Origin: Diplonema papillatum
Lineage: Eukaryota; Euglenozoa; Diplonemea; Diplonemida; Diplonemidae
Assembly: GCA_030068145.1 (NCBI GenBank)
Contig: JAPJBO010000007.1
Location: 310,001 to 374,000 of the forward strand
DNA length: 64,000 nt
Direction of reading: 5' to 3'
Position 1 is the stretch's first letter. Every line of letters begins with the position of its first letter. The notes under the pieces were generated by a model that ran no database searches, had not been told where the DNA came from, and saw nothing but the letters and a program-made list of their open reading frames with translations. Shown piece after piece: positions 1-64,000 of this stretch. Both the position numbers and the translations under genes were made by a program.

Positions 1-334
1 AACGTTACACCCAGGGGTGCTTCCCCCGCTTTCTCTATCCTTTCCTTGGGCGCGTGGCCGTACTTGTTTTGCGGGGCACTGAACATCTTCGACGCCCCGT
101 TCACTAGCTTTAGAGCACGGCTTTGCCCATAGTTTCCTTTTGATCTATCCCCGCTCCTCCCAAAGTGGCACCGACGACAAAGCATCGGGGGGGGGGGGTT
201 GGGGGCAACACGACGTATACGTACAGCCCGCCAGATGGTAGAACAGACAAGCGCTGGGGAGGTTCAACACCAAGAGACCGGCTTGTCCCCGGCCCCCAAC
301 CCGGAACCGATGGCAGCCGCCCAATCAACATCAA
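1..334. other. No gene recognised
   Basis: I see no coding or RNA gene here. A poly-G run lies near 187-199. The last 12 bases before the next feature (323-334) match the bases that follow it, consistent with a target-site duplication. Confidence 0.5.
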
Positions 335-514
335 TGAGCCGGTCCATCCCCTCTTGATAGACCGTGATAGACCGAAGAATACAGCACCGGGCAATTCGAT
401 GCAGCTCTAGGGACAAGCGGTGGACCTGATAGACCGTGGTGGACCGTGATTCACGGTGATAAACAGCGGCAGGCACTTCGATGCAGTTTCAAGAGATAGG
501 GACGGACCGGCTCA
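335..514. mobile_element. 180-bp TIR element (MITE), copy 1
   Basis: The 180-bp unit begins TGAGCCGGTCC and ends with its reverse complement GGACCGGCTCA. A copy of the same length, nearly identical throughout, lies at 29774-29953. The flanks match: AATCAACAT followed by CAA on the left, AATCAACAT followed by ACAA on the right, which looks like a duplication of 9 or more bases. Short TIRs, 180-bp length, no coding capacity and a roughly 9-bp duplication fit a Mutator-like MITE. That assignment is inference; the TIRs and the copy are seen directly. Confidence 0.75.
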
Positions 515-2998
515 ATCAACATACAAGTGAGTGGTGAGTAGTTCAAGCTACCACTACGCTACACCGAAAGGTAGAGTCGTGCTTGTGCCCCCCACCGACA
601 GATTAACCGCGATCTTCGCGGCTCAAACCAACGCTCGACGGAACGGGAAGCTAAGGGCTTCGTGCGCAGAGTGTCTCCCTCCGTTTTCCCCGTTCGCTTC
701 AAAACGAGTGGTTTCGCCGCGAAGTTCACGTTGCCATCTGGTCGTCCTCAACGTCGTCGCAGTCAAGGAAAGAAACAGTTTCACACCAAAAATAAAAAAG
801 GACTCGAAGGACTCCCCCAAAGGAGGACCGACTCGAGGAATATTCGAAGGTGGTGTTTCTCTGCCAAAATAAATATACAACCCGTAACCACATAGCCCTT
901 TCTTGCTCTAAGAGAACCCATTCATGAACGGTCACACGGAGACCCTAAAACCCCGGAATTTCAAGCGAACTTTAACTCTAAAATAATCTCTAAGCGAACT
1001 TACACTCTAGCCAATCAGAGATATCCCGTTCTGTACGCCCATACGTGCCGATAAACGAGATCGTCGAAGAGCTTTTTCTTTGGAACACCATACCACGCCG
1101 TGGACATGTCAGTACAAAAAGGAAAGTTGGCAGCGTAAAGATACAAAACAGGTTCTTCGCACACACACGGTACATCATACTACATCTGTACTGACGGGAA
1201 CATTTCCGGAACAACGGTTGCACATGAAAGAGAAAACGAAGCCAACAAAAAAGTGCTAATACCTCAGAGAGGTTTATACCCTGTACACGCGAAGAACAAG
1301 AAACCTTTGTCTTCATCATTTTCATCACCTTTGGTCAGTTGATGCTGATCGTCCGTTGCTTCGTTTTATCAGTGCAAGCCCCAACTCCGGAAATGTTCGT
1401 TGGGGGCAAACCGAAATCCCGAGCTCTATTGGCAACCGGAGGCTCCACGGACTCACGATCACGGAACGTAAGGGGGGTACAGAACACAGAAGGCAAACCA
1501 GACAGGAATCATTCAGGCGACCATCATGAAAACCCGTCGTGTGCCGCAACAGGACGGGTCCAACGAAACACAAGAACGCGCAAACGCTTGTTACAGCTAC
1601 GGCGTACCTCCAACCACAGAAGAGTGGAGTAAAAAGATGTACCACTCGATTTCGGATGCGGATCTCCACAGATCTGCGCGGATTTCTCCTTTATTCACGC
1701 CCGAGCAGTACATTGCGCAGCGTAGCGCAGGCCCTGCCAGTCATCAAACAAAAGTTAGCTTCAGCTTCCGAGAGACTGGAGTTCGCCGTACGCAAAACGA
1801 AGTCAAAATCTTTACAAGCTCGCAAGGTTTGCCCTCCCAGGTGCGCGCCGTTTTTTTTCTTTTCGAGACATTGCAATGTGTTCCAACAAAAAAAAATGTA
1901 AGCCTGAGCAATGAGCGAACCAACACCAAACTGAAGATCATGTCACCGTCACAGTTTACATGTCCGTGCTTCACATGGAGATCCCTAACTCAAGACATAC
2001 CAGGAAAAAGAAGAAGAACAACCTGAAGAGAGGGCCGAAACTGGGCCTGCTCAAAAAAGAAATTGTGGATGCATCAACGCAACAGTTTTTGAAAGGATAG
2101 CGAAAGAGCGATGGCATATTTTTTGGCAGTTCCTGTCACAAAGAGATAGGCGCCCTGCTCAACCAATCCCGGATTCTCAAGCGACTCTTTACTTTTTAGG
2201 AGAAGGGAGGGGGGGAGGGTACATTTTGACGCACCAGTTGAAAGAAAACCGAGAAGAAGCGAATCCTCGCCCACTCTTTTCCCCCGTACCCGCTGTTTTT
2301 TTCCCTCCCTCTCCTGTTGAAAAGACGGATAATCAATCATCTCCTCTCTTGCGGAACGTCGTCGGTGGTCTGTTTGTTGAGTGCCATCAACCTCTGCACA
2401 AAAGATCTGTGTGGGGAGCGCATCTCGCCATTCCTCCATCATCAGCTTCTGCGGAGTTCTGCACGGTTGGTCTGCAAGACAAAACGTTGAGCATCGACGC
2501 AAAAAAGTAGCAAGGTTCCGTAGCACAGATTCATGCGGGGTTCAATGCAAAACTACGTCCCGTTCGCTCTCCCTTGCCCAGTGTGTTGTCTGCAGACGTC
2601 TGCGTCTGCGCCGCAGGGTCAAAGTCAGCCTGCAGGTCAGCCTGCTCGGGTATCCTTCGTGTGGACGTGCAGACCTGAGGATTAAAGAAGGCCAAGCACA
2701 GCGGCTTCAAATTCTGGGGTGAAAGAGCGCTTGTGCACATGCGTCTTCGCCGTGCATGGCGCCGAAAGGGTCCCTCACTTTGCGACCGCTCAGAAGGCAA
2801 GGCCGAGACTTGACACTGATCGTCATCAACCAACTGTCTGACAGCCAGCCATGTCGGATTGGACTGACAGACGATTTTCGGAAGCCTGCGTCTGCAGGCA
2901 ACACTGCCCTGGCTCCCCCTTCCCCATCCCCCTAGAACCGCATCGATTCACCGGACGCTGTGGTCTGCCCCCCCTCCCCGGTGAAGTGCAGCCTCAGA
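515..2998. other. Intergenic, no gene recognised
   Basis: Short open frames are scattered here but none has a recognisable domain, a homologue in the window or the GC-rich codon pattern of the real genes. A dispersed repeat lies at 871-985. Around 2165-2225 there is a G-rich run. Confidence 0.5.
871..985. repeat. Dispersed repeat family B, copy 1 (partial)
   Basis: The segment contains ACAACCCGTAACCA and AAAACCCCGGAAT about 75 bases apart and matches 4294-4402 and 43764-43856 nearly base for base. The other two copies extend about 40 bases further upstream (from 4256 and 43728), so this copy is truncated. Nature of the element unknown. Confidence 0.7.
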
Positions 2999-3127
2999 GA
3001 AGCTGGAGTTTAGGACAGTCACACCTAAAGGCGGGTGTGCTACAACCAAATCGCGTGTGGATGCGCACCCCGAAAAGCGGGTATGACACCTGCCCGCAGT
3101 TTCAACTCCAACTTTAATTCCAGCTTC
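2999..3127. mobile_element. Short TIR element, copy A
   Basis: The 129-bp unit starts GAAGCTGGAGTTTA and ends with the near-inverse ACTCCA..CAGCTTC, with internal inverted CACACC/GGTGTG-type motifs. A diverged copy of 118 bp with the same ends lies at 39374-39491. I found no clear target-site duplication. Probably a MITE. Confidence 0.5.
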
Positions 3128-3869
3128 CGACGTGCAAGCACTAAACGAGGATCTTCCCAATTAACAAAGACCCAAACATTTAACAAGCCTCTTTACCCCA
3201 TTTCAGTTCCTTCTGGCCTTCGTTTTGCGATGTCTGCTACCGCGACGACAATAACGTGTGGTACGGCTTTTGTTGATGGGGAACCACCCGGCATCGTATG
3301 GGACTTTTCGTTTTTTCGGTTGTCGTCGCCGATTTCTCTTTTTAGAGTGAATGTTCTGACAATGGGGGTTCTAAACCTAAACGTCTCCGGCAACACAAAG
3401 TCTTTAGTGGCGAGGAGATGGTGTGTGCGTGTGTGTGTGTGTGTGGGCAACCGGACGTCAGCAGCCAGAGAACGCAGCGCGCGTGCCAAAAGCTAGCGCT
3501 GCTTCACAGCTCACCTGTCAAACTAGCCGGTTCCGAAGGAGCGGAAACGGACTGATTCGTCCAGCCGTCTCCTCGCGCAAAGGAGGTCATCTCCTCGCAT
3601 GTTGTCTCCCGTGAACGACTGGGCAACGATTGGGCTGGGCTTCACCTTCACCCTTTGTGGCGTGACCTCACCATGCAGTGATGCACAGGTCCGTTAGAAG
3701 TACAAAACGGGCTCTAAGGCCAACAAACCTTCCAGATTGTTCAGCGGCTCAATCAAACGAAACTCATGTGCTGGCAACTGTCGGGAGCGTCATCTACGTT
3801 TCAGGAACTTCATCGTGTGCACTCAATTTTCTTCGTTCGGATAGTATGTCTACGGCCTACCTACCTAGG

Positions 3870-4036
3870 GAACGTGTCAGTTAGACTTTAGCGGACAAAG
3901 TCCGGCATGGGAAGGGGGGGTCTCGGGCCTTATTTTTTATTTGCCGTGCCGCCATATGTCCGCCACCGGGATCAAAAAGGGGGGGGGCGAGGGGCGTCGG
4001 CCACAGTGGCCTTTAGGATAAAGCCATGGTTTGCCA
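3870..4036. repeat. Shorter copy of the 15580-16094 TIR element
   Basis: It starts GAACGTGTCAGTTAG like the element at 15580 and matches it to about 3945, then continues with sequence matching 15903-16005. It therefore lacks the 250-base segment 15650-15902 and the right-hand TIR. Confidence 0.65.
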
Positions 4037-4255
4037 AACCTGCAAATATACCCAAAACAAACCACATGTTCAGGCGGAAACAACCCGCACCACGTGAAGT
4101 GTCACGAAACCCAAGCACTACTCTACGCGAAAATACATAAAAACGCGGACAACAGACCGGTACGGGCTACAAGGCAACCCCCTGCTCAACTTGTAGAACG
4201 TGGGGGGGCCCAAGACTACACTCCACGAAGGAATGTACTTGGTGTCGGTCACACA

Positions 4256-4402
4256 CAGGCCCGGACATGGTTAGCCATAACCCATAACGAAAGCGTGCAC
4301 CAAATATACAACCCGTAACCATATAGCCCTTTCTTGCTCTAAGAGAACCCGGTCACACGGAGACCCTAAAACCCCGGAATCTGAAGCGAACTTTAACTCT
4401 AA
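4256..4402. repeat. Dispersed repeat family B, copy 2
   Basis: It matches 43728-43856 from GGACATGG through AAAACCCCGGAATC, and 871-985 over its second half. Relative to the other two copies it has a small internal deletion after AAGAGAACCC. Confidence 0.7.
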
Positions 4403-5950
4403 AAGGACATAACGTCGCCAGCTGTATGTGGGGTTCGTGAATCATGCCGAAGCCACAAACGAACGGTCAGCACAAGTCGAAGAACCTTGGCGAACATGGC
4501 TAGTATTCCGGTCTACCTGCAGCCCTCTATCACGCACGGTCCGAGTGTCCGTTCGCAGAAACCCTCCATTCACTGCCGAACCTGTCAGGCCTCTCCACGA
4601 AGCTGTTGTACTGGCCTCTCAAGAAGTGTAAGGTTATGAGCCGAACCATAAATACACAGGACGACATACCCCCCACCCACTCCCGCGCCCTACACGCAGA
4701 TAGCAGTCCTCCCCTCCAAAAAAAACACCTGGAACAACGCCAAATAAAGAGGCCCGACGCCCGTACTGCTTGCGACGCACGACACTTGACTCAGGACAGG
4801 ATGCTACACCGCGTCTGAGGCGCGCCGTAGCGAAGAAGACCTTTTTGATTGCGTCCGAGGAGAGCCGCACGACGGTGGGGTTCCCCTCACCATTCCCGAG
4901 AGAACTTCCGAGCTCCTTGTAAGGAAGAGGGAGTGAACAGCTGTGGGGGAAAAGGTTGTTCCATCTTCCTCTTTTTCTCGCCTCTCTCCTCCTCCGGGCA
5001 ATCCCGTACTGAAAAAGCTTCCAGTCGGGCTGTTTGAATCGTCTGCCTGCCCCTTGAACGCCGCCGTTGTCCCTGCTGTCTGGTTCTTCATCCTCGTGGC
5101 TCTCGTCTTCGTTCGCTACACGTTGTTCCACTCTCGCAAGCCACAGTGTGTGGGGGCTCACTAACAGGCCCCAGCACCTTGTCTGCATCCAGCGTGTCAC
5201 TTCACCGAACTGCACGCTGGTTGCAATCTTCTTCCTTCCGAGGACCGCTTTGAGGGCAGGAGAAGCCGAGCAGAAAAAAAGAAAGCCAACACCCCCCGCC
5301 CTCTCCACCCCCCGTACACACGACACACACCCCACCCTGCAAAAGAATTATATAATTTCTTTTTCTCCTTTCCTTTTTGCTCCTCTTACGTACGGGGGGT
5401 GGTGAAAAGTATTTTTGTTCCGGTCTTCCCTGTCTTTCCGTTCATCGGGTTCTCTTGTTTTTTTATTTTTTCTTCTGCAAAAATATAAAGTGGTGGTGGT
5501 AGGAGGGGCGCCTGACCCGCGCCTCCTTTCCCCGTCGGCAATCGCGCCGGGGTTTCGCTTGCACGCCCCGCCCGCCTGCGGGAGGGCGGTGAGGAGGGAC
5601 GCTCAGCCGGCCCCCTTATTCCCCTGGAACTGCATTGAATTGCTTGCTGCCGTGTGTCCCAGTCTAGTCTAGTGTGTACCGCAGGCTAGCACAGGCTACC
5701 ACAGGCTATCAACAGTCTGTCAGCAGGGGGTAGACCCGGCTCAGGGACACGCCCCCCTCCCGGCGTTGGCCCGTGTTTGCCCCCAGTTTCCGCGGGCCTT
5801 CGCGAACGCTCCCGGTTGCTGCCTCCGACACTGGACGGAGGAAGGGGGGGGTGTGGGGGTGACAGAGGGAGTCGATCTCCTGCACTTTCCACGCCCCCCT
5901 CCCCGGCCCCCTGTCGGGTGTCTCCGCGGGCAGCGCCGCGTGACGGGGGA

Positions 5951-8900
5951 ATGAGCGGGATGATCGACAGCCGCAAGCGGGCGCCGGCGACAGGGCTGAC
6001 GCGGGTTGTGCGGCAGCGGGGCGACGTGCGGTCCCCCGTGAAGACCGCCAGCAGTTCACCGGGGTTTGGAGACCTGGACGACGCGCACCTGCTGACGGAG
6101 GAGATGCTGGTGCTCTCGCCGACGGGCCGCCTCCCGAACGCCGGCACCTACCACCGCGCGACCACAGCGAGCAACCTCAACAAGACCGCCGTCCACCAGT
6201 CGTCGCTCTACCGGCAGCAGTCGTCCCCCGACGACCTCAAGCAGCGCCCGTTCACCACTCCCAGCCGCCCCGGCGAGATCAAACGCGACCCCACCACCCC
6301 CACCCGGACCGTCCGTCCCTACCGCCCAAGCACCGGCGGCGTCGAACGAGTCGCCTCACCGGAGACCCCGACCATGCTTTCAGTCATCCCCGCGGAACCC
6401 ACTGCCTCCGGTGGCGAATTCATGGCTGAGCACGTCGAAGAGTGCCCTATCGAACCGATCCACTGGGTCGAGGATCCCCAGCCCGCCGCGCACCCGAAGC
6501 GCGAGCCCGCGCACGGCGGCGGCAGGGGCGACCGCCCCCCGGGCAAGGAAGGCGCGGATCTTCCTCTCCCCAAAAAACTGCGGGCTCCGAAGGACGGCAA
6601 AGGGGGTGCGACGTCGCGCGGCGGCGAAGGCGGCAAGCCCGGGCCGGCTCGGGCCGCGCCGAAGCCGGCCGCGAATTTCGCCTCCCGGCAGAATTCCGGC
6701 TCCTTCGACAGGCCCGCGCCCCACCACGGCAGGGCCGCCCAGGGGGTCCCGTCTGCCCACAGCGGCGGGACGGTGAACGGGGTGAACGGGGGCCAGCCGG
6801 CAGCGTCGGTAGTGGCGCAGTGCCGGCGGATGTCGTCGGATCCCCACGGGCAGAGCAGCCAGCCCGCTCAGGCGGCGGGCCTGCAGAAGGGCGGTGCGCG
6901 GGGCGTGAGCGGGAAGAAGCACGGGCAGCGGTCGCGGTCCGGCCCAGGCAGGCGGTCGAAGGACACCAGCAGCGACCCGAACCCCGCCCCCACCCCCACT
7001 CCAGCGGATGGCAACGGGACCCAAGGTGAGCCTGCTGCCCGGAATCCGGCTGAGGATGGCGGGGTGAAGTCGACGGCGGCGAGCCAGCCGAACGCGGCGG
7101 CGGGCGCGTGCGTGTCGAGGGCCGGCGGAACCGGCAATGGCACCAGCGGCGGAGCCGAGTGCGACGCGAAGGCCGCCCAGCAGCAGGCGCGCTCGGCGGC
7201 GGCCGGCAAGGGCGAGCGCGGCCCCGGGAACCACCCGGCCGACGCCTGCCGCAGCGGCAGCAGCGGCGGCGGCGCCGCCGCCGCCCAGCAGCTGCGATCA
7301 CCGCCGGCGGCCGCAAGCCAGCAGCAGCCCCACCACCAGCAGCCCCACCAGCAGGAGCCCCATCAGCAGCCACACCAGCAGCAGCCCCAGCAGCAGCCCA
7401 ACCAGCAGCCACACCAGCAGCCACACCAGCAGCAGCCCCACCACCAGCAGCCCCACCAGCAGCCACACCAGCAGCCACACCAGCAGCCACACCAGCAGCA
7501 GCCCCAGCAGCAGCCTCACCAGCAGCCACACCAGCAGCCCCATCAGCAGCCACACCAGCCGCCCCACCAGCAGCCCCACCAGCAGCCACACCAGCAGCCA
7601 CACCAGCAGCCCCACCAGCAGCCCCACCACCGGCCGCCGCCCGGCGACAAGCGGCGGGGCACGAAGCCGCCGCCCCTGCAGCACCCGGACGCTGCGGCCG
7701 GACCGGAGCCCGGCGCGTCGCCGCCGAAGCCGTCGCACTCGCCGACCATACAGCCGGCCAGGCCCGAGCCGACGGCCAGCGATGCCGACTTGGCTGCGGG
7801 GCTTCTGGGACAGGACGGCTCCAAAGTGCGCACGGGGTCGAAGACTCTGGTGGGCACCGGGTCGTACGCTTGCGTTTACAAGGGTTTGCACGAAGGGACG
7901 AACCAGATAATCGCCATCAAAGAGGTGCAGCTGACCGGCGAGTCTGCCGGTCGGGTGAAGCTCATCAAAAAGGAGATCCAGCTCATGAAGCGCCTCAACC
8001 ACCCCAACATTGTCCGGTATGGCGTTGCGCTTGTGTATCAAATCCACTTACTTTGAGGCGCATGTCTCGCGCAGCGCTGTTTGCACACACATCCGAAGGG
8101 TTTCTTTTGGCACTTACGCTCTGCCTACTTCGTCGCAAATGAGGACACATCGACACCAGTTGAGTTGGTGGAAGTGTGTACGACTCCCGCCCCTTCTCGC
8201 TTCGAGAAACAGCAAGTGTTTGCCTTTGCAATAAGCGACGTGGGAGATTCTCGTCAACAATCGCGCGTCCGGTCCAGAAAAAAGGCACATTGCAACAATG
8301 CGGGCGACCCCAGAGTCAGCATCGTAACGTGTGCTTCCCCTGCATACCCACATGCACAGCACTGCACCTTGCCAAAATCTGTCTGCTCCCCTTCCTTCTG
8401 CCAGAACACTAAGCTTTACCCCCTCCTTTTGGCATCATCGGCCCATATCTTACCAAACACCTTTTTGCAGGTATCTGGGCGCCGAGCGTGTCAACACGCA
8501 GCTTCACATCTACCTTGAGTACGTTACCGGGGGCTCGATGGCGGCTCTGGTGAGAGAGTACGGGCCCATGACGGAGGACATGACTCGGAAGTACAGCCGG
8601 CAAATCCTAGAGGGCCTGCACTATCTGCATCAGAACAAGATCGCGCACCGGGATATCAAAGGTATTGATGCGAACCATCCCCGTTCTCCCTTTTTGTTTT
8701 AGTTCTTACAACACAGCGGGTGGCCCACAATGCATCGCGAAAGCTAAAAAGACGTGGGCAGCAGTCAGTTAAGAGACTGACAGGTAATCCCCTGATGCAG
8801 CTGTTGTACGGAATTGCCTACATATACTCCAGCTGCGCGCGCCTTCTTTGTGAAGGTTGCTGCTGCGGCCGCCAGGGTGGTAGCTGTGTCAGGTCAAGTG

Positions 8901-10730
8901 GCGAGAGGAGGGCACGCCTAAGCTCGTACCGGTCTGCCTTGATGTTAAACTCACACTAAGCTGAAACTACTACTACTACTACTACTTACAAACTTGCGGG
9001 TGGCCTACAATGCATCGTGAATTTCTTCAACCGCCTGCAACATTGTTTGGCGCCGCGACTCCAGTTTTTGCTCTCACGCTTCCGAAGAGAACTCCACTTC
9101 GGCCTTCAATGTTCTCCATTGAATATTCGCTACTGCAACCAAGCCTCGATGGAGCGTCAACCACGCTCCATCGAGGCTCACGCCAACGACTTCGCGGCGT
9201 GGACCACGCACTCCTACGCACGCCTGGCTTTGTGATACCAGTACGCGGCCAACTATGGGTGGATAGCTTGAGCATCATCCATTTTCGGGACCGGTGCATT
9301 TGGCAGGGTGATTTGTTACACTCTCAGCATCTACATAATCTACAGGCGACAACCTTCTGGTAGGCGCCGACGGAGCCGTGAAGCTCGCCGATTTCGGAAC
9401 GTCGAAGGAACTGCGCACGCTGGCCGCCACTGTGACAGGTATCCGTCGAATTCCCGCCGGCCGCCTCGCTCTCTTTTTTTACATATGCGCCAGCTTGAAA
9501 GGAAATGCTCGACGATGCTGCCCGGCAAAGAACAGAAGGGATCCCAAGTGCTGTAACTACCGAACCACGTGTTGAACGGACGTGAGGTCATGCGGGTCTA
9601 CCCCGACACGACAAATCACACAAACAAAACAGGTCAAAGTCCTGAGTGAGAAAGCAACACACGATGGTGTAAGCGAAGAACAAATCCCGTGGTAAGGGTT
9701 GTCCTGATTTGCCTGCAAATGACTCCGTAGGTGCTCAGATTTGTAAGAGGATAGCTGATGCGACGAAGACAAACTGCCTTTGAGCAGGTGCGAACAGAGC
9801 AGTTTTCAACTTCTCTCTGTGAACGTGTGCTCCCGAGGGGCTGGCACCTGTTTCGACAGAAGAACTAGTGTCATTGGTTACTCAAAAGCGTAGACAAGAT
9901 TGATGTATGGTCATCCTGAAAACCGCAGACAGTCGGAAAGGTGCAAGGCGGATTGACCGGCGCCAGGAGCATTGGATCACTCCGCATTGCACAATCCGGT
10001 CGTAACACGTTTTGGGTTGGGATCGTTTCTCCTCCTCTATTCTCCGTCGAAAGAAAGCACCGGACTGCCCTTGAGCTTTGCATCTGTCCATCAATCCCTC
10101 TGTTATGCTAACACGGCAGGGAACATTTGACCGGACCTCTTGAATTTCACGATTGCGAGAGTCGGAAATCCGAACATAACCCAGAACAGGCCCGCCTTCC
10201 AACATCTTCTTCTAAGAAGAGTTGATGCTAGCATCAATCATACATGAGCATGAGAGGCAGTGTTCTGCCTAAACATAAAACTGAGACATTTCCCCCGTTT
10301 CGTGAGAAAAAGCGGAGAACATAAATGCACCATTTTTGCTCTCTTTTTTGGCAAGAGCTGCTGATTCAATTATTCCCACGCACAGGAACTGCGTGGTTCA
10401 TGGCCCCAGAGGTGATCAAGGGGACCGGTCACGGCCTAGAAAGCGACATCTGGAGCTTTGGTTGCACGGTATGCTGTTCAAACAAATTGTCGAAAACTAA
10501 CAAGCAACATAATAAAGCAACGTTACACATTCTTCTGCTAAGCCGGTCCACCCGCACTCCAGCACGGTTACACAGTACACCACCAGGTCCATCCCCATCT
10601 CCTGGAGCTATACTTTGGTTCAACCCCCTACGGACGAAGGACATGCATTTATGTCGAAAAAGTTCGCCTGCCTTAGAAATACGGGGTAGCAGCGAGGCGA
10701 CCGGAGAGATGGTCCCTGCACTCCAACTCG

Positions 10731-10764
<34 letters not shown>

Positions 10765-11830
10765 TTTCAAGGTTTGCTCAAATGTTTTACATAAGCGCCA
10801 GCTTGGAAGGAAATGCTCAACAAAGCTGCCAGACAAAGAACTGAAGGCATCCCAGGTGCTGTAACTACCGAACCACGTGTTGAACGGACGTGAGTCATGC
10901 CGGTCTACCCCTACACGACAAGACACACAAACACAACAGGTCAAACGTTCTGAGTGAGAAAAACAACACACGGTGGTGTAAGCGAAGAACAAATCAGCTG
11001 TGCTTGTAATTGTATTACTCGATACCACAACCTTCAGGACGGGTTTTGGCCTAAATCTGGTCCAAAAATTGAACAGTACGGTTTCCTGAGTTTATGCCTA
11101 CTTTTCCCCAAGTTTGCGCCCAAGACTCGTGGCAAGAGTAAGTTCTCCAAGTTTGTGTTAGCACGCAGCCGGTACTCTGCATCGCCGGCGTGGTAGAAGA
11201 GACCTGCACACGGGTTTGCACTCTTCGCACGTGATGTTTGCTTTCGCGTCTTGTATTGTATTTGCCCCTCTACCTCTATATTTCCTCTTCAATCGGAGTC
11301 AAAGCAGCTACGTCGAGTATTTCTGTGACGCCCTTTCCTACGAGCCCCGGGTTCCCCGTAAGGGAGTCACCACTTAAAATGCCCCGCAGGTCATCGAGAT
11401 GCTGACGGGGAAGCCGCCGTTCGCGAAGTTCCAAAACCAGTTCGCGGCCATGCAGCACGTGGCGAGCCTGACCAGCATGGAGACGCACATCCCACCGACC
11501 GTCAGCGGCGACGCGCAAGGCTTTTTGCGCCGGTGCCTGCAGGTCACCCCGCAGGACCGCGCGACGACTGAGGCCCTCATCGCGGACGTGTGGTTCCTGT
11601 CCCACCCCGGCGACATGCCCGCCCTGGCCCCGTCGACCGCGGTCGCCATCCCGTCACCGGCAGACCCGGAGCCACTGCTGCCCGTCGGCACCGGGCTGCC
11701 CCCCGTCTCGTTCGGCCTGCAGTCGCCCCCGGAACGGGCGCTGGCCCCAGACGGTGCCAGCTCCGCTTCCAGTTCCACCGGCTCGGACCACAACTTCAAT
11801 CCCATGCTGAGCTACGTCGCGGATGCTTAG
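5951..11830 (+). CDS. MAPKKK-type (STE11/MEKK-like) serine/threonine protein kinase, five exons
   Basis: Exons 5951-8016, 8471-8661, 9346-9438, 10386-10468 and 11390-11830 join in phase to 957 codons plus stop, all on GT-AG introns. The kinase domain (from about residue 628) shows the P-loop GTGSYACVYKG, the lysine in IIAIKEV, catalytic loop HRDIKGDN (spanning the exon 2/3 join), ADFG, the activation/APE segment GTAWFMAPEV and [20 protein letters not shown]. The last two motifs and the GDN loop are typical of MAPK kinase kinases of the MEKK/ANP group, which phosphorylate MAP2Ks; the partners here are unknown. The N-terminal 620 residues are low complexity, basic and Pro/Ala/Gly-rich, with a Gln/His/Pro tract at about 456-560. 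The start is the first ATG of the open frame; upstream in-frame sequence has only non-ATG starts. The C-terminal tail after the domain is Pro/Ser-rich. Introns 3 and 4 carry copies of dispersed repeat A. Confidence 0.93.
7318..7632 (+). repeat. CAG/CAC-rich coding repeat (Gln-His-Pro tract)
   Basis: Inside kinase exon 1 this stretch is an irregular array of CAGCAGCCCCACCAG-like units coding for about 105 residues made of Gln, His and Pro, with repeats such as PHQQPHQQ. The frame stays open throughout and all units are multiples of three, so selection or mechanism has kept the frame. Likely length-polymorphic and intrinsically disordered. Confidence 0.9.
8701..9022. repeat. Two copies of dispersed repeat C around an (ACT)n tract (kinase intron 2)
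   Basis: Segments 8701-8770 and 8985-9022 share GCGGGTGGCC and ACAATGCATCG. The first continues into AAAAAGACGTGGGCAGCAG, matching family C at 23921 and 33023. Between them, ending at 8985, is an (ACT)n tract of about seven units. The arrangement could be an insertion with an (ACT)n tail bracketed by duplicated target. Confidence 0.5.
9142..9178. other. Perfect 16-bp hairpin in kinase intron 2
   Basis: Bases 9142-9157 (AGCCTCGATGGAGCGT) are the exact reverse complement of 9163-9178, with a 5-base loop. No known function; could form in the pre-mRNA. Confidence 0.8.
9480..9686. repeat. Dispersed repeat A, copy 1 (kinase intron 3)
   Basis: It runs from CGCCAGCTTG through AAGCGAAGAACAAATC and matches the copies at 10787, 14266 and 25244 at about 90% by eye. 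This copy lacks the last 60-70 bases present in the others. No TIRs or ORF seen. Confidence 0.8.
10202..10300. repeat. Dispersed repeat E, copy 1 (kinase intron 3)
   Basis: The core TTGATGCTAGCATCA is followed by CATGAGAGGCAG and TCTGCCTAAACA. The same order occurs at 24870-24945 and 60207-60275. It contains a short palindrome, TGATGCTAGCATCA. Confidence 0.6.
10731..10760. repeat. (CT)n microsatellite (kinase intron 4)
   Basis: About 30 bases of CT dinucleotides inside the intron. The preceding motif GAGAGATGGTCCCTGCACTC is repeated at 57836-57857, upstream of the CTL gene, where it again precedes a CT-rich run. Confidence 0.85.
10787..11322. repeat. Dispersed repeat A, copy 2, split by about 250 bases (kinase intron 4)
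   Basis: The 5' part (10787-10999) and the 3' part (about 11252-11322, ending ACGTCGAGTATTT) match the uninterrupted copies at 14266-14563 and 25244-25535. The intervening sequence (about 11000-11251) is absent from those copies and is probably a later insertion. The repeat ends 67 bases before the exon 5 acceptor. Confidence 0.75.
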
Positions 11831-11834
11831 TGAC

Positions 11835-12480
11835 ACCTGAGACGTCTTCCAGCAGAACACATCTTCCGTATCAGTCGGTGCGGCAAGTTGCAAACGCAGG
11901 GCGGGCGGCATGGAGTTCAGTAAACTGATTGCTCAGATGGGGCTGTAGAGGGGCCTTCTCCCCCATGGGGTCTTCCTGTGCTCTAGTTGCCTGGCTGGTC
12001 CTGGCTGTGCCGAGCTGCGAACAGCCGCCTACACTCCGGCTCCGTGCTCGTGATCGTCCCGCCTAAACACGGTGCAGATGGGATAGCCCCTGCTGCCCGT
12101 AGGCACCGGGTGACCCGCAGGACCGCGCGACGACTGAGCCCCTCACGCGGACGCGTTCCAGCAGTACACCTCTTCCGTTATAGTCTGTATGGTCTAGCGA
12201 GTCGCTGTCACACGCAGGGCGGGCGGCCTAGAGTCTTGCTGATTGATTGCTCAGACGGGGTTGCAAGAAGCCTTCTCCGCCACAGTTTTTCCAGTTCTAC
12301 TTGCCTCCAGCTCCCGCTGCTCCGTGCCGAACTCCGAAGCCCAGGTTCCGTGCTCATGATGGTCCGCCTTCCGCGTCTGTGGCTGAAAGTGCAGATGGGA
12401 CCAGTGCGGTGTTGAGAACATTCCGAGCACGTTCTTGCAATTCACCGCCCTCCTCAATGCACTTCGGTCAAGTCTGAGGT
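11835..12480. repeat. Duplicated 3' flank of the kinase gene with an exon 5 fragment
   Basis: The block at 11835-12060 (CAGGGCGGGCGGC, TGATTGCTCAGA, CCGTGCTC) is repeated in diverged form at 12140-12440. Between them, 12084-12147 repeats kinase exon 5 sequence: CTGCTGCCCGT.GGCACCGGG as at 11676 and ACCCGCAGGACCGCGCGACG as at 11548, with order changed and frame lost. A third diverged copy of the flank lies at 21790-22050 downstream of ADAT3. Confidence 0.65.
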
Positions 12481-12878
12481 GCGCATTTCAGCGATCTGCT
12501 ACTAAACCTGTGTTGTCGTGTGACGTCCCCATCCACAAGTGGTTTAAACAAGTAACGGTCTTACAACAATTAATTTTGAAAGAAACAGAGACGAACGATG
12601 TACCTACCACCTGAGAACGGCTTACATTCGTGTCGTCAACTCGTCTTCGACTCTTGCGATCGATGCCATGTGGCTTTTTAAGGCCCTTGGCAAGAGTTAA
12701 TAGAACGGTCCTACACCGAACAGGCAACCGTCACAAACGCTCGGATGTGCCGTCTCCGGCGAGTGTGTTTCAACACTTTCCAGCCATCCCCCCACATTCC
12801 CGCGGCCTCTCCTGCGTTTCCATAAGTACGTGCGCTCGGCTAAGGCCGGCGCGTGGCGAGACTGGAGGCAGCAGTTAA
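12481..12878. other. Intergenic, nothing recognised
   Basis: No repeat or coding signature found between the duplicated kinase flank and the minisatellite. Confidence 0.5.
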
Positions 12879-13975
12879 AGTTCGGGGAACAGCAAAGTTC
12901 GGGCGAAGCTAAGTTCGGGAAATGCTAAGTTCTGGTGAAGCAAAGTTCGGGTGAAGCTAAGTTCGGGCGAAACAAAGTTCGGGCGAAGCAAGTTCGGGCG
13001 AAGCTAAGTTCGGGAAATGCTAAGTTCTGGTGAAGCAAAGTTCGGGTGAAGCTAAGTTCGGGCGAAACAAAGTTCGGGCGAAGCAAAGTTCGGGCGAAGC
13101 TAAGTTCGGGTGAGCAAAGTTCTGGTGAAGCAAAGTTCGGGCGAAGGTGAAGCTAAGTTCGGGCGAAACAAAGTCCGGGCGAAGCTAAGTTCTGGGTGAA
13201 GCAAAGTTCGGACGTTCTGGTGAAGCTAAGATCGGGCGAAACAAAGTTCGGCGAAGCTAAGTTCGGGTGAAGCAAAGTTCGGGCGAAGCTAAGTTCTGGT
13301 GAAGCAAAGTTCGGGCGAAGCTAAGTTCGGGTGAAGCAAAGTTCTGGTGAAGCTAAGTTCGGGCGAAACAAAGTTCGGGCGAAACAAAGTTCGGGCGAAG
13401 CAAAGTTCTGGGCGAAGCTAAGTTCGGATGAAGCAGAGTTCTGGTGAAGCAAAGTTCGGGCGAAACAAAGTTCTGGGGGAAGCAAAGTTCGGGCGAAGCA
13501 AAGTTCGGGCGAAGCTAAGTTCTGGTGAAGCAAAGTTCGGGCGAAGCAAAGTTCGGGTCAAGCTAAGTTCGGGCGAAACAAAGTCCGGGCGAAGCTAAGT
13601 TCTGGGTGAAGCAAAGTTCGGATGAAGCAAAGTTCTGGTGAAGCAAAGTTCGGGCGAAACAAAGTTCTGGGGGAAGCAAAGTTCGGGCGAAGCAAAGTTC
13701 GGGCGAAGCTAAGTTCTGGTGAAGCAAAGTTCGGGCGAAGCAAAGTTCGGGTCAAGCTAAGTTCGGGCGAAACAAAGTCCGGGCGAAGCTAAGTTCTGGG
13801 GGAAGCAAAGTTCGGGTGAAGCAAAGTTCTGGTGAAGCTAAGATCGGGCGAAACAAAGTTCGGGCGAAGCTAAGTTCGGGTGGAGCTAAGTTCGGGTGAA
13901 GCAAAGTTCTGGTGAAGCAAAGTTCGGGCGAAGCAAAGTTCGGGCGAAGTTCGGGTGAAGCAAAGTTCTGGTGAA
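12879..13975. repeat. Degenerate 16-17-bp minisatellite, about 65 copies
   Basis: Units are variants of AAGTTCGGGCGAAGCAA, GAAGCTAAGTTCGGGTG and AAGTTCTGGTGAAGC. Blocks of several units recur as higher-order repeats: 13495-13610 and 13690-13800 are nearly the same. Open frames of 65-75 codons on the minus strand come only from the repeat. Confidence 0.95.
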
Positions 13976-14243
13976 CATTGCATGTTCATAGGACCTCCAG
14001 TCTCGAAAAATTCTCAAAAACTTCAAACCGAAAAAAACACTTCGCGCGGGGATCGAACCGCGGACCTGTGGGTCCGGAGACCGTCGCACTGTTGAAGTGG
14101 ACCATACAGGCATGAAATCCGAAAAACGGAAAAAGCCAGCTCCGCGCTATTATCTAGTTCAAAAACAGTACATTTTTAAAAGTGGGGTTGGCTCGAATAG
14201 AGGCTATTCACATTGCATGTTCATAGGACCTCCAGTCTCGAAT
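13976..14243. repeat. Direct repeats bracketing a tRNA-like segment
   Basis: A segment beginning CATTGCATGTTCATAGG and ending AGTCTCGAA occurs at 13978-14009 and again at 14212-14243. Between them, on the minus strand at about 14045-14110, is sequence with a T-loop-like GGTTCGATCC and a CTCCGGA that resembles the anticodon loop of tRNA-Arg(CCG). The anticodon stem does not pair well, so this is not a working tRNA; it may be a tRNA-derived SINE relic. Confidence 0.45.
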
Positions 14244-14265
14244 AAAAAACAAAACTACGCATTTC

Positions 14266-14563
14266 TTTTACATAAGCGCCAGCTTGGAAGGAAAATGCTC
14301 GACAATAACTGCCCGACAAAGAACCGAAGGGATCCCAAGTGCTGTATCTACCGAACCACGTGTTGAACGGACGTGAGGTCATGCGGATCTACCCCAACAC
14401 GACAAATCACACGAACACAACAGGTCATTAGTCCTGAGTGAGAAAACAGCTCACACGGTGGTAAAAGCGAAGAACAATTCAGATTATGTCTGTATTGTGG
14501 TTTCCCTCTACCTCTATATTTCCTCCCTTCCATTCGGAGTCGAAGCAGCTACGTCGAGTATTT
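14266..14563. repeat. Dispersed repeat A, copy 3 (full length)
   Basis: It runs from ACATAAGCGCCAGCTTGG to ACGTCGAGTATTT, about 298 bases, and is one of two uninterrupted copies. It is preceded by ACAAAACTACGCATTTCTTT (14248-14267), which also occurs without repeat A at 55535 and 63437. Confidence 0.8.
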
Positions 14564-14839
14564 TAAAGCCGAAACGACAGGTGGGACGCTCCTGGCGGCG
14601 GTGGCAGCTCATCGTTGCGTGGGGGGGGGCAAAGGAATTCCCTTTTTTTATGGTAACAAGCTGCTTGTCTATATCAAAAAGCGTCGGATCGCAGCGCGCT
14701 GTGTTAAATCACTCAAAACAGGGTTTACACACGCACGCACAAGCAAAATATTGATGCCAGGTGGCTTTCTCAGGCCCGCGCCGGCTACGGGCTGAAGTCG
14801 GTGCAAAAAATGTCCAGAGACGACGATCCTTTTTTAGGT
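14564..14839. other. Intergenic, nothing recognised
   Basis: No gene or family repeat found in this 276-base gap; short poly-G and poly-T runs only. Confidence 0.4.
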
Positions 14840-15013
14840 TTTTTTGAAGCCATCGGCGCTCAGTCCGAAGCTTTGAACTACGGACACCGAAGCCAAAACA
14901 GAAGCGTACGGAGCTGATAGCGGGGCTTTGTAGTTGCGTAGGTACGTAGCCGCAGCCAAGACCTTCGCGTCCAGCAAGTGGTATGCTGGGTAATGATGGT
15001 TGAGTCCCGGAAG
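14840..15013 (-). pseudogene. Inverted fragment of the ADAT3 3' end
   Basis: The reverse complement matches 21069-21250: the last 26 or so codons of ADAT3 (CATCATTACCCA, CACTTGCTGGAC, GAAGGTCTTGGCTGC), its stop region and about 95 bases of 3' flank ending GCCGATGGCTTCA. About 18 bases before the stop are deleted. No zinc-binding part is present, so it cannot be functional. Confidence 0.85.
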
Positions 15014-15579
15014 CTACACAAACGAAAGCCCCCATTCCGTGTTCAGCCTTGTCTCACAACTGCTGTGCTACGCTGGTGCAGTACAACCACTTAGTATACA
15101 GTATATTCAGGTAAGGAATTCCGATCAACCACAATTCACGCTGCCTACGCCTTTTTAGCCCGCGCAATACATTGAAGGGCAACCCGGCAAGATTGTTAGT
15201 ACTATGAACACGAACAACAAGAAAGACCCGCCTCAGCCCACCCGAATTCTCCTGCTGTAGCTCGGGTCGTGTGCTCATTCGCCATGCGCTTTGCTCTAGT
15301 TCCCACTGTACAGGGTAAATACAAGTGGTAAAACGATCAACCGGCACAAAAACCTTCTTGTCACGCAACAAAGACCTCGGGAAGCGTGTGGTGCACTGTG
15401 ATGCGATGTCATTTGACTCAAGCTGTTCAACAACTTTGAAAGTGCCAGTGCATGCTCTCCTGATATACGAGGCCGCTCGTTTCTCATGTTGTCGACTTGG
15501 AAGGCTTCGTGTGCTGCGGCAGTACGTGTGTCCCCGAGGAGTCAAGGTGAAACCGCCAGCGACAACAAACGTACCTTGG
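15014..15579. other. Intergenic with a partial family C repeat
   Basis: At 15316-15350 the sequence GTAAATACAAGTGG and ACGATCAACCGGCAC matches the right part of family C at 33131 and 31543. Nothing else recognised. Confidence 0.5.
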
Positions 15580-16094
15580 GAACGTGTCAGTTAGGCTTTG
15601 GCGGACATTGTCCGGCATGGGGAGGGGGGGTCTCGGGCCTTATTTTTGTCGTATAAGATCGAAGATCTTAGAAGATACTATTCCGACGAGAACTAACACT
15701 TGTACAAAGGTTATTACCCCGTCGCTCTCGAGAAGAACACCGTAATTTTACCCCTCGCTCGAAGAAGTTCGTGGCATACACACGAGAATCTCTGCATGAC
15801 CTTTCTACGTTTGTTACGCACCATCAATCTGACATCACGCAGCAGCAAGGACGAGAGCAGCGAGTACGGAGCAGCGAGACGGGCGAGGAGGAGAGTATTA
15901 TATGGTTTGCCGTGCCGCCACATGTCCGCCACCGGGATAAAAAGGGGGGGGGGGGGGGGAGGGGGCGTCGGCCACAGTGACCGAAAGGTCATAGCCATGG
16001 TTTGCCATGCCGTCATCTGTCCGTCAAAAACATATAAAGGTGGGGGTTCTCCGCTGTGCCGGCAAGTGTCCGCCAAAGTCTAACTGACACGTTC
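15580..16094. mobile_element. 515-bp TIR element
   Basis: The left end GAACGTGTCAGTTAGGCTTT and the right end (reverse complement GAACGTGTCAGTTAGACTTT) form TIRs of at least 40 bases with few mismatches, continuing into GGCGGACA and a shared GCCGGCA-type motif. Inside are poly-G runs and two forms of the phrase GGTTTGCC(G/A)TGCCG. The target-site duplication is unclear. A shorter relative lies at 3870-4036. Non-coding, probably a non-autonomous DNA transposon. Confidence 0.75.
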
Positions 16095-16177
16095 TCCTTG
16101 CAGCTGTCCTGCTCTGTGTGTCTATCTATTCTGGCCAGCAAATAGGCTTTTAGCCACTTAGAGGGCGGGGAGAGTTA

Positions 16178-16345
16178 ATTTGGGAAAAGGGCGGGCTCCA
16201 TAGCAAACCTCAGGTATCCGTTGAGAGCTCGGAGCAGGATTTCTGCCCGACGAAGGACGCATTTCAAAGATTTGTGTCAGATTTTTCCAATGCAAATGGC
16301 GACCACTTTCGACCATTCTTTGGCCTCTCACCCGCGAACTTGACA
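16178..16345. repeat. Dispersed repeat D, copy 1
   Basis: It runs from GGGCTCCATAGCAAACCTCAG to CACCCGCGAACTT and matches 24965-25140. Part of it (TTTCCAAT..AAATGGCGACCACTTT) also matches 56528-56565, at the 5' end of the minus-strand ORF 55863-56486. The family may therefore derive from relatives of that ORF. Confidence 0.7.
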
Positions 16346-18214
<1,869 letters not shown>

Positions 18215-20015
18215 CCGCACGTGTCGGGTTACCACCTAGCAGGCTTGCTTGAAAAGACACACACACCCGCACGTGCCGGGGGGACCACCTAGCAGGCTTG
18301 CTTGAAGAGACACACACACCGGCACCTGTCGGGTTACCACCTAGCAGGCTTGCTTGAAGAGACACACACCCGCACGTGTCTGGGGGACCACCTAGCAGGC
18401 TTGCTTGAAGAGACACACACACCGGCACCTGTCGGGTTACCACCTAGCAGGCTTGCTTGAAGAGACACACACCCGCACGTGTCTGGGGGACCACCTAGCA
18501 GGCTTGCTTGAAGAGACACACACACCGGCACCTGTCGGGTTACCACCTAGCAGGCTTGCTTGAAGAGACACACACACCGGCACCTGTCGGGTTACCACCT
18601 AGCAGGCTTGCTTGAAGAGACACACACACCGGCACCTGTCGGGTTACCACCTAGCAGGCTTGCTTGAAGAGACACACACACCGGCACCTGTCGGGTTACC
18701 ACCTAGCAGGCTTGCTTGAAGAGACACACACACCGGCACGTGTCGGGACCACCTAGCAGGCTTGCTTGAAGAGACACACACACCGGCACCTGTCGGGTTA
18801 CCACCTAGCAGGCTTGCTTGAAGAGACACACACCCGGCACGTGTCGGGGGACCACCTAGCAGGCTTGCTTGAAGAGACACACACACCGGCACCTGTCGGG
18901 TTACCACCTAGCAGGCTTGCTTGAAGAGACACACACACCGGCACCTGTCGGGTTACCACCTAGCAGGCTTGCTTGAAGAGACACACACACCGGCACCTGT
19001 CGGGTTACCACCTAGCAGGCTTGCTTGAAGAGACACACACACCGGCACCTGTCGGGTTACCACCTAGCAGGCTTGCTTGAAGAGACACACACCCGCACGT
19101 GTCTGGGGGACCACCTAGCAGGCTTGCTTGAAGAGACACACACACCGGCACCTGTCGGGTTACCACCTAGCAGGCTTGCTTGAAGAGACACACACACCGG
19201 CACCTGTCGGGTTACCACCTAGCAGGCTTGCTTGAAGAGACACACACACCGGCACCTGTCGGGTTACCACCTAGCAGGCTTGCTTGAAGAGACACACACA
19301 CCGGCACCTGTCGGGTTACCACCTAGCAGGCTTGCTTGAAGAGACACACACCCGCACGTGTCTGGGGGACCACCTAGCAGGCTTGCTTGAAGAGACACAC
19401 ACACCGCACGTGTCTGGGGACCACCTAGCAGGCTTGCTTGAAGAGACACACACACCGGCACCTGTCGGGTTACCACCTAGCAGGCTTGCTTGAAAAGACA
19501 CACACACCCGCACGTGCCGGGGGGACCACCTAGCAGGCTTGCTTGAAGAGACACACACACCGGCACCTGTCGGGTTACCACCTAGCAGGCTTGCTTGAAG
19601 AGACACACACACCGGCACCTGTCGGGTTACCACCTAGCAGGCTTGCTTGAAGAGACACACACCCGCACGTGTCTGGGGGACCACCTAGCAGGCTTGCTTG
19701 AAGAGACACACACACCGGCACCTGTCGGGTTACCACCTAGCAGGCTTGCTTGAAGAGACACACACACCGGCACCTGTCGGGTTACCACCTAGCAGGCTTG
19801 CTTGAAGAGACACACACCCGCACGTGTCTGGGGGACCACCTAGCAGGCTTGCTTGAAGAGACACACACACCGGCACCTGTCGGGTTACCACCTAGCAGGC
19901 TTGCTTGAAGAGACACACACACCGGCACCTGTCGGGTTACCACCTAGCAGGCTTGCTTGAAGAGACACACACACCCGCACGTGTCTGGGGGACCACCTAG
20001 CAGGCTTGCTTGAAG
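18215..20015. repeat. 52-bp minisatellite, about 34 copies
   Basis: Each unit contains ACCACCTAGCAGGCTTGCTT then GAAGAGACACACACACCGGC and ACCTGTCGGGTT. A second unit type ends GCACGTGTCTGGGGG and is interspersed in a recurring pattern, giving unit lengths of about 50-54. The 3' boundary is abrupt at GCTTGCTTGAAG near 20014. Confidence 0.97.
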
Positions 20016-20225
20016 TTGGGATCCATACGTTTCTGAGCAAATTCCTCATATCCACTTGACAAAAGCGAGGTTGGAGGGAGCAAAAACTGACAAACGCAGG
20101 CCCGACCGTTTGCCTACCTCTGCGGTCTTTGAAAAAGGCTTTAGTCTTGAGAGAGCCGAATGCCACACCAGAGCAGCAGAACAGTACCAGCAATTGTTTC
20201 AGGACGGGGGAGAGGGGCGCGCGCG

Positions 20226-21155
20226 ATGGACGCCGGGTCTCGAGAAGCGGCGGTGAACGCCATCCGGGAGATTGTGTCGCCCGAGGCGCGCGAGCCGACG
20301 GTGCCGACGCGCCTGGCTTGGGTGGGCACCGTGGAGGACAAGCACGCCAGCAAGGCGCTGACGATGCTGTCGAAGGCGCGTCCCTTGAAGGATCTCAACG
20401 CCGAGTTCATCAGGAGGATCGTGCGCAACAGGGAGAGCAACCGGCTCGAAATCGTGTACGGTGGCGACCAAGCAGGCGCCGCGGAGGCCGGCCTCACGGC
20501 CCTGCGGCAGGTCAGGATCCCCCAAAGGTTCCCCGCGACCCCGGAACAGTGGCGCTGGTGTTCCGAGACCGTCTGGCCGCTGTCCAAACCGGCCCCGCCG
20601 CCGTCGCCGACGCTGCCGGCGAACATGTCCGACGCCAGCCTCTCTTACGTCAAGGACAACTGGCGCCGGTTGCTCCAGCACACCGAGTCGCACCCGGACT
20701 CCGCGGCATGCATCCTCATCCACCCAGCCACGAACGAGCTCATCGCAACGTGCTCCGGCGGCAGTGGCGCAGCCAGTGCCTACATGCTCGCCCAACCCCC
20801 CCCTGCCCTGTGCGATCCATTGGACCACTGCACGATGCGGCTCATCTCGAAGGTGGCGGCCGTGCATAAGACGCGGGCGGAGCACACCGCCTCCAAAACC
20901 CGGAGCAAGAGTGACCAGTACCTGCTTTCGGGGCTGGATTTGTTCATCACGGAGGAGCCCTGCGTCATGTGCAGCATGGCCCTCCTGCACTCCAGGGTGG
21001 GCCGCGTCTTCTTCCTGTACCCGAACACGAAGTTCGGCGGTCTGGTGCAGCGCACCATTCACTGCCATCCGGGACTCAACCATCATTACCCAACATACCA
21101 CTTGCTGGACCCGAAGGTCTTGGCTGCCTGCGACGCCGAAGCCGCGGCAACGTAG
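20226..21155 (+). CDS. ADAT3: ADAT3/TAD3-like tRNA-specific adenosine deaminase subunit
   Basis: A single exon of 309 codons. In eukaryotes ADAT3 pairs with ADAT2 to convert adenosine to inosine at position 34 of tRNAs. The C-terminal cytidine-deaminase-like domain has the zinc ligands His201 (LDHCTM) and Cys246/Cys249 in EEPCVMCSMALLHSR, followed by RVFF and the FGG motif. Active deaminases have H-A/V-E; here the glutamate place is Thr (H-C-T), as expected for ADAT3, which lacks the catalytic Glu. The N-terminal 130 residues carry the TAD3-type region with EIV..EAREPTVPTRLAWVG and ..RIVRNRE. Length matches the family (about 320-350). Start is the first ATG of the frame; a TTTCAG lies 28 bases upstream and could be a 5' UTR splice acceptor. 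Two decayed fragments of this gene lie at 14840-15013 and 21255-21380. Confidence 0.88.
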   Translation: MDAGSREAAVNAIREIVSPEAREPTVPTRLAWVGTVEDKHASKALTMLSKARPLKDLNAEFIRRIVRNRESNRLEIVYGGDQAGAAEAGLTALRQVRIPQRFPATPEQWRWCSETVWPLSKPAPPPSPTLPANMSDASLSYVKDNWRRLLQHTESHPDSAACILIHPATNELIATCSGGSGAASAYMLAQPPPALCDPLDHCTMRLISKVAAVHKTRAEHTASKTRSKSDQYLLSGLDLFITEEPCVMCSMALLHSRVGRVFFLYPNTKFGGLVQRTIHCHPGLNHHYPTYHLLDPKVLAACDAEAAAT

Positions 21156-21254
21156 CTACGCAGCTATAAAGCCCCGTTATCAGCTCCGTACGCGTCTGTT
21201 TTGGCTTCGGTGTCCGTAGTTCAAAGCTTCGCATGTGCGCCGATGGCTTCAAGA

Positions 21255-21380
21255 TTTGACTGGAGCAAAAAGTGACCAATACCTGGCTTCGGGTCTGTGC
21301 AGCCTGGCCCTCCTGCAAACCCGCTCCAGGGTAAGCCGCGTCTTCTACCTGTACCCGAGCACGAAGTTCGGCGGCTGAAC
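21255..21380 (+). pseudogene. Tandem ADAT3 fragment lacking the zinc motif
   Basis: It repeats ADAT3 from about 20908 to 21045 (AGTGACCA.TACCTG, GCCTGGCCCTCCTGCA, CGCGTCTTCT.CCTGTACCC, ACGAAGTTCGGCGG), but the segment coding LFITEEPCVMC is missing. It begins about 100 bases after the real stop codon and is out of frame. Confidence 0.8.
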
Positions 21381-21789
21381 GACCCTGGCACTGGCATTGG
21401 CAGGGGCCGGAAAATCTACTTCTGAGCATGACCCCCGTTACTCTGGATTTGTAGGCCTGTCGGTTACTCAAGGTTGCATACCCCACATGTACAGCATCGT
21501 ACTTCGCCAGAATCTTTTCTGCGCGCATCGTCTCATATGCAGGCTGTGGTCGGCCGACTCGAATATCGCTTGACCACGCGCGAGCAACCCACGGTGACTT
21601 GTAGCCCAGCAGATGGAGTGAAAGCGACCCGAAGAAAGGCCCGTTGGGCGTCGCTCAGTGTCGGGACGGCACTGCACAGCAAACGCAAGGTCCAGGCGAT
21701 GGAGATGGACCTGTCGACAGGCAGACACCCATGAGGTGCATCAGCTGCACAAACCGTGAAAAGTCTCCGTTCGGCTGGCCCTGTGACTC
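21381..21789. other. Intergenic, nothing recognised
   Basis: Open frames of about 86 codons overlap on both strands but none has recognisable features. Confidence 0.45.
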
Positions 21790-22050
21790 CCCTCCCCCTA
21801 GCGAGTCGCAATGAGGGCGGGGACCCTGAGTTTTTTAACTGATTGCTCAGGGGCCTCCTCCCCGTGACAGATTCGCCTGTGCTCTTGTAGCACGGGTGGT
21901 CCTGGCTGTGACGAGCTACGAACAGCCGCCTGACAAACCAGACTCACACCGCTGTCCTGTCTGCAGACACTCAGGTTCCGCGCTGATGATGGTCCGCCTT
22001 ATGTGTCCGGCACGCACCCATTCCAAGCACGTTCTTGCAATCCCCCCCCG
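21790..22050. repeat. Third copy of the kinase 3'-flank repeat
   Basis: It shares ordered blocks with 11900-12060 and 12190-12450: AACTGATTGCTCAG, GGTCCTGGCTGTG.CGAGCT, CGAACAGCCGCCT, CAGGTTCCG.GCT.ATGATGG, AAGCACGTTCTTGCAAT. Two unrelated genes therefore share a downstream repeat. Confidence 0.65.
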
Positions 22051-23126
22051 GGTAGACTGGGATCAAAAAAGAGCTGTTCGGCGAAAAAGATCCGCACCGC
22101 TCACAGCATTTGTTCCTTCCCCCCGCTGCCCTTCGAAAGCAGCACAGCTAGCCATCAGTTGCTTTCGGTGTTGTGCTCGAGCCGCGACGCCCCTCCATTC
22201 GCTTCAAGCTTGAAAAGGTTCTACGATATTATAGGAAGCGTTGAGCATTCGCTAAGAACCGAGGAGGACGTCTTTGCGTCACGGTGAGAAGGCCCCTACG
22301 GTAGGACTTTTCCCCGGCAAGAACCTGAAGAACGGAGGCAGCTGCCGCTGATCGTTGGGACCGCTCCCTATTCCAAGAGAGAGAGGGCCTAACCACCCGG
22401 AGCTGCGAGACGCCGACTGCCAACGTGTGTCATGCTCCACCCACACCCGTCCACGAGGCCACGTCCCCTGACGTTGACACGAGACGACAACACCTACTGG
22501 TGCATGCTATACCCGACGGCACTGACACTCTCGTACCGGAACATTGAACCGTGTGTACGTGGTCCCTAACTATGTATGAACGGAGGCGAAAGCGCACACA
22601 TTGGGCAGTCGTCAGCATTGAGTTCTTTTGAGTACATGAACCACATGGATTAGCATGCACTGCCTTGCAGAATGCTTGGCGACAAGTCAAGACACTCAGC
22701 TGTTCCACGGGCCGAAAACCCCGTGCAGCTAACACCGCAAGATGAAAACATGCCGGATGGAGAAGCTGACAGCCTCCCACGCTCTATCCGTCCCCCGAAG
22801 GATCCCGCCACCCACCCTTCGGACCCAAAAGCAGCGTCGGAAACTCAAAGCCGACTGGTGAAAGTGACAAGTGGCTATACTTCGATTCAGCCGTTACCCA
22901 CTCAATGCCCTGAACCTAAACACACACATAAAGGAGGGGAGGGCGTCAAAGGAAGCGGGAGCTACAAAGGGGGAGGCGCAAACAGAGTAGCAAACAAAGG
23001 AAAAGGAAGAAGGCGACACCAGCGCGTGCCAAGCGTCTAGCCGGGGCCCGTGCCCGCAACGCATCAAGCAGCAGCAGCAGCAGCAGCAGCAGCAGTTCCC
23101 GTCCCGCTTTCCAACCCGCGGCAACG
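22051..23126. other. Upstream region of the sugar transporter
   Basis: No gene recognised. A (CAG)n run of about 9 units lies at 23068-23095, 31 bases before the transporter ATG and so probably in its 5' UTR. Confidence 0.55.
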
Positions 23127-26100
23127 ATGACCGAAGAAACCGAAAACAGCCGGGGGCAGGTGTTCGAAGTCCTGCTTCTAGCGGGCGGCTTCGCGTTCTC
23201 CAGCTCCCTCCTCGTGGTCATCAACAAATGGGCGTTAAAGGTGTGCCGCTTTTGCTCGGATCGACTAGAGGGCGTTGAGGAGGTGACCCGCGGCATCGTC
23301 AGCGAAGGGTAAGTGTCGGCGTCTTCGGACAACGTCCTTGCTCCCGCTGGCCTGACGTGGTTAAACGCTCGCAGGCTCATGTGAGACACAGCGATCTTCT
23401 ACTGCCGTCTTGAAACCGACCTAACACGTGTGCGAGGCTTAGGGTGTCAAACCCACAAGCCGCACTGAAAGGGAGATGTGCCAAACCTTGAGGACGCAGC
23501 ACAGCCCGATCCTGATTAATTGGAAAGGGATTTGAGGTTAAGTACACTTGTTGGGGCCCGATAGATGGTGAACTATGCCTGGATAGGACGAAGCCGGGGG
23601 AAACCCTGGTGGAGGTCTGTTGCGGTGTTGACGTGCAAATCGCTCGTCAAAGCTGGGTATAGGGGCGAAAGACCCATCGAACCATCTAGTAGCTGGTTCA
23701 CTCCGAAGTTCCCTCAGGATAGCTAGAACCAAAACAGGAGTTACGGCAGGTAAAGCGAAAGATTGGAGGCATTGGGGGAATCGTGTTTCCTTGACCTATT
23801 CGCAAACCTTAAATGGGCGTGAGCTCGGGGTTACTTCGTTGAACCCTGGCGTAGAATCCTGGTTCCAAGGGACACTTCCGGTAAGCAGGACTGGCGACGC
23901 GGGATGAACCGGTGGCGTGAGTACTAACACTCTTGCGGGTTGCCCTTCAAGTTATTGTACAAGCTACAAAGACGTAGGCAGCGTGCTATGGTGGTTTATC
24001 AGCAGAATTCCTTGTTATCCACCTGAGCCCACGGAAACGGGCGTGTTGGAACACAAACAAACCCCCACAGTACTTCAAGTACGGCGCGGCTCTTGCGGCA
24101 CTTCAATTTGCCGTGTCGGCATTCGTAGCCTGGTTCCTGGGCGTCACGGGCCAAACGAAAGTGGACAGCCTCGATAGAAAGAAGGTAATGGGGTTCATGC
24201 CGGCCGTCTGCATGTTCTACATCTCGGTACGCCCGCCATTTGCTTGTTATTTTGACTGATCACCTGCATCTGTAACAAAAATTATTCCAGGAGTTCCAAG
24301 TTTACAATGAGAGATGCTGCAGCCCCGCGAAACACAGGTAAATCTGGGTTTAGTGTCGGACACAAGCGTTCAACAAGAGAGACTCGTGTGTCTGTGTTAA
24401 TTCTCCCCCTCTAGCCCCCGTCGATATACACACCGGGAGCCCCATCGAGGAATCCTACCGTTGTACCGAAAGGAACAATTCAAAAACAACGGCTGCGCAT
24501 AAGAACGACATACGAAGCTACGCAGGAAAACCCCTCAGAAAGGCTCATATTCTGGACGCGCAAAGAACAAGAATCGAGCGCCTCGTCAATTTTCGCCAGC
24601 CCGCTTCCGTTTCGGTGTCGCCAGTCGCAGAAAATCAGCAGCGACACCAAGCGACCCGATGCTGCGAGCTCCGATCGAAACGAACGCCCTCACAGGCAAC
24701 TGGGCTGGAGCGAAATATCGCACAGAAACACAAACGCAAGACACAAACAACAAAAACGACAGGTCGCCACCAATCTGAAGCTGCTTGAAATTTCCAACGT
24801 CGACACGTACATCGTCGTCCGATCTCTTGTTCCGATTTTCACGCTCGGTATGCGCCCGACGAGTCATTTCCCCGAAGAAGACTTGATGCTAGCATCAAGC
24901 ATGCATGAGAGAAGCAGTGACCAGCCTAAACGTTAACTTAAGGACGGAGGGTTAAGAAGGGGGTAGGGTTGGGAAAGGGGGGGGCTCCATGGCAAACCTC
25001 AGGTATCCGTTGAGAGCTCAGAGCAGGATTTCTGCCCGATGAAGGACGCATTGGAACGAATTTGTGTCAGATCTTTCCAATGAAGCAAATGGCGACCACT
25101 TTAGACGGTTCTTTGGCCTCTCACCCGCGAACTTTTGAATCAGCAACCGCAGTGGTAATTCTTCCGGAAGTGGCCAATCGGTTTGGCATCGTCTCATATA
25201 ACATGTGAACCCATACCAAATGGGTACGCTCGAACATTATTTTTGCATAAGCGCTAGCTTGGAAGGAAATGCTCGACAATAACTGCCAGACAAAGAACCG
25301 AAGGGATCCGAAGTGCTGTAGCTACCGAACCACGTGTTGAACGGACGTGAGGTCATGCGGGTCTACCCCAACACGACAAATCACACAAATACAACAGGTC
25401 AAAAGTCCTGAGTGAGAGAACAACACACGGTGGTGTAAGCGAAGAACAAATCAGATTGTGTTTGTATTGTATTTTCCCCTCTACCTCTATATTTCCTCTC
25501 TTCCATTCGGAGTCAAAGCAGCTACGTCGAGTATTCCTGGTAGTGGCGGCTTTCTCTGCCACAGTTCCAAGATGCGTAGCCAACACCAAACAGGTCTCGA
25601 GATGGCGTACCTCAAGTCTCCGTGGCCTGGCGTGAAGACGTTTCTGGCGCTTCTGCTCATCTTCTTCGGCGCCTGCGGGTATGTCTTGCAGTCCTTTCCT
25701 CTGCCGCCGGATCATTAGAACCGCGGGCGATTGAGAAGCTGAGGTGTTGTGAGGCCACAGGTATTGTAGGGCCACAGCTGCGTGCTGTCAATATCTATCG
25801 AAAAGCCGGAGAGCGTGTGAGCACGCTCACCACACGACTACTCGGGAAAGATCTCGAACCGGTGAACGAAGTCCGACCTGCGTGCGCCCTGCCAGCTACC
25901 TGCACCTTGGCGAGTGTGACACTCTGGCGAGCGTGACACTCTGGTGAGCGTGACACTCTGGTGAGCGTGACACTCTGGTGAGCGTGACACTCTGGTGAGC
26001 GTGACACTCTGGCGAGCGTGACACTCTGGTGAGCGTGACACTCTGGCGAGCGTGACACTCTGGTGAGCGTGACACTCTGGCGAGCGTGACACTCTGGTGA

Positions 26101-29100
26101 GCGTGACACTCTGGTGAGCGTGACACTCTGGTGAGCGTGACACTCTGGTGAGCGTGACACTCTGGTGAGCGTGACACTCTGGTGAGCGTGACACTCTGGT
26201 GAGCGTGACACTCTGGTGAGCGTGACACTCTGGTGAGCGTGACACTCTGGTGAGCGTGACACTCTGGTGAGCGTGACACTCTGGTGAGCGTGACACTCTG
26301 GTGAGCGTGACACTCTGGTGAGCGTGACACTCTGGTGAGCGTGACACTCTGGTGAGCGTGACACTCTGGTGAGCGTGACACTCTGGTGAGCGTGACACTC
26401 TGGTGAGCGTGACACTCTGGTGAGCGTGACACTCTGGTGAGCGTGACACTCTGGTGAGCGTGACACTCTGGTGAGCGTGACACTCTGGTGAGCGTGACAC
26501 TCTGGTGAGCGTGACACTCTGGTGAGCGTGACACTCTGGTGAGCGTGACACTCTGGTGAGCGTGACACTCTGGTGAGCGTGACACTCTGGTGAGCGTGAC
26601 ACTCTGGTGAGCGTGACACTCTGGTGAGCGTGACACTCTGGTGAGCGTGACACTCTGGTGAGCGTGACACTCTGGTGAGCGTGACACTCTGGTGAGCGTG
26701 ACACTCTGGTGAGCGTGACACTCTGGTGAGCGTGACACTCTGGTGAGCGTGACACTCTGGTGAGCGTGACACTCTGGTGAGCGTGACACTCTGGTGAGCG
26801 TGACACTCTGGTGAGCGTGACACTCTGGTGAGCGTGACACTCTGGTGAGCGTGACACTCTGGTGAGCGTGACACTCTGGTGAGCGTGACACTCTGGTGAG
26901 CGTGACACTCTGGTGAGCGTGACACTCTGGTGAGCGTGACACTCTGGTGAGCGTGACACTCTGGTGAGCGTGACACTCTGGTGAGCGTGACACTCTGGTG
27001 AGCGTGACACTCTGGTGAGCGTGACACTCTGGTGAGCGTGACACTCTGGTGAGCGTGACACTCTGGTGAGCGTGACACTCTGGTGAGCGTGACACTCTGG
27101 TGAGCGTGACACTCTGGTGAGCGTGACACTCTGGTGAGCGTGACACTCTGGTGAGCGTGACACTCTGGTGAGCGTGACACTCTGGTGAGCGTGACACTCT
27201 GGTGAGCGTGACACTCTGGTGAGCGTGACACTCTGGTGAGCGTGACACTCTGGTGAGCGTGACACTCTGGTGAGCGTGACACTCTGGTGAGCGTGACACT
27301 CTGGTGAGCGTGACACTCTGGTGAGCGTGACACTCTGGTGAGCGTGACACTCTGGTGAGCGTGACACTCTGGTGAGCGTGACACTCTGGTGAGCGTGACA
27401 CTCTGGTGAGCGTGACACTCTGGTGAGCGTGACACTCTGGTGAGCGTGACACTCTGGTGAGCGTGACACTCTGGTGAGCGTGACACTCTGGTGAGCGTGA
27501 CACTCTGGTGAGCGTGACACTCTGGTGAGCGTGACACTCTGGTGAGCGTGACACTCTGGTGAGCGTGACACTCTGGTGAGCGTGACACTCTGGTGAGCGT
27601 GACACTCTGGTGAGCGTGACACTCTGGTGAGCGTGACACTCTGGTGAGCGTGACACTCTGGTGAGCGTGACACTCTGGTGAGCGTGACACTCTGGTGAGC
27701 GTGACACTCTGGTGAGCGTGACACTCTGGTGAGCGTGACACGCTGGTGAGCGTGACACTCTGGTGAGCGTGACACTCTGGTGAGCGTGACACTCTGGTGA
27801 GCGTGACACTCTGGTGAGCGTGACACTCTGGTGAGCGTGACACTCTGGTGAGCGTGACACTCTGGTGAGCTGGTTGAGCAAAACCGGCGAATTAACGCAA
27901 CGGCACACGCGCAACCTACAGGTACGTCGCGCACGAGAATCACTTCCAGTGGCATGCCTACTTCTACGCCATCACGTACTTGTTCGCCTTCACCATCGAC
28001 CAGGTGTGCACTCAGTGACTGCTCAATTGAGCCCCTGCGCCCCATTTTTGACAGAGCCTGAGACCCGCTTTCTACCGAAAAAGGAGGCTCTACCCACCTA
28101 GACCCTGCTCCAGCTGCACAATTAGCTATTTTTTTGCCCGAGAGAACTACTACTACTACTACTGCCCGAGAGAAAAGCGCAACATCTTTCTTTGTCTTTG
28201 GCATCCTCCCCCCTGAGATCGTGTTGGAAGTGCCTGAATTGGGACGGAAAACCAAAAGTGTCTACAGTGAAGAAAAGTAGCCTACAAGCAGTGTAGAAAA
28301 GTCTGCGGGCAGGTAGAAAAGAAAGTATGGTCAAAGATGAAACAGCGGTGTCACCCGAGGGAGCGTACTCTTCACGTGATAAAGTCGTTAAGCACTGGGA
28401 ACTTTCAAGTACACGGAACACACGGATCAGCATGCACTCAGCCGTTAAGCAGCGGCTGTCGGCTTATCCCGTGACACCTTTTTTGTAGTTGGTTTTTGTG
28501 AATAATGAAAAATTTGTGTTTATTAGAAGCCGACCGCTCAGCAAAAGAAGCAGTCTGAAAAATGGCGCGATGGACAGTGCTGGACCGGAAAACGTCTGGG
28601 TTCACACCGTCCGCCTCAGCTCACGTGGTGATGTTGCTTCTCGTGCGGAACAGGATCCCGTTTCGGGTTTGGAACGTTGTCACATTCCCGCAGATTTCGT
28701 GAGAGCGAGCCAATGCAGTGCACGGTGCAATCGTCGAGGAACAACTCGGAAGGGAGTTTGGGCTCACCCTTTGGTAGATGTAGGTCAATGACGACACACC
28801 CGTACTCAGGGAAAGCTCTTCATTGGGAGCGTGCGTGCTAGGTGTAAGCATGGCGCACGCACGAACAAGAACCCGAAACTTCTAAAGGGGGGGTCGGATA
28901 ATAGCACCTGTGTTATTATTCGATTTGTCGAATACTAAAACAAGTTAGCCGAACAGTAGCAGGATCAAGTAGTGGTAGTGTTTTTAGGCAACCAGACGTG
29001 TGTCAAATAACTGTTATTATTCGACCCCCCGCCCCCCCTTTATTACAGGTGCTGATCAAGAAAATTGTGATGGACGTGAAACTGACACGGTGGGGTTTGG

Positions 29101-29534
29101 TGTACTACAACAACCTGCTGGCCCTGGTTCTGATGCCGATCGGGGGGCTGGTAACGGGGGAGTGGGCGAGCCTGCGGAAGGCGATGGAAGACCCGAAGCT
29201 GGTGCAAGCCATGCTCGAGCCGCAGGCGCTGCTGCCGATAGGGCTGTCGTGCCTGTTCGGCCTGAGCATCTCGTTCTTCGCCCTCAACGCCCGGCGAGCG
29301 CTGACCGCCACCGCGTTCACGGTCCTCGGCGTTGTCTGCAAGTTCGTCACCGTTTTCGTGAACACCCTCGCTTGGGACGAGCACGCGTCCTCCGTCGGCA
29401 TCGCGTGCGTCTGCGTCTGCATCAGCGGCGGCATCATCTTCCAACAGGTCCAAGGCGCCGCCGTCATGACCCCCGCCCCTAAACCCGACCTCGAAACGAC
29501 AGCCGAGGCTGCGGAAGCCCCGAGCACCAAGTAG
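23127..29534 (+). CDS. Nucleotide-sugar transporter (GDP-sugar, GONST/VRG4-like), six exons
   Basis: Exons 23127-23240, 24071-24226, 24763-24847, 25594-25678, 27922-28003 and 29049-29534 join in phase to 335 codons plus stop, all on GT-AG introns; 335 residues is the family norm. Such proteins are about 10-TM Golgi antiporters exchanging nucleotide sugar for the nucleoside monophosphate. Family signatures across joins: SLLVVINKWALK, then AALQFAVSAF, MPAVCMFYIS, TNLKLLEISNVDTYIVVRSL (exon 3), GACGYV, and VMDVKLTRWGLVYYNNLL in exon 6. The late motif ALTATAFTVLGVVCKFVTV, with LAWDEHAS after it, resembles plant GONST3/4-type GDP-sugar transporters as I recall them, but the Asn of the GxxNK motif is Cys, so substrate is uncertain. 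The C-terminus is Lys-poor and Ala/Thr/Glu-rich. Introns hold a 28S fragment (1), repeats D, E and A (2 and 3), a 2-kb minisatellite (4) and an LINE-tail scar (5). Confidence 0.92.
23402..23915 (+). rRNA. 28S rRNA fragment inside transporter intron 1 (non-functional)
   Basis: About 510 bases match the domain II part of cytoplasmic large-subunit rRNA as I know it: GCCGTCTTGAAAC, GATGGTGAACTATGCCTG, GACGTGCAAATCG, GGGTATAGGGGCGAAAGAC, CGAACCATCTAGTAGCTGG, CCTCAGGATAGCTAGA, CTTGACCTATTC and GGTAAGCAGAACTGGCGA-like GCAGGACTGGCGACGCGGG. It is colinear and well conserved but isolated from the rest of the rRNA, within an intron. It is a copied fragment, not a gene. Bacterial or plastid origin is unlikely because these motifs are in the eukaryotic form. 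Confidence 0.88.
23921..24012. repeat. Dispersed repeat C, copy (transporter intron 1)
   Basis: TACTAACACTCTTGCGGGTT then GCCCTTCAA, AAAGACGTAGGCAGCGTG and GGTGGTTTATCAG match 33023-33110. It starts only a few bases after the rRNA fragment ends. Confidence 0.75.
24338..24376. repeat. Short dispersed repeat F (transporter intron 2)
   Basis: GGTAAATCTGGGTTTAGTG followed by AAGCGTTCAACAA. Similar strings occur at 50582-50621 and, diverged, at 60468-60505. Confidence 0.5.
24870..25201. repeat. Repeats E and D and a solo TIR end (transporter intron 3)
   Basis: 24870-24945 is family E (CTTGATGCTAGCATCAAGC, AGCCTAAACG). 24965-25140 is family D (GGGCTCCATGGCAAACCTCAG to CACCCGCGAACTT). 25183-25201 (GTTTGGCATCGTCTCATAT) equals the right end of the long-TIR element at 42106 and seems to be a solo end. 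Confidence 0.65.
25244..25535. repeat. Dispersed repeat A, copy 4 (transporter intron 3)
   Basis: An uninterrupted copy matching 14266-14563, ending ACGTCGAGTATTC 58 bases before the exon 4 acceptor. The position relative to the acceptor resembles copy 2 in the kinase gene (67 bases). Confidence 0.8.
25908..27870. repeat. 17-bp minisatellite, about 115 copies (transporter intron 4)
   Basis: The unit is GGTGAGCGTGACACTCT, almost invariant through the centre and right side. The first 200 bases alternate GGTGAG with GGCGAG, a mark of older units. It accounts for most of the 2.2-kb intron (25679-27921) and ends about 50 bases before exon 5. Because 17 is not a multiple of three and the unit has no stop on the minus strand, all three minus frames are open and encode the same 17-residue repeat; these ORFs (up to 805 codons) overlap exon 5 antisense and are artefacts. 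Confidence 0.97.
28135..28174. mobile_element. Minimal insertion: (ACT)n flanked by 12-bp direct repeats
   Basis: TGCCCGAGAGAA occurs at 28135-28146 and 28163-28174; between them is only CTACTACT..ACTAC. This looks like the target-site duplication of a LINE or SINE so truncated that only its (TAC)n tail was copied; the LINE at 36719-38324 has the same tail. It lies in transporter intron 5. Confidence 0.7.
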
Positions 29535-29773
29535 TGCGCAACCAGCGACCGCACTCCCCTCTCTCCCCTTCTTCCCCGGAAAAGTTCAGGTTCGGGCGCC
29601 CCGCGCCGGAACCCGGAACCCCCGGAAGGTCTGCGTAGTGAGATGCGATGGCTAAAAGCAAATAATCGCAGTGCACTGCTAATTCCATGCGGTTCAATGT
29701 GCACTCGCACACGAAACTCAACGCTTGGTGGGCAAATGATCGCGGTCGGTTGTTGCTCGGGCGGACCATAAAG

Positions 29774-29953
29774 TGAGCCGGTCCATCCCCTCTTGATAGA
29801 CCGTGATAGACCGAAGAATACAGCACCGGGCAATTCGATGCAGCTCTAGGGACTAGGGATGGACCTGATAGACCGTGGTGGACCGTGATTCACTGTGATA
29901 AACAGCGGCAGGCACTTCGATGCAGTTTCAAGAGGTAGGGACGGACCGGCTCA
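29774..29953. mobile_element. 180-bp TIR element (MITE), copy 2
   Basis: Same element as 335-514, with TIRs TGAGCCGGTCC and GGACCGGCTCA. Flanks ACCATAAAG (29765-29773) and ACCATCAAG (29953-29961) agree at 8 of 9 bases, a likely 9-bp target-site duplication. It lies about 240 bases after the transporter stop. Diverged relatives of its interior occur at 39975-40100 and 52069-52170. Confidence 0.8.
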
Positions 29954-30509
29954 CCATCAAGGGACATACCAAAGAGAGCACACACATGGGAGCTGAAGCC
30001 TCGGCGGCACCTCCTACACTTGCAACCAATACGCGGTGTTGATGCACACGAACTCGTTGTGCTTCACTCAGCTCCACCAGAGCTACCTACGCGAAGTCCA
30101 CACACGGGGTAGCACTGAGAGCGGTTGCTGTTCGCTGAGCCGTCGTATAGGGTCCGCCCCGGATGTCTTGCGTCTCGTCTGGTCAAGGCCGAGGGGTGCA
30201 AAAATTCCTCGGTTCTCACGTTGGACGACCGCCGTGTCGGTACTCGCTCCGCCTAGGACGTCCGCCGATGACCATCATTTCCGCGATAGAGCCGCACTGC
30301 GGTCGCCGGAAAGGGACTTGCAGCCAGCTTCTCGTCGCCGGATCCCAGCGGACGCGCGAAAGAGCAACGCTGCCGGCCCTTGCGTGAACTGCCGCTGAGT
30401 GAAGAAGAGGAAATGCCAACTGGGAAGTTAAACCACAGCATTTCGCTTCATCGCAGCGGCGGTAGGGGAACGTGGCATTCTGCCTGCTCTGACTGTCAAC
30501 GCTGAGAGA

Positions 30510-30800
30510 GACAGGCCGAGCGCGGGTAAACGGCAGAGTTGCGATTACTCTTCAGGTGGCCAAATGCCTCGCCTTCTAACTAAAGACGCTGCAGTGGCAG
30601 TGTCTCGAGGGCGCGCCAAGACTACCGAGTGTCGAAACTGCAAGTTGCACATCAGACAGGCCAGCGCGGGTGAACGGCGCGAGTTGCGATTGCTCTTCGG
30701 GTAGCCAAATGCCTTGCTTTCTAACTAAAGACGCTGCAGTGGCAGTGTCTCGAGGGCGTGCCAAGACAACTGAGTATCGAAACTGCATGCTGCACGTGGC
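30510..30800. repeat. 145-bp tandem duplication
   Basis: Two units start at GACAGGCC (30510 and 30655). They share CTAACTAAAGACGCTGCAGT and GGCAGTGTCTCGAGGGCG. A further partial unit (AAGAAAGGGCACGTC / AAGAAAGGGCACACT) follows to about 30945. Confidence 0.8.
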
Positions 30801-32095
30801 AGTAACCAGAAGAGGGAACACCCAAGAAAGGGCACGTCTTGAGGGCGCGCAATGTTGTTGCTCCCCCCCCCTAACTAAGATTTCTCCCCCGTCCCTGCCT
30901 GCGTGTCTCGGTGGCACACCCAAGAAAGGGCACACTCCGGCCCACTGCGCGTACTGCCGCCGAGGGAGAAAACTGGTTGCGCACTGCTTTTTGCGCCCTG
31001 CTGCGGGCGACATGCTGGCTAAGCGCGCCGACAACCGAGATGAAAAATAAGCCCAACATGTGGGAGCACTTAAAAGAAAGAAAGACAGAAAAGGAAAAGT
31101 AAATAAATAAAAAGGACGGCGAGATGTCCGCTTAGCAAGCACCCCACCCACCCCGTTTTAATCCGGCTTCCCACATCCCCATCCTTCCGCCTGATAATGT
31201 GCCGCGAAAGGCTATTTGAAGGCACGTCATCGTTTATTCTTCTTGCAGTTGCCAGAGTTGTTCCTGAGTATGCCCCGCCAACACACATTTTCAGAAGGCA
31301 GCAACACCGGAGCCTCTCTCGCCAGGAATGATGCCAGCACCCAGGCACCCAGGTCCAGCACTGATTCGTCAAGTTTCACCTCGCATCTTTATTCTCTGCA
31401 GCAGCACGTCTCCTCTTTCGCGCGTCTCGGAGGTGTGGGTGGCAGGACTACAGCACATGAGATCTGCTAGGTAGTGAGCTCGTTGGACTCGGACAGACCT
31501 TCGTCACAAGGGGTTCACAGAAATCCTTACCCGAAAATGATGGTAAATACAAGTGGGAAACCCATCGACCGGCACTCACAAACAAAACGAGGCGCCTGTG
31601 TTCTTTTTTTTTTGTATGAGCACCTGCGTTTTAAAAAATACTTGAGAAGGCCGCCCGGCACCGAACCCGAATTTGCCTGTGCTTCGTGCACACTCCCTCC
31701 GATTGCACTCCTACAAAGAAGGTGCGCATTCAGGGAGTATCCTGCATGGTTAAAAAATTATTTCTTCACCAAAAAAAAAAGAAGCAATCTCAAAACAGGC
31801 CGGTTAAAAAAGGTTTTTTAACCACGGGAGTTTCTGGTGAAAACTTTTTGTGCTTGCAAGGTCAGAGGCATGGAGGCTAGAGAACCCGCAAGACCCACAA
31901 GTGGGGTCTACAACACGGTGGCAAAGCAGCAACACGAGGTCGCATGCCAGGCTTCCAGGTCATCAAAAAAAACCGCGCTCAACGTGGAAAAAAAAAAAAA
32001 AAAAACCTTCCGGCCATGCTACAGACTTTTTAACCATGATTTTCCGGTATTTCGGGGATTAGAATAACCCCCGTGCCAGGGGCTTAGTTTCTGTT

Positions 32096-32124
32096 GCAGA
32101 TTTAGACCGACGGTCTAAATCTGC
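32096..32124. other. Perfect 14-bp inverted repeat with 1-base spacer
   Basis: GCAGATTTAGACCG, one A, then its exact reverse complement. A single arm (GGTCTAAATCTG) recurs at 32848-32859, so the two may mark ends of an element spanning about 32.1-32.86 kb. Nearby 32401-32419 is a smaller hairpin, TCGCGCC-TTCGG-type tetraloop. No function assigned. Confidence 0.7.
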
Positions 32125-33022
32125 AAACCGGACTTGGCCGGGAAAAAAATGTTCAAAAAACGGTGTCCAAAGTAAATATAGGCGGGGGGTGTGGTGTTTG
32201 TAGCGGAAGGCTGCTGAGCCTCCGCTGCTGAGACCCAGCCGCTGCCGTTCAATTGTGTTCAGCTTCGGGTCGGCAGGTTGCAGCTGCCACTGTGCTTCAT
32301 TACCAGATCAAGGTCCTGTTTGCCAGTTGAGTATCCCACACGAGCTAAGAGTTGCCCACATATGATAAAGGGGGGCGGAGTTATTTTTGCCCAAATTTTC
32401 CGTCGCGCCTTCGGCGCGATGTTGCTAAAAATAACGCTAAAAATGTTGTTGTAAGCACGGCGGCGCACACCAAAACTGTGGACCTATTATCATAGGAATC
32501 ATAGGAAAATAGGTCCCCAGGTCCACCCCCCTTCAGCTGCCTGATGAGACTGTCTGTTTACGATTTTGACTGTTTTTGGAGCGCGTCCCCATATGGCACC
32601 CAACCCCACAGGGAACCCAGAAGCATTCAGAAACCCCCGAAACGCTTGATCCAGACTGGTGTAGGTTGAAAAAGCGCCCGCAAAATGTGTCGCCAAACTG
32701 ACGGGGTGACCATAATTGACCCTAAAGGACCCATGAAGACCCCTCTTTTGCCGAACGAAGTTGTGGAGATGTGTCGGCTCCGCCCCAAGACGCCGTACAT
32801 CGGCGAAAACGGCACCGAAACACCGCCCAAAACCACCCCATAGTAGCGGTCTAAATCTGAAAACCCTGGAAGCCTTCAAACTAATACCCTGCCCCGTGCG
32901 CATTCGAAAAAAAAAAAAAAAAAAAAAAAAGACAACCCAGGCGTTTGCTTGCGCGTCTGAGAATACTGGCAACGTAGTATCCCAAAAAGGTGAACGAGGT
33001 TCTCGTTAAGAATCTTCTTTTT

Positions 33023-33205
33023 AGTACTAACAATCTCGCGGGTTGCCCTTCAATGTATTGTGCAGGCTGAAAAGACGTAGGCAGCGTGTTTTGGTGGTTG
33101 ATCAGAAGTTCTTACCTGAAATATACACAGGGTAAATACAAGTGGGAAAACGATCACCCGGCACGCACAAACAAAACGAAGCGCCTGTCTTTTTGCACGT
33201 ACTCT
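33023..33205. repeat. Dispersed repeat C, longest copy
   Basis: It links two parts seen separately elsewhere: GCGGGTTGCCCTTCAA..GACGTAGGCAGCGTG (as at 23921 and 8701) and GTAAATACAAGTGGGAAA..CGGCAC..AACAAAACGA (as at 31543 and 15316). It is therefore the best guess at the complete unit, about 180 bases. Confidence 0.7.
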
Positions 33206-35227
33206 CGCGTAGGCAATGTCGATCAAGATGCAACCGTGTCAGCTTGAGGTTAGAAAGCAAATAATTCGTGGCGAACAGCCTGCCTTAGCCCTCAGGAGAC
33301 TATCGTTTCGAACGCCCCCAGCCGTGCCTAACCGCGAAGTCAGATTTGCCCCCTTTGGCTTTCCGTCAGAAGAGGCCGCGCCTCCGAGTATACTTCCTTC
33401 TGTTTGCTTCTTTCCCGCCCCCCCCCCCCTTCCCAGTTCCCCTCACTCCTTTCCAGCTATCCCACCCGCTCCTCGGACGGGTTCTACCGCTGCCGGTCCA
33501 CCGAAGATAAAGCCGCGAACACCAGTGACGAACCTAAGGCCGCTTCGTGTTTTCCTGTCTCCCAGAGGGGTGACTCAGGCCGTAAGGATGCTGTGCATCT
33601 ACAGATGGCGCACTGCAAAATGGTGCTCTGAGGACATACAGAGCACGGTAGCTGATGCTACGTACTATCCATCCATCATGCCCGCGCAGAACGCCTTCTG
33701 AGGGATCTCTATGCATCTGTGGGTCAACCTCGAGAGTTTTACGACTCCGAAACGGGTAACCCGGTGCTTCTCGGAAAAGGGTTCGTAACGACATCTCTTG
33801 AGGGAGGGAGAGAACACAAAGCAAAAAAGGTTCCGTGTCGGGGGGCTGGCTAGACTCGACCGGGTTTCCCGGAGGGGACAGGGGCGGGGTTTGTCACGGC
33901 TTGCAGTCCCAGGACCCGGTCCCACCCTCCTGTCATTTTTTCGCAGTAAAAATGCTTTGTAAACACGAAAGAGAACGCTGGCAGCGTGTTTGGGAGAAGA
34001 TTAGCCTAACGAGCATATATGCATTCACTACCATCTACTAGCAGGCCAATCCCCCCCCGGCACGTACAAACAAACAGTTCTCCTTGTCATCGCTATCGCG
34101 CTGACTTTCCGAGAGAGCGATAATCGGCGGCCAGGCATCATTCGGTCTTGGGCGTACCGAACGGCTGTGGACGTTTACTGACACACCCGAGCTGTTGCGG
34201 TCGGCAAGGTAGGACCCTGAAGTCGTAGCGTTCAGCTGCATCTTCCAACATTCAACACGCCTGAACGGAAGTGCAACTCATCTAGCCTTGAACGGGAGAA
34301 GCACACTAACGCAAGGAGAGAGCTAAATAGGGGAAGAAGAAAGAGAAAAAAAAAACACAACAAAAAAGCAGGTCAAGCTTCGCGCTGAAACTCTCCCGTG
34401 TTATCACTAGCTCACGCACCTCACATGCATGCAGGGGGGGAACGGGGTTTCCAATTACTTGAAAGCCCCACCCCCCCCGACTGTAGTGCATGCATGTGAG
34501 GTCCTTGTCCTGTGTTTGAGGTGTGAGAGTGCCTACCTTGGTCCCCCATGAGTAGGAAGCCGACACGTATCCCGTAAATGGCACACATGTCGGACCCCAG
34601 GGTTCTCAAAGCGGGTCACAGACCCACCTGCCCCACACGAGGCACGTGCCCAAGTCTCGTGCCGGACTACTGCAGCTGTCTGTCTACCTTCCTCAACTAC
34701 TAGCACGCAAGGACGGTGGCACCGCTGCCGTCGTGACGGCAGTCAGTCCTGCACGAGGCCAAGGCCCCCCCCCACTCCTCCGATGATCAGAGCGGGATAA
34801 CGGTTTTGTTCGTGCTCGTTCCGCAGTCATCACTGCCCGATCAGCTTTTTTGCCCTCCGTGGCACGAGCTCCCGCCTTTTGGCCGTAACACGTGGGGACG
34901 CGGCGCAAGCTTTTTCTCCTGTTTTCCCGTTTAACATTTCTTTCCTTCACCCCTTCCCGGAGAAGGTGCGAGCATTTCTCTCTTTGCCTGCGTCGCGCCC
35001 CGGCCTTGCACCCGGTACACCCCCCCGCTACCCGTCCTCCGCAAACCCATCGCTCGGTCGGCTTGCGCTCTCTCCTGTTTTTCTTCTTCTTTTTCGCTTT
35101 CCATATCGTTTCGGGTCTGTTTCCTTTACTCGAAGAGGCACCTCGCCGTTTGTGTACTTCGAACGCCAGTCGAACGAGAAGGAAGTTCTACGGCAAGAAC
35201 CCGCCGCATGCTTGCGCGAATCGGAAT

Positions 35228-35520
35228 TAGTCTCGTCGTCACTACCATGTGTGTTGAACGTCCACGGGCTTGTCTTCAGCGCCCCAAGACACGATGTTTT
35301 GGTCTGGAGAAACCGGTACACTCGGCAGCACTGCCTAAACATGTAGAGCTTGTGTCGGAGTTATCCCCATCCGTTCTTCCCTGTGTTGAACGTCCACGGG
35401 CTTACGGTACTATGTTTGAAACCCCCAGTAGACCCTTGGTCCGCTGGGCAGCAGCCAATGTTTTGGTCGTGAGAAACCGGTACACTGGACAGCACTGCCA
35501 AACCATGTAGAGCTTGCCTC
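35228..35520. repeat. Diverged tandem duplication
   Basis: Units at 35248-35352 and 35381-35512 share TGTTGAACGTCCACGGGCTT, ATGTTTTGGTC, GAGAAACCGGTACACT, CAGCACTGCC and CATGTAGAGCTTG. The second has an insertion of about 25 bases. Confidence 0.8.
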
Positions 35521-35851
35521 CTTCGGTGTAACAAATATGCCCGGCAACTTTGTGCCCGCCACAAGGGAAGGTGCCGCTGTACCTGAAGTCGCCCGGGTGC
35601 AGCATTCAAGAATCGAGTGCACGCTTGGAGTTCCCGAGCTGTTGAACGAGCGAAAGCAGTGCATTCGTGTCCAGTATCAACCGCAGGCGGCCTCCGCAAT
35701 GGGTACAACGGACATTTGCACACCACAAGGTAGCGATTGACTTCTTACACTTATACCATTTGACAGACTAAAACCTAGCAAGAGTAGTTGCAGCACCGTT
35801 CCGAGCGTTTTGCACCACTGTTCTTCTCGCAGCCTGAAAGAAGGGATCAAA

Positions 35852-36280
35852 ATGTCCGACAAGGCCGAGAAGCAGGAGGAGACTTTGACGTCCCCCGAAG
35901 AAATCCAGGAGAAGTACGATGCCCTCCGACGGGAGAACGAGGAGATCCAGCAGAAGCTGGCCCAACTCGACGGGCAGAAGCGGGAGCACGAGCGCGTGCT
36001 GGAAGTGCTCCAGCCGCTCGAGGACGACAGAAAGTGCATGCGCGCGGTGGGAACGGTTCTCATCGAGAAGACAGTGGCCGAGGTGAAGCCCGCGTTGAAG
36101 GAGAACCTGAAGAACCTCGAAACGATCATTGGGCAGATCACGACGGCGATGGACACCAAACAGGCTGAAATCCGGGACTTCGTCAAGAAGTACGAGCAGG
36201 CCAACGCCGGTGTTGCGCAGAAGGCCGCCGCCAGCAACGAAACCAGGAAAGAAGCCGCATCGCAGGGCGTCCTCGCGTAA
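35852..36280 (+). CDS. PFDN2: Prefoldin subunit 2 (beta-type)
   Basis: 142 codons in one exon. Prefoldin is the six-subunit cytosolic co-chaperone that hands nascent actin and tubulin to the CCT chaperonin; subunit 2 is one of its four beta-type chains. The sequence has the two long coiled coils (about 15-55 and 90-125, heptad-rich in E/Q/K/L) separated by the conserved beta-hairpin segment DRKCMRAVGTVLIEKTVAEV, where the family has RKC-R-VGGVLVERTV-EV. Length fits the family (110-155). Start is the ATG after an in-frame leader; a pyrimidine tract ending TTCTTCTCGCAG lies just 21 bases upstream, so the mRNA probably begins with a spliced 5' UTR exon. No signal peptide or membrane segment. Confidence 0.9.
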   Translation: MSDKAEKQEETLTSPEEIQEKYDALRRENEEIQQKLAQLDGQKREHERVLEVLQPLEDDRKCMRAVGTVLIEKTVAEVKPALKENLKNLETIIGQITTAMDTKQAEIRDFVKKYEQANAGVAQKAAASNETRKEAASQGVLA

Positions 36281-36537
36281 GCGTCAAGCACGGGCCGTCA
36301 AACCACTCGGCGACGACGACGAACGCGATAGAAAACCTCCGGGCCTCGTTGCTGGCCGCCCGGAAGTCAGTTTGCGCAGAGGCGCAAGAAGAAAAGTGCG
36401 GCAAACTGTCTGCCATTTTCGGCTTCACAGACAAATTGTAGTCGTGTATCGGATGAATCCGACACCGCAGCCCAGCCGCACCCGGCGACCGCAGGGGAGA
36501 TGATGACAGAAGGTGAGTGACATCACTTGACTTTATC
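36281..36537. other. 3' flank of prefoldin gene
   Basis: No coding feature recognised in the 257 bases between the prefoldin stop and the tandem repeat. Confidence 0.4.
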
Positions 36538-36690
36538 GAAATAGGCTCCAGCTTAAAAAAAACTACGAGGGAGTTTTCTATCGAAGGATGGCACGTACAG
36601 TAAGCCCCAGCTTAAAAACTGCAAGGGAGTTTGCTATTTGAAGGATGACCCGTAGGGTAAGCTCCAGCTAAAAAACACGCAAGGGAGTTT
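36538..36690. repeat. About 58-bp tandem repeat, three units
   Basis: Units begin GCTCCAGCTTAAAA, GCCCCAGCTTAAAA and GCTCCAGCTAAAAA near 36544, 36605 and 36661 and share AAGGGAGTTT and GAAGGATG. The last unit ends in poly-T at the LINE insertion point. Confidence 0.8.
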
Positions 36691-37288
36691 TTTTTTTTTT
36701 TTTTTTGGCGTCCTCAATCCAGCATACTAGCTCTGACCTCGACCCCCGAGCCCAGAACTGGTAAACTGGTCTGCATCCAAATTTTGTGCACAGGGGGTGT
36801 TGCAGGAGGGCAGTCGAAGAACGACGAAGCCTTCTGCAGAGCTGACGAGAAGTGCGCAACAACTGGGAGGGTGACCTCGTTAAGAAACAACGCGAACATC
36901 GGTCCCTTCTTCTGCATGTGCTCAGACACTTCTCTCGCCGCCTCATTGTCTTCAGAAAGAGCGGTAGCGGTTGCATTGTGTAGCAGCGCAAACATGTTGG
37001 TCGATGTGCTTCTCCGCATTGGTGCCACACTGTGGCACCCGGTGGTTGAACACGGTGGTAGTACACTGTGGTCACTGTGGTACCCCGTGGTGCAAGGTGG
37101 TAGTACACAGTGGTACCCTGTACACACTGTTGTACACAGTGTGTAGTACACTGTGGGTAGCCGGTTCCTCAGGGAAAATAATAGCTGAGATTTTTTTTTT
37201 TTTTTTGATCCAGACCAGTTTCCAGACCAACTCTGGTCTGGCGACCAGCTGACCCCCCCCCAAGCTAGTAGGCTGCCTCAATCTCTGT

Positions 37289-38297
37289 CAGGCGCCGAAA
37301 CTTGGATCGTTGGCGCTTCTCTCCTTCCTGAGATCACGGGAGCATGCACTTGTCTAGCTCGGTTTGTTCGAGGCATTAAGGTCTACAGTCGCGAAACGCG
37401 CTGTAGCAATAATGACCTTTTTGCGGATCAGTTCCCGAGGATCGTGAGATCACGGGAGCATGCACTTGTCTAGTTCGGTTTGTTCGAGGCATTAAGGTCT
37501 ACAGTCGCGAAACGCGCTGTAGCAATAATGACCTTTTTGCGGATCAGTTCCCGAGGATCGTGAGATCACGGGAGCATGCACTTGTCTAGTTCGGTTTGTT
37601 CGAGGCATTAAGGTCTACAGTCGCGAAACGCGCTGTAGCAATAATGACCTTTTTGCGGATCAGTTCCCGAGGATCGAAGTTGAGTTGCAGAGAAAGCGGC
37701 TCCGCTTCGCTGGGCACTGCCTGAGGGCGGACCAGCCAGCATCGAGCGTGCTTCTTGCAACGACACGTCGAAAGAAGAAACGCGGTCGACCTCCGCTTTC
37801 TTATCTCGATGTGCTCCAACGCGACCTCGGCATGTCGAACACTGAGGAGATCCGGGAGCTGATGGCAGACAGGGTAGCATGGGACGCGAAGGTCCAGCGG
37901 GTGGTGGAGGCCACCAGGCAGAGAACCGTGCGGCCGCCGCGGAAGACGCGGAAAGGCACGAAGGCACGTGGGACCGGATCCGGACGACCCCCGGAAGCGC
38001 GTGATCTCGCAGGCTGCGCGGCGCATGCGCAAGGTTAATGCGCTGAAGTACATCGACCAACTCATTTGTGCGGCACCGACCTGCCACGTTCAAGCTAGCT
38101 CCGACCACTGCACCCTCTGCCACCACTCGCTAGCCGTCGACGCTCATGACGGCAGCCCCATCCTGAAGTGCAACTACTGCCGACGCGTCACTGCTGCTGT
38201 GTGCGCTCGGATTGGCGCCGCTCAAGCGGCCACCTTATGTCACTCGTTCGTTTGTAAAGATTGCTCCGTTCTTCTCCCTGACTTGTTCCCGGATTAG
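37289..38297 (+). pseudogene. LINE ORF2 C-terminal fragment (post-RT region and Cys-rich tail)
   Basis: The first frame reads GAETWIV followed by ITGACTC.ARFVRGIKVYSRE and RCSNNDLFADQFPRI, then RKRLRFAGHCLRA, KKKRGRPPLSYLDVLQRDL, and EIRELMADRVAWDAKV. The pattern GAETW .. R-RLR-GH-LR .. RGRP---W-D-V--DL .. A-DR--W is the standard region after the reverse transcriptase in RTE/Jockey-like LINEs. After a frame change near 37970 it continues to a Cys/His-rich end (CHVQ..CTLCHH..CNYC..CHSFVCKDC) that may bind zinc. A 116-bp triplication at 37330-37677 breaks the frame, so the copy is dead. Confidence 0.8.
37330..37677. repeat. 116-bp tandem triplication within the LINE fragment
   Basis: Units start GAGATCACGGGAGCATGCAC at 37330, 37446 and 37562 and are nearly identical. 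The unit length is not a multiple of three. Removing two units restores one continuous frame from GAETW to the RGRP motif, which shows that the triplication arose after the coding sequence. Confidence 0.93.
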
Positions 38298-38337
38298 GAT
38301 GACACATACTACTACTACTACTACTGGCGTCCTCAAT

Positions 38338-40474
38338 GCTGATAACAAGAGTGTGATACTGACAGACGAGCGGCGCCCTCCCTGGAGAGAGCACGCGTGT
38401 ACTTGTCAGAAACGTCGATGAGGAACGGATAAACCTGTGGAGGCAGAGGCGCCACTCTATGGATGAGGAACGAACGACTCCTCTTTAACCTTGTCGGCCA
38501 GCCGTAGCACCTGGGTATCTTGCAAGGTTGCAAAGGAAAAGAGGCAGGTTGTTGGTCAAGCGGAGGCACTGTCGCCTTTGTGATGCACACCAGGTTGACA
38601 GCAGACGGCACCACGACGTGGACAGTCTCTTGCCTTAAGCGCAACTGAAGGCACACGGTCATCTGCATGTTCCCAACCCTACAACAGGGAAGGAAGATCG
38701 CGTTTGCTGTCGAGGGTGGTTACCGTTGCGGTTGCCCGTTCTAATACTGGAAGCCATCACCGCGGCAGAAGGCAGGACGCGGTCATCACTCGTCGGGCTG
38801 CCGGTTCCCACGTTACAGGGCAGTTGCGCCGAGAGAGTTACTGCCAACAATGTGATCTGCGACGAAGCGGGGGGAACGGTTTTGCTATCCGTGGGCAACT
38901 TCTGCTCAATCGATAGCGAGGTGATCGGCGCATTGTCTTACACTGCTCCAAATGCATTTGAGTATCGCAACTCAAGAGAAGATGACTCTCGCCTCTACCC
39001 CACAAGCACTTCAGTACGCGGCTGTTCTACAACTTTGATGTGAAGACCTGAAGTGGTACTGGCTATCCTGTTGACCCCCGCATACCTCATTCTTCGCGTC
39101 GGCTACTGCAGTGCTAGCGCAGGGACAGGGTTTACACCTTCGGCAGAATCACGCGGCCCAGGATGTGCGCCGCTCCCCCACTGAAGTGTGGAAGGTGAAG
39201 GCGAAGAATCTAGTTTGTTTTGTGCGCCACACACGGGCTCCACCACCAACTCGCTGCTTGCGTGCAGTGGATGAATATTTCCGGTTTACAGGACGCTCGC
39301 GCGCTGTTTTTAGAAAAAGTCTCAATGAACGCCGTCACAGGCAACTGACTGAGCGAATATAGGTCCAGGCTCCGAAGCTGGTGTTAAAGAGGGTGTGCCC
39401 GAGTCACACCCGAAAAGCGGGTGTGCCAAACCAAACGCGTGTAAATCCACCCGAAAAGGAGGTGTGACACCCGCTTTTTAACTCCAGCTTCTGCTGGACT
39501 TCACCGTGTATACGCTGCGGCGCAGCCATGCCATCCCTCCCCTCACCCCCCTTTATTTTTTGTGTTTTTCTGGCCTTTCATTTCATTTGCCTCCGCGTTT
39601 CTTTCACGGGTCACTCTCCTTGCTCCGTTGGGGGGGGGAGGTGCAGCCTCCTTCTAGAAGCCCAATCGTCATCACGTCCGCGCTGCCGTTCTTTCTTGTG
39701 CTTTCCGTCGGCGTTTTGTTTGTGGTCGTCGGCTTTTTATTCATGTTGCACCTTGCCTTCTTCTTCCGCGCAGCTAAAAGCCAAGGTGATAGTTGTCGAA
39801 GGAAGCGGCCGGGGTGCTTCGGTTGCCGAACCTACTCCTCACGACTATCCACTCTCACCCAGTGAACTGCTTGATCCCGTGCGTATGTGGCACCCGGTGC
39901 CCCCACCCTGAGGTGGCGGATTTCAACGACAGTAGTACCACTCCTGAGACCGTTATGGCTCACGAACTACAACTCCAGAAGATGGGGATGGATTTGATAG
40001 ACCGTGGTACAACGTGGTGCACTGGCGACCTATTTGTGATTAGAATGCAAACAATGCGTAGCGATATTCTGCATTACCGTGAACAGCGACAGGCACGACG
40101 GCACCTTCCGACTGACGAAGACCTTGATGAGACAGGAATTTCCAAGACTCCCTTCTGCCCGATCAGTGCCCCAAGAGCGCTATGCGGCACAAACACTGGT
40201 TGAGCCAAGCCACGGCTGCTACTTCGTCCAGCCCTCGTCTCGCCAGCAGCACGAGCTTCAGCTCAGGGCACATCCACAGTGAAGATCTCCGGAAAAATGC
40301 GATGCAGTTCCAGGAGTGCAGACGTCGAAATGACCCGTTCTTTTGGACCCTGATGCCTTCTGACTAGCACCCACACTGAAGTGGCAAAACCCGACCACCG
40401 GCCCCTTCGACAAGAGCCGCGGGTTCCAACAGCTAATTGTGGACAGGCAAGAGGAACGAGCGGAAGCTAAACAC
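38338..40474. other. Intergenic, no supported gene
   Basis: Contains the small TIR element 39374-39491, a pyrimidine-rich tract (39530-39776) ending in TTCCGCGCAG and followed by a 130-base open segment to a stop at 39911, and a diverged MITE interior at 39975-40100. The open segment could be a terminal exon but no upstream partner was found. Confidence 0.45.
39374..39491. mobile_element. Short TIR element, copy B
   Basis: 118 bp with GAAGCTGGTGTTAAA at the left and TTTTAACTCCAGCTTC at the right, and inner inverted GTCACACCCG / GGTGTGACAC motifs. Related to 2999-3127. Confidence 0.55.
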
Positions 40475-40593
40475 TAAGTTCCCCAAAGCGGCCATCGTTG
40501 GGGCCAACATCGCGGCGGCTGGGCTGCTCCTGGGGCTCGTGTGTATGGGCAGATCAATCGCTGTCAGTGTCTGGTTGATACTCGGGGCTATAT

Positions 40594-42106
40594 ATATGGT
40601 ACGATGCCAAACCCACCCCCCCCCCCCCCCTTTGCACTAATAAAAAAATTTTTGATGTCACCCCATACTGGTCCCGAAACCCCACTTGTGTGGCCCAAAA
40701 CGGTTCCCAAACGGTTTTTGGCGGGCTGAGTCGAGGTAAAGGGGTCTCTGAAGGCCCACGAATAGGCCCAGGTGGGCCCAGGTGGGCCCCCGAGCGGGCA
40801 CTCAGTGCGAGGGGGGGTGCCCCCAAAATGGGGTCATTTTCAAAGCCTCGCCACTTCTCAAGCTAGTCAAACACCTTCTGGCCTCCAGCGGGAAACCCAG
40901 ACTACACAACGACAAGATCGGCTGTGTTCCGCTGTAGATAGCCACCAGCGGGTCCTCTTGAAGCCGAAGAATGTTCTCAGGGGTCTCAGATAGCCCTACT
41001 TGGCCACCCCGCCTGCAGCGCCTGCGGTGGGCAGGCACACCTTGTAAATAGAGTGGGTGCAGCAGGTGCACCCTGCCTAGAATCCGGCTTTACCAGCAAT
41101 ACGAATTAAGAATACAGGTTGACCCAGGAAAACGGAAACTAAGAGAGGGAAAATGCCAAAGATCACGGGTCTGGAGTTCGTGGAGTCATCGGTGAGAGCA
41201 ATGCAGAAGTTGTCGCCGTTTCATGAGGAAACGAGACGTGGTCAGTCCATGCAGAGACGACTCGTAGCCAGCAGGACCTTTTGCGAAAAGGTCTCTGGTG
41301 AGGACCTGATCGGTTTCTTTCTCGCCCTAATGACAGAGGAGGAGAACGTTGACATCTGGAAGCGCCTTTCTGGTAGGCTTTCAGAAGCCTTCAACAGCCT
41401 TGACGACGAGGCGAGCCGGCGACGCATCGTGAGCGGTTTGGACTGGGCACGTGCCCGGTACAGGGCTGTTGGAATGGTCGTGGGTGACAATCTCTGAAAG
41501 AACCGGGGAAAGGCTGCCGAGATTGGCGTTGGCGGGGGGGCCCACAGTCCTCATCTTGGTTCTTTTGAATTTTTCCACCTTATATTCTGCGTTTTCCTTG
41601 TAAGCACTGTGTTCTCAAAAGCGGGTGAAGCCGGATTCTAGGCAGGGTGCACTTGCATACCACACATTCTGAGCGTGTGCCTGCCCACCGCTGGCGCTGC
41701 ACACATGGGGCTAACTGTGACCCCCGAGAGCATTCTTCGGCTTCAAGAGGACCCGCTGGTGGCTATCTACGGCTGAACACAGCCGATCTTGTCGTTTTGA
41801 AGTCTGGGTTTCCCGCTGGAGGCCAGAAGGTGTTTGACTAGCTTGAATAGTGGCGAGGCCCGAAACTGACCCCATTTTGGGGGGCTCTCCCCCTCGCGCT
41901 GAGTGCCCGCTCCGGGGCCCACCTGGGCCCACCTGGGCCCATTCGTGGACCTTCGGAGACCCCTTTACCTCGACTCAGCCCGTCAAAAACCGTTTGGGAC
42001 CCGTTTTGGGCCACACAGACGGGGGTTCGGGGCCAGTATGGGGTGACGTCAAAAAGATATTTATTAGTGCAAAGGGGGGGGGGGGGGTTTTGGCATCGTC
42101 TCATAT
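40594..42106. mobile_element. 1.5-kb long-TIR element inserted in the CTL paralogue
   Basis: The left end ATATGGTACGATGCCAAACC and the right end (reverse complement ATATGAGACGATGCCAAAAC) open TIRs that stay alignable for about 500 bases each: 40594-41093 and 41627-42106. Both pass through poly-C/poly-G, GGGCCCAGGTGGGCCC, AGATAGCCACCAGCGGGTCC-like sequence and CCTAGAATCCGGCTT. The 530-base core contains one ORF, 41153-41497. Related ends occur alone at 25183-25201 and as a tiny remnant at 52767-52801. No transposase domain is visible. Confidence 0.88.
41153..41497 (+). CDS. Small protein encoded between the TIRs of the 40594-42106 element
   Basis: 114 codons from an ATG preceded by GAGGGAAA; it fills most of the non-repeated core. 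I do not recognise it. It looks protein-like and helical: KVSGEDLIGFFLALMTEEEN, VDIWKRLSGRLSEAFNSLDD and ASRRRIVSGLDWARARYRA are amphipathic, charged segments with no Cys/His cluster and no DDE/D catalytic pattern. No signal peptide or membrane segment. It may be a DNA-binding or accessory factor of the element, or a captured gene; function unknown. Confidence 0.5.
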   Translation: MPKITGLEFVESSVRAMQKLSPFHEETRRGQSMQRRLVASRTFCEKVSGEDLIGFFLALMTEEENVDIWKRLSGRLSEAFNSLDDEASRRRIVSGLDWARARYRAVGMVVGDNL

Positions 42107-43059
42107 CCTCTGCGTGCTCTTCGTGTTCCGCCAACGGATTCCGTTTGCTGCCTCCTGTATGAAGTGCTCAAGTACAGTAGTGATGACATACTGGGGGGTC
42201 ATCGTGAATGCATTCTTCTGGACTGCTGCCCTGGTAGTTTTCGGTGTTTTTTGGTGGTTCTCAATTGGTTCTGACGAAGCCTACGTAGCGTTGTCCAACG
42301 GCGTTTTCATTCTGTTTGTCTTGTTGTTCTTCTGGGGCTTGGAGGTATTCAAGAACATCAACCACGTCACGATGTGCGGGGTGACGGCAGACTGGTTCTT
42401 CTCTTTGGGCGGCCCTGGCACGCCGCCGCACTATGGAGGAGGAGGGTCCAGTAGTTCCCCAACACCCAGCGCGTGCCTGCGGGCAGCAGTTTGGTCATTG
42501 GGGCTCAATCTGCTTCGGGTCTCTGCTGGTTGCAATCCTTCCGACCATTCGGTTCATCGCACAGCAGGCTCGCAGCCGCGGGAACGGGATCGTTGGATGT
42601 ATCGCCATTTTCATTCTTCAGTGCCTTGAAAGGCTCGTTCGATACTTCAACGACTATGCCTACGTCCAGGTCGCTATGTTCGGCAAGTCGTGCCTCACGG
42701 CCGCCAAGGACACGTTTGCGATCATAAAGCAGGGCGGTGGCTGGGACGCTATCATTAACGATAGTCTGATCGACCGTGTGTTCTTCGTGTTCAACCTGCT
42801 GGGAGGCTTGGTGGTGGGCTTCGTCGTCTTCTTCATGGCGGAGCTGAACTGGGCGTGGTTCGTCATCGGTCTCATCGAAGGTTATATTATTATCAGCATC
42901 TTCATGCGTCTTCTGTACTCGGGAGTCCTCACCGTCTTTGTCGGTTTCTGGCACCTTCGCTCAAGTGGCAACACGTGGGACCCGCCAGCTCTCAATGGAG
43001 TGCCTGTAGATGAGTTGAAGACCAAGCTTTCGGACGGCTACAACGGTAATGCGGTCTAA

Positions 43060-44195
43060 AAGAACAACAGCAGTTTAGATCGACCGGCGGGAACGGTCTG
43101 GGTATTTACCGATCTTGCAAGTTGGCCCACCTCAAGTACGAAATGTTACAGGTTGCCGCTGACGCAGGATGAGAGTGCCACCCACCATTCAGCCGGGGGG
43201 CAGAGCCCCTTTCTATTGTTTTTCAGCGTTAGTTGTAGTTCAGCAGGGTTTTCGGTACAGGCAGGTTCCCGGTTTCCAGAACCAGTTTTGACCGATCTCC
43301 GAACTACCGCGGTGAGCAAAAGATGTTGCTCCTCTGCAGCATGTACAAAGAAGAGTGTCACTTACTTGATGCTTCTACATGCAAATAGGGAACCCTATTG
43401 AGAACAGTGTTCCCGTCAGTGTCGCCCGCTCGCTTTTCCATGCGAAAAGACGTCCACGAACACGGGATATATTGGAGGCGACACCAACACGGGCGGGGGA
43501 GGTGGGGAAGCCGAAACGACTGGTTTTTGGAACCGGAAACTGGCCCTTAGGCAATAAAGGACGCAATCATCGACACAACTAGAAATTGAAGCTTCTGTCT
43601 CAGGATTCTGCCAACGTCCAGTTTCTGGCACGGAAACGAAAAGCACCCAGATGAAGTTGAAAACCCGTGGCAGAAGCCCCGCACCAATCCAACCAATCAT
43701 CGCAGGATTAGTCCAACAGAAAGTCCCGGACATGGCTAGCCATAACCCATAACGAAAGCGTGCACCAAATACACAACCCGTAACCATATAGCCCTCTCTT
43801 GCTCTAAGAGAACCCTTTCATGAACGGTCACACGGAGACCCTAAAACCCCGGAATCTCGCGCTGGCCCGGCATCAGTAGCGGTACCCTCTAAGAGGCTCG
43901 AACCCAGCTTTACGGGTCAGGACCGGGAAAACCTGGTGTCGCCGGAAACACAACACGCTGGGATTCGCCCAGGCCGGAAGCGTCAGTGCACTTTACCAGT
44001 GGATCTGACAGCAAAGTTGGAATCATCGGGAATAGATTCTTTAACACGGTCGGCAGATAATCACGATTATTACCTATTATTAGATTTCCGAAATCCGCCC
44101 CCAAATTATTAGATTTTATTAGAAATTATTAGATATTATTACCTGGTTCCTGAAATTATTAGATATTATTACCTGATTATTAGAATTATGAGCCA
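43060..44195. other. Intergenic with repeat B and the start of an AT-rich tract
   Basis: Family B copy 3 lies at 43728-43856 (GGACATGGCTAGCCATAACC to AAAACCCCGGAATC). From about 44050 the sequence becomes AT-rich with repeated ATTATTAGATATTATTACC. No gene recognised. Confidence 0.55.
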
Positions 44196-46090
44196 CATAG
44201 ATGGCCGTTATATAACGTTATATAACGTTATATAACGTTATTCCCGGAGTTATTTGTTACCCCCCCCCTAAATCCAGAAAAACCGTTATTGACCGTTATA
44301 AAACCGTTATTTGCCATTTTTGGTCGAAAAATAACGTTATTTGACCGTTATAACGTTATATAACGTTATATAACGTTATAATAACGGTATAATAACGTTA
44401 TATAACGTTATAATAATGATTTTGGCCCATTTTGGCCGTTTTTACCGATTTGGCCAGGATTGGCCATTTTTGCCATGTTTTTCAAAAATTTGGCTATTTT
44501 TGCCGATTTTTCCAGGTTTTGGTCATTTTTGGCCAGTTTTGCCATGTTTTCCAGACTTTGCCCATTTTGGCCGTTTTTGCCGATTTTTCCAGGGTTTTGG
44601 TCATTTATGCCCTGCCCCTCACCAGAGCTATTCTTGTCTGAGTTTCTTAAACCCGCACAAGCTCGAACAGGCAGTCCGTGCGCGGAAAAAAAAAAAGGTC
44701 GAAAGACACCAATCTGTACACCCATTCGGGATCGTCGGAAACACAAAAACACGTGTACCGCCCCACCCGCTTCGATTTCAGCCACACTAGTCTTTCCAAA
44801 GGGAATATCGACTATGCCTGCGAAAAGCTCCCCGAAGGTCCAGCCGAAGCCGAAGGTTCAACCTAAAGCTCAGCCGAAAGCTCAGCCGAAGACCCCAGGT
44901 ACACAGCGCAAACGGCCTCGCGCCGAAAGTACGGATAGCAACAGCAGCAGCAGCAGCGCCTCGGTTGCAAAGGCGCGACGCGGAAGGAAGAAGGTGGCGG
45001 AAACGCTGCGCGTCGAGGCCTTGTCCCGCGACCTGGCATTGACTGGCCCCAGCGTTCTCCCTGTCACGAAACCACCAAGTAAGAGCCCGGAACAACGATT
45101 CATCGACCGGATCAAGAAAACCGACCCCGGGCTGGCTGGGTTCTACGGGAAGCGCCAGCTGTGACTGCTCGACTTTGCATGTCTCGTGCTCATCATGCAC
45201 CCATATTTGGTACTGGGACCTTGTCTGACTGGCATAGTACGCAACGGTCTGCCGAGTGGACAAGCTTGGACAAGTTGGACTCCAGTGGCCGGATCATGCT
45301 GGTGACATCTGCTGCCTCACGAAGGACACTGCAAACGACCGTTACGGGCCACCGACTGAGGGACACGCGCCGGAAACCCAAAACTGCAGACATCCACATC
45401 CCAAGAACAACATCGCACAGTGAAAGAGTCATGTGAATCCGGAAGGATCGCGTTTGTCGCGCTTGGGTGGAAGTCCGCAAGAAAATAAGTAAAAGAGAAA
45501 AAGCTCTGGGGAGGGGCTATACGGACCCCTGAGGACCGGTTACTACGAATTCTTTTCGGACCAGGGTTTGTTTCCGAACAGTTTTTGTGACCGGGATCCA
45601 AAAATCGGCAAAAGTCTGGAAAAATTGGCAAAAATGGCCGAAATTGACCAAAATCTGGAAAATCGGGAAATCTGGAAAAATCGGAAAAAATGGCCGAAAT
45701 CTGGATAAATCGGCCAGAGTGGCCAAAATCTCAAAATTGTCCAAAATCTTGAAAAATCGGCAAAAATGGCCGAAATCTGGAAAAATCGGCAAAATGGCCA
45801 AAACCTGAAAAAATCGGCAAAAGTCTGGAAAAATTGGCTAAGATTGACCAAAATCTGGCAAAAATGGCCAAAATCGGAAAAAATGGCCGAAATGGACCAA
45901 AATGAGGAAAAAATGACAAAAATCTGGAAACATGGCCAAAATCGGAAAAATTCTAAAAACCGTTATTTGCGTTATTTTTTCCGTTATTTTGCGTTTTCGA
46001 CCGTTATATAACGTTATATAACGTTATATAACGTTATCACCGTTATAACGTTATATAACGTTATATAACGTTATCAACCGGCCATCTATG
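44196..46090. mobile_element. 1.9-kb long-TIR element with TATAACG and GGCCA arrays
   Basis: The ends are CATAGATGGCCG (44196) and its inverse CGGCCATCTATG (46090). Each arm has an outer array of TTATATAACG units (44206-44412; 45960-46075) and an inner array of units like TTTTGGCCATTTTTGCCGAT (44412-44605), present in inverted form on the right (45597-45955). The unique core (44606-45596) includes one ORF at 44814-45164. No transposase domain is visible, and no clear target-site duplication. Confidence 0.8.
44814..45164 (+). CDS. Small basic protein encoded inside the 44196-46090 element
   Basis: 116 codons from the first clear ATG; the frame is open further upstream but that part is array-derived. 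The N-terminal half is a Lys/Pro/Gln repeat (PKVQPKPKVQPKAQPKAQPK) then TPGTQRKRPRAES, a Ser run and KARRGRKK, all strongly basic and nuclear-localisation-like. The C-terminal half is more ordered, with SPEQRFIDRIKKTDPGLAGF and a terminal GKRQL. I do not recognise a family. As in the 40594-42106 element, a single product of about 115 residues sits between long inverted repeats, but the two proteins show no similarity. Confidence 0.45.
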   Translation: MPAKSSPKVQPKPKVQPKAQPKAQPKTPGTQRKRPRAESTDSNSSSSSASVAKARRGRKKVAETLRVEALSRDLALTGPSVLPVTKPPSKSPEQRFIDRIKKTDPGLAGFYGKRQL

Positions 46091-49000
46091 GAGTCGATTC
46101 ACCTATTACCCTGAAAGCGATTATCTCCATTACATTCGATTACGCGTCGATTCCAAACGATTACACTCGATTACGATCGATTACAATCGATCAGCTTTTG
46201 GTGAATTGGGGGGGTACTGTAACAATTGATTAAACACACAGCACTCAGCCAATCCTGATTAGCCGATGCAACGTGTCTATTATCGAGCCTTCTTCTGGGG
46301 CTAAAGATGCTGATAGCACGATCATCGAATATCGAACAAAAAGAAGCATATTCGTCTGAAAAAAGGATGTAGCCAGGCAGTGCAGCAGGGGACGAGGAAG
46401 TTCGGACTGACTTGTGGAAGCAGGTTGTCGAGTGCATAGGGGCTCGGGTACCCGTTTTCCCGTATTAGCAACCTTTGCAATTTAGCGCAGCTAATACTCG
46501 AGCCTTTTGGCATTCCCTGCGGGGCAGTTCCAGGCGATAGGGCAAGCGCTTGGCAGACACCCTGTCCTCGAAGATGTCAAGTTTCTGTTTGTGGGTTCGA
46601 TCTCCCTGGCGACAACAAGGCGGTTGAAAACGGAGGCTAATCTCACCTTTAGGCACTGCAATGTCACGCATGCCATTGTCAGACGCTACCGTCTGGCATT
46701 GCGCAATTCGTGCCATAGTCGTTGGGGGTATTGACAAGGGGGTTCAGTGGACACTCATCTGTTGGCTCCTCGTTACTGCCCACGTAGGTTCCGGGAGGTC
46801 TGCTTGGCTGCACGCGGCTTGTGGTGTTGCTTCGTTCTTGAACTTTTTCTTCGGCTTCATGCGGTTCATCGTCCCGGCCTGCCCCTGGTACACGACTCGT
46901 CTCGTCTCCGTAGCTCGTCTATCCTGCTTCACTTCGTGCTTCCATCGAGCCTACTTGCGCTGTCACATTCCGATGGGTAGTGCGTCTGCGGGAGGAACCT
47001 GCCGTTATTGTGGCTGACACACCCTGTCCCTGCGGCCTTCATCGCTGTCTGCTCTCGTGCGGCCACTGTGGGGCATGATTCCGCCTCGGATCCTCGGTTG
47101 TGCTCCTTAGCTGGATCGCTAGCTCGATAAGAAGAGCTGGTGTGTGGGCACAAGCGAATGTGGTTGCGGTTGCGGGCCGGCCGGCGTGACTGCGAGCAGA
47201 CAGGCTGCATGCGCGTGGGCCCAATCGCGCCATTCACGCGGTACTCCAAAGGCCTAATCGGGCCGGGCCGGCACATACAGATTGCGACCGGGGCCAGCGT
47301 CGCACCTCGGTCTCGTCCCTTACAGCCGGAGCACGTGGCTCTCCCCAAGCCTCTGGGAAGGTGGCGGAGCTGGGAAGACGCGAGAGAAAACCAAAGTAGC
47401 GGCGGCCGACCTCTGTCTGCAAGCACGTCTCTGGCAGGGCAGTCGGCACCAAACGGAGCACAGTACCTCTTCCAAAGCAGTCGGCTGAAGCGGAGCACAG
47501 TCAATGGGCATTCAGAGAGTGCAAAGCATGTCTCTTGTAGGGCAGTGGGCAGCGGGCTTTGAGGGAAAGGTCAGCGCGGTAGCGATGACCAGGAGAACAC
47601 ATACAGATGGGTGGGGAGAGGCCCTGGGACTAAGGCGTGACTACCCCCGTCCCTGTCCCTCCCAGGGCGCCACCCCGAATCTAGCCTGGCTCCACCACGG
47701 TGAAGGCCCACACCTGCGGTTTCCGTCCCTCGTATGCTTGTGCTTGGCACTTCTTGGGCCAGACAGTGGTCAACATGGTCGCTCATGGGCCAGCCAGGGG
47801 TCCACCAGTGGTCGAACCCAAAATACTAGTGTCAATTTCGATCACACTCTACAACGCTCGACTACACTCTACTACACTCTACTACACTCGATTACACTCG
47901 ATTACACTATATTACACTAAGCACCAAACGCGCGCCTGAGCGCGACGATCAAGACGAGCTAAAGAGGCGAAAGCATGACACTTCACGTGCGAAGAGATAA
48001 CCGCGCCGTCGGCGATGCAGATTATCGCCACAGATTCTTTGCATTCTAACCCCAAAATATTACACTCGATTACGCTCGATCAGGGGGTGGGTGAATTGGC
48101 TCAAATTATTACCCATTATTAGATATTATTACCAGGTAATAATCCATTATTACCTGACTTTCCCATGCATTCTCACAGCAAAAGTGCCCCTAGGAGTGGA
48201 AGGTGATCGTCACGGTGGGTGTTCGTGCGTCCAAACCGTTCCTTTCACCCCGTTCGCAATTCCGTTTGTTGCTAAGTCGAAAAGGAAGGATGCCAAAAGA
48301 GGTAGGAGAGGTTTGAGGCAAGATCCTGGCAGAGGACGATGATGTGGCATGTGGGGTATGCGACCTCTACCCGCCAGAACCCGTATTCTTAGGGCAGAAT
48401 GGGGGTCTAACTCCATCTGGGAAACCTTCTTTTGAGCACGAATCCCGTTCGCTGGGCATACAGTCCGTTGCATGTGGCCTTTGATGATCGGCATTCGCTG
48501 GAACCCGACCGAAGCAGACAATAAGATCCTGTGTCATTTCACGTTCATTTGCACGCGGAATGTACGGCCTGCTTGTGATCTTCTGCCGGTTCGGGCTGTC
48601 TTCTGCAAGCACCATAGTCACGTCCTGCCTTTTCACCGCGGCTTACCCACAACCGCTTTGATGAAGTGCTGGGACTTGCGGTGATTCGCACTGCCGGCCT
48701 CGATACGTTCATACCAAAGTGGTACGAAAAGAAAGGGTGCCCAAACGGTGGGACGGTTGGGCTGGGGGAAAGGTCGAGCTATCGCTGGGCGATCAGTACC
48801 ACCGCGAAAGTACCGAGACAGCGAAACTACTGACAGAGCATCTGAGAGCTGGAAGTGCACGGCCAAGCTTTGTGCAAGCATTGCGCTCATTCGTTCGTTT
48901 TTTTTGGGAATCATCGGACCACGACAGAAGGCGCGAACACGCGAGCGAAGAAGGCTTAAATGCTTGAAGTACATTATGGGGCGACATTAATACATACCAT

Positions 49001-49510
49001 TGCTTAAAAACACCTTGGCGTCACCGCTTGGCTTGCACTGCCAGGCCACCCAGTCTCTTGCCTGGCATGGATTCTGGTGTTGTTTTCGTGTTTCTTCTTC
49101 TTTGCGTTTGTCGCCATTGAGCATCGTCCGGGACCGTGATGTTTTCTGGGCGGGCGCCGGGTTTTCGCTCACAAACTCGCAGATTTTGAACTCGCATGTG
49201 AGTTTTGGGCTGAGTGCATAATCTGAGATTGGAGGAACAATCTGCAGATCTTCACCGAAAGCTGAATCTGATTTTCACCGAGAGCTAAATCAGATATTTT
49301 CACTGAGTACAAGTCTGAGATTTGGGTGTAGCTACTTTGATTTCTGGGTTCCCTCCATTTTCACGGCTTCATTGCCAAGATCCTAGTCCGACTGAGTAGT
49401 CTTTCCCGGATCCTCCCACATCCTGGGGACTCTACAGGCGATTATTAGATTATTAGATTTTATTAGAAATTAGAGAAAAAGTCCTTAGAGGACTAACACA
49501 ATTCGTTTAG
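46091..49510. other. Repeat-rich tract between two fold-back elements
   Basis: Simple units CGATTACACTCGATTAC occur at 46100-46190, 47840-47915 and 48058-48080. The phrase CGATCAG followed by GGTGAATTGG occurs at both 46187-46210 and 48075-48100 in the same orientation, so 46.1-48.1 kb may be one more inserted unit. ATTATTAGATATTATTACC recurs at 48112-48132. Short ORFs on both strands (for example 46465-46737 minus and 48210-48521 minus) are not recognisable. Confidence 0.45.
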
Positions 49511-50500
49511 TTCCTTAGAGGTACCAAACAATTTGTTTATTTCCTTAGAGGTACCAAACAATTTTTTTATTTCCTTAGAGGTACCAAAATCGAAATTCTC
49601 TAAGTACATTTCTCAGCCAATTTGGCCTAAAAACAATTTTTGAAATACCAAAATTTGACTTGGAAATGCACTTTGTGTTTTTTTTTTTTTGGGTCAAAAT
49701 TCAACATTTTCCAGATTTTGGCCATTTTAGCTGATTTTTCCAGATTTTGGCCATTTTGGGCCATTTTTAGCCGATTTTTCCAGATTTTGGCCATTTTGGG
49801 CCATTTTTGCCGATTTTTCCAGTTTTTGGCCTTTTTGGGCCATTTTTGCCGATTTTTCCAGATTTTGGCCATTTTGGGCCATTTTTGCCGATTTTTCCAG
49901 TATTCGGCCATTTTGGGCCGTTTTTGCCGATTTTTCCAGATTTTGGCCATTTTGGGCCATTTTTGCCAATTTTTCCAGATTTTGGCCATTTTGGGCCATT
50001 TCAGCCGATTTTTCCAGTATTTGGCCATTTTGGGCCATTTTTGCCATATCCAGATTTTGGCCCTTTTTGGGCCATTTTTCCACATTTTGGCAAAAATGGC
50101 CCAAAAAGGGCCAAAATCTGGATATGGCAAGGCAAAAATGGCCCAAAATGGCCAAAATCTGGAAAAATCGGCAAAATGGCCCAAAATGGCCAAAAACTGG
50201 AAAATCGGCAAAAATGGCCCAAAATGACCAAAATCTGGAAAGATCGGCAAAAATGGCCCAAAATGGCCAAAATCTGGAAAAATCGGCAAAAATGGCCCAA
50301 AAAGGCCAAAAACTGGAAAAATCGGCAAAAATGGCCCAAAATGGCCAAAATCTGGAAAAATTGAAAATTTTGAAAATTTTGCTAAAAAGTTGCTAAGTAC
50401 ATTTTCAGGGCAAAAAACAAATTTGTTAGGTTTGGTACCTCTAAGGGCATTTTTTGGTACCTCTAAGGAAATAAACGAATTGTTTGGTACCTCTAAGGAA
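49511..50500. repeat. 1-kb fold-back with inverted GGCCA arrays
   Basis: The outer arms carry two or three TTCCTTAGAGGTACCAAACA units on the left and the inverted GGTACCTCTAAGGAA units on the right. Inside, about nine units of roughly 40 bases (CAGATTTTGGCCATTTTGGG, CCATTTTTGCCGATTTTTC) run to 50080 and then the whole array is repeated inverted to about 50360. The centre (about 50043-50130) is a nearly perfect palindrome with a 12-base spacer. The inner unit is the same as in the 44196-46090 element. ORFs of 100-230 codons in both directions come from the array. Confidence 0.9.
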
Positions 50501-50714
50501 GATCACCCAAAAAAAAATGTCCCACCCGGTGTCACGTAGCGAAGGGCCGGCATAATGTGCTGTAGCCCACACGAAATAATAAGGTAAATCTGGGTTTAGT
50601 GGCGGGCGTAAGCGTTCAACAACCACCACGTTACATGTCGAGTTCTGAATTGAATACAACTACCACCCTACACCAGACAGGGGGATTGTCCTCGCGGACT
50701 CACGCTAACCGATA

Positions 50715-51965
50715 ATGGCAGCCGCAGGCGAAGCCGAGGTTCCTGGACGGCATGCATCGGAGAAGGCGACACTACAGGTGCGGATGCCGGACGATTCTCA
50801 ATCGGCGATGCGGCCTGTGCGGATACACTACGACACCGTAAGCGACGTCACGCAGCAGGTGAACTACCCGCTGGGTTGGGCCAGCGAAACCGGCGCCGGC
50901 CGGACATATTTGATGTACCGCGTGTTCCAATGGTTTGCATTGCTCAACGTTGTCGCGCTTGTTGCCATTGGCATCGTCCTCTTCGTAGACGGACTGTGGG
51001 GGAACCAAGAGCTGGCGCTGTGGTCTGCGACGTATTGCACTGTGGTGAGTACAGTTTGGACGTCTTTCCTCATTCACCTGCACCTCACCACATACACGAA
51101 CCCGCCCGAGCAGCGCAAGATTATCCGTATCCTCCTCATTGTCCCGGTTTACTCCATAACCAGCTGTCTCGCCCTGAAGTTCTACAAAGACGCGGCCATT
51201 TACCTCAACCTGGTGCGTGACTGCTATGAGGCCTTCGTCCTGTACACCTTCTTCTACCTGATGCTTGACTACTTGGGCGGCACGTCTGCCGCGGTGAAAT
51301 CTCTACGAAAAGCAGGCCACCACACGTTGGAGCACCCGTTCCCCATGTGCTGTTTCGGGGACATGAAGATGACCCGGCACTTGCTTGTGACGTGGCAATG
51401 CTGCATCATGCAGTACGTCATATTTAAGCCGCTGTTGACGCTGATAGCGATAATCTGCAAGTTCTTCGGCAAGTACGACGAAGACAATCTGTACAACTAT
51501 TCAGACTCCTACCCATGGCTGCTTATGCTGGAGAACCTTTCGGTCACCATCGCGTTCACTTGTCTTTTTTACTTCTATCTCGCGAGCAAAAAGGTCCTTT
51601 ACAAGTACGATCCGACGGGCAAGTTCATTGCCATCAAGATTGTGGTCTTCCTCTGCTTCTGGCAGGGGGTGCTCATCGCGTTCCTCGTGAGTCAGAATGT
51701 CATCAAGCACAGCAACCACTGGAACCAGCACCAGGTCGCGACGGGGTTGCAAGACTTCTTGGTTTGCGTCGAAATGCTCGGCGTTTCGGTGCTGCACAAG
51801 AAGACATTTTCCCACCTGCAGTACCTCCCCGAGACCGGGATCAGGCGCGGCAAAGTGAACTTCAACGACGTTCGCGATGCGGTGCTCGACGTCCGCGACG
51901 TGCACGAACACTCGAAAGGCTTCTGGGACGCTTTCGGCCGGTATGCCGCCCCCGAATCTCACTAG
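50715..51965 (+). CDS. TMEM184/OST-alpha family (DUF300) membrane protein
   Basis: 416 codons in one exon from an ATG. The family comprises 7-TM proteins: OST-alpha (organic solute transport with a beta subunit), TMEM184 in animals and LAZ1 in plants; the exact transported solute here is unknown. After a hydrophilic 65-residue N-terminus the first TM is about 70-92; a second (about 103-122) leads into the hallmark HLHLTTYTNPPEQRKIIRIL, then VPVYSITSCLALKF and NLVRDCYEAFVLYTFFYL, the most conserved part of the family. More TMs follow at about 237-250, 272-292, 308-330 and 350-370, with FLVCVEMLGVSVLHKKTF near the end. The C-terminal tail is soluble and charged. It is not linked to neighbours and lies 215 bases after the fold-back. 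Confidence 0.9.
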   Translation: MAAAGEAEVPGRHASEKATLQVRMPDDSQSAMRPVRIHYDTVSDVTQQVNYPLGWASETGAGRTYLMYRVFQWFALLNVVALVAIGIVLFVDGLWGNQELALWSATYCTVVSTVWTSFLIHLHLTTYTNPPEQRKIIRILLIVPVYSITSCLALKFYKDAAIYLNLVRDCYEAFVLYTFFYLMLDYLGGTSAAVKSLRKAGHHTLEHPFPMCCFGDMKMTRHLLVTWQCCIMQYVIFKPLLTLIAIICKFFGKYDEDNLYNYSDSYPWLLMLENLSVTIAFTCLFYFYLASKKVLYKYDPTGKFIAIKIVVFLCFWQGVLIAFLVSQNVIKHSNHWNQHQVATGLQDFLVCVEMLGVSVLHKKTFSHLQYLPETGIRRGKVNFNDVRDAVLDVRDVHEHSKGFWDAFGRYAAPESH

Positions 51966-52766
51966 GGTATCCGCACCGAACCTGGTGAGAACTTGGTGTC
52001 GTGCCAAAAAAACCCACAGCTGATGGCCACATCGTCTTCTTTCGAGAGAGCGCAAACACTCTCGTGAAAGACAGCACCAGGCAACTCTATGCAGCTCCTT
52101 GCGGAGATAGAGATGGACCTGATTGGCTGTAGTGCAACGTGATGCACTGTGATGAACAACGGCAGGCATAGCACCTAGCTGGGGGACACCCGACACGAGC
52201 CGTACCCTTTTCTTCCCCCCAAGCCTCTACGGTCATCCGGAGAAAGTACCGGCTTTCACTAACCTCACAATACGCTACACACAGGTGGGTCAAGTACCAC
52301 TGCGGATACCTCACAGTTGATCAGTATGAGGTTCACACAACGCCGACTGCGTCGGCCGCTAGTACGCCTCCGTGCATGCCACTACGGTCGCCCCCCGCAG
52401 ATGATGATCGTCTCCAAGGGACATCTCTCAACGCGTCACTGGCAGACGATGAGGCTTAAAATCCTCCTTCAGGTTCCGGCCGTCGAAACCATTTGGCGTG
52501 TCCCGCTCGGATAGCCTGCGTAGCACGGCATTGCGTCCATGCCGTTGTGTCACTTCAACATCTCCCCATCCACTGTCGTCGCGTGCTTCGTCCCTGAAAT
52601 TGTCTGGAAAAACTTTCTTTTGTGTTGAAAGTATGCTAATACTGCAGACAATAGTTGAAGTAGACCTTGAGTGTGTGCTGCTCACGATTCGGGAGTCTGA
52701 AAACCGAACGTAGCCTAAAGCAGAACCGGATCCACCTTTCGTGAGCAAACGCGAAGCATACGTATA

Positions 52767-52801
52767 TGAGACGATGGAGGGGGTTTGGCATCTTATCATA
52801 T
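52767..52801. repeat. 35-base remnant with both ends of the 40594-42106 element family
   Basis: ATATGAGACGATG is followed after about 5 bases by GGGTTTGGCATCTTATCATAT. These are the left and right terminal sequences of the long-TIR family with the interior removed. Confidence 0.65.
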
Positions 52802-52983
52802 GCACCCTCTCTTTCTATCTGTTTTGTCAAGAGACGTGACTCTACTATTCTTTGAGCCAAATTTCTCTGATTCACTCGTGCAGTTTATGACTCTCATGAA
52901 AAGCGGCTAATAGGCGCCCCGTTTGAAAAGAAAACGATGCCACCCTCTCTCCCTCTCCCTCCTAGCGAGCTGCGGGGCTCGTT

Positions 52984-53078
52984 CTTGCACTGCTCTGAAC
53001 AGTGCAAGTCTTCTACGGTTCAGCCGATTGCAATGTCGTGTTCAGTGCTGAACACGACATCGAAATTGGCCGAACCGT
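52984..53078. other. Two adjacent hairpins, one with a 31-base stem
   Basis: Hairpin 1 pairs CTTGCACTG (52984-52992) with 53000-53008. Hairpin 2 pairs 53015-53045 with 53048-53078, 31 positions with only three true mismatches and a 2-base turn (core TGTCGTGTTCAG/CTGAACACGACA). No ORF or known RNA family; could be a small-RNA precursor or a cruciform/MITE relic. Confidence 0.8.
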
Positions 53079-53512
53079 GTGCCCGAGCACGTAGTCGTTA
53101 TTGTTGTGGCGTCGGCCACACAATCGAGCCTCTCCTCTGTCCAGCCAAAGTGAAATGTGAGCGTGCACTTACCAATGTGTGTAAATGATAATTGCTAGAA
53201 AAACAAGAACCGCCAGACTGACGGATATCGCCGTAACCTCCCCCCACCCACGGCCCCTATGCTTCCTGAACCAATCCAACTAATAAGAAGCCGAGGGCGA
53301 GTGGCCATGCTTCTGCAATGCCCATTGACTAATCTAGCCGCGGTGGTTTTCGTCGTTCCCAGTCAGCCCCCAGGGCAGGTATTCACGACGTTGCTGCGTA
53401 CGGGACTGGATGTCACACCAACCAGCAATGTCCACTTCTTCTGGTGGTTCAACCCGCTGAAAGCCCACATACAAGCACACGTACTGCCACCGCAGATACA
53501 ATACGCATGCTA

Positions 53513-53819
53513 GTCATACATGTAGCCCCGACGGGGCTCACGGGTGAAAAACGGAGGATTTTCACCCCCCGTGACCCCCGTGAAACCCCCGTCGGCGGTT
53601 TTCTGGGCACCCGTTGGGTGGAAGATAGCCAGAACCAGCGCAATAGGACTGTTGTCTACGAACGAACCAGCCGACGACGCCAGCACTTTTCCGCCTTTTT
53701 ATTGATGGCTGTCAACCTTGACGTTCGCATTGAAGTCCCCACGAACAAGTTGAACTTGCAGTGAGCCCGGAACCCCCCGCCGTTTTTGCAATCCCCCGTC
53801 GGGGGTTACATGTATGACT
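53513..53819. mobile_element. 307-bp TIR element (MITE)
   Basis: The left end AGTCATACATGTAGCCCCGA and the right end (reverse complement AGTCATACATGTAACCCCCG) give TIRs of about 25 bases, both running into CGACGGGG. The interior is rich in CCCCCGTGAC/GTCGGCGG. No target-site duplication is obvious and no second copy is present. Confidence 0.7.
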
Positions 53820-53976
53820 TGTAGACGATACCTTAAGGAACCTTTACGACAATGGTCACCAAAGACTTTAACCACATACGGACGGAGGGGGGGGAGGAGG
53901 ATTTGCGAAAAAGGGACTTTTTAGGGTAAGCCACCGGCCATACTCAGAGTTGGGGAAGACGGGTCAGAAATTGGAA

Positions 53977-54030
53977 CCGAGGGGCGCATTTGAAAGACTT
54001 TGTGGTATATCTTTCAAATGCGCACCTCGG
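53977..54030. other. Hairpin with 21-base arms
   Basis: Bases 53977-53997 (CCGAGGGGCGCATTTGAAAG..) pair with 54010-54030 with one mismatch and a 12-base loop. Possible structured RNA or small cruciform. Confidence 0.8.
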
Positions 54031-55862
54031 AGCTAAATGAGAAATTATTAACGCACCACAAGATGAGCATACGAAGTAGGCCAGGCACCAGAAACAAGAA
54101 TCTGCACAAAGTCACCGGGCGTCCATTCTTTAGGGGGTTTTGGATCGCGGTGTATGCTTCTTTTCCGCGCGGTGCTGGCGACTTCGCTCGTCTCTTCGCC
54201 TGTGTTGTCGGGGCTCCGGAATAGTCTGGCCTCATTTGCTTCCGTATCTGCCCCGGGAAGCTCTGTCTTCCGTCCGGCGGGTCGTGGGAGCCGACTATTC
54301 GTTAACCTGCCCTAAAGTCATTTGCTAGAGGTCCTTCCCCCTCTTCGTCTGCTCTTCTCTCGAGCTGTCGGGGCCCTCAGGTCCACCGATCTCATCGGTC
54401 TCATTTTGTCCGCTTCATGGCCGCGGCCCTCGCTCTATCTCTCTCCTTCTCGGGAATGGTAACGGAAACAATGGAAGTATGTTGCGATCGTGATATGGGA
54501 TCGACCCAAATGATGAGTTGCAGGGAAATAAAGCCACTAAAAGTGAACACTATCCAGTTTTGCGTTTTTTTCTGGAGGCCTGCGAGAGAGATCTAGGTTG
54601 TCCCTTTTTGAAGTTGCGGCCACTATGTCAGGGTCGTCGTACTCGTAGTCCTGGAGAGTGTGGTACCTGGTAAAGCATGGGGCTGGGCACAAGGCCACAA
54701 GGCACACCTCGCACCTGTACATGGCAGCCGGGACTTACTTAATTTTGCGCAAACATTTATGTTAGCCAACGGACCGGCAACCGGGAAAGGAAAACAAAAA
54801 AGTGGGAAAAAAAAAACAAACAATCAGCGTCTACAACCGAAAGCCGGGACTTACTTTATTTGCGCAAACATTTATGTTAGCCAATGGACCGGTGAAGGTG
54901 AAAGGCGAGCGACAGGGAAAAAGGAAAAGAAACCACGAGTCTAACCGACAGCCGGGACATACTTTAATTTGTGCAAACATTTATGTTAGCCAATGAGCCG
55001 GCAAACTGGAAAGGCAAGTGAACAAGGAAAAGAAAATCAGAGAGGGAAAAAGAAAAACTCGAGTCTGCAAAACTGTCCTTGGGAAAGCGGAGTCATAGCG
55101 GATGTAGATGCATGCGAATGTGATTCGGCTTCAAAGCAGCTCGAACGGATAATATTGCCACGACGGAAATAGCGAAACGAGCTCTCCCGTAGCGTCGCCA
55201 GAAAGACGACGAATGCGGGAAGGCTCTAGAATAGGCATAACAATAACCCAACCTCGGTTGGAGTGCTTCACCCGGCGAGCTACGAGGGTGTTACCACGTA
55301 TTTTCTATCAGAAAAAGCCAAAAAAACGCGAAAGGACGGTGCTACGGCATGATTCGGCAACCGCTGCTAAACGAACATGACGTGGGCGGCATAGAGAGAG
55401 TACGACAACTCTATGGCACCATAAAGTCCAGAAAAACCATGGTGAAGAAAGAAAACCAAAAATACCGTCATTTAAAGGCATGAAAAGACGCTGAAAGTAA
55501 ATAATGTTGTCGACAACTAAAAGCAAAAGAATAAACCAAAACTACGCATTTCTTTCCGCTGGATGTGACATTTGCATCTCAGCCTGCTGTCCACCTTTTC
55601 GAGACCGTGAAACTTGCTCGAGTCAAACCTGTTCAGACCCCCCGGGGTGCGTGGCGCACAACGCTTCATCGTGGGAGCTTGTTTCGGAGGTGTTCGGGGT
55701 TCAGATACAGGTGTACTTTGGTCTGCTTGGGGGCTGCAGAGTTGGAGGATAAGCATTTCAGTGTCTCTGGAACGTCTGGGACCTTGAATGTGCTCTCCCT
55801 CCCCTTTGCATGCCTTTTGTTCTGCATACACACAACTCTGGCCTAGAATCTTTCCCACCACC
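54031..55862. other. Intergenic with a degenerate tandem repeat
   Basis: Units of about 100-110 bases at 54728-55010 repeat GCCGGGAC.TACTT and GCGCAAACATTTATGTTAGC three times, separated by A/G-rich spacers. ACCAAAACTACGCATTTCTTT at 55535 matches 14247 and 63436. No gene recognised. Confidence 0.5.
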
Positions 55863-56486
55863 TCATCGGTGAAAGATTGGCGGAAGATTGACAACGGGGT
55901 TGCATTCGAGATCGCCCTGGGGACCGACATTGGTGGTGTCGAACGGGATCTCCGGAGTGGAGTGGCATTCGTTCGACCACGGGACTGAGGAGCTGTGTTT
56001 GCGCGGGGTTGCTTCCTCCTTTGATGCCTCCTTCGCTTCTGCTTTCTTCGGTGCCACCTTCGCTGCTGCCTTCTTTGGTGCCGCCTTCTTTGGTGCCTCC
56101 TTCGCTTCTGATTTCTTCGGTGCCACCTTCGCTGCTGTCTTCTTTGGTGCCGCCTTTGCTGCTGCTACCTTCTTCGGTGTCGTCTTTGCTGCAGGTTTCT
56201 CAGGGGCTGGTGGTGCGCAGAGGAACAGAATGAAGTGGCCAATTGTATTGCCTTCGGAGGAATGTAGGAATACAATGTTTGTGTCACGTAGGCCTGCTGT
56301 ATCCTCGGTCCGTGAGTGGTTGTTGAGTGCCCACTCCACCAGTGCCGACGTCAGCACATGCGGTGTGACAAAGAACCCGATGTCGTGTTGGAGGCAGAAG
56401 GTGTGGACCTCTTGACAGTCCAATGCCCGTAGCGATCCTACACTCCTCGCGGTCACCCCAAAGATGTCGCGGGCATAAGCCCGCAT
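55863..56486 (-). CDS. Hypothetical protein with Lys/Ala/Pro-rich (histone-H1-like) tail
   Basis: 207 codons from the first in-frame ATG (56486); the frame is open further upstream into family D repeat sequence, so the true start or an upstream exon may lie beyond. The first 90 residues look globular (ARDIFGVTARSVGSLRALD, CLQHDIGFFVTPHVLTSALV, then GNTIGHFILFLC). The GHFILF segment is reminiscent of the catalytic His strand of cysteine proteases, but no matching Cys motif can be established. Residues about 92-165 are repeats such as APKKAEAKEAPKKA and AAAKVAPKK. The C-terminus is Ser/Pro-rich. The part at 56528-56565 matches repeats at 16178 and 24965, so this may belong to a repeated, possibly mobile, family. 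No function assigned. Confidence 0.5.
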   Translation of the reverse strand: MRAYARDIFGVTARSVGSLRALDCQEVHTFCLQHDIGFFVTPHVLTSALVEWALNNHSRTEDTAGLRDTNIVFLHSSEGNTIGHFILFLCAPPAPEKPAAKTTPKKVAAAKAAPKKTAAKVAPKKSEAKEAPKKAAPKKAAAKVAPKKAEAKEASKEEATPRKHSSSVPWSNECHSTPEIPFDTTNVGPQGDLECNPVVNLPPIFHR

Positions 56487-58025
56487 GGCACTGTCCTGAG
56501 GCAGGTTCAGACAGCCTGTGCCATATCTTTCCAATAAAGCAAACGACGACCACTTTCGATGAGTACTTGGCTTCGAACTTGCTGGCAGGAATAACCTTGT
56601 ATTAAACGACGCATATATGCGTCGTTCGTCCGTATGTGGTTAAGGCCGGATCCCCAAGTGAACTTACTTTCTAAACAGGCCACCGGTCACCACAAACAAG
56701 CTGAACAATCAAACGAAAGTCAAAACCCATCAACCTGTACGCTCGCACACAGTATCGTCGGAAAACCAAAAGCAATTTGTGGCTGGAAGTCGCCGTCGAA
56801 AGTCTGAAATTTGTGGCGATCGGGAAAATCCTACGCCTCGATGCTTCAATTTAGGAAGGGAACCTCGAAGGGGGGAGTACAAAAAGGGGGCAAACGGTGG
56901 GTACCCCTCCAACCTCGCTTTTAGCGACAAGGAGTTCGCTCAGAAACGTAAGGATTCCAACTTGACGCGCCGAAGGCGCTCAAGCAAGCTTGTTCGGTGT
57001 GCAGTCGTCGGTGTCGGCGACCAGTAAAAGTTTTAGGAGTAGTTTAAATGAGAACCAGAACGACGTGCATCGTCGAACACCCCCGAAAGCTTTCTCGCCT
57101 TTTACCAGTAGTAGTAGTGCAGTAGAGAAGATAGGATGGCGTGCATCTTCGAAGCCGGACCAAAGAGACGGTTCTGCGAAACTAGGCATGCGGGCCCGTC
57201 ACCTACTACGGCATGCTGGGCAGGGCTTACCGTGTGGGCAATATCTGAAACCATCAACAAACGTACACCGATCCTCTCTCGCTGCGACTACCGTCATCCT
57301 TAATGCCGAGTGTCACCCAGAGACTCCAGAACCGACCTTTTTCACTCCGAGAATCGTTCGACCTTTTGAGACCTTTCTGAAAAGCGACCCCCTGAGATTC
57401 CTTCTGCCTCCCCTTCTATCACAGCATGCAACGTTGAAGGGCAACAAACCGCTCGCTGTACACAATGGACACCACAACCAGGAAATACAAACTGCGTTTT
57501 GGCTGAGCGTATTTCGACAGGAATTAGTGAGCGTTCACAATTCTACTCACAGGTGTGCGACCTTGCGCGATGTACCCTTTGTTAGGTGGGAGTTGAGATT
57601 CTCCGTTTAGCCGCCATAGGGCGGGTTATTGCCAAAAGGAGGAGAGCCCGCGAAACAACGTGTCAACACACGCCTGCCAGGCGGTCTCGTCCGCCAGTCA
57701 GAACGCCCCCGGCTGCGCCACCATCGGTGCAACAATCATCTTTGACTGGGCCACGGCTCGCTCCGCGCCCACGGCGCAACGACTTGCGCCCGCCGTAGTA
57801 GTACGGGATAGTAGTGGGGCGACCGGATACTCCTCGGAGAGATGGTCCCTGCACTCTAACTCGTCTCTCTCCCTTTGTTTGTGAAAGACTGCCCGGTTCA
57901 GCCAAAAAGGGCTCGTGTTGTGTCCTGCGGGTTTTACCGGAACTTCTTTCGAATACCTTCCGGACATTGGAATAACCCTGGCAGCGAAAGAGAAACAAAA
58001 AGAGGGTGGGAGGGGAACCGAACCA
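56487..58025. other. Region upstream of the CTL gene
   Basis: A 206-codon open frame at 56990-57610 (+) has no recognisable domain and is Ser/Pro-rich; I do not support it as a gene. The phrase GAGAGATGGTCCCTGCACTC at 57836 is shared with kinase intron 4. The CTL promoter presumably lies here. Confidence 0.4.
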
Positions 58026-59834
58026 ATGTACCAGCCGCAGCCGTACTACAATGGGCAGCCAGGGCAAGAAGGGCAGCAGCATCCGGGGGCCGGGTACGCG
58101 CCTCCTCAGTACAATCATGAAGTAGAAGCGAGCGCGCCTTTGGCGCCTGCAGTGTACGGGATCCCTGAAAATGCGGACCAAACGGCGACACAGCAGTTCC
58201 CGAATCCTATGGGGAAGTTTGCGGACATCGGTGTGCTGCGGGACGTCTGGTTTGCGCTTCTGTGGATCATCACCGTGATCGTTGTCATCTCCATCGGCTT
58301 GCACAACATCGCTACGGACAACATCTACTACGAAGCAGACGGCAGCATATATGTTGAGTTCTCAGCCGAGACAAGCTGCTCTCCGGCCACGAACCTAGTC
58401 CGGTTTACGGAAATGGATGAATGCCGGCGGCAGATAGTTAATGGCGTTACTTATTATACGATGGCTTCGTGCGACAATGACAATAACGTGTTCGTCGGCG
58501 CCTTGTTTCTCTACATACACGAGTGCGAGGCTGAGTACGGATCGTTCAAGGACCTGAAGCACAGTGACAAGACGTACAAATTCAGTGACGAAGGCGCGTG
58601 CGTTTGCATACCGAACCAGTTAAACGACTGCGCTCGACTGGTCATGTCTACCTGCAAGAGAGAATCCGGCTCTCTGGGTTCGGACATTCCGAAGTTCGTC
58701 GCCGCAGGATTCATTGTGTCGATCGGTGTCTCGATCGTCATCTTGATCACCCTGCGAAAGTTCCCAAAAGAAGCCATCATCGTGGCCAACATCGTGGTGG
58801 CTGGGCTGTTCCTGGGGCTCGCAGCTCTCTTCCTGAGCATCGCACCCATTGTCAGTCTATTCTACGTCTTGTTCGCGGTATTGATTCTGTTGCTTCTCTA
58901 CTGCGCGCGTGACCGGATTCCGTTTGCTGCCGCGTGCCTGAAGTGCTCGAGTACAGTAGTGTTGACATACTGGGGGGTCATCGTGAACGCGTTCATCTGG
59001 ATCATCGCTCAGGTTTTCTTCGGTGTCATTTGGTTCTACTCGATCGGGTCTGACGAAGCCTACATCGCGTTGTCCACGGGCGTTTTCATCCTGTTTGTCT
59101 TGTTGTTCTACTGGGGTATGGAGGTATTCAAGAACATCAACCACGTCACGATGTGCGGGGTGACCGCAGACTGGTTCTTCTCTCTGGGCGGCCCTGGCAC
59201 GCCGCCGCACTATGGAGGGGGAGGGTCCAGTAGTTCCCCAACACCCAGCGCGTGCCTGCGGGCAGCGGTTTGGTCGTTGGGTTCAATCTGCTTCGGGTCT
59301 CTGCTGGTTGCGATCATTTCGACAATCCGGTTCATCGCGCAGAACGCCGACACGCGCAACGCATTCGTTCAGTGCATCGTCGTTTGCATCCTTCGGTGTC
59401 TTGAAGACCTCCTTCGATACTTCAACGACTATGCCTACGTCCAGGTCGCTATGTTCGGCAAGTCGTACCTCACGGCTGCCATAGACACGTTTGCTATTAT
59501 TAAGCAGGGCGGTGGCTGGGACGCTATCATTAACGATTGTTTGATTGACCGTGTGTACCTCATGTTCAGCCTGCTGGGAGGCTTGTTGGTGGGCTTCATC
59601 GTTTTCTTCATGGCGGAGCTGAACTGGGCGTGGTTCGTCATCGGTCTCATCGAAGGTTTTATTATTATCAGCATCTTCATGCGTCTTCTGTACTCGGGAG
59701 TCCTCACCGTCTTTGTCGGTTTCTGGCACCTTCGCTCAAGTGGCAACGTGTGGAACCCGCCGCCTCTTGGCGGAGCGCCTGTTGATCAACTGAATACTAA
59801 GCTTTCGAACGGCTACAACGGTAATGCGGTCTAA
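58026..59834 (+). CDS. Choline-transporter-like protein (CTL/SLC44 family)
   Basis: 602 codons in one exon. CTL proteins are about 10-TM plasma-membrane or organelle proteins that carry choline or related amines; yeast Pns1 belongs to the family but its substrate is unsettled. The N-terminus (1-65) is cytosolic, Tyr/Gln/Pro-rich. TM1 is about 72-93 (VWFALLWIITVIVVISIGLH), followed by a Cys-rich loop with about nine Cys to residue 215, then a block of TMs (about 222-300) and the family core: GSDEAYIALSTG, FKNINHVTMCGVTADWFF, and FNDYAYVQVAMFGKSYLTAA (about 465-484), the most diagnostic CTL motif. It ends in GYNGNAV. The start is the first ATG; non-ATG in-frame codons lie upstream. A broken paralogue lies 15 kb upstream on the same strand (40475-43059). 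Confidence 0.93.
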   Translation: MYQPQPYYNGQPGQEGQQHPGAGYAPPQYNHEVEASAPLAPAVYGIPENADQTATQQFPNPMGKFADIGVLRDVWFALLWIITVIVVISIGLHNIATDNIYYEADGSIYVEFSAETSCSPATNLVRFTEMDECRRQIVNGVTYYTMASCDNDNNVFVGALFLYIHECEAEYGSFKDLKHSDKTYKFSDEGACVCIPNQLNDCARLVMSTCKRESGSLGSDIPKFVAAGFIVSIGVSIVILITLRKFPKEAIIVANIVVAGLFLGLAALFLSIAPIVSLFYVLFAVLILLLLYCARDRIPFAAACLKCSSTVVLTYWGVIVNAFIWIIAQVFFGVIWFYSIGSDEAYIALSTGVFILFVLLFYWGMEVFKNINHVTMCGVTADWFFSLGGPGTPPHYGGGGSSSSPTPSACLRAAVWSLGSICFGSLLVAIISTIRFIAQNADTRNAFVQCIVVCILRCLEDLLRYFNDYAYVQVAMFGKSYLTAAIDTFAIIKQGGGWDAIINDCLIDRVYLMFSLLGGLLVGFIVFFMAELNWAWFVIGLIEGFIIISIFMRLLYSGVLTVFVGFWHLRSSGNVWNPPPLGGAPVDQLNTKLSNGYNGNAV

Positions 59835-60699
59835 GAAACCACGGCGAGGAGAAATAAAGACACAAGGAGTAAGAAACTGCGAATACACGGTGCGGTTTGA
59901 AAGCATACACTTGCGTACACGACGAAAGGAAAACTGAGAGGGTCGCACCTATCAAAACTCGTCTCTTGCCTCACACGACCACTCTGACTCGTGGTCCCTG
60001 TCCCCTCCCTCCCTCCGTGATGTTCGCATCACAAAACAAAGAAGACAGTGAAATGGTCGTTACCTTGCCGGGTTTCGCTCACGACCGTCTCCTGAACAAT
60101 CCTTCATTAAATCCGCGGTTAAAAAACCTGGCCTCAGTGTTGCAAGCACCACGCGCTCTTCAAACCCAAGAAACATTTTCCCCCTCCAAGACACCGCATT
60201 CCCGCAAAGAAGACTTGATGCTAGCATCTACACGAGAGGCAAGATTCTGCCTAAACACGAACACTAAGATTCCCATTTCTCAAAAGGTTAACCTACACCA
60301 GCTACCGGCAGACGAAAACGGCCCGTTGGCCACAAATTTTTGGGGTTTTGAACGAGCACCTGTTTTGTAAGAAATTATTTGAGGCTGCCCGTTGCAAAAT
60401 CTCAACCACTATTGCAGCAAGAGTCAAAATCTCAAGGAGGAAGGGCTGTAGCCTCCATGGAACACGGGTATAATGGGGTTTAGTGGGGCGTAAGCGTCCA
60501 TCAACGACCCACTTGAAGTTGTATTGTTTTGTCGAAATAGAGCACAGCCGTGTGCCATGTGGAGTTTCGTGTGTCATGTGTGTCGCGAGTCTCCGCGTGC
60601 ACCTTCGACAACCGGGACTGGTCTTTTGTTTGATTCAGCCATATTAACAGGCGTTGGTTTCAAGGACCCTTCTGAAAAGATGTTGCGCTACTTGCATAG
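59835..60699. other. 3' flank of CTL gene
   Basis: Family E copy 3 at 60207-60275 (GACTTGATGCTAGCATC, TCTGCCTAAACACGAA) and a diverged family F string at 60468-60505. An open frame 59897-60370 has no recognisable content. Confidence 0.5.
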
Positions 60700-61205
60700 C
60701 TTCTGCGTCTTTCAAGGTGCTCCCTTCCCGTCATGCGGAGGTAACGTGTGTGTTTTAGCTTATCGATGACTCCCTCTGAAGCAACGCGACTTCGTTCTGC
60801 GTCTTGCAAGGTGCTCCCTTCCTGTCATGCGGAGGAAGCGCGGTAACAGTGGTTCATGCAGTGTCACGTGTGATGGAAAGCTTCGTGTGTGTTTTAGCTT
60901 ATCGATGACTCCCTCTGAAGCAACGCGACTTCGTTCTGCGTCTTGCAAGGTGCTCCCTTCCTGTCATGCGGAGGAAGCGCGGTAACAGTGGTTCATGCAG
61001 TGTCACGTGTGATGGAAAGCTTCGTGTGTGTTTTAGCTTATCGATGACTCCCTCTGAAGCAACGCGACTTCGTTCTGCGTCTTGCAAGGTGCTCCCTTCC
61101 TGTCATGCGGAGGAAGCGCGGTAACAGTGGTTCATGCAGTGTCACGTGTGATGGAAAGCTTCGTGTGATGTTTTAGCTTACGAATGACTCCCCTCTGAAG
61201 CAACG
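60700..61205. repeat. 139-bp tandem repeat, about 3.5 units
   Basis: Units repeat AAGGTGCTCCCTTCCTGTCA, GCGCGGTAACAGTGGTTCAT and TTTTAGCTTATCGATGACTC with a period of 139 bases; inner units are essentially identical, the last unit has small changes (TGATGTTTTAGCTTACGAAT). Identical 62-codon minus-strand frames come from the repeat. Confidence 0.95.
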
Positions 61206-64000
61206 CGAGCCCGAATATTTGTTCTTCAAAGCGTAGACGGGCGCAACTAAATTGGTAGTGTCGCGTTGCCGAAAGGCTGCTACTTCTACCGCCCTCAACT
61301 AGCCCCTCGAATCGTCCAGTCTACTTCTCCTTTTACTTTACTAGTTTTTATCTTTTTCCCTACCATTAATTCTTTTACTGGGAGTCGAATACAAGAGTAC
61401 CCGCCGCACAAGTGCCGACAATTTTGACCGAAAAGAAACAGAAATTTCCAATAAAACGAAAGTGTAAAATAATAGAGAGATGGAGAAAATAAATAGCCGA
61501 AGAGCGCCCAACATCTTGGACCCAAATAATTTCTGGACGGGGGCGGGCTTGTCTGACACAAGTTGTCAACAGAAAAAAATAAAAGGAGAAACATGCACTG
61601 CAAACCCCGGAACCCAGTAAAGACGCATACTTTGTGGTCCCCGGTCTATTCTTTCACGGTTCTCTTCATCGGAGCTGAACATGAGCACAATTTCGGCGAA
61701 AACCGTCTGCTGCGCGGACAAGCGAAAACATGTCACCCACCAGGGGATCGATTCCCGTCCTTCCCTATGCACACCGGGCGATTTCCACGCCCAGCGCCCT
61801 GCATCTTGAACGACCCACGGACCACGCACATGCTTTTTGGTCCCCGGTCTATTTCGAGCGGTTCTCTTCATCGAGCTATTCGCGAGCAAAAAAAGCGAAC
61901 TTTCACTCTAAAAAAGTTCGCCGATAGAGGTCTGCTGTGTGGACCAGAAAATAAAAAAACTGAACTCCTTTTCAACATGCCTCTTCTCTATTCAAGGTAC
62001 CTCGTGTACTCGACCCCCCAGTATTTTGTTCTCGTGCTCTCCTCTCTCTTTTTCCATCTCCCTTCGCTCTCTTTCTTCGTCGCCGATCTTCTTTTCCTCT
62101 CCGCTGCTTATTCCCACAAGTGTTTTTGTTGAAAGCTGCGGGGCTTTATGCCTGCGTACGACTACCGCTCGTTTATAGGCGCAAAATATTGAAATCGACG
62201 CAGATTTTCACTGTGGAGGGGGGAGACGCTACCTGTCACTAAGGTTGGCACCACTTCATGTGGTCAGCAGCAAGATTAACAGCTTTCTGGCTTCACCTTT
62301 TGCTCCAACTATACTGCGCGCGGCAAGCAGAGCAGGAGCGGAGGACGAGAGTGACAGACACAAGCATAGGAGTGAGGATTTTATTATGCCCCAAATACCC
62401 CAAATACCACACTTTGGAAATTCTTGTGGGCCCACTTTTGGCAGGGAATTTTGACCATTTCACCTTAGAGAATTTGACCACCCAGCCTCCAAGGCAACTG
62501 CACTTAACAAGAGCGCTGGCACCCCCTCCCCGTAGTAGTGAGTAAGAGAACGCAAACTCTGAAACACACACCACGTGTTTCGTGTGGGCAGCAGCGCTTT
62601 CCTTGATCGTGGTTTGGACTCTTTCGTTGCGTTTGTGGTATTGTTCTTTGACAGCGAGGTGGGCCGATGTTTTTGTCACATAGCGTCCGGCATTAAGCAT
62701 GCATGTCTCAGTCGGTGGGTTTTGCGTTGAGGGGTAGTCACTAGCGTGCCGATGATACAACATGCTTGTGAATTTGCACCTGGCGGCCTCCTAGAGTGTT
62801 TTCTGTAGCTACGAATAAATTGCGCAGCCACTTTGGTTTGTAGAAGTAGAACGCGTACCGCCCCGTTGGTCTGCGTGGTATTCCTTACACTACGCGGCTA
62901 TAGCACAAGACAGCAGGTCTGCGATGCCCTAAGTTTCCTAGGCTGGCAGTACTCCATGCAAATAGTCGAGACAGGTGACCGCTAGTGCGGCACAAGCAAA
63001 TGAAGTGCCACACTTCAAAAGGCCCCCCGACCCCAGCCCCCACTCATCAATCAGATGGTTGGCTCAAACGTCACCTGCTTCTCCGAGCGCGAAGAGGCCG
63101 AGAAGTTTTTTTTTTTCCTTTTTTTTTCGCGTTCTTACCTTGTCCCGGTGGTTGATCATTCCCGGGTCAGTATCTGTCCAACGTGCTTTTGCTTGTGAGA
63201 AGCCAAGGTCCCGGTTTCACCCCCACGACACTACCCCAATCCATCTCCTGTTTGTGCCAGCGTGCAAGTGTCGGTCCCACACACACACTTTCCGTCTATC
63301 CTCTGAGGTTTCGCGTCTCTTCCTTGCGGAGGTCACTGGCATAAGACGTCTGCTCCCTCTTTCTCTCTCTCTCTCTCTCTCCCCCTTTCCGTTTCGGTCT
63401 TTTCCTCATCCCAGCGTTGCTTTCAACTAAGAATAAAACAAAACTACGCATTTCTTTCAACCCACGTGTCTTGGTTTACCGCTCACAGTACAACGTTGCT
63501 TTTTAGCGTTTATTGTGGTTTAGAGGTTCGGTGTTTTAGGGTCTCCGCTTGACCATTGAGGCTGGGAGTCGGGTTGTGAAAGGAATGCAGACATAATCAC
63601 ATACTTTAACTACGGCTACCGTTTAGTTCTTCGATGTCGAGTCTTCCTCACGTAGACACACTGAATGTGTAAGAGTTGTCAGCACGGCGTGCCTGCACCT
63701 GCAACGCCTGGTGACGGGTCGATCAAAGTGAACCAGAGCCATCAGCAGACGCTGCGGCAAAGTGGCGAGAAACCGGCAGCGGCCACAGTGCAGAGGCCAG
63801 GTACGCCTCGAGCAGAACCCCAAGATACGAAGCGCAGGCTGGTCGACGCGCACGGGCGGTCATGCCATACACATTACGTACTTTGCTACTCGTAGCATTG
63901 CACCTAACACCCACCACCCCCTCCTCTCCTTCCCATCTCAAGCCGGAGCAAATTAGGATTACCCGTAGGAGAAGCAGTGTACGTAGTGTAGTGCGCCTAC
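61206..64000. other. Intergenic to window end
   Basis: No gene recognised. Simple repeats: poly-T near 63105-63128 and (CT)n at 63359-63383. AAAACTACGCATTTCTTTCA at 63440 is the family G string also seen at 14249 and 55537. The 189-codon frame at 61563-62132 is unsupported. Confidence 0.45.

Follow-up and report, generated by a model that had tools for sequence, protein, structure and literature searches.

The catalytic DDE of hAT transposases lies in an RNase H fold that carries an inserted helical domain, and the end consensus of hAT elements is YARNG. In the account given in PMC12730594, the usual hAT target duplication is 8 bp, with hAT5, hAT6 and hAT7 named as exceptions, and elements with 6-bp duplications are assigned to hAT6, for which Kapitonov and Jurka (2007, Repbase Reports) are cited. 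Internal deletion derivatives of maize Ac are described as Ds-del elements (PMC3260210). Short derivatives can also be found in the Drosophila P element, where KP and Har-P are described as being mobilised by the full-length transposase (PMC12393704, PMC6917496) and KP makes a protein that may repress (PMC12393704). Here we compare with these systems an element found in a 64,000-nt stretch of the Diplonema papillatum genome (GCA_030068145.1, contig JAPJBO010000007.1, positions 310,001 to 374,000; hereafter the window). This element is very probably a Ds-like non-autonomous member of a hAT transposon family, with 6-bp target duplications and one internal deletion, that would have spread via transposase made elsewhere.

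The original prediction described a bounded element in which nested, mirrored arrays enclose a single 116-codon ORF, and this layout is borne out. Both ends can be placed to the base (left, CATAGATGGCCG; right, CGGCCATCTATG; Table 1), and the mirror symmetry passes a shuffle test: the left side (44331-44611) and the inverted right side agree in 224 of 312 alignment columns with a score of 86.5, against a mean of 13.0 and a maximum of 25 in 100 shuffles. The outer array consists of 11 GTTATATAAC units, six on the left and five on the right, with period 10 as the top autocorrelation on both sides (z 5.4 and 6.4; all array z scores are measured against 300 first-order Markov shuffles). The left inner array peaks at 39, 10 and 9 (z 5.7, 5.6 and 5.4) and the right one at 10 and 9 (z 6.4 each), the shared peaks at 10 and 9 indicating a unit of about 9.7 bp. 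Since the left inner array is T-rich and the right one A-rich, the pair is mirrored, as predicted, but GGCCA, which had been put forward as the inner unit, is, with its complement TGGCC, only the recurring core of a looser one. The window copy is without about 208 bp of the left array at about position 44417; among copies with the same deletion junction and both ends, 25 of 30 measure 2,067-2,170 bp.

Table 1. Features of the element and its target site, in window coordinates.
Feature	Coordinates	Strand	Remarks
Left target site duplication GAGCCA	44190..44195	.	Unoccupied paralogous site; 6-bp family duplications
Whole non-autonomous element	44196..46090	+	1,895 bp
Left terminus and outer array	44196..44416	+	Palindromic GTTATATAAC units, period 10
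Left inner array	44420..44612	+	TTTTGGCCATTTTTGCC-like unit, about 9-10 bp
116-codon ORF, N-terminal transposase fragment	44814..45164	+	Coding 44814-45161, then stop
Internal-deletion junction	45144..45147	+	4-bp overlap CTAC
DNA from the full-length element's 3' non-coding region	45148..45597	+	91.4% identity to full-length copy over 431 columns
Right inner array	45598..45950	-	Inverted relative to left inner array
Right outer array and right terminus	45960..46090	-	Array analysis
Right target site duplication GAGTCG	46091..46096	.	Two transitions from GAGCCA

Both ends were found in 38 of 52 fetched copies, a copy being counted as two-ended when its end motifs carry at most three mismatches, and the target duplication is an exact 6 bp in 34 of these 38 rather than the 8 bp typical of hAT. 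Exceptions include C493 (five of six bases), L021 (one base out of register) and the window copy itself (L032; four of six), and the flanks of L033 (G000:C279) repeat as 8 bp (ttagtact), the usual hAT length. Sites without the element can be used to read the target directly. Two paralogous sites (L077 and L078) read GAGCCAATTCACC uninterrupted where the window reads GAGCCA, the element and then GAGTCGATTCACC; judged by this comparison, GAGCCA is most likely the original target of the window copy, its right duplication having later mutated by two transitions. For another copy, L031, the target is present without the element in the window itself (55406-55556, 100% over 151 bp). Among the sequences compared, further unoccupied paralogous sites include at least L011/L065 (98%), L024/L019 (98%) and L058 paired with the window, the L058 target matching positions 43744-43858, 870-984 and 4279-4404 at 89-97% identity. 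These unoccupied sites support insertion, and the window element is real, sharply bounded and recently active.

Several of the flanks are themselves repetitive. The three window segments that match the L058 target constitute a further repeat, and the L016 flank, by eye, resembles the repeat at 55406-55556. The left flank of the window element (44080-44189) is an AT-rich, ATTATTAGA-type high-copy repeat that ends 6 bp left of the element and occurs in at least 36 other places at 98-99% identity among 40 scored of 1034 candidates, with at most six per contig.

The small ORF is best understood through its longer relatives. Four loci of this genome have the matching frame open over 832 codons, which gives from the same start a 793-aa ORF that is 100% identical as protein at all four and whose N-terminus is 95% identical to the window ORF. 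Residues 690-767 match the hAT dimerisation domain PF05699 (E 7.1e-10, 39 bits, cut-off 21.4), and no other Pfam family scored above cut-off in this ORF. A search of solved structures with the 793-aa protein returned four weak matches (E 0.077-0.094), all lying over the dimerisation part; two carry the name Hermes transposase and two the name transposase. The N-terminus is basic and of low complexity, and residues 146-171 carry a BED-like Cx2C-x17-Hx3H pattern, for which a Pfam zinc-finger match is absent up to E 10 but whose spacing fits the Cx2CxnHx3-5(H/C) form given in PMC4890040. Two of the four loci are complete elements: C277 measures 5,203 bp with an exact AAATGA duplication on both sides, and C493 measures 5,194 bp. 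In the other two (C203 and C2040) the left end is present and the right end is unrecognisable in the DNA fetched.

Codon ratios for the transposase are mixed, as they differ between the two divergent copies used. Against L081 the ratio is 0.26 for 161 codons, with one tblastn segment below 65% identity dropped; against L080, a frameshifted copy that aligns with many gaps, it is 0.74 for 527 codons and 0.76 for 97 codons of the N-terminus. A viral origin was also considered; a single scan of viral_contigs with the 793-aa protein, which reaches close relatives only, gave no match. Subterminal repeats at both ends are a hAT feature, represented here by the nested arrays on either side. The termini do not fit YARNG.

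Comparison with a full-length copy (L039) shows how the window element arose. The first matching block between the two sequences ends at element base 952 and the second begins at base 949, with CTAC common to both sides, so that 3,119 bp are missing relative to L039, from after codon 118 of the 793-aa ORF to about 1.1 kb past its stop. The window ORF accordingly consists of 111 codons homologous to residues 1-118, followed by GKRQL and a stop read from former 3' non-coding DNA. A single 3.1-kb internal deletion thus accounts for the window element. Genome-wide, there are 146 occurrences of the exact deletion junction and 14 of the undeleted sequence in that place; among the 52 ORF-bearing copies, picked by ORF match and not at random, 37 have the exact junction and 13 are undeleted, the others being L052 and L055. 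In eight further copies the match covers the first 150, 161, 201, 209, 314, 393, 394 or 480 transposase residues. The distance from start codon to right end is 0.7-2.3 kb in seven of the eight, compared with 4.4 kb in C277, and these seven must therefore also have lost DNA; in the eighth, C47, the right end was not seen. Because the lengths of these derivatives vary, the 116-codon size reflects one event that spread and not a rule.

The terminus can be used to survey the family independently of the ORF. The terminal 20-mer has 253 exact matches in the 271-Mb genome, while its backwards control has none, and all 150 candidates scored (of 235) match the window ORF at 94-100% identity and with no internal stops, at least 53 of these matches being 100% identical across all 116 residues. 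The element is therefore not single-copy and its ORF is conserved, in agreement with the original prediction, and the arrays show no sign of being an assembly artefact. When loci were picked by terminus (L001-L007, the window's own excluded), five of seven had the ORF, as an intact 112- or 116-codon frame. Among the first 100 of the 253 termini, the exact junction lies within 1.6 kb in 46, a full-length-type sequence in 5 and neither in 49; within 4 kb the figures are 51, 5 and 44.

Six of the 49 termini with neither junction were inspected. One (L001, G000:C2:204698-207717) belongs to a different hAT family with the same 20-nt terminus and a 442-codon open frame matching PF05699 (E 3.2e-7). 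Another (L086, G000:C15:406150-407650) is a 99-bp relative in which the ORF is absent and only the two ends and outer array are present, flanked by five of six duplication bases; it is a candidate minimal mobile unit. L085 contains rearranged parts of both the full-length element and the flanking DNA of that element. The interiors of L006, L084 and L087 are different again, and L087 has inner-array-like sequence in its interior. With such interiors behind one terminus, it is clear that the terminus is common to more than one hAT family and to derivatives without the ORF.

How does this family compare with the described systems? It resembles hAT6 in combining a hAT transposase with 6-bp duplications, and is a new family of a known kind, hAT6-like by description (transposase and duplication length). 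Among the titles and abstracts listed in literature searches on 6-bp hAT elements, subterminal repeats, deletion derivatives and truncated transposases, none describes it. The likeness to Ds-del of maize Ac/Ds is that of an internal deletion derivative of an autonomous hAT: one internal deletion, retained ends and an autonomous-type, putatively active element in the same genome. However, Ac/Ds is described with 8-bp duplications and an 11-bp TIR (PMC3260210), whereas the window family has 6-bp duplications and mirrored arrays hundreds of bp long, with a single derivative present at no fewer than 146 copies. Unusual here are nested arrays of such length and phasing, together with the predominance of a single deletion derivative. 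KP and Har-P offer a putative likeness, as short derivatives mobilised by the transposase of a full-length element, but they belong to another superfamily, and the window peptide is without the DNA-binding domain that KP-type repressors require.

A history of the following kind would fit these comparisons. The source is a full-length element of about 5.2 kb encoding the 793-aa transposase, one copy of which lost about 3.1 kb internally, between two CTAC tetranucleotides, while its two ends, its nested arrays on either side and the beginning of the ORF were retained. The shortened element could then have reached its present copy number, at least 146, by cut-and-paste with transposase supplied in trans. 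Transposase most likely binds to the mirrored arrays, at sites that follow one another at about one helical turn; this putative role is suggested by the description of hAT transposases as binding terminal and subterminal repeats through an N-terminal finger (PMC4890040).

The ORF itself (116 codons, pI 11.3, no Pfam match) is most likely a passive transposase fragment, cut before the putative zinc finger, and no gene of its own, as it is the front end of the 793-aa ORF truncated by the deletion. The original prediction had presented it as a small basic protein specific to the element; it corresponds instead to about the first seventh of a hAT transposase after internal deletion. Its product lacks zinc finger, catalytic core and dimerisation domain. 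Single-sequence AlphaFold prediction was of low confidence (mean pLDDT 67.7, pTM 0.22), placing helices at residues 52-76, 92-103 and 105-112 and no helix or strand in residues 1-51.

Nevertheless, a truncated protein can be retained for a function, and the N-terminal peptide might regulate the full-length transposase as a repressor or helper, with derivatives that make it being favoured as in KP elements. Start codon and frame are intact, without internal stops in any of the 150 scored matches, and the basic clusters are retained. Relative to the full-length copy, the ORF is also less diverged (6 changes in 333 aligned bases, with two in-frame gaps in repeat stretches) than the 5' non-coding flank (8 changes in 176 bases, two gaps) and the 3' non-coding flank (28 mismatches in 431 columns, six gaps). 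This lower rate is at odds with all parts having drifted equally, but the kinds of change point to no protein-level constraint: four alter amino acids and two are silent, approximately the expectation under drift and no evidence either way on selection for the protein. Intact copies are little informative because they are very young, and those compared (L009-L038) are the best ORF matches and not a random sample. KP-type repressors are described as requiring their DNA-binding domain (PMC12393704); here the cut falls after residue 118, ahead of the finger-like motif at 146-171. The peptide is given no confident fold, and the 99-bp relative, though without the ORF, still has both ends and most of a target duplication. 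A regulatory peptide is thus very unlikely, in spite of the unrelated neighbouring family having likewise amplified an N-terminal-only derivative.

That neighbour, at 40590-42109 (40594-42106 in the original prediction), is a high-copy long-TIR element of an unrelated family with a 114-codon ORF. It had been described as similar in layout and unrelated in sequence, which agrees with our comparison: the two small ORFs give no BLASTP alignment at E<=100, and alignments between the two long ORFs are only short chance or low-complexity stretches. All 150 candidates scored for the neighbour's 114-aa ORF (of 494) gave a match, in some cases containing one stop. At least 16 of the matches lie inside a 641-codon open frame, corresponding to a 625-aa ORF in L075 and L076 for which no Pfam family scored above cut-off. 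Relative to this longer form, the window copy of the neighbour has a TGG-to-TGA change at codon 115 and has lost the sequence between about codon 131 and a point shortly after the stop, the TGA form being present in 180 copies versus 58 for TGG. A structure prediction of its small ORF is likewise of low confidence. By way of description, the long ORF of the neighbour contains DSGRHF and GHGK stretches, and ATAT flanks the element on both sides in ten two-ended loci (L060-L068, L070).

The two elements had been proposed to follow a shared strategy. What stands is that each small ORF is the N-terminal part of a longer ORF in the same genome; what does not is a common route, as the truncations differ, with a deletion junction in one and a stop plus deletion in the other. 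Because of this difference, and because other derivatives within this hAT family match 150-480 N-terminal residues, about 115 codons is no conserved size, and N-terminal fragments in both families are a common outcome of internal deletion. Selection could alternatively have led each of the two unrelated families to amplify a derivative of about 115 N-terminal residues, as a convergent, self-made regulator without a DNA-binding finger. This seems quite improbable; if it were true, the N-terminal peptides might act by binding a partner common to the full transposase.

Classification outside hAT should also be considered, as the Dada superfamily is associated with 6-bp target site duplications. 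IS3EU elements are described with 6-bp duplications and TIRs of more than 30 bp ending TAYGG..CCRTA (PMC12730594), loosely like ATAGATGG. An assignment to either of these superfamilies is nonetheless highly improbable: PF05699 is the sole Pfam family above cut-off in the long ORF, the weak structure matches over the dimerisation part bear transposase names, including that of Hermes, and the second family with the same terminus also matches PF05699. Finally, the first reading of the locus was of a self-standing element, unrelated to transposase, that has a small gene and a strategy of its own. It fits the one ORF seen between arrays in the window, which has no Pfam match, but is refuted by that ORF being the start of the 793-aa hAT ORF with the same flanks and ends.

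As a non-autonomous hAT derivative, the window element belongs to a young and nearly complete hAT system within one genome, which comprises intact full-length ORFs, a dominant derivative, other deletions, the 99-bp relative and unoccupied sites. Such a system is a good case in which to ask how far non-autonomous copies can outnumber their source, and whether long phased arrays serve as platforms for transposase binding. For annotation, a lone small ORF within long inverted repeats should be compared with longer ORFs genome-wide before it is called a gene.

Other observations concern gene content, which includes PF03619 and PF04515 and, like the 271-Mb size, marks the genome as eukaryotic; a photosynthetic host was considered and rejected, PF00504 having no match in the genome. 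A choline-transporter-like frame matching the second half of the PF04515 profile lies near the neighbouring element (42433-43056), and a more complete choline-transporter-like frame (PF04515) is found at 57915-59831.
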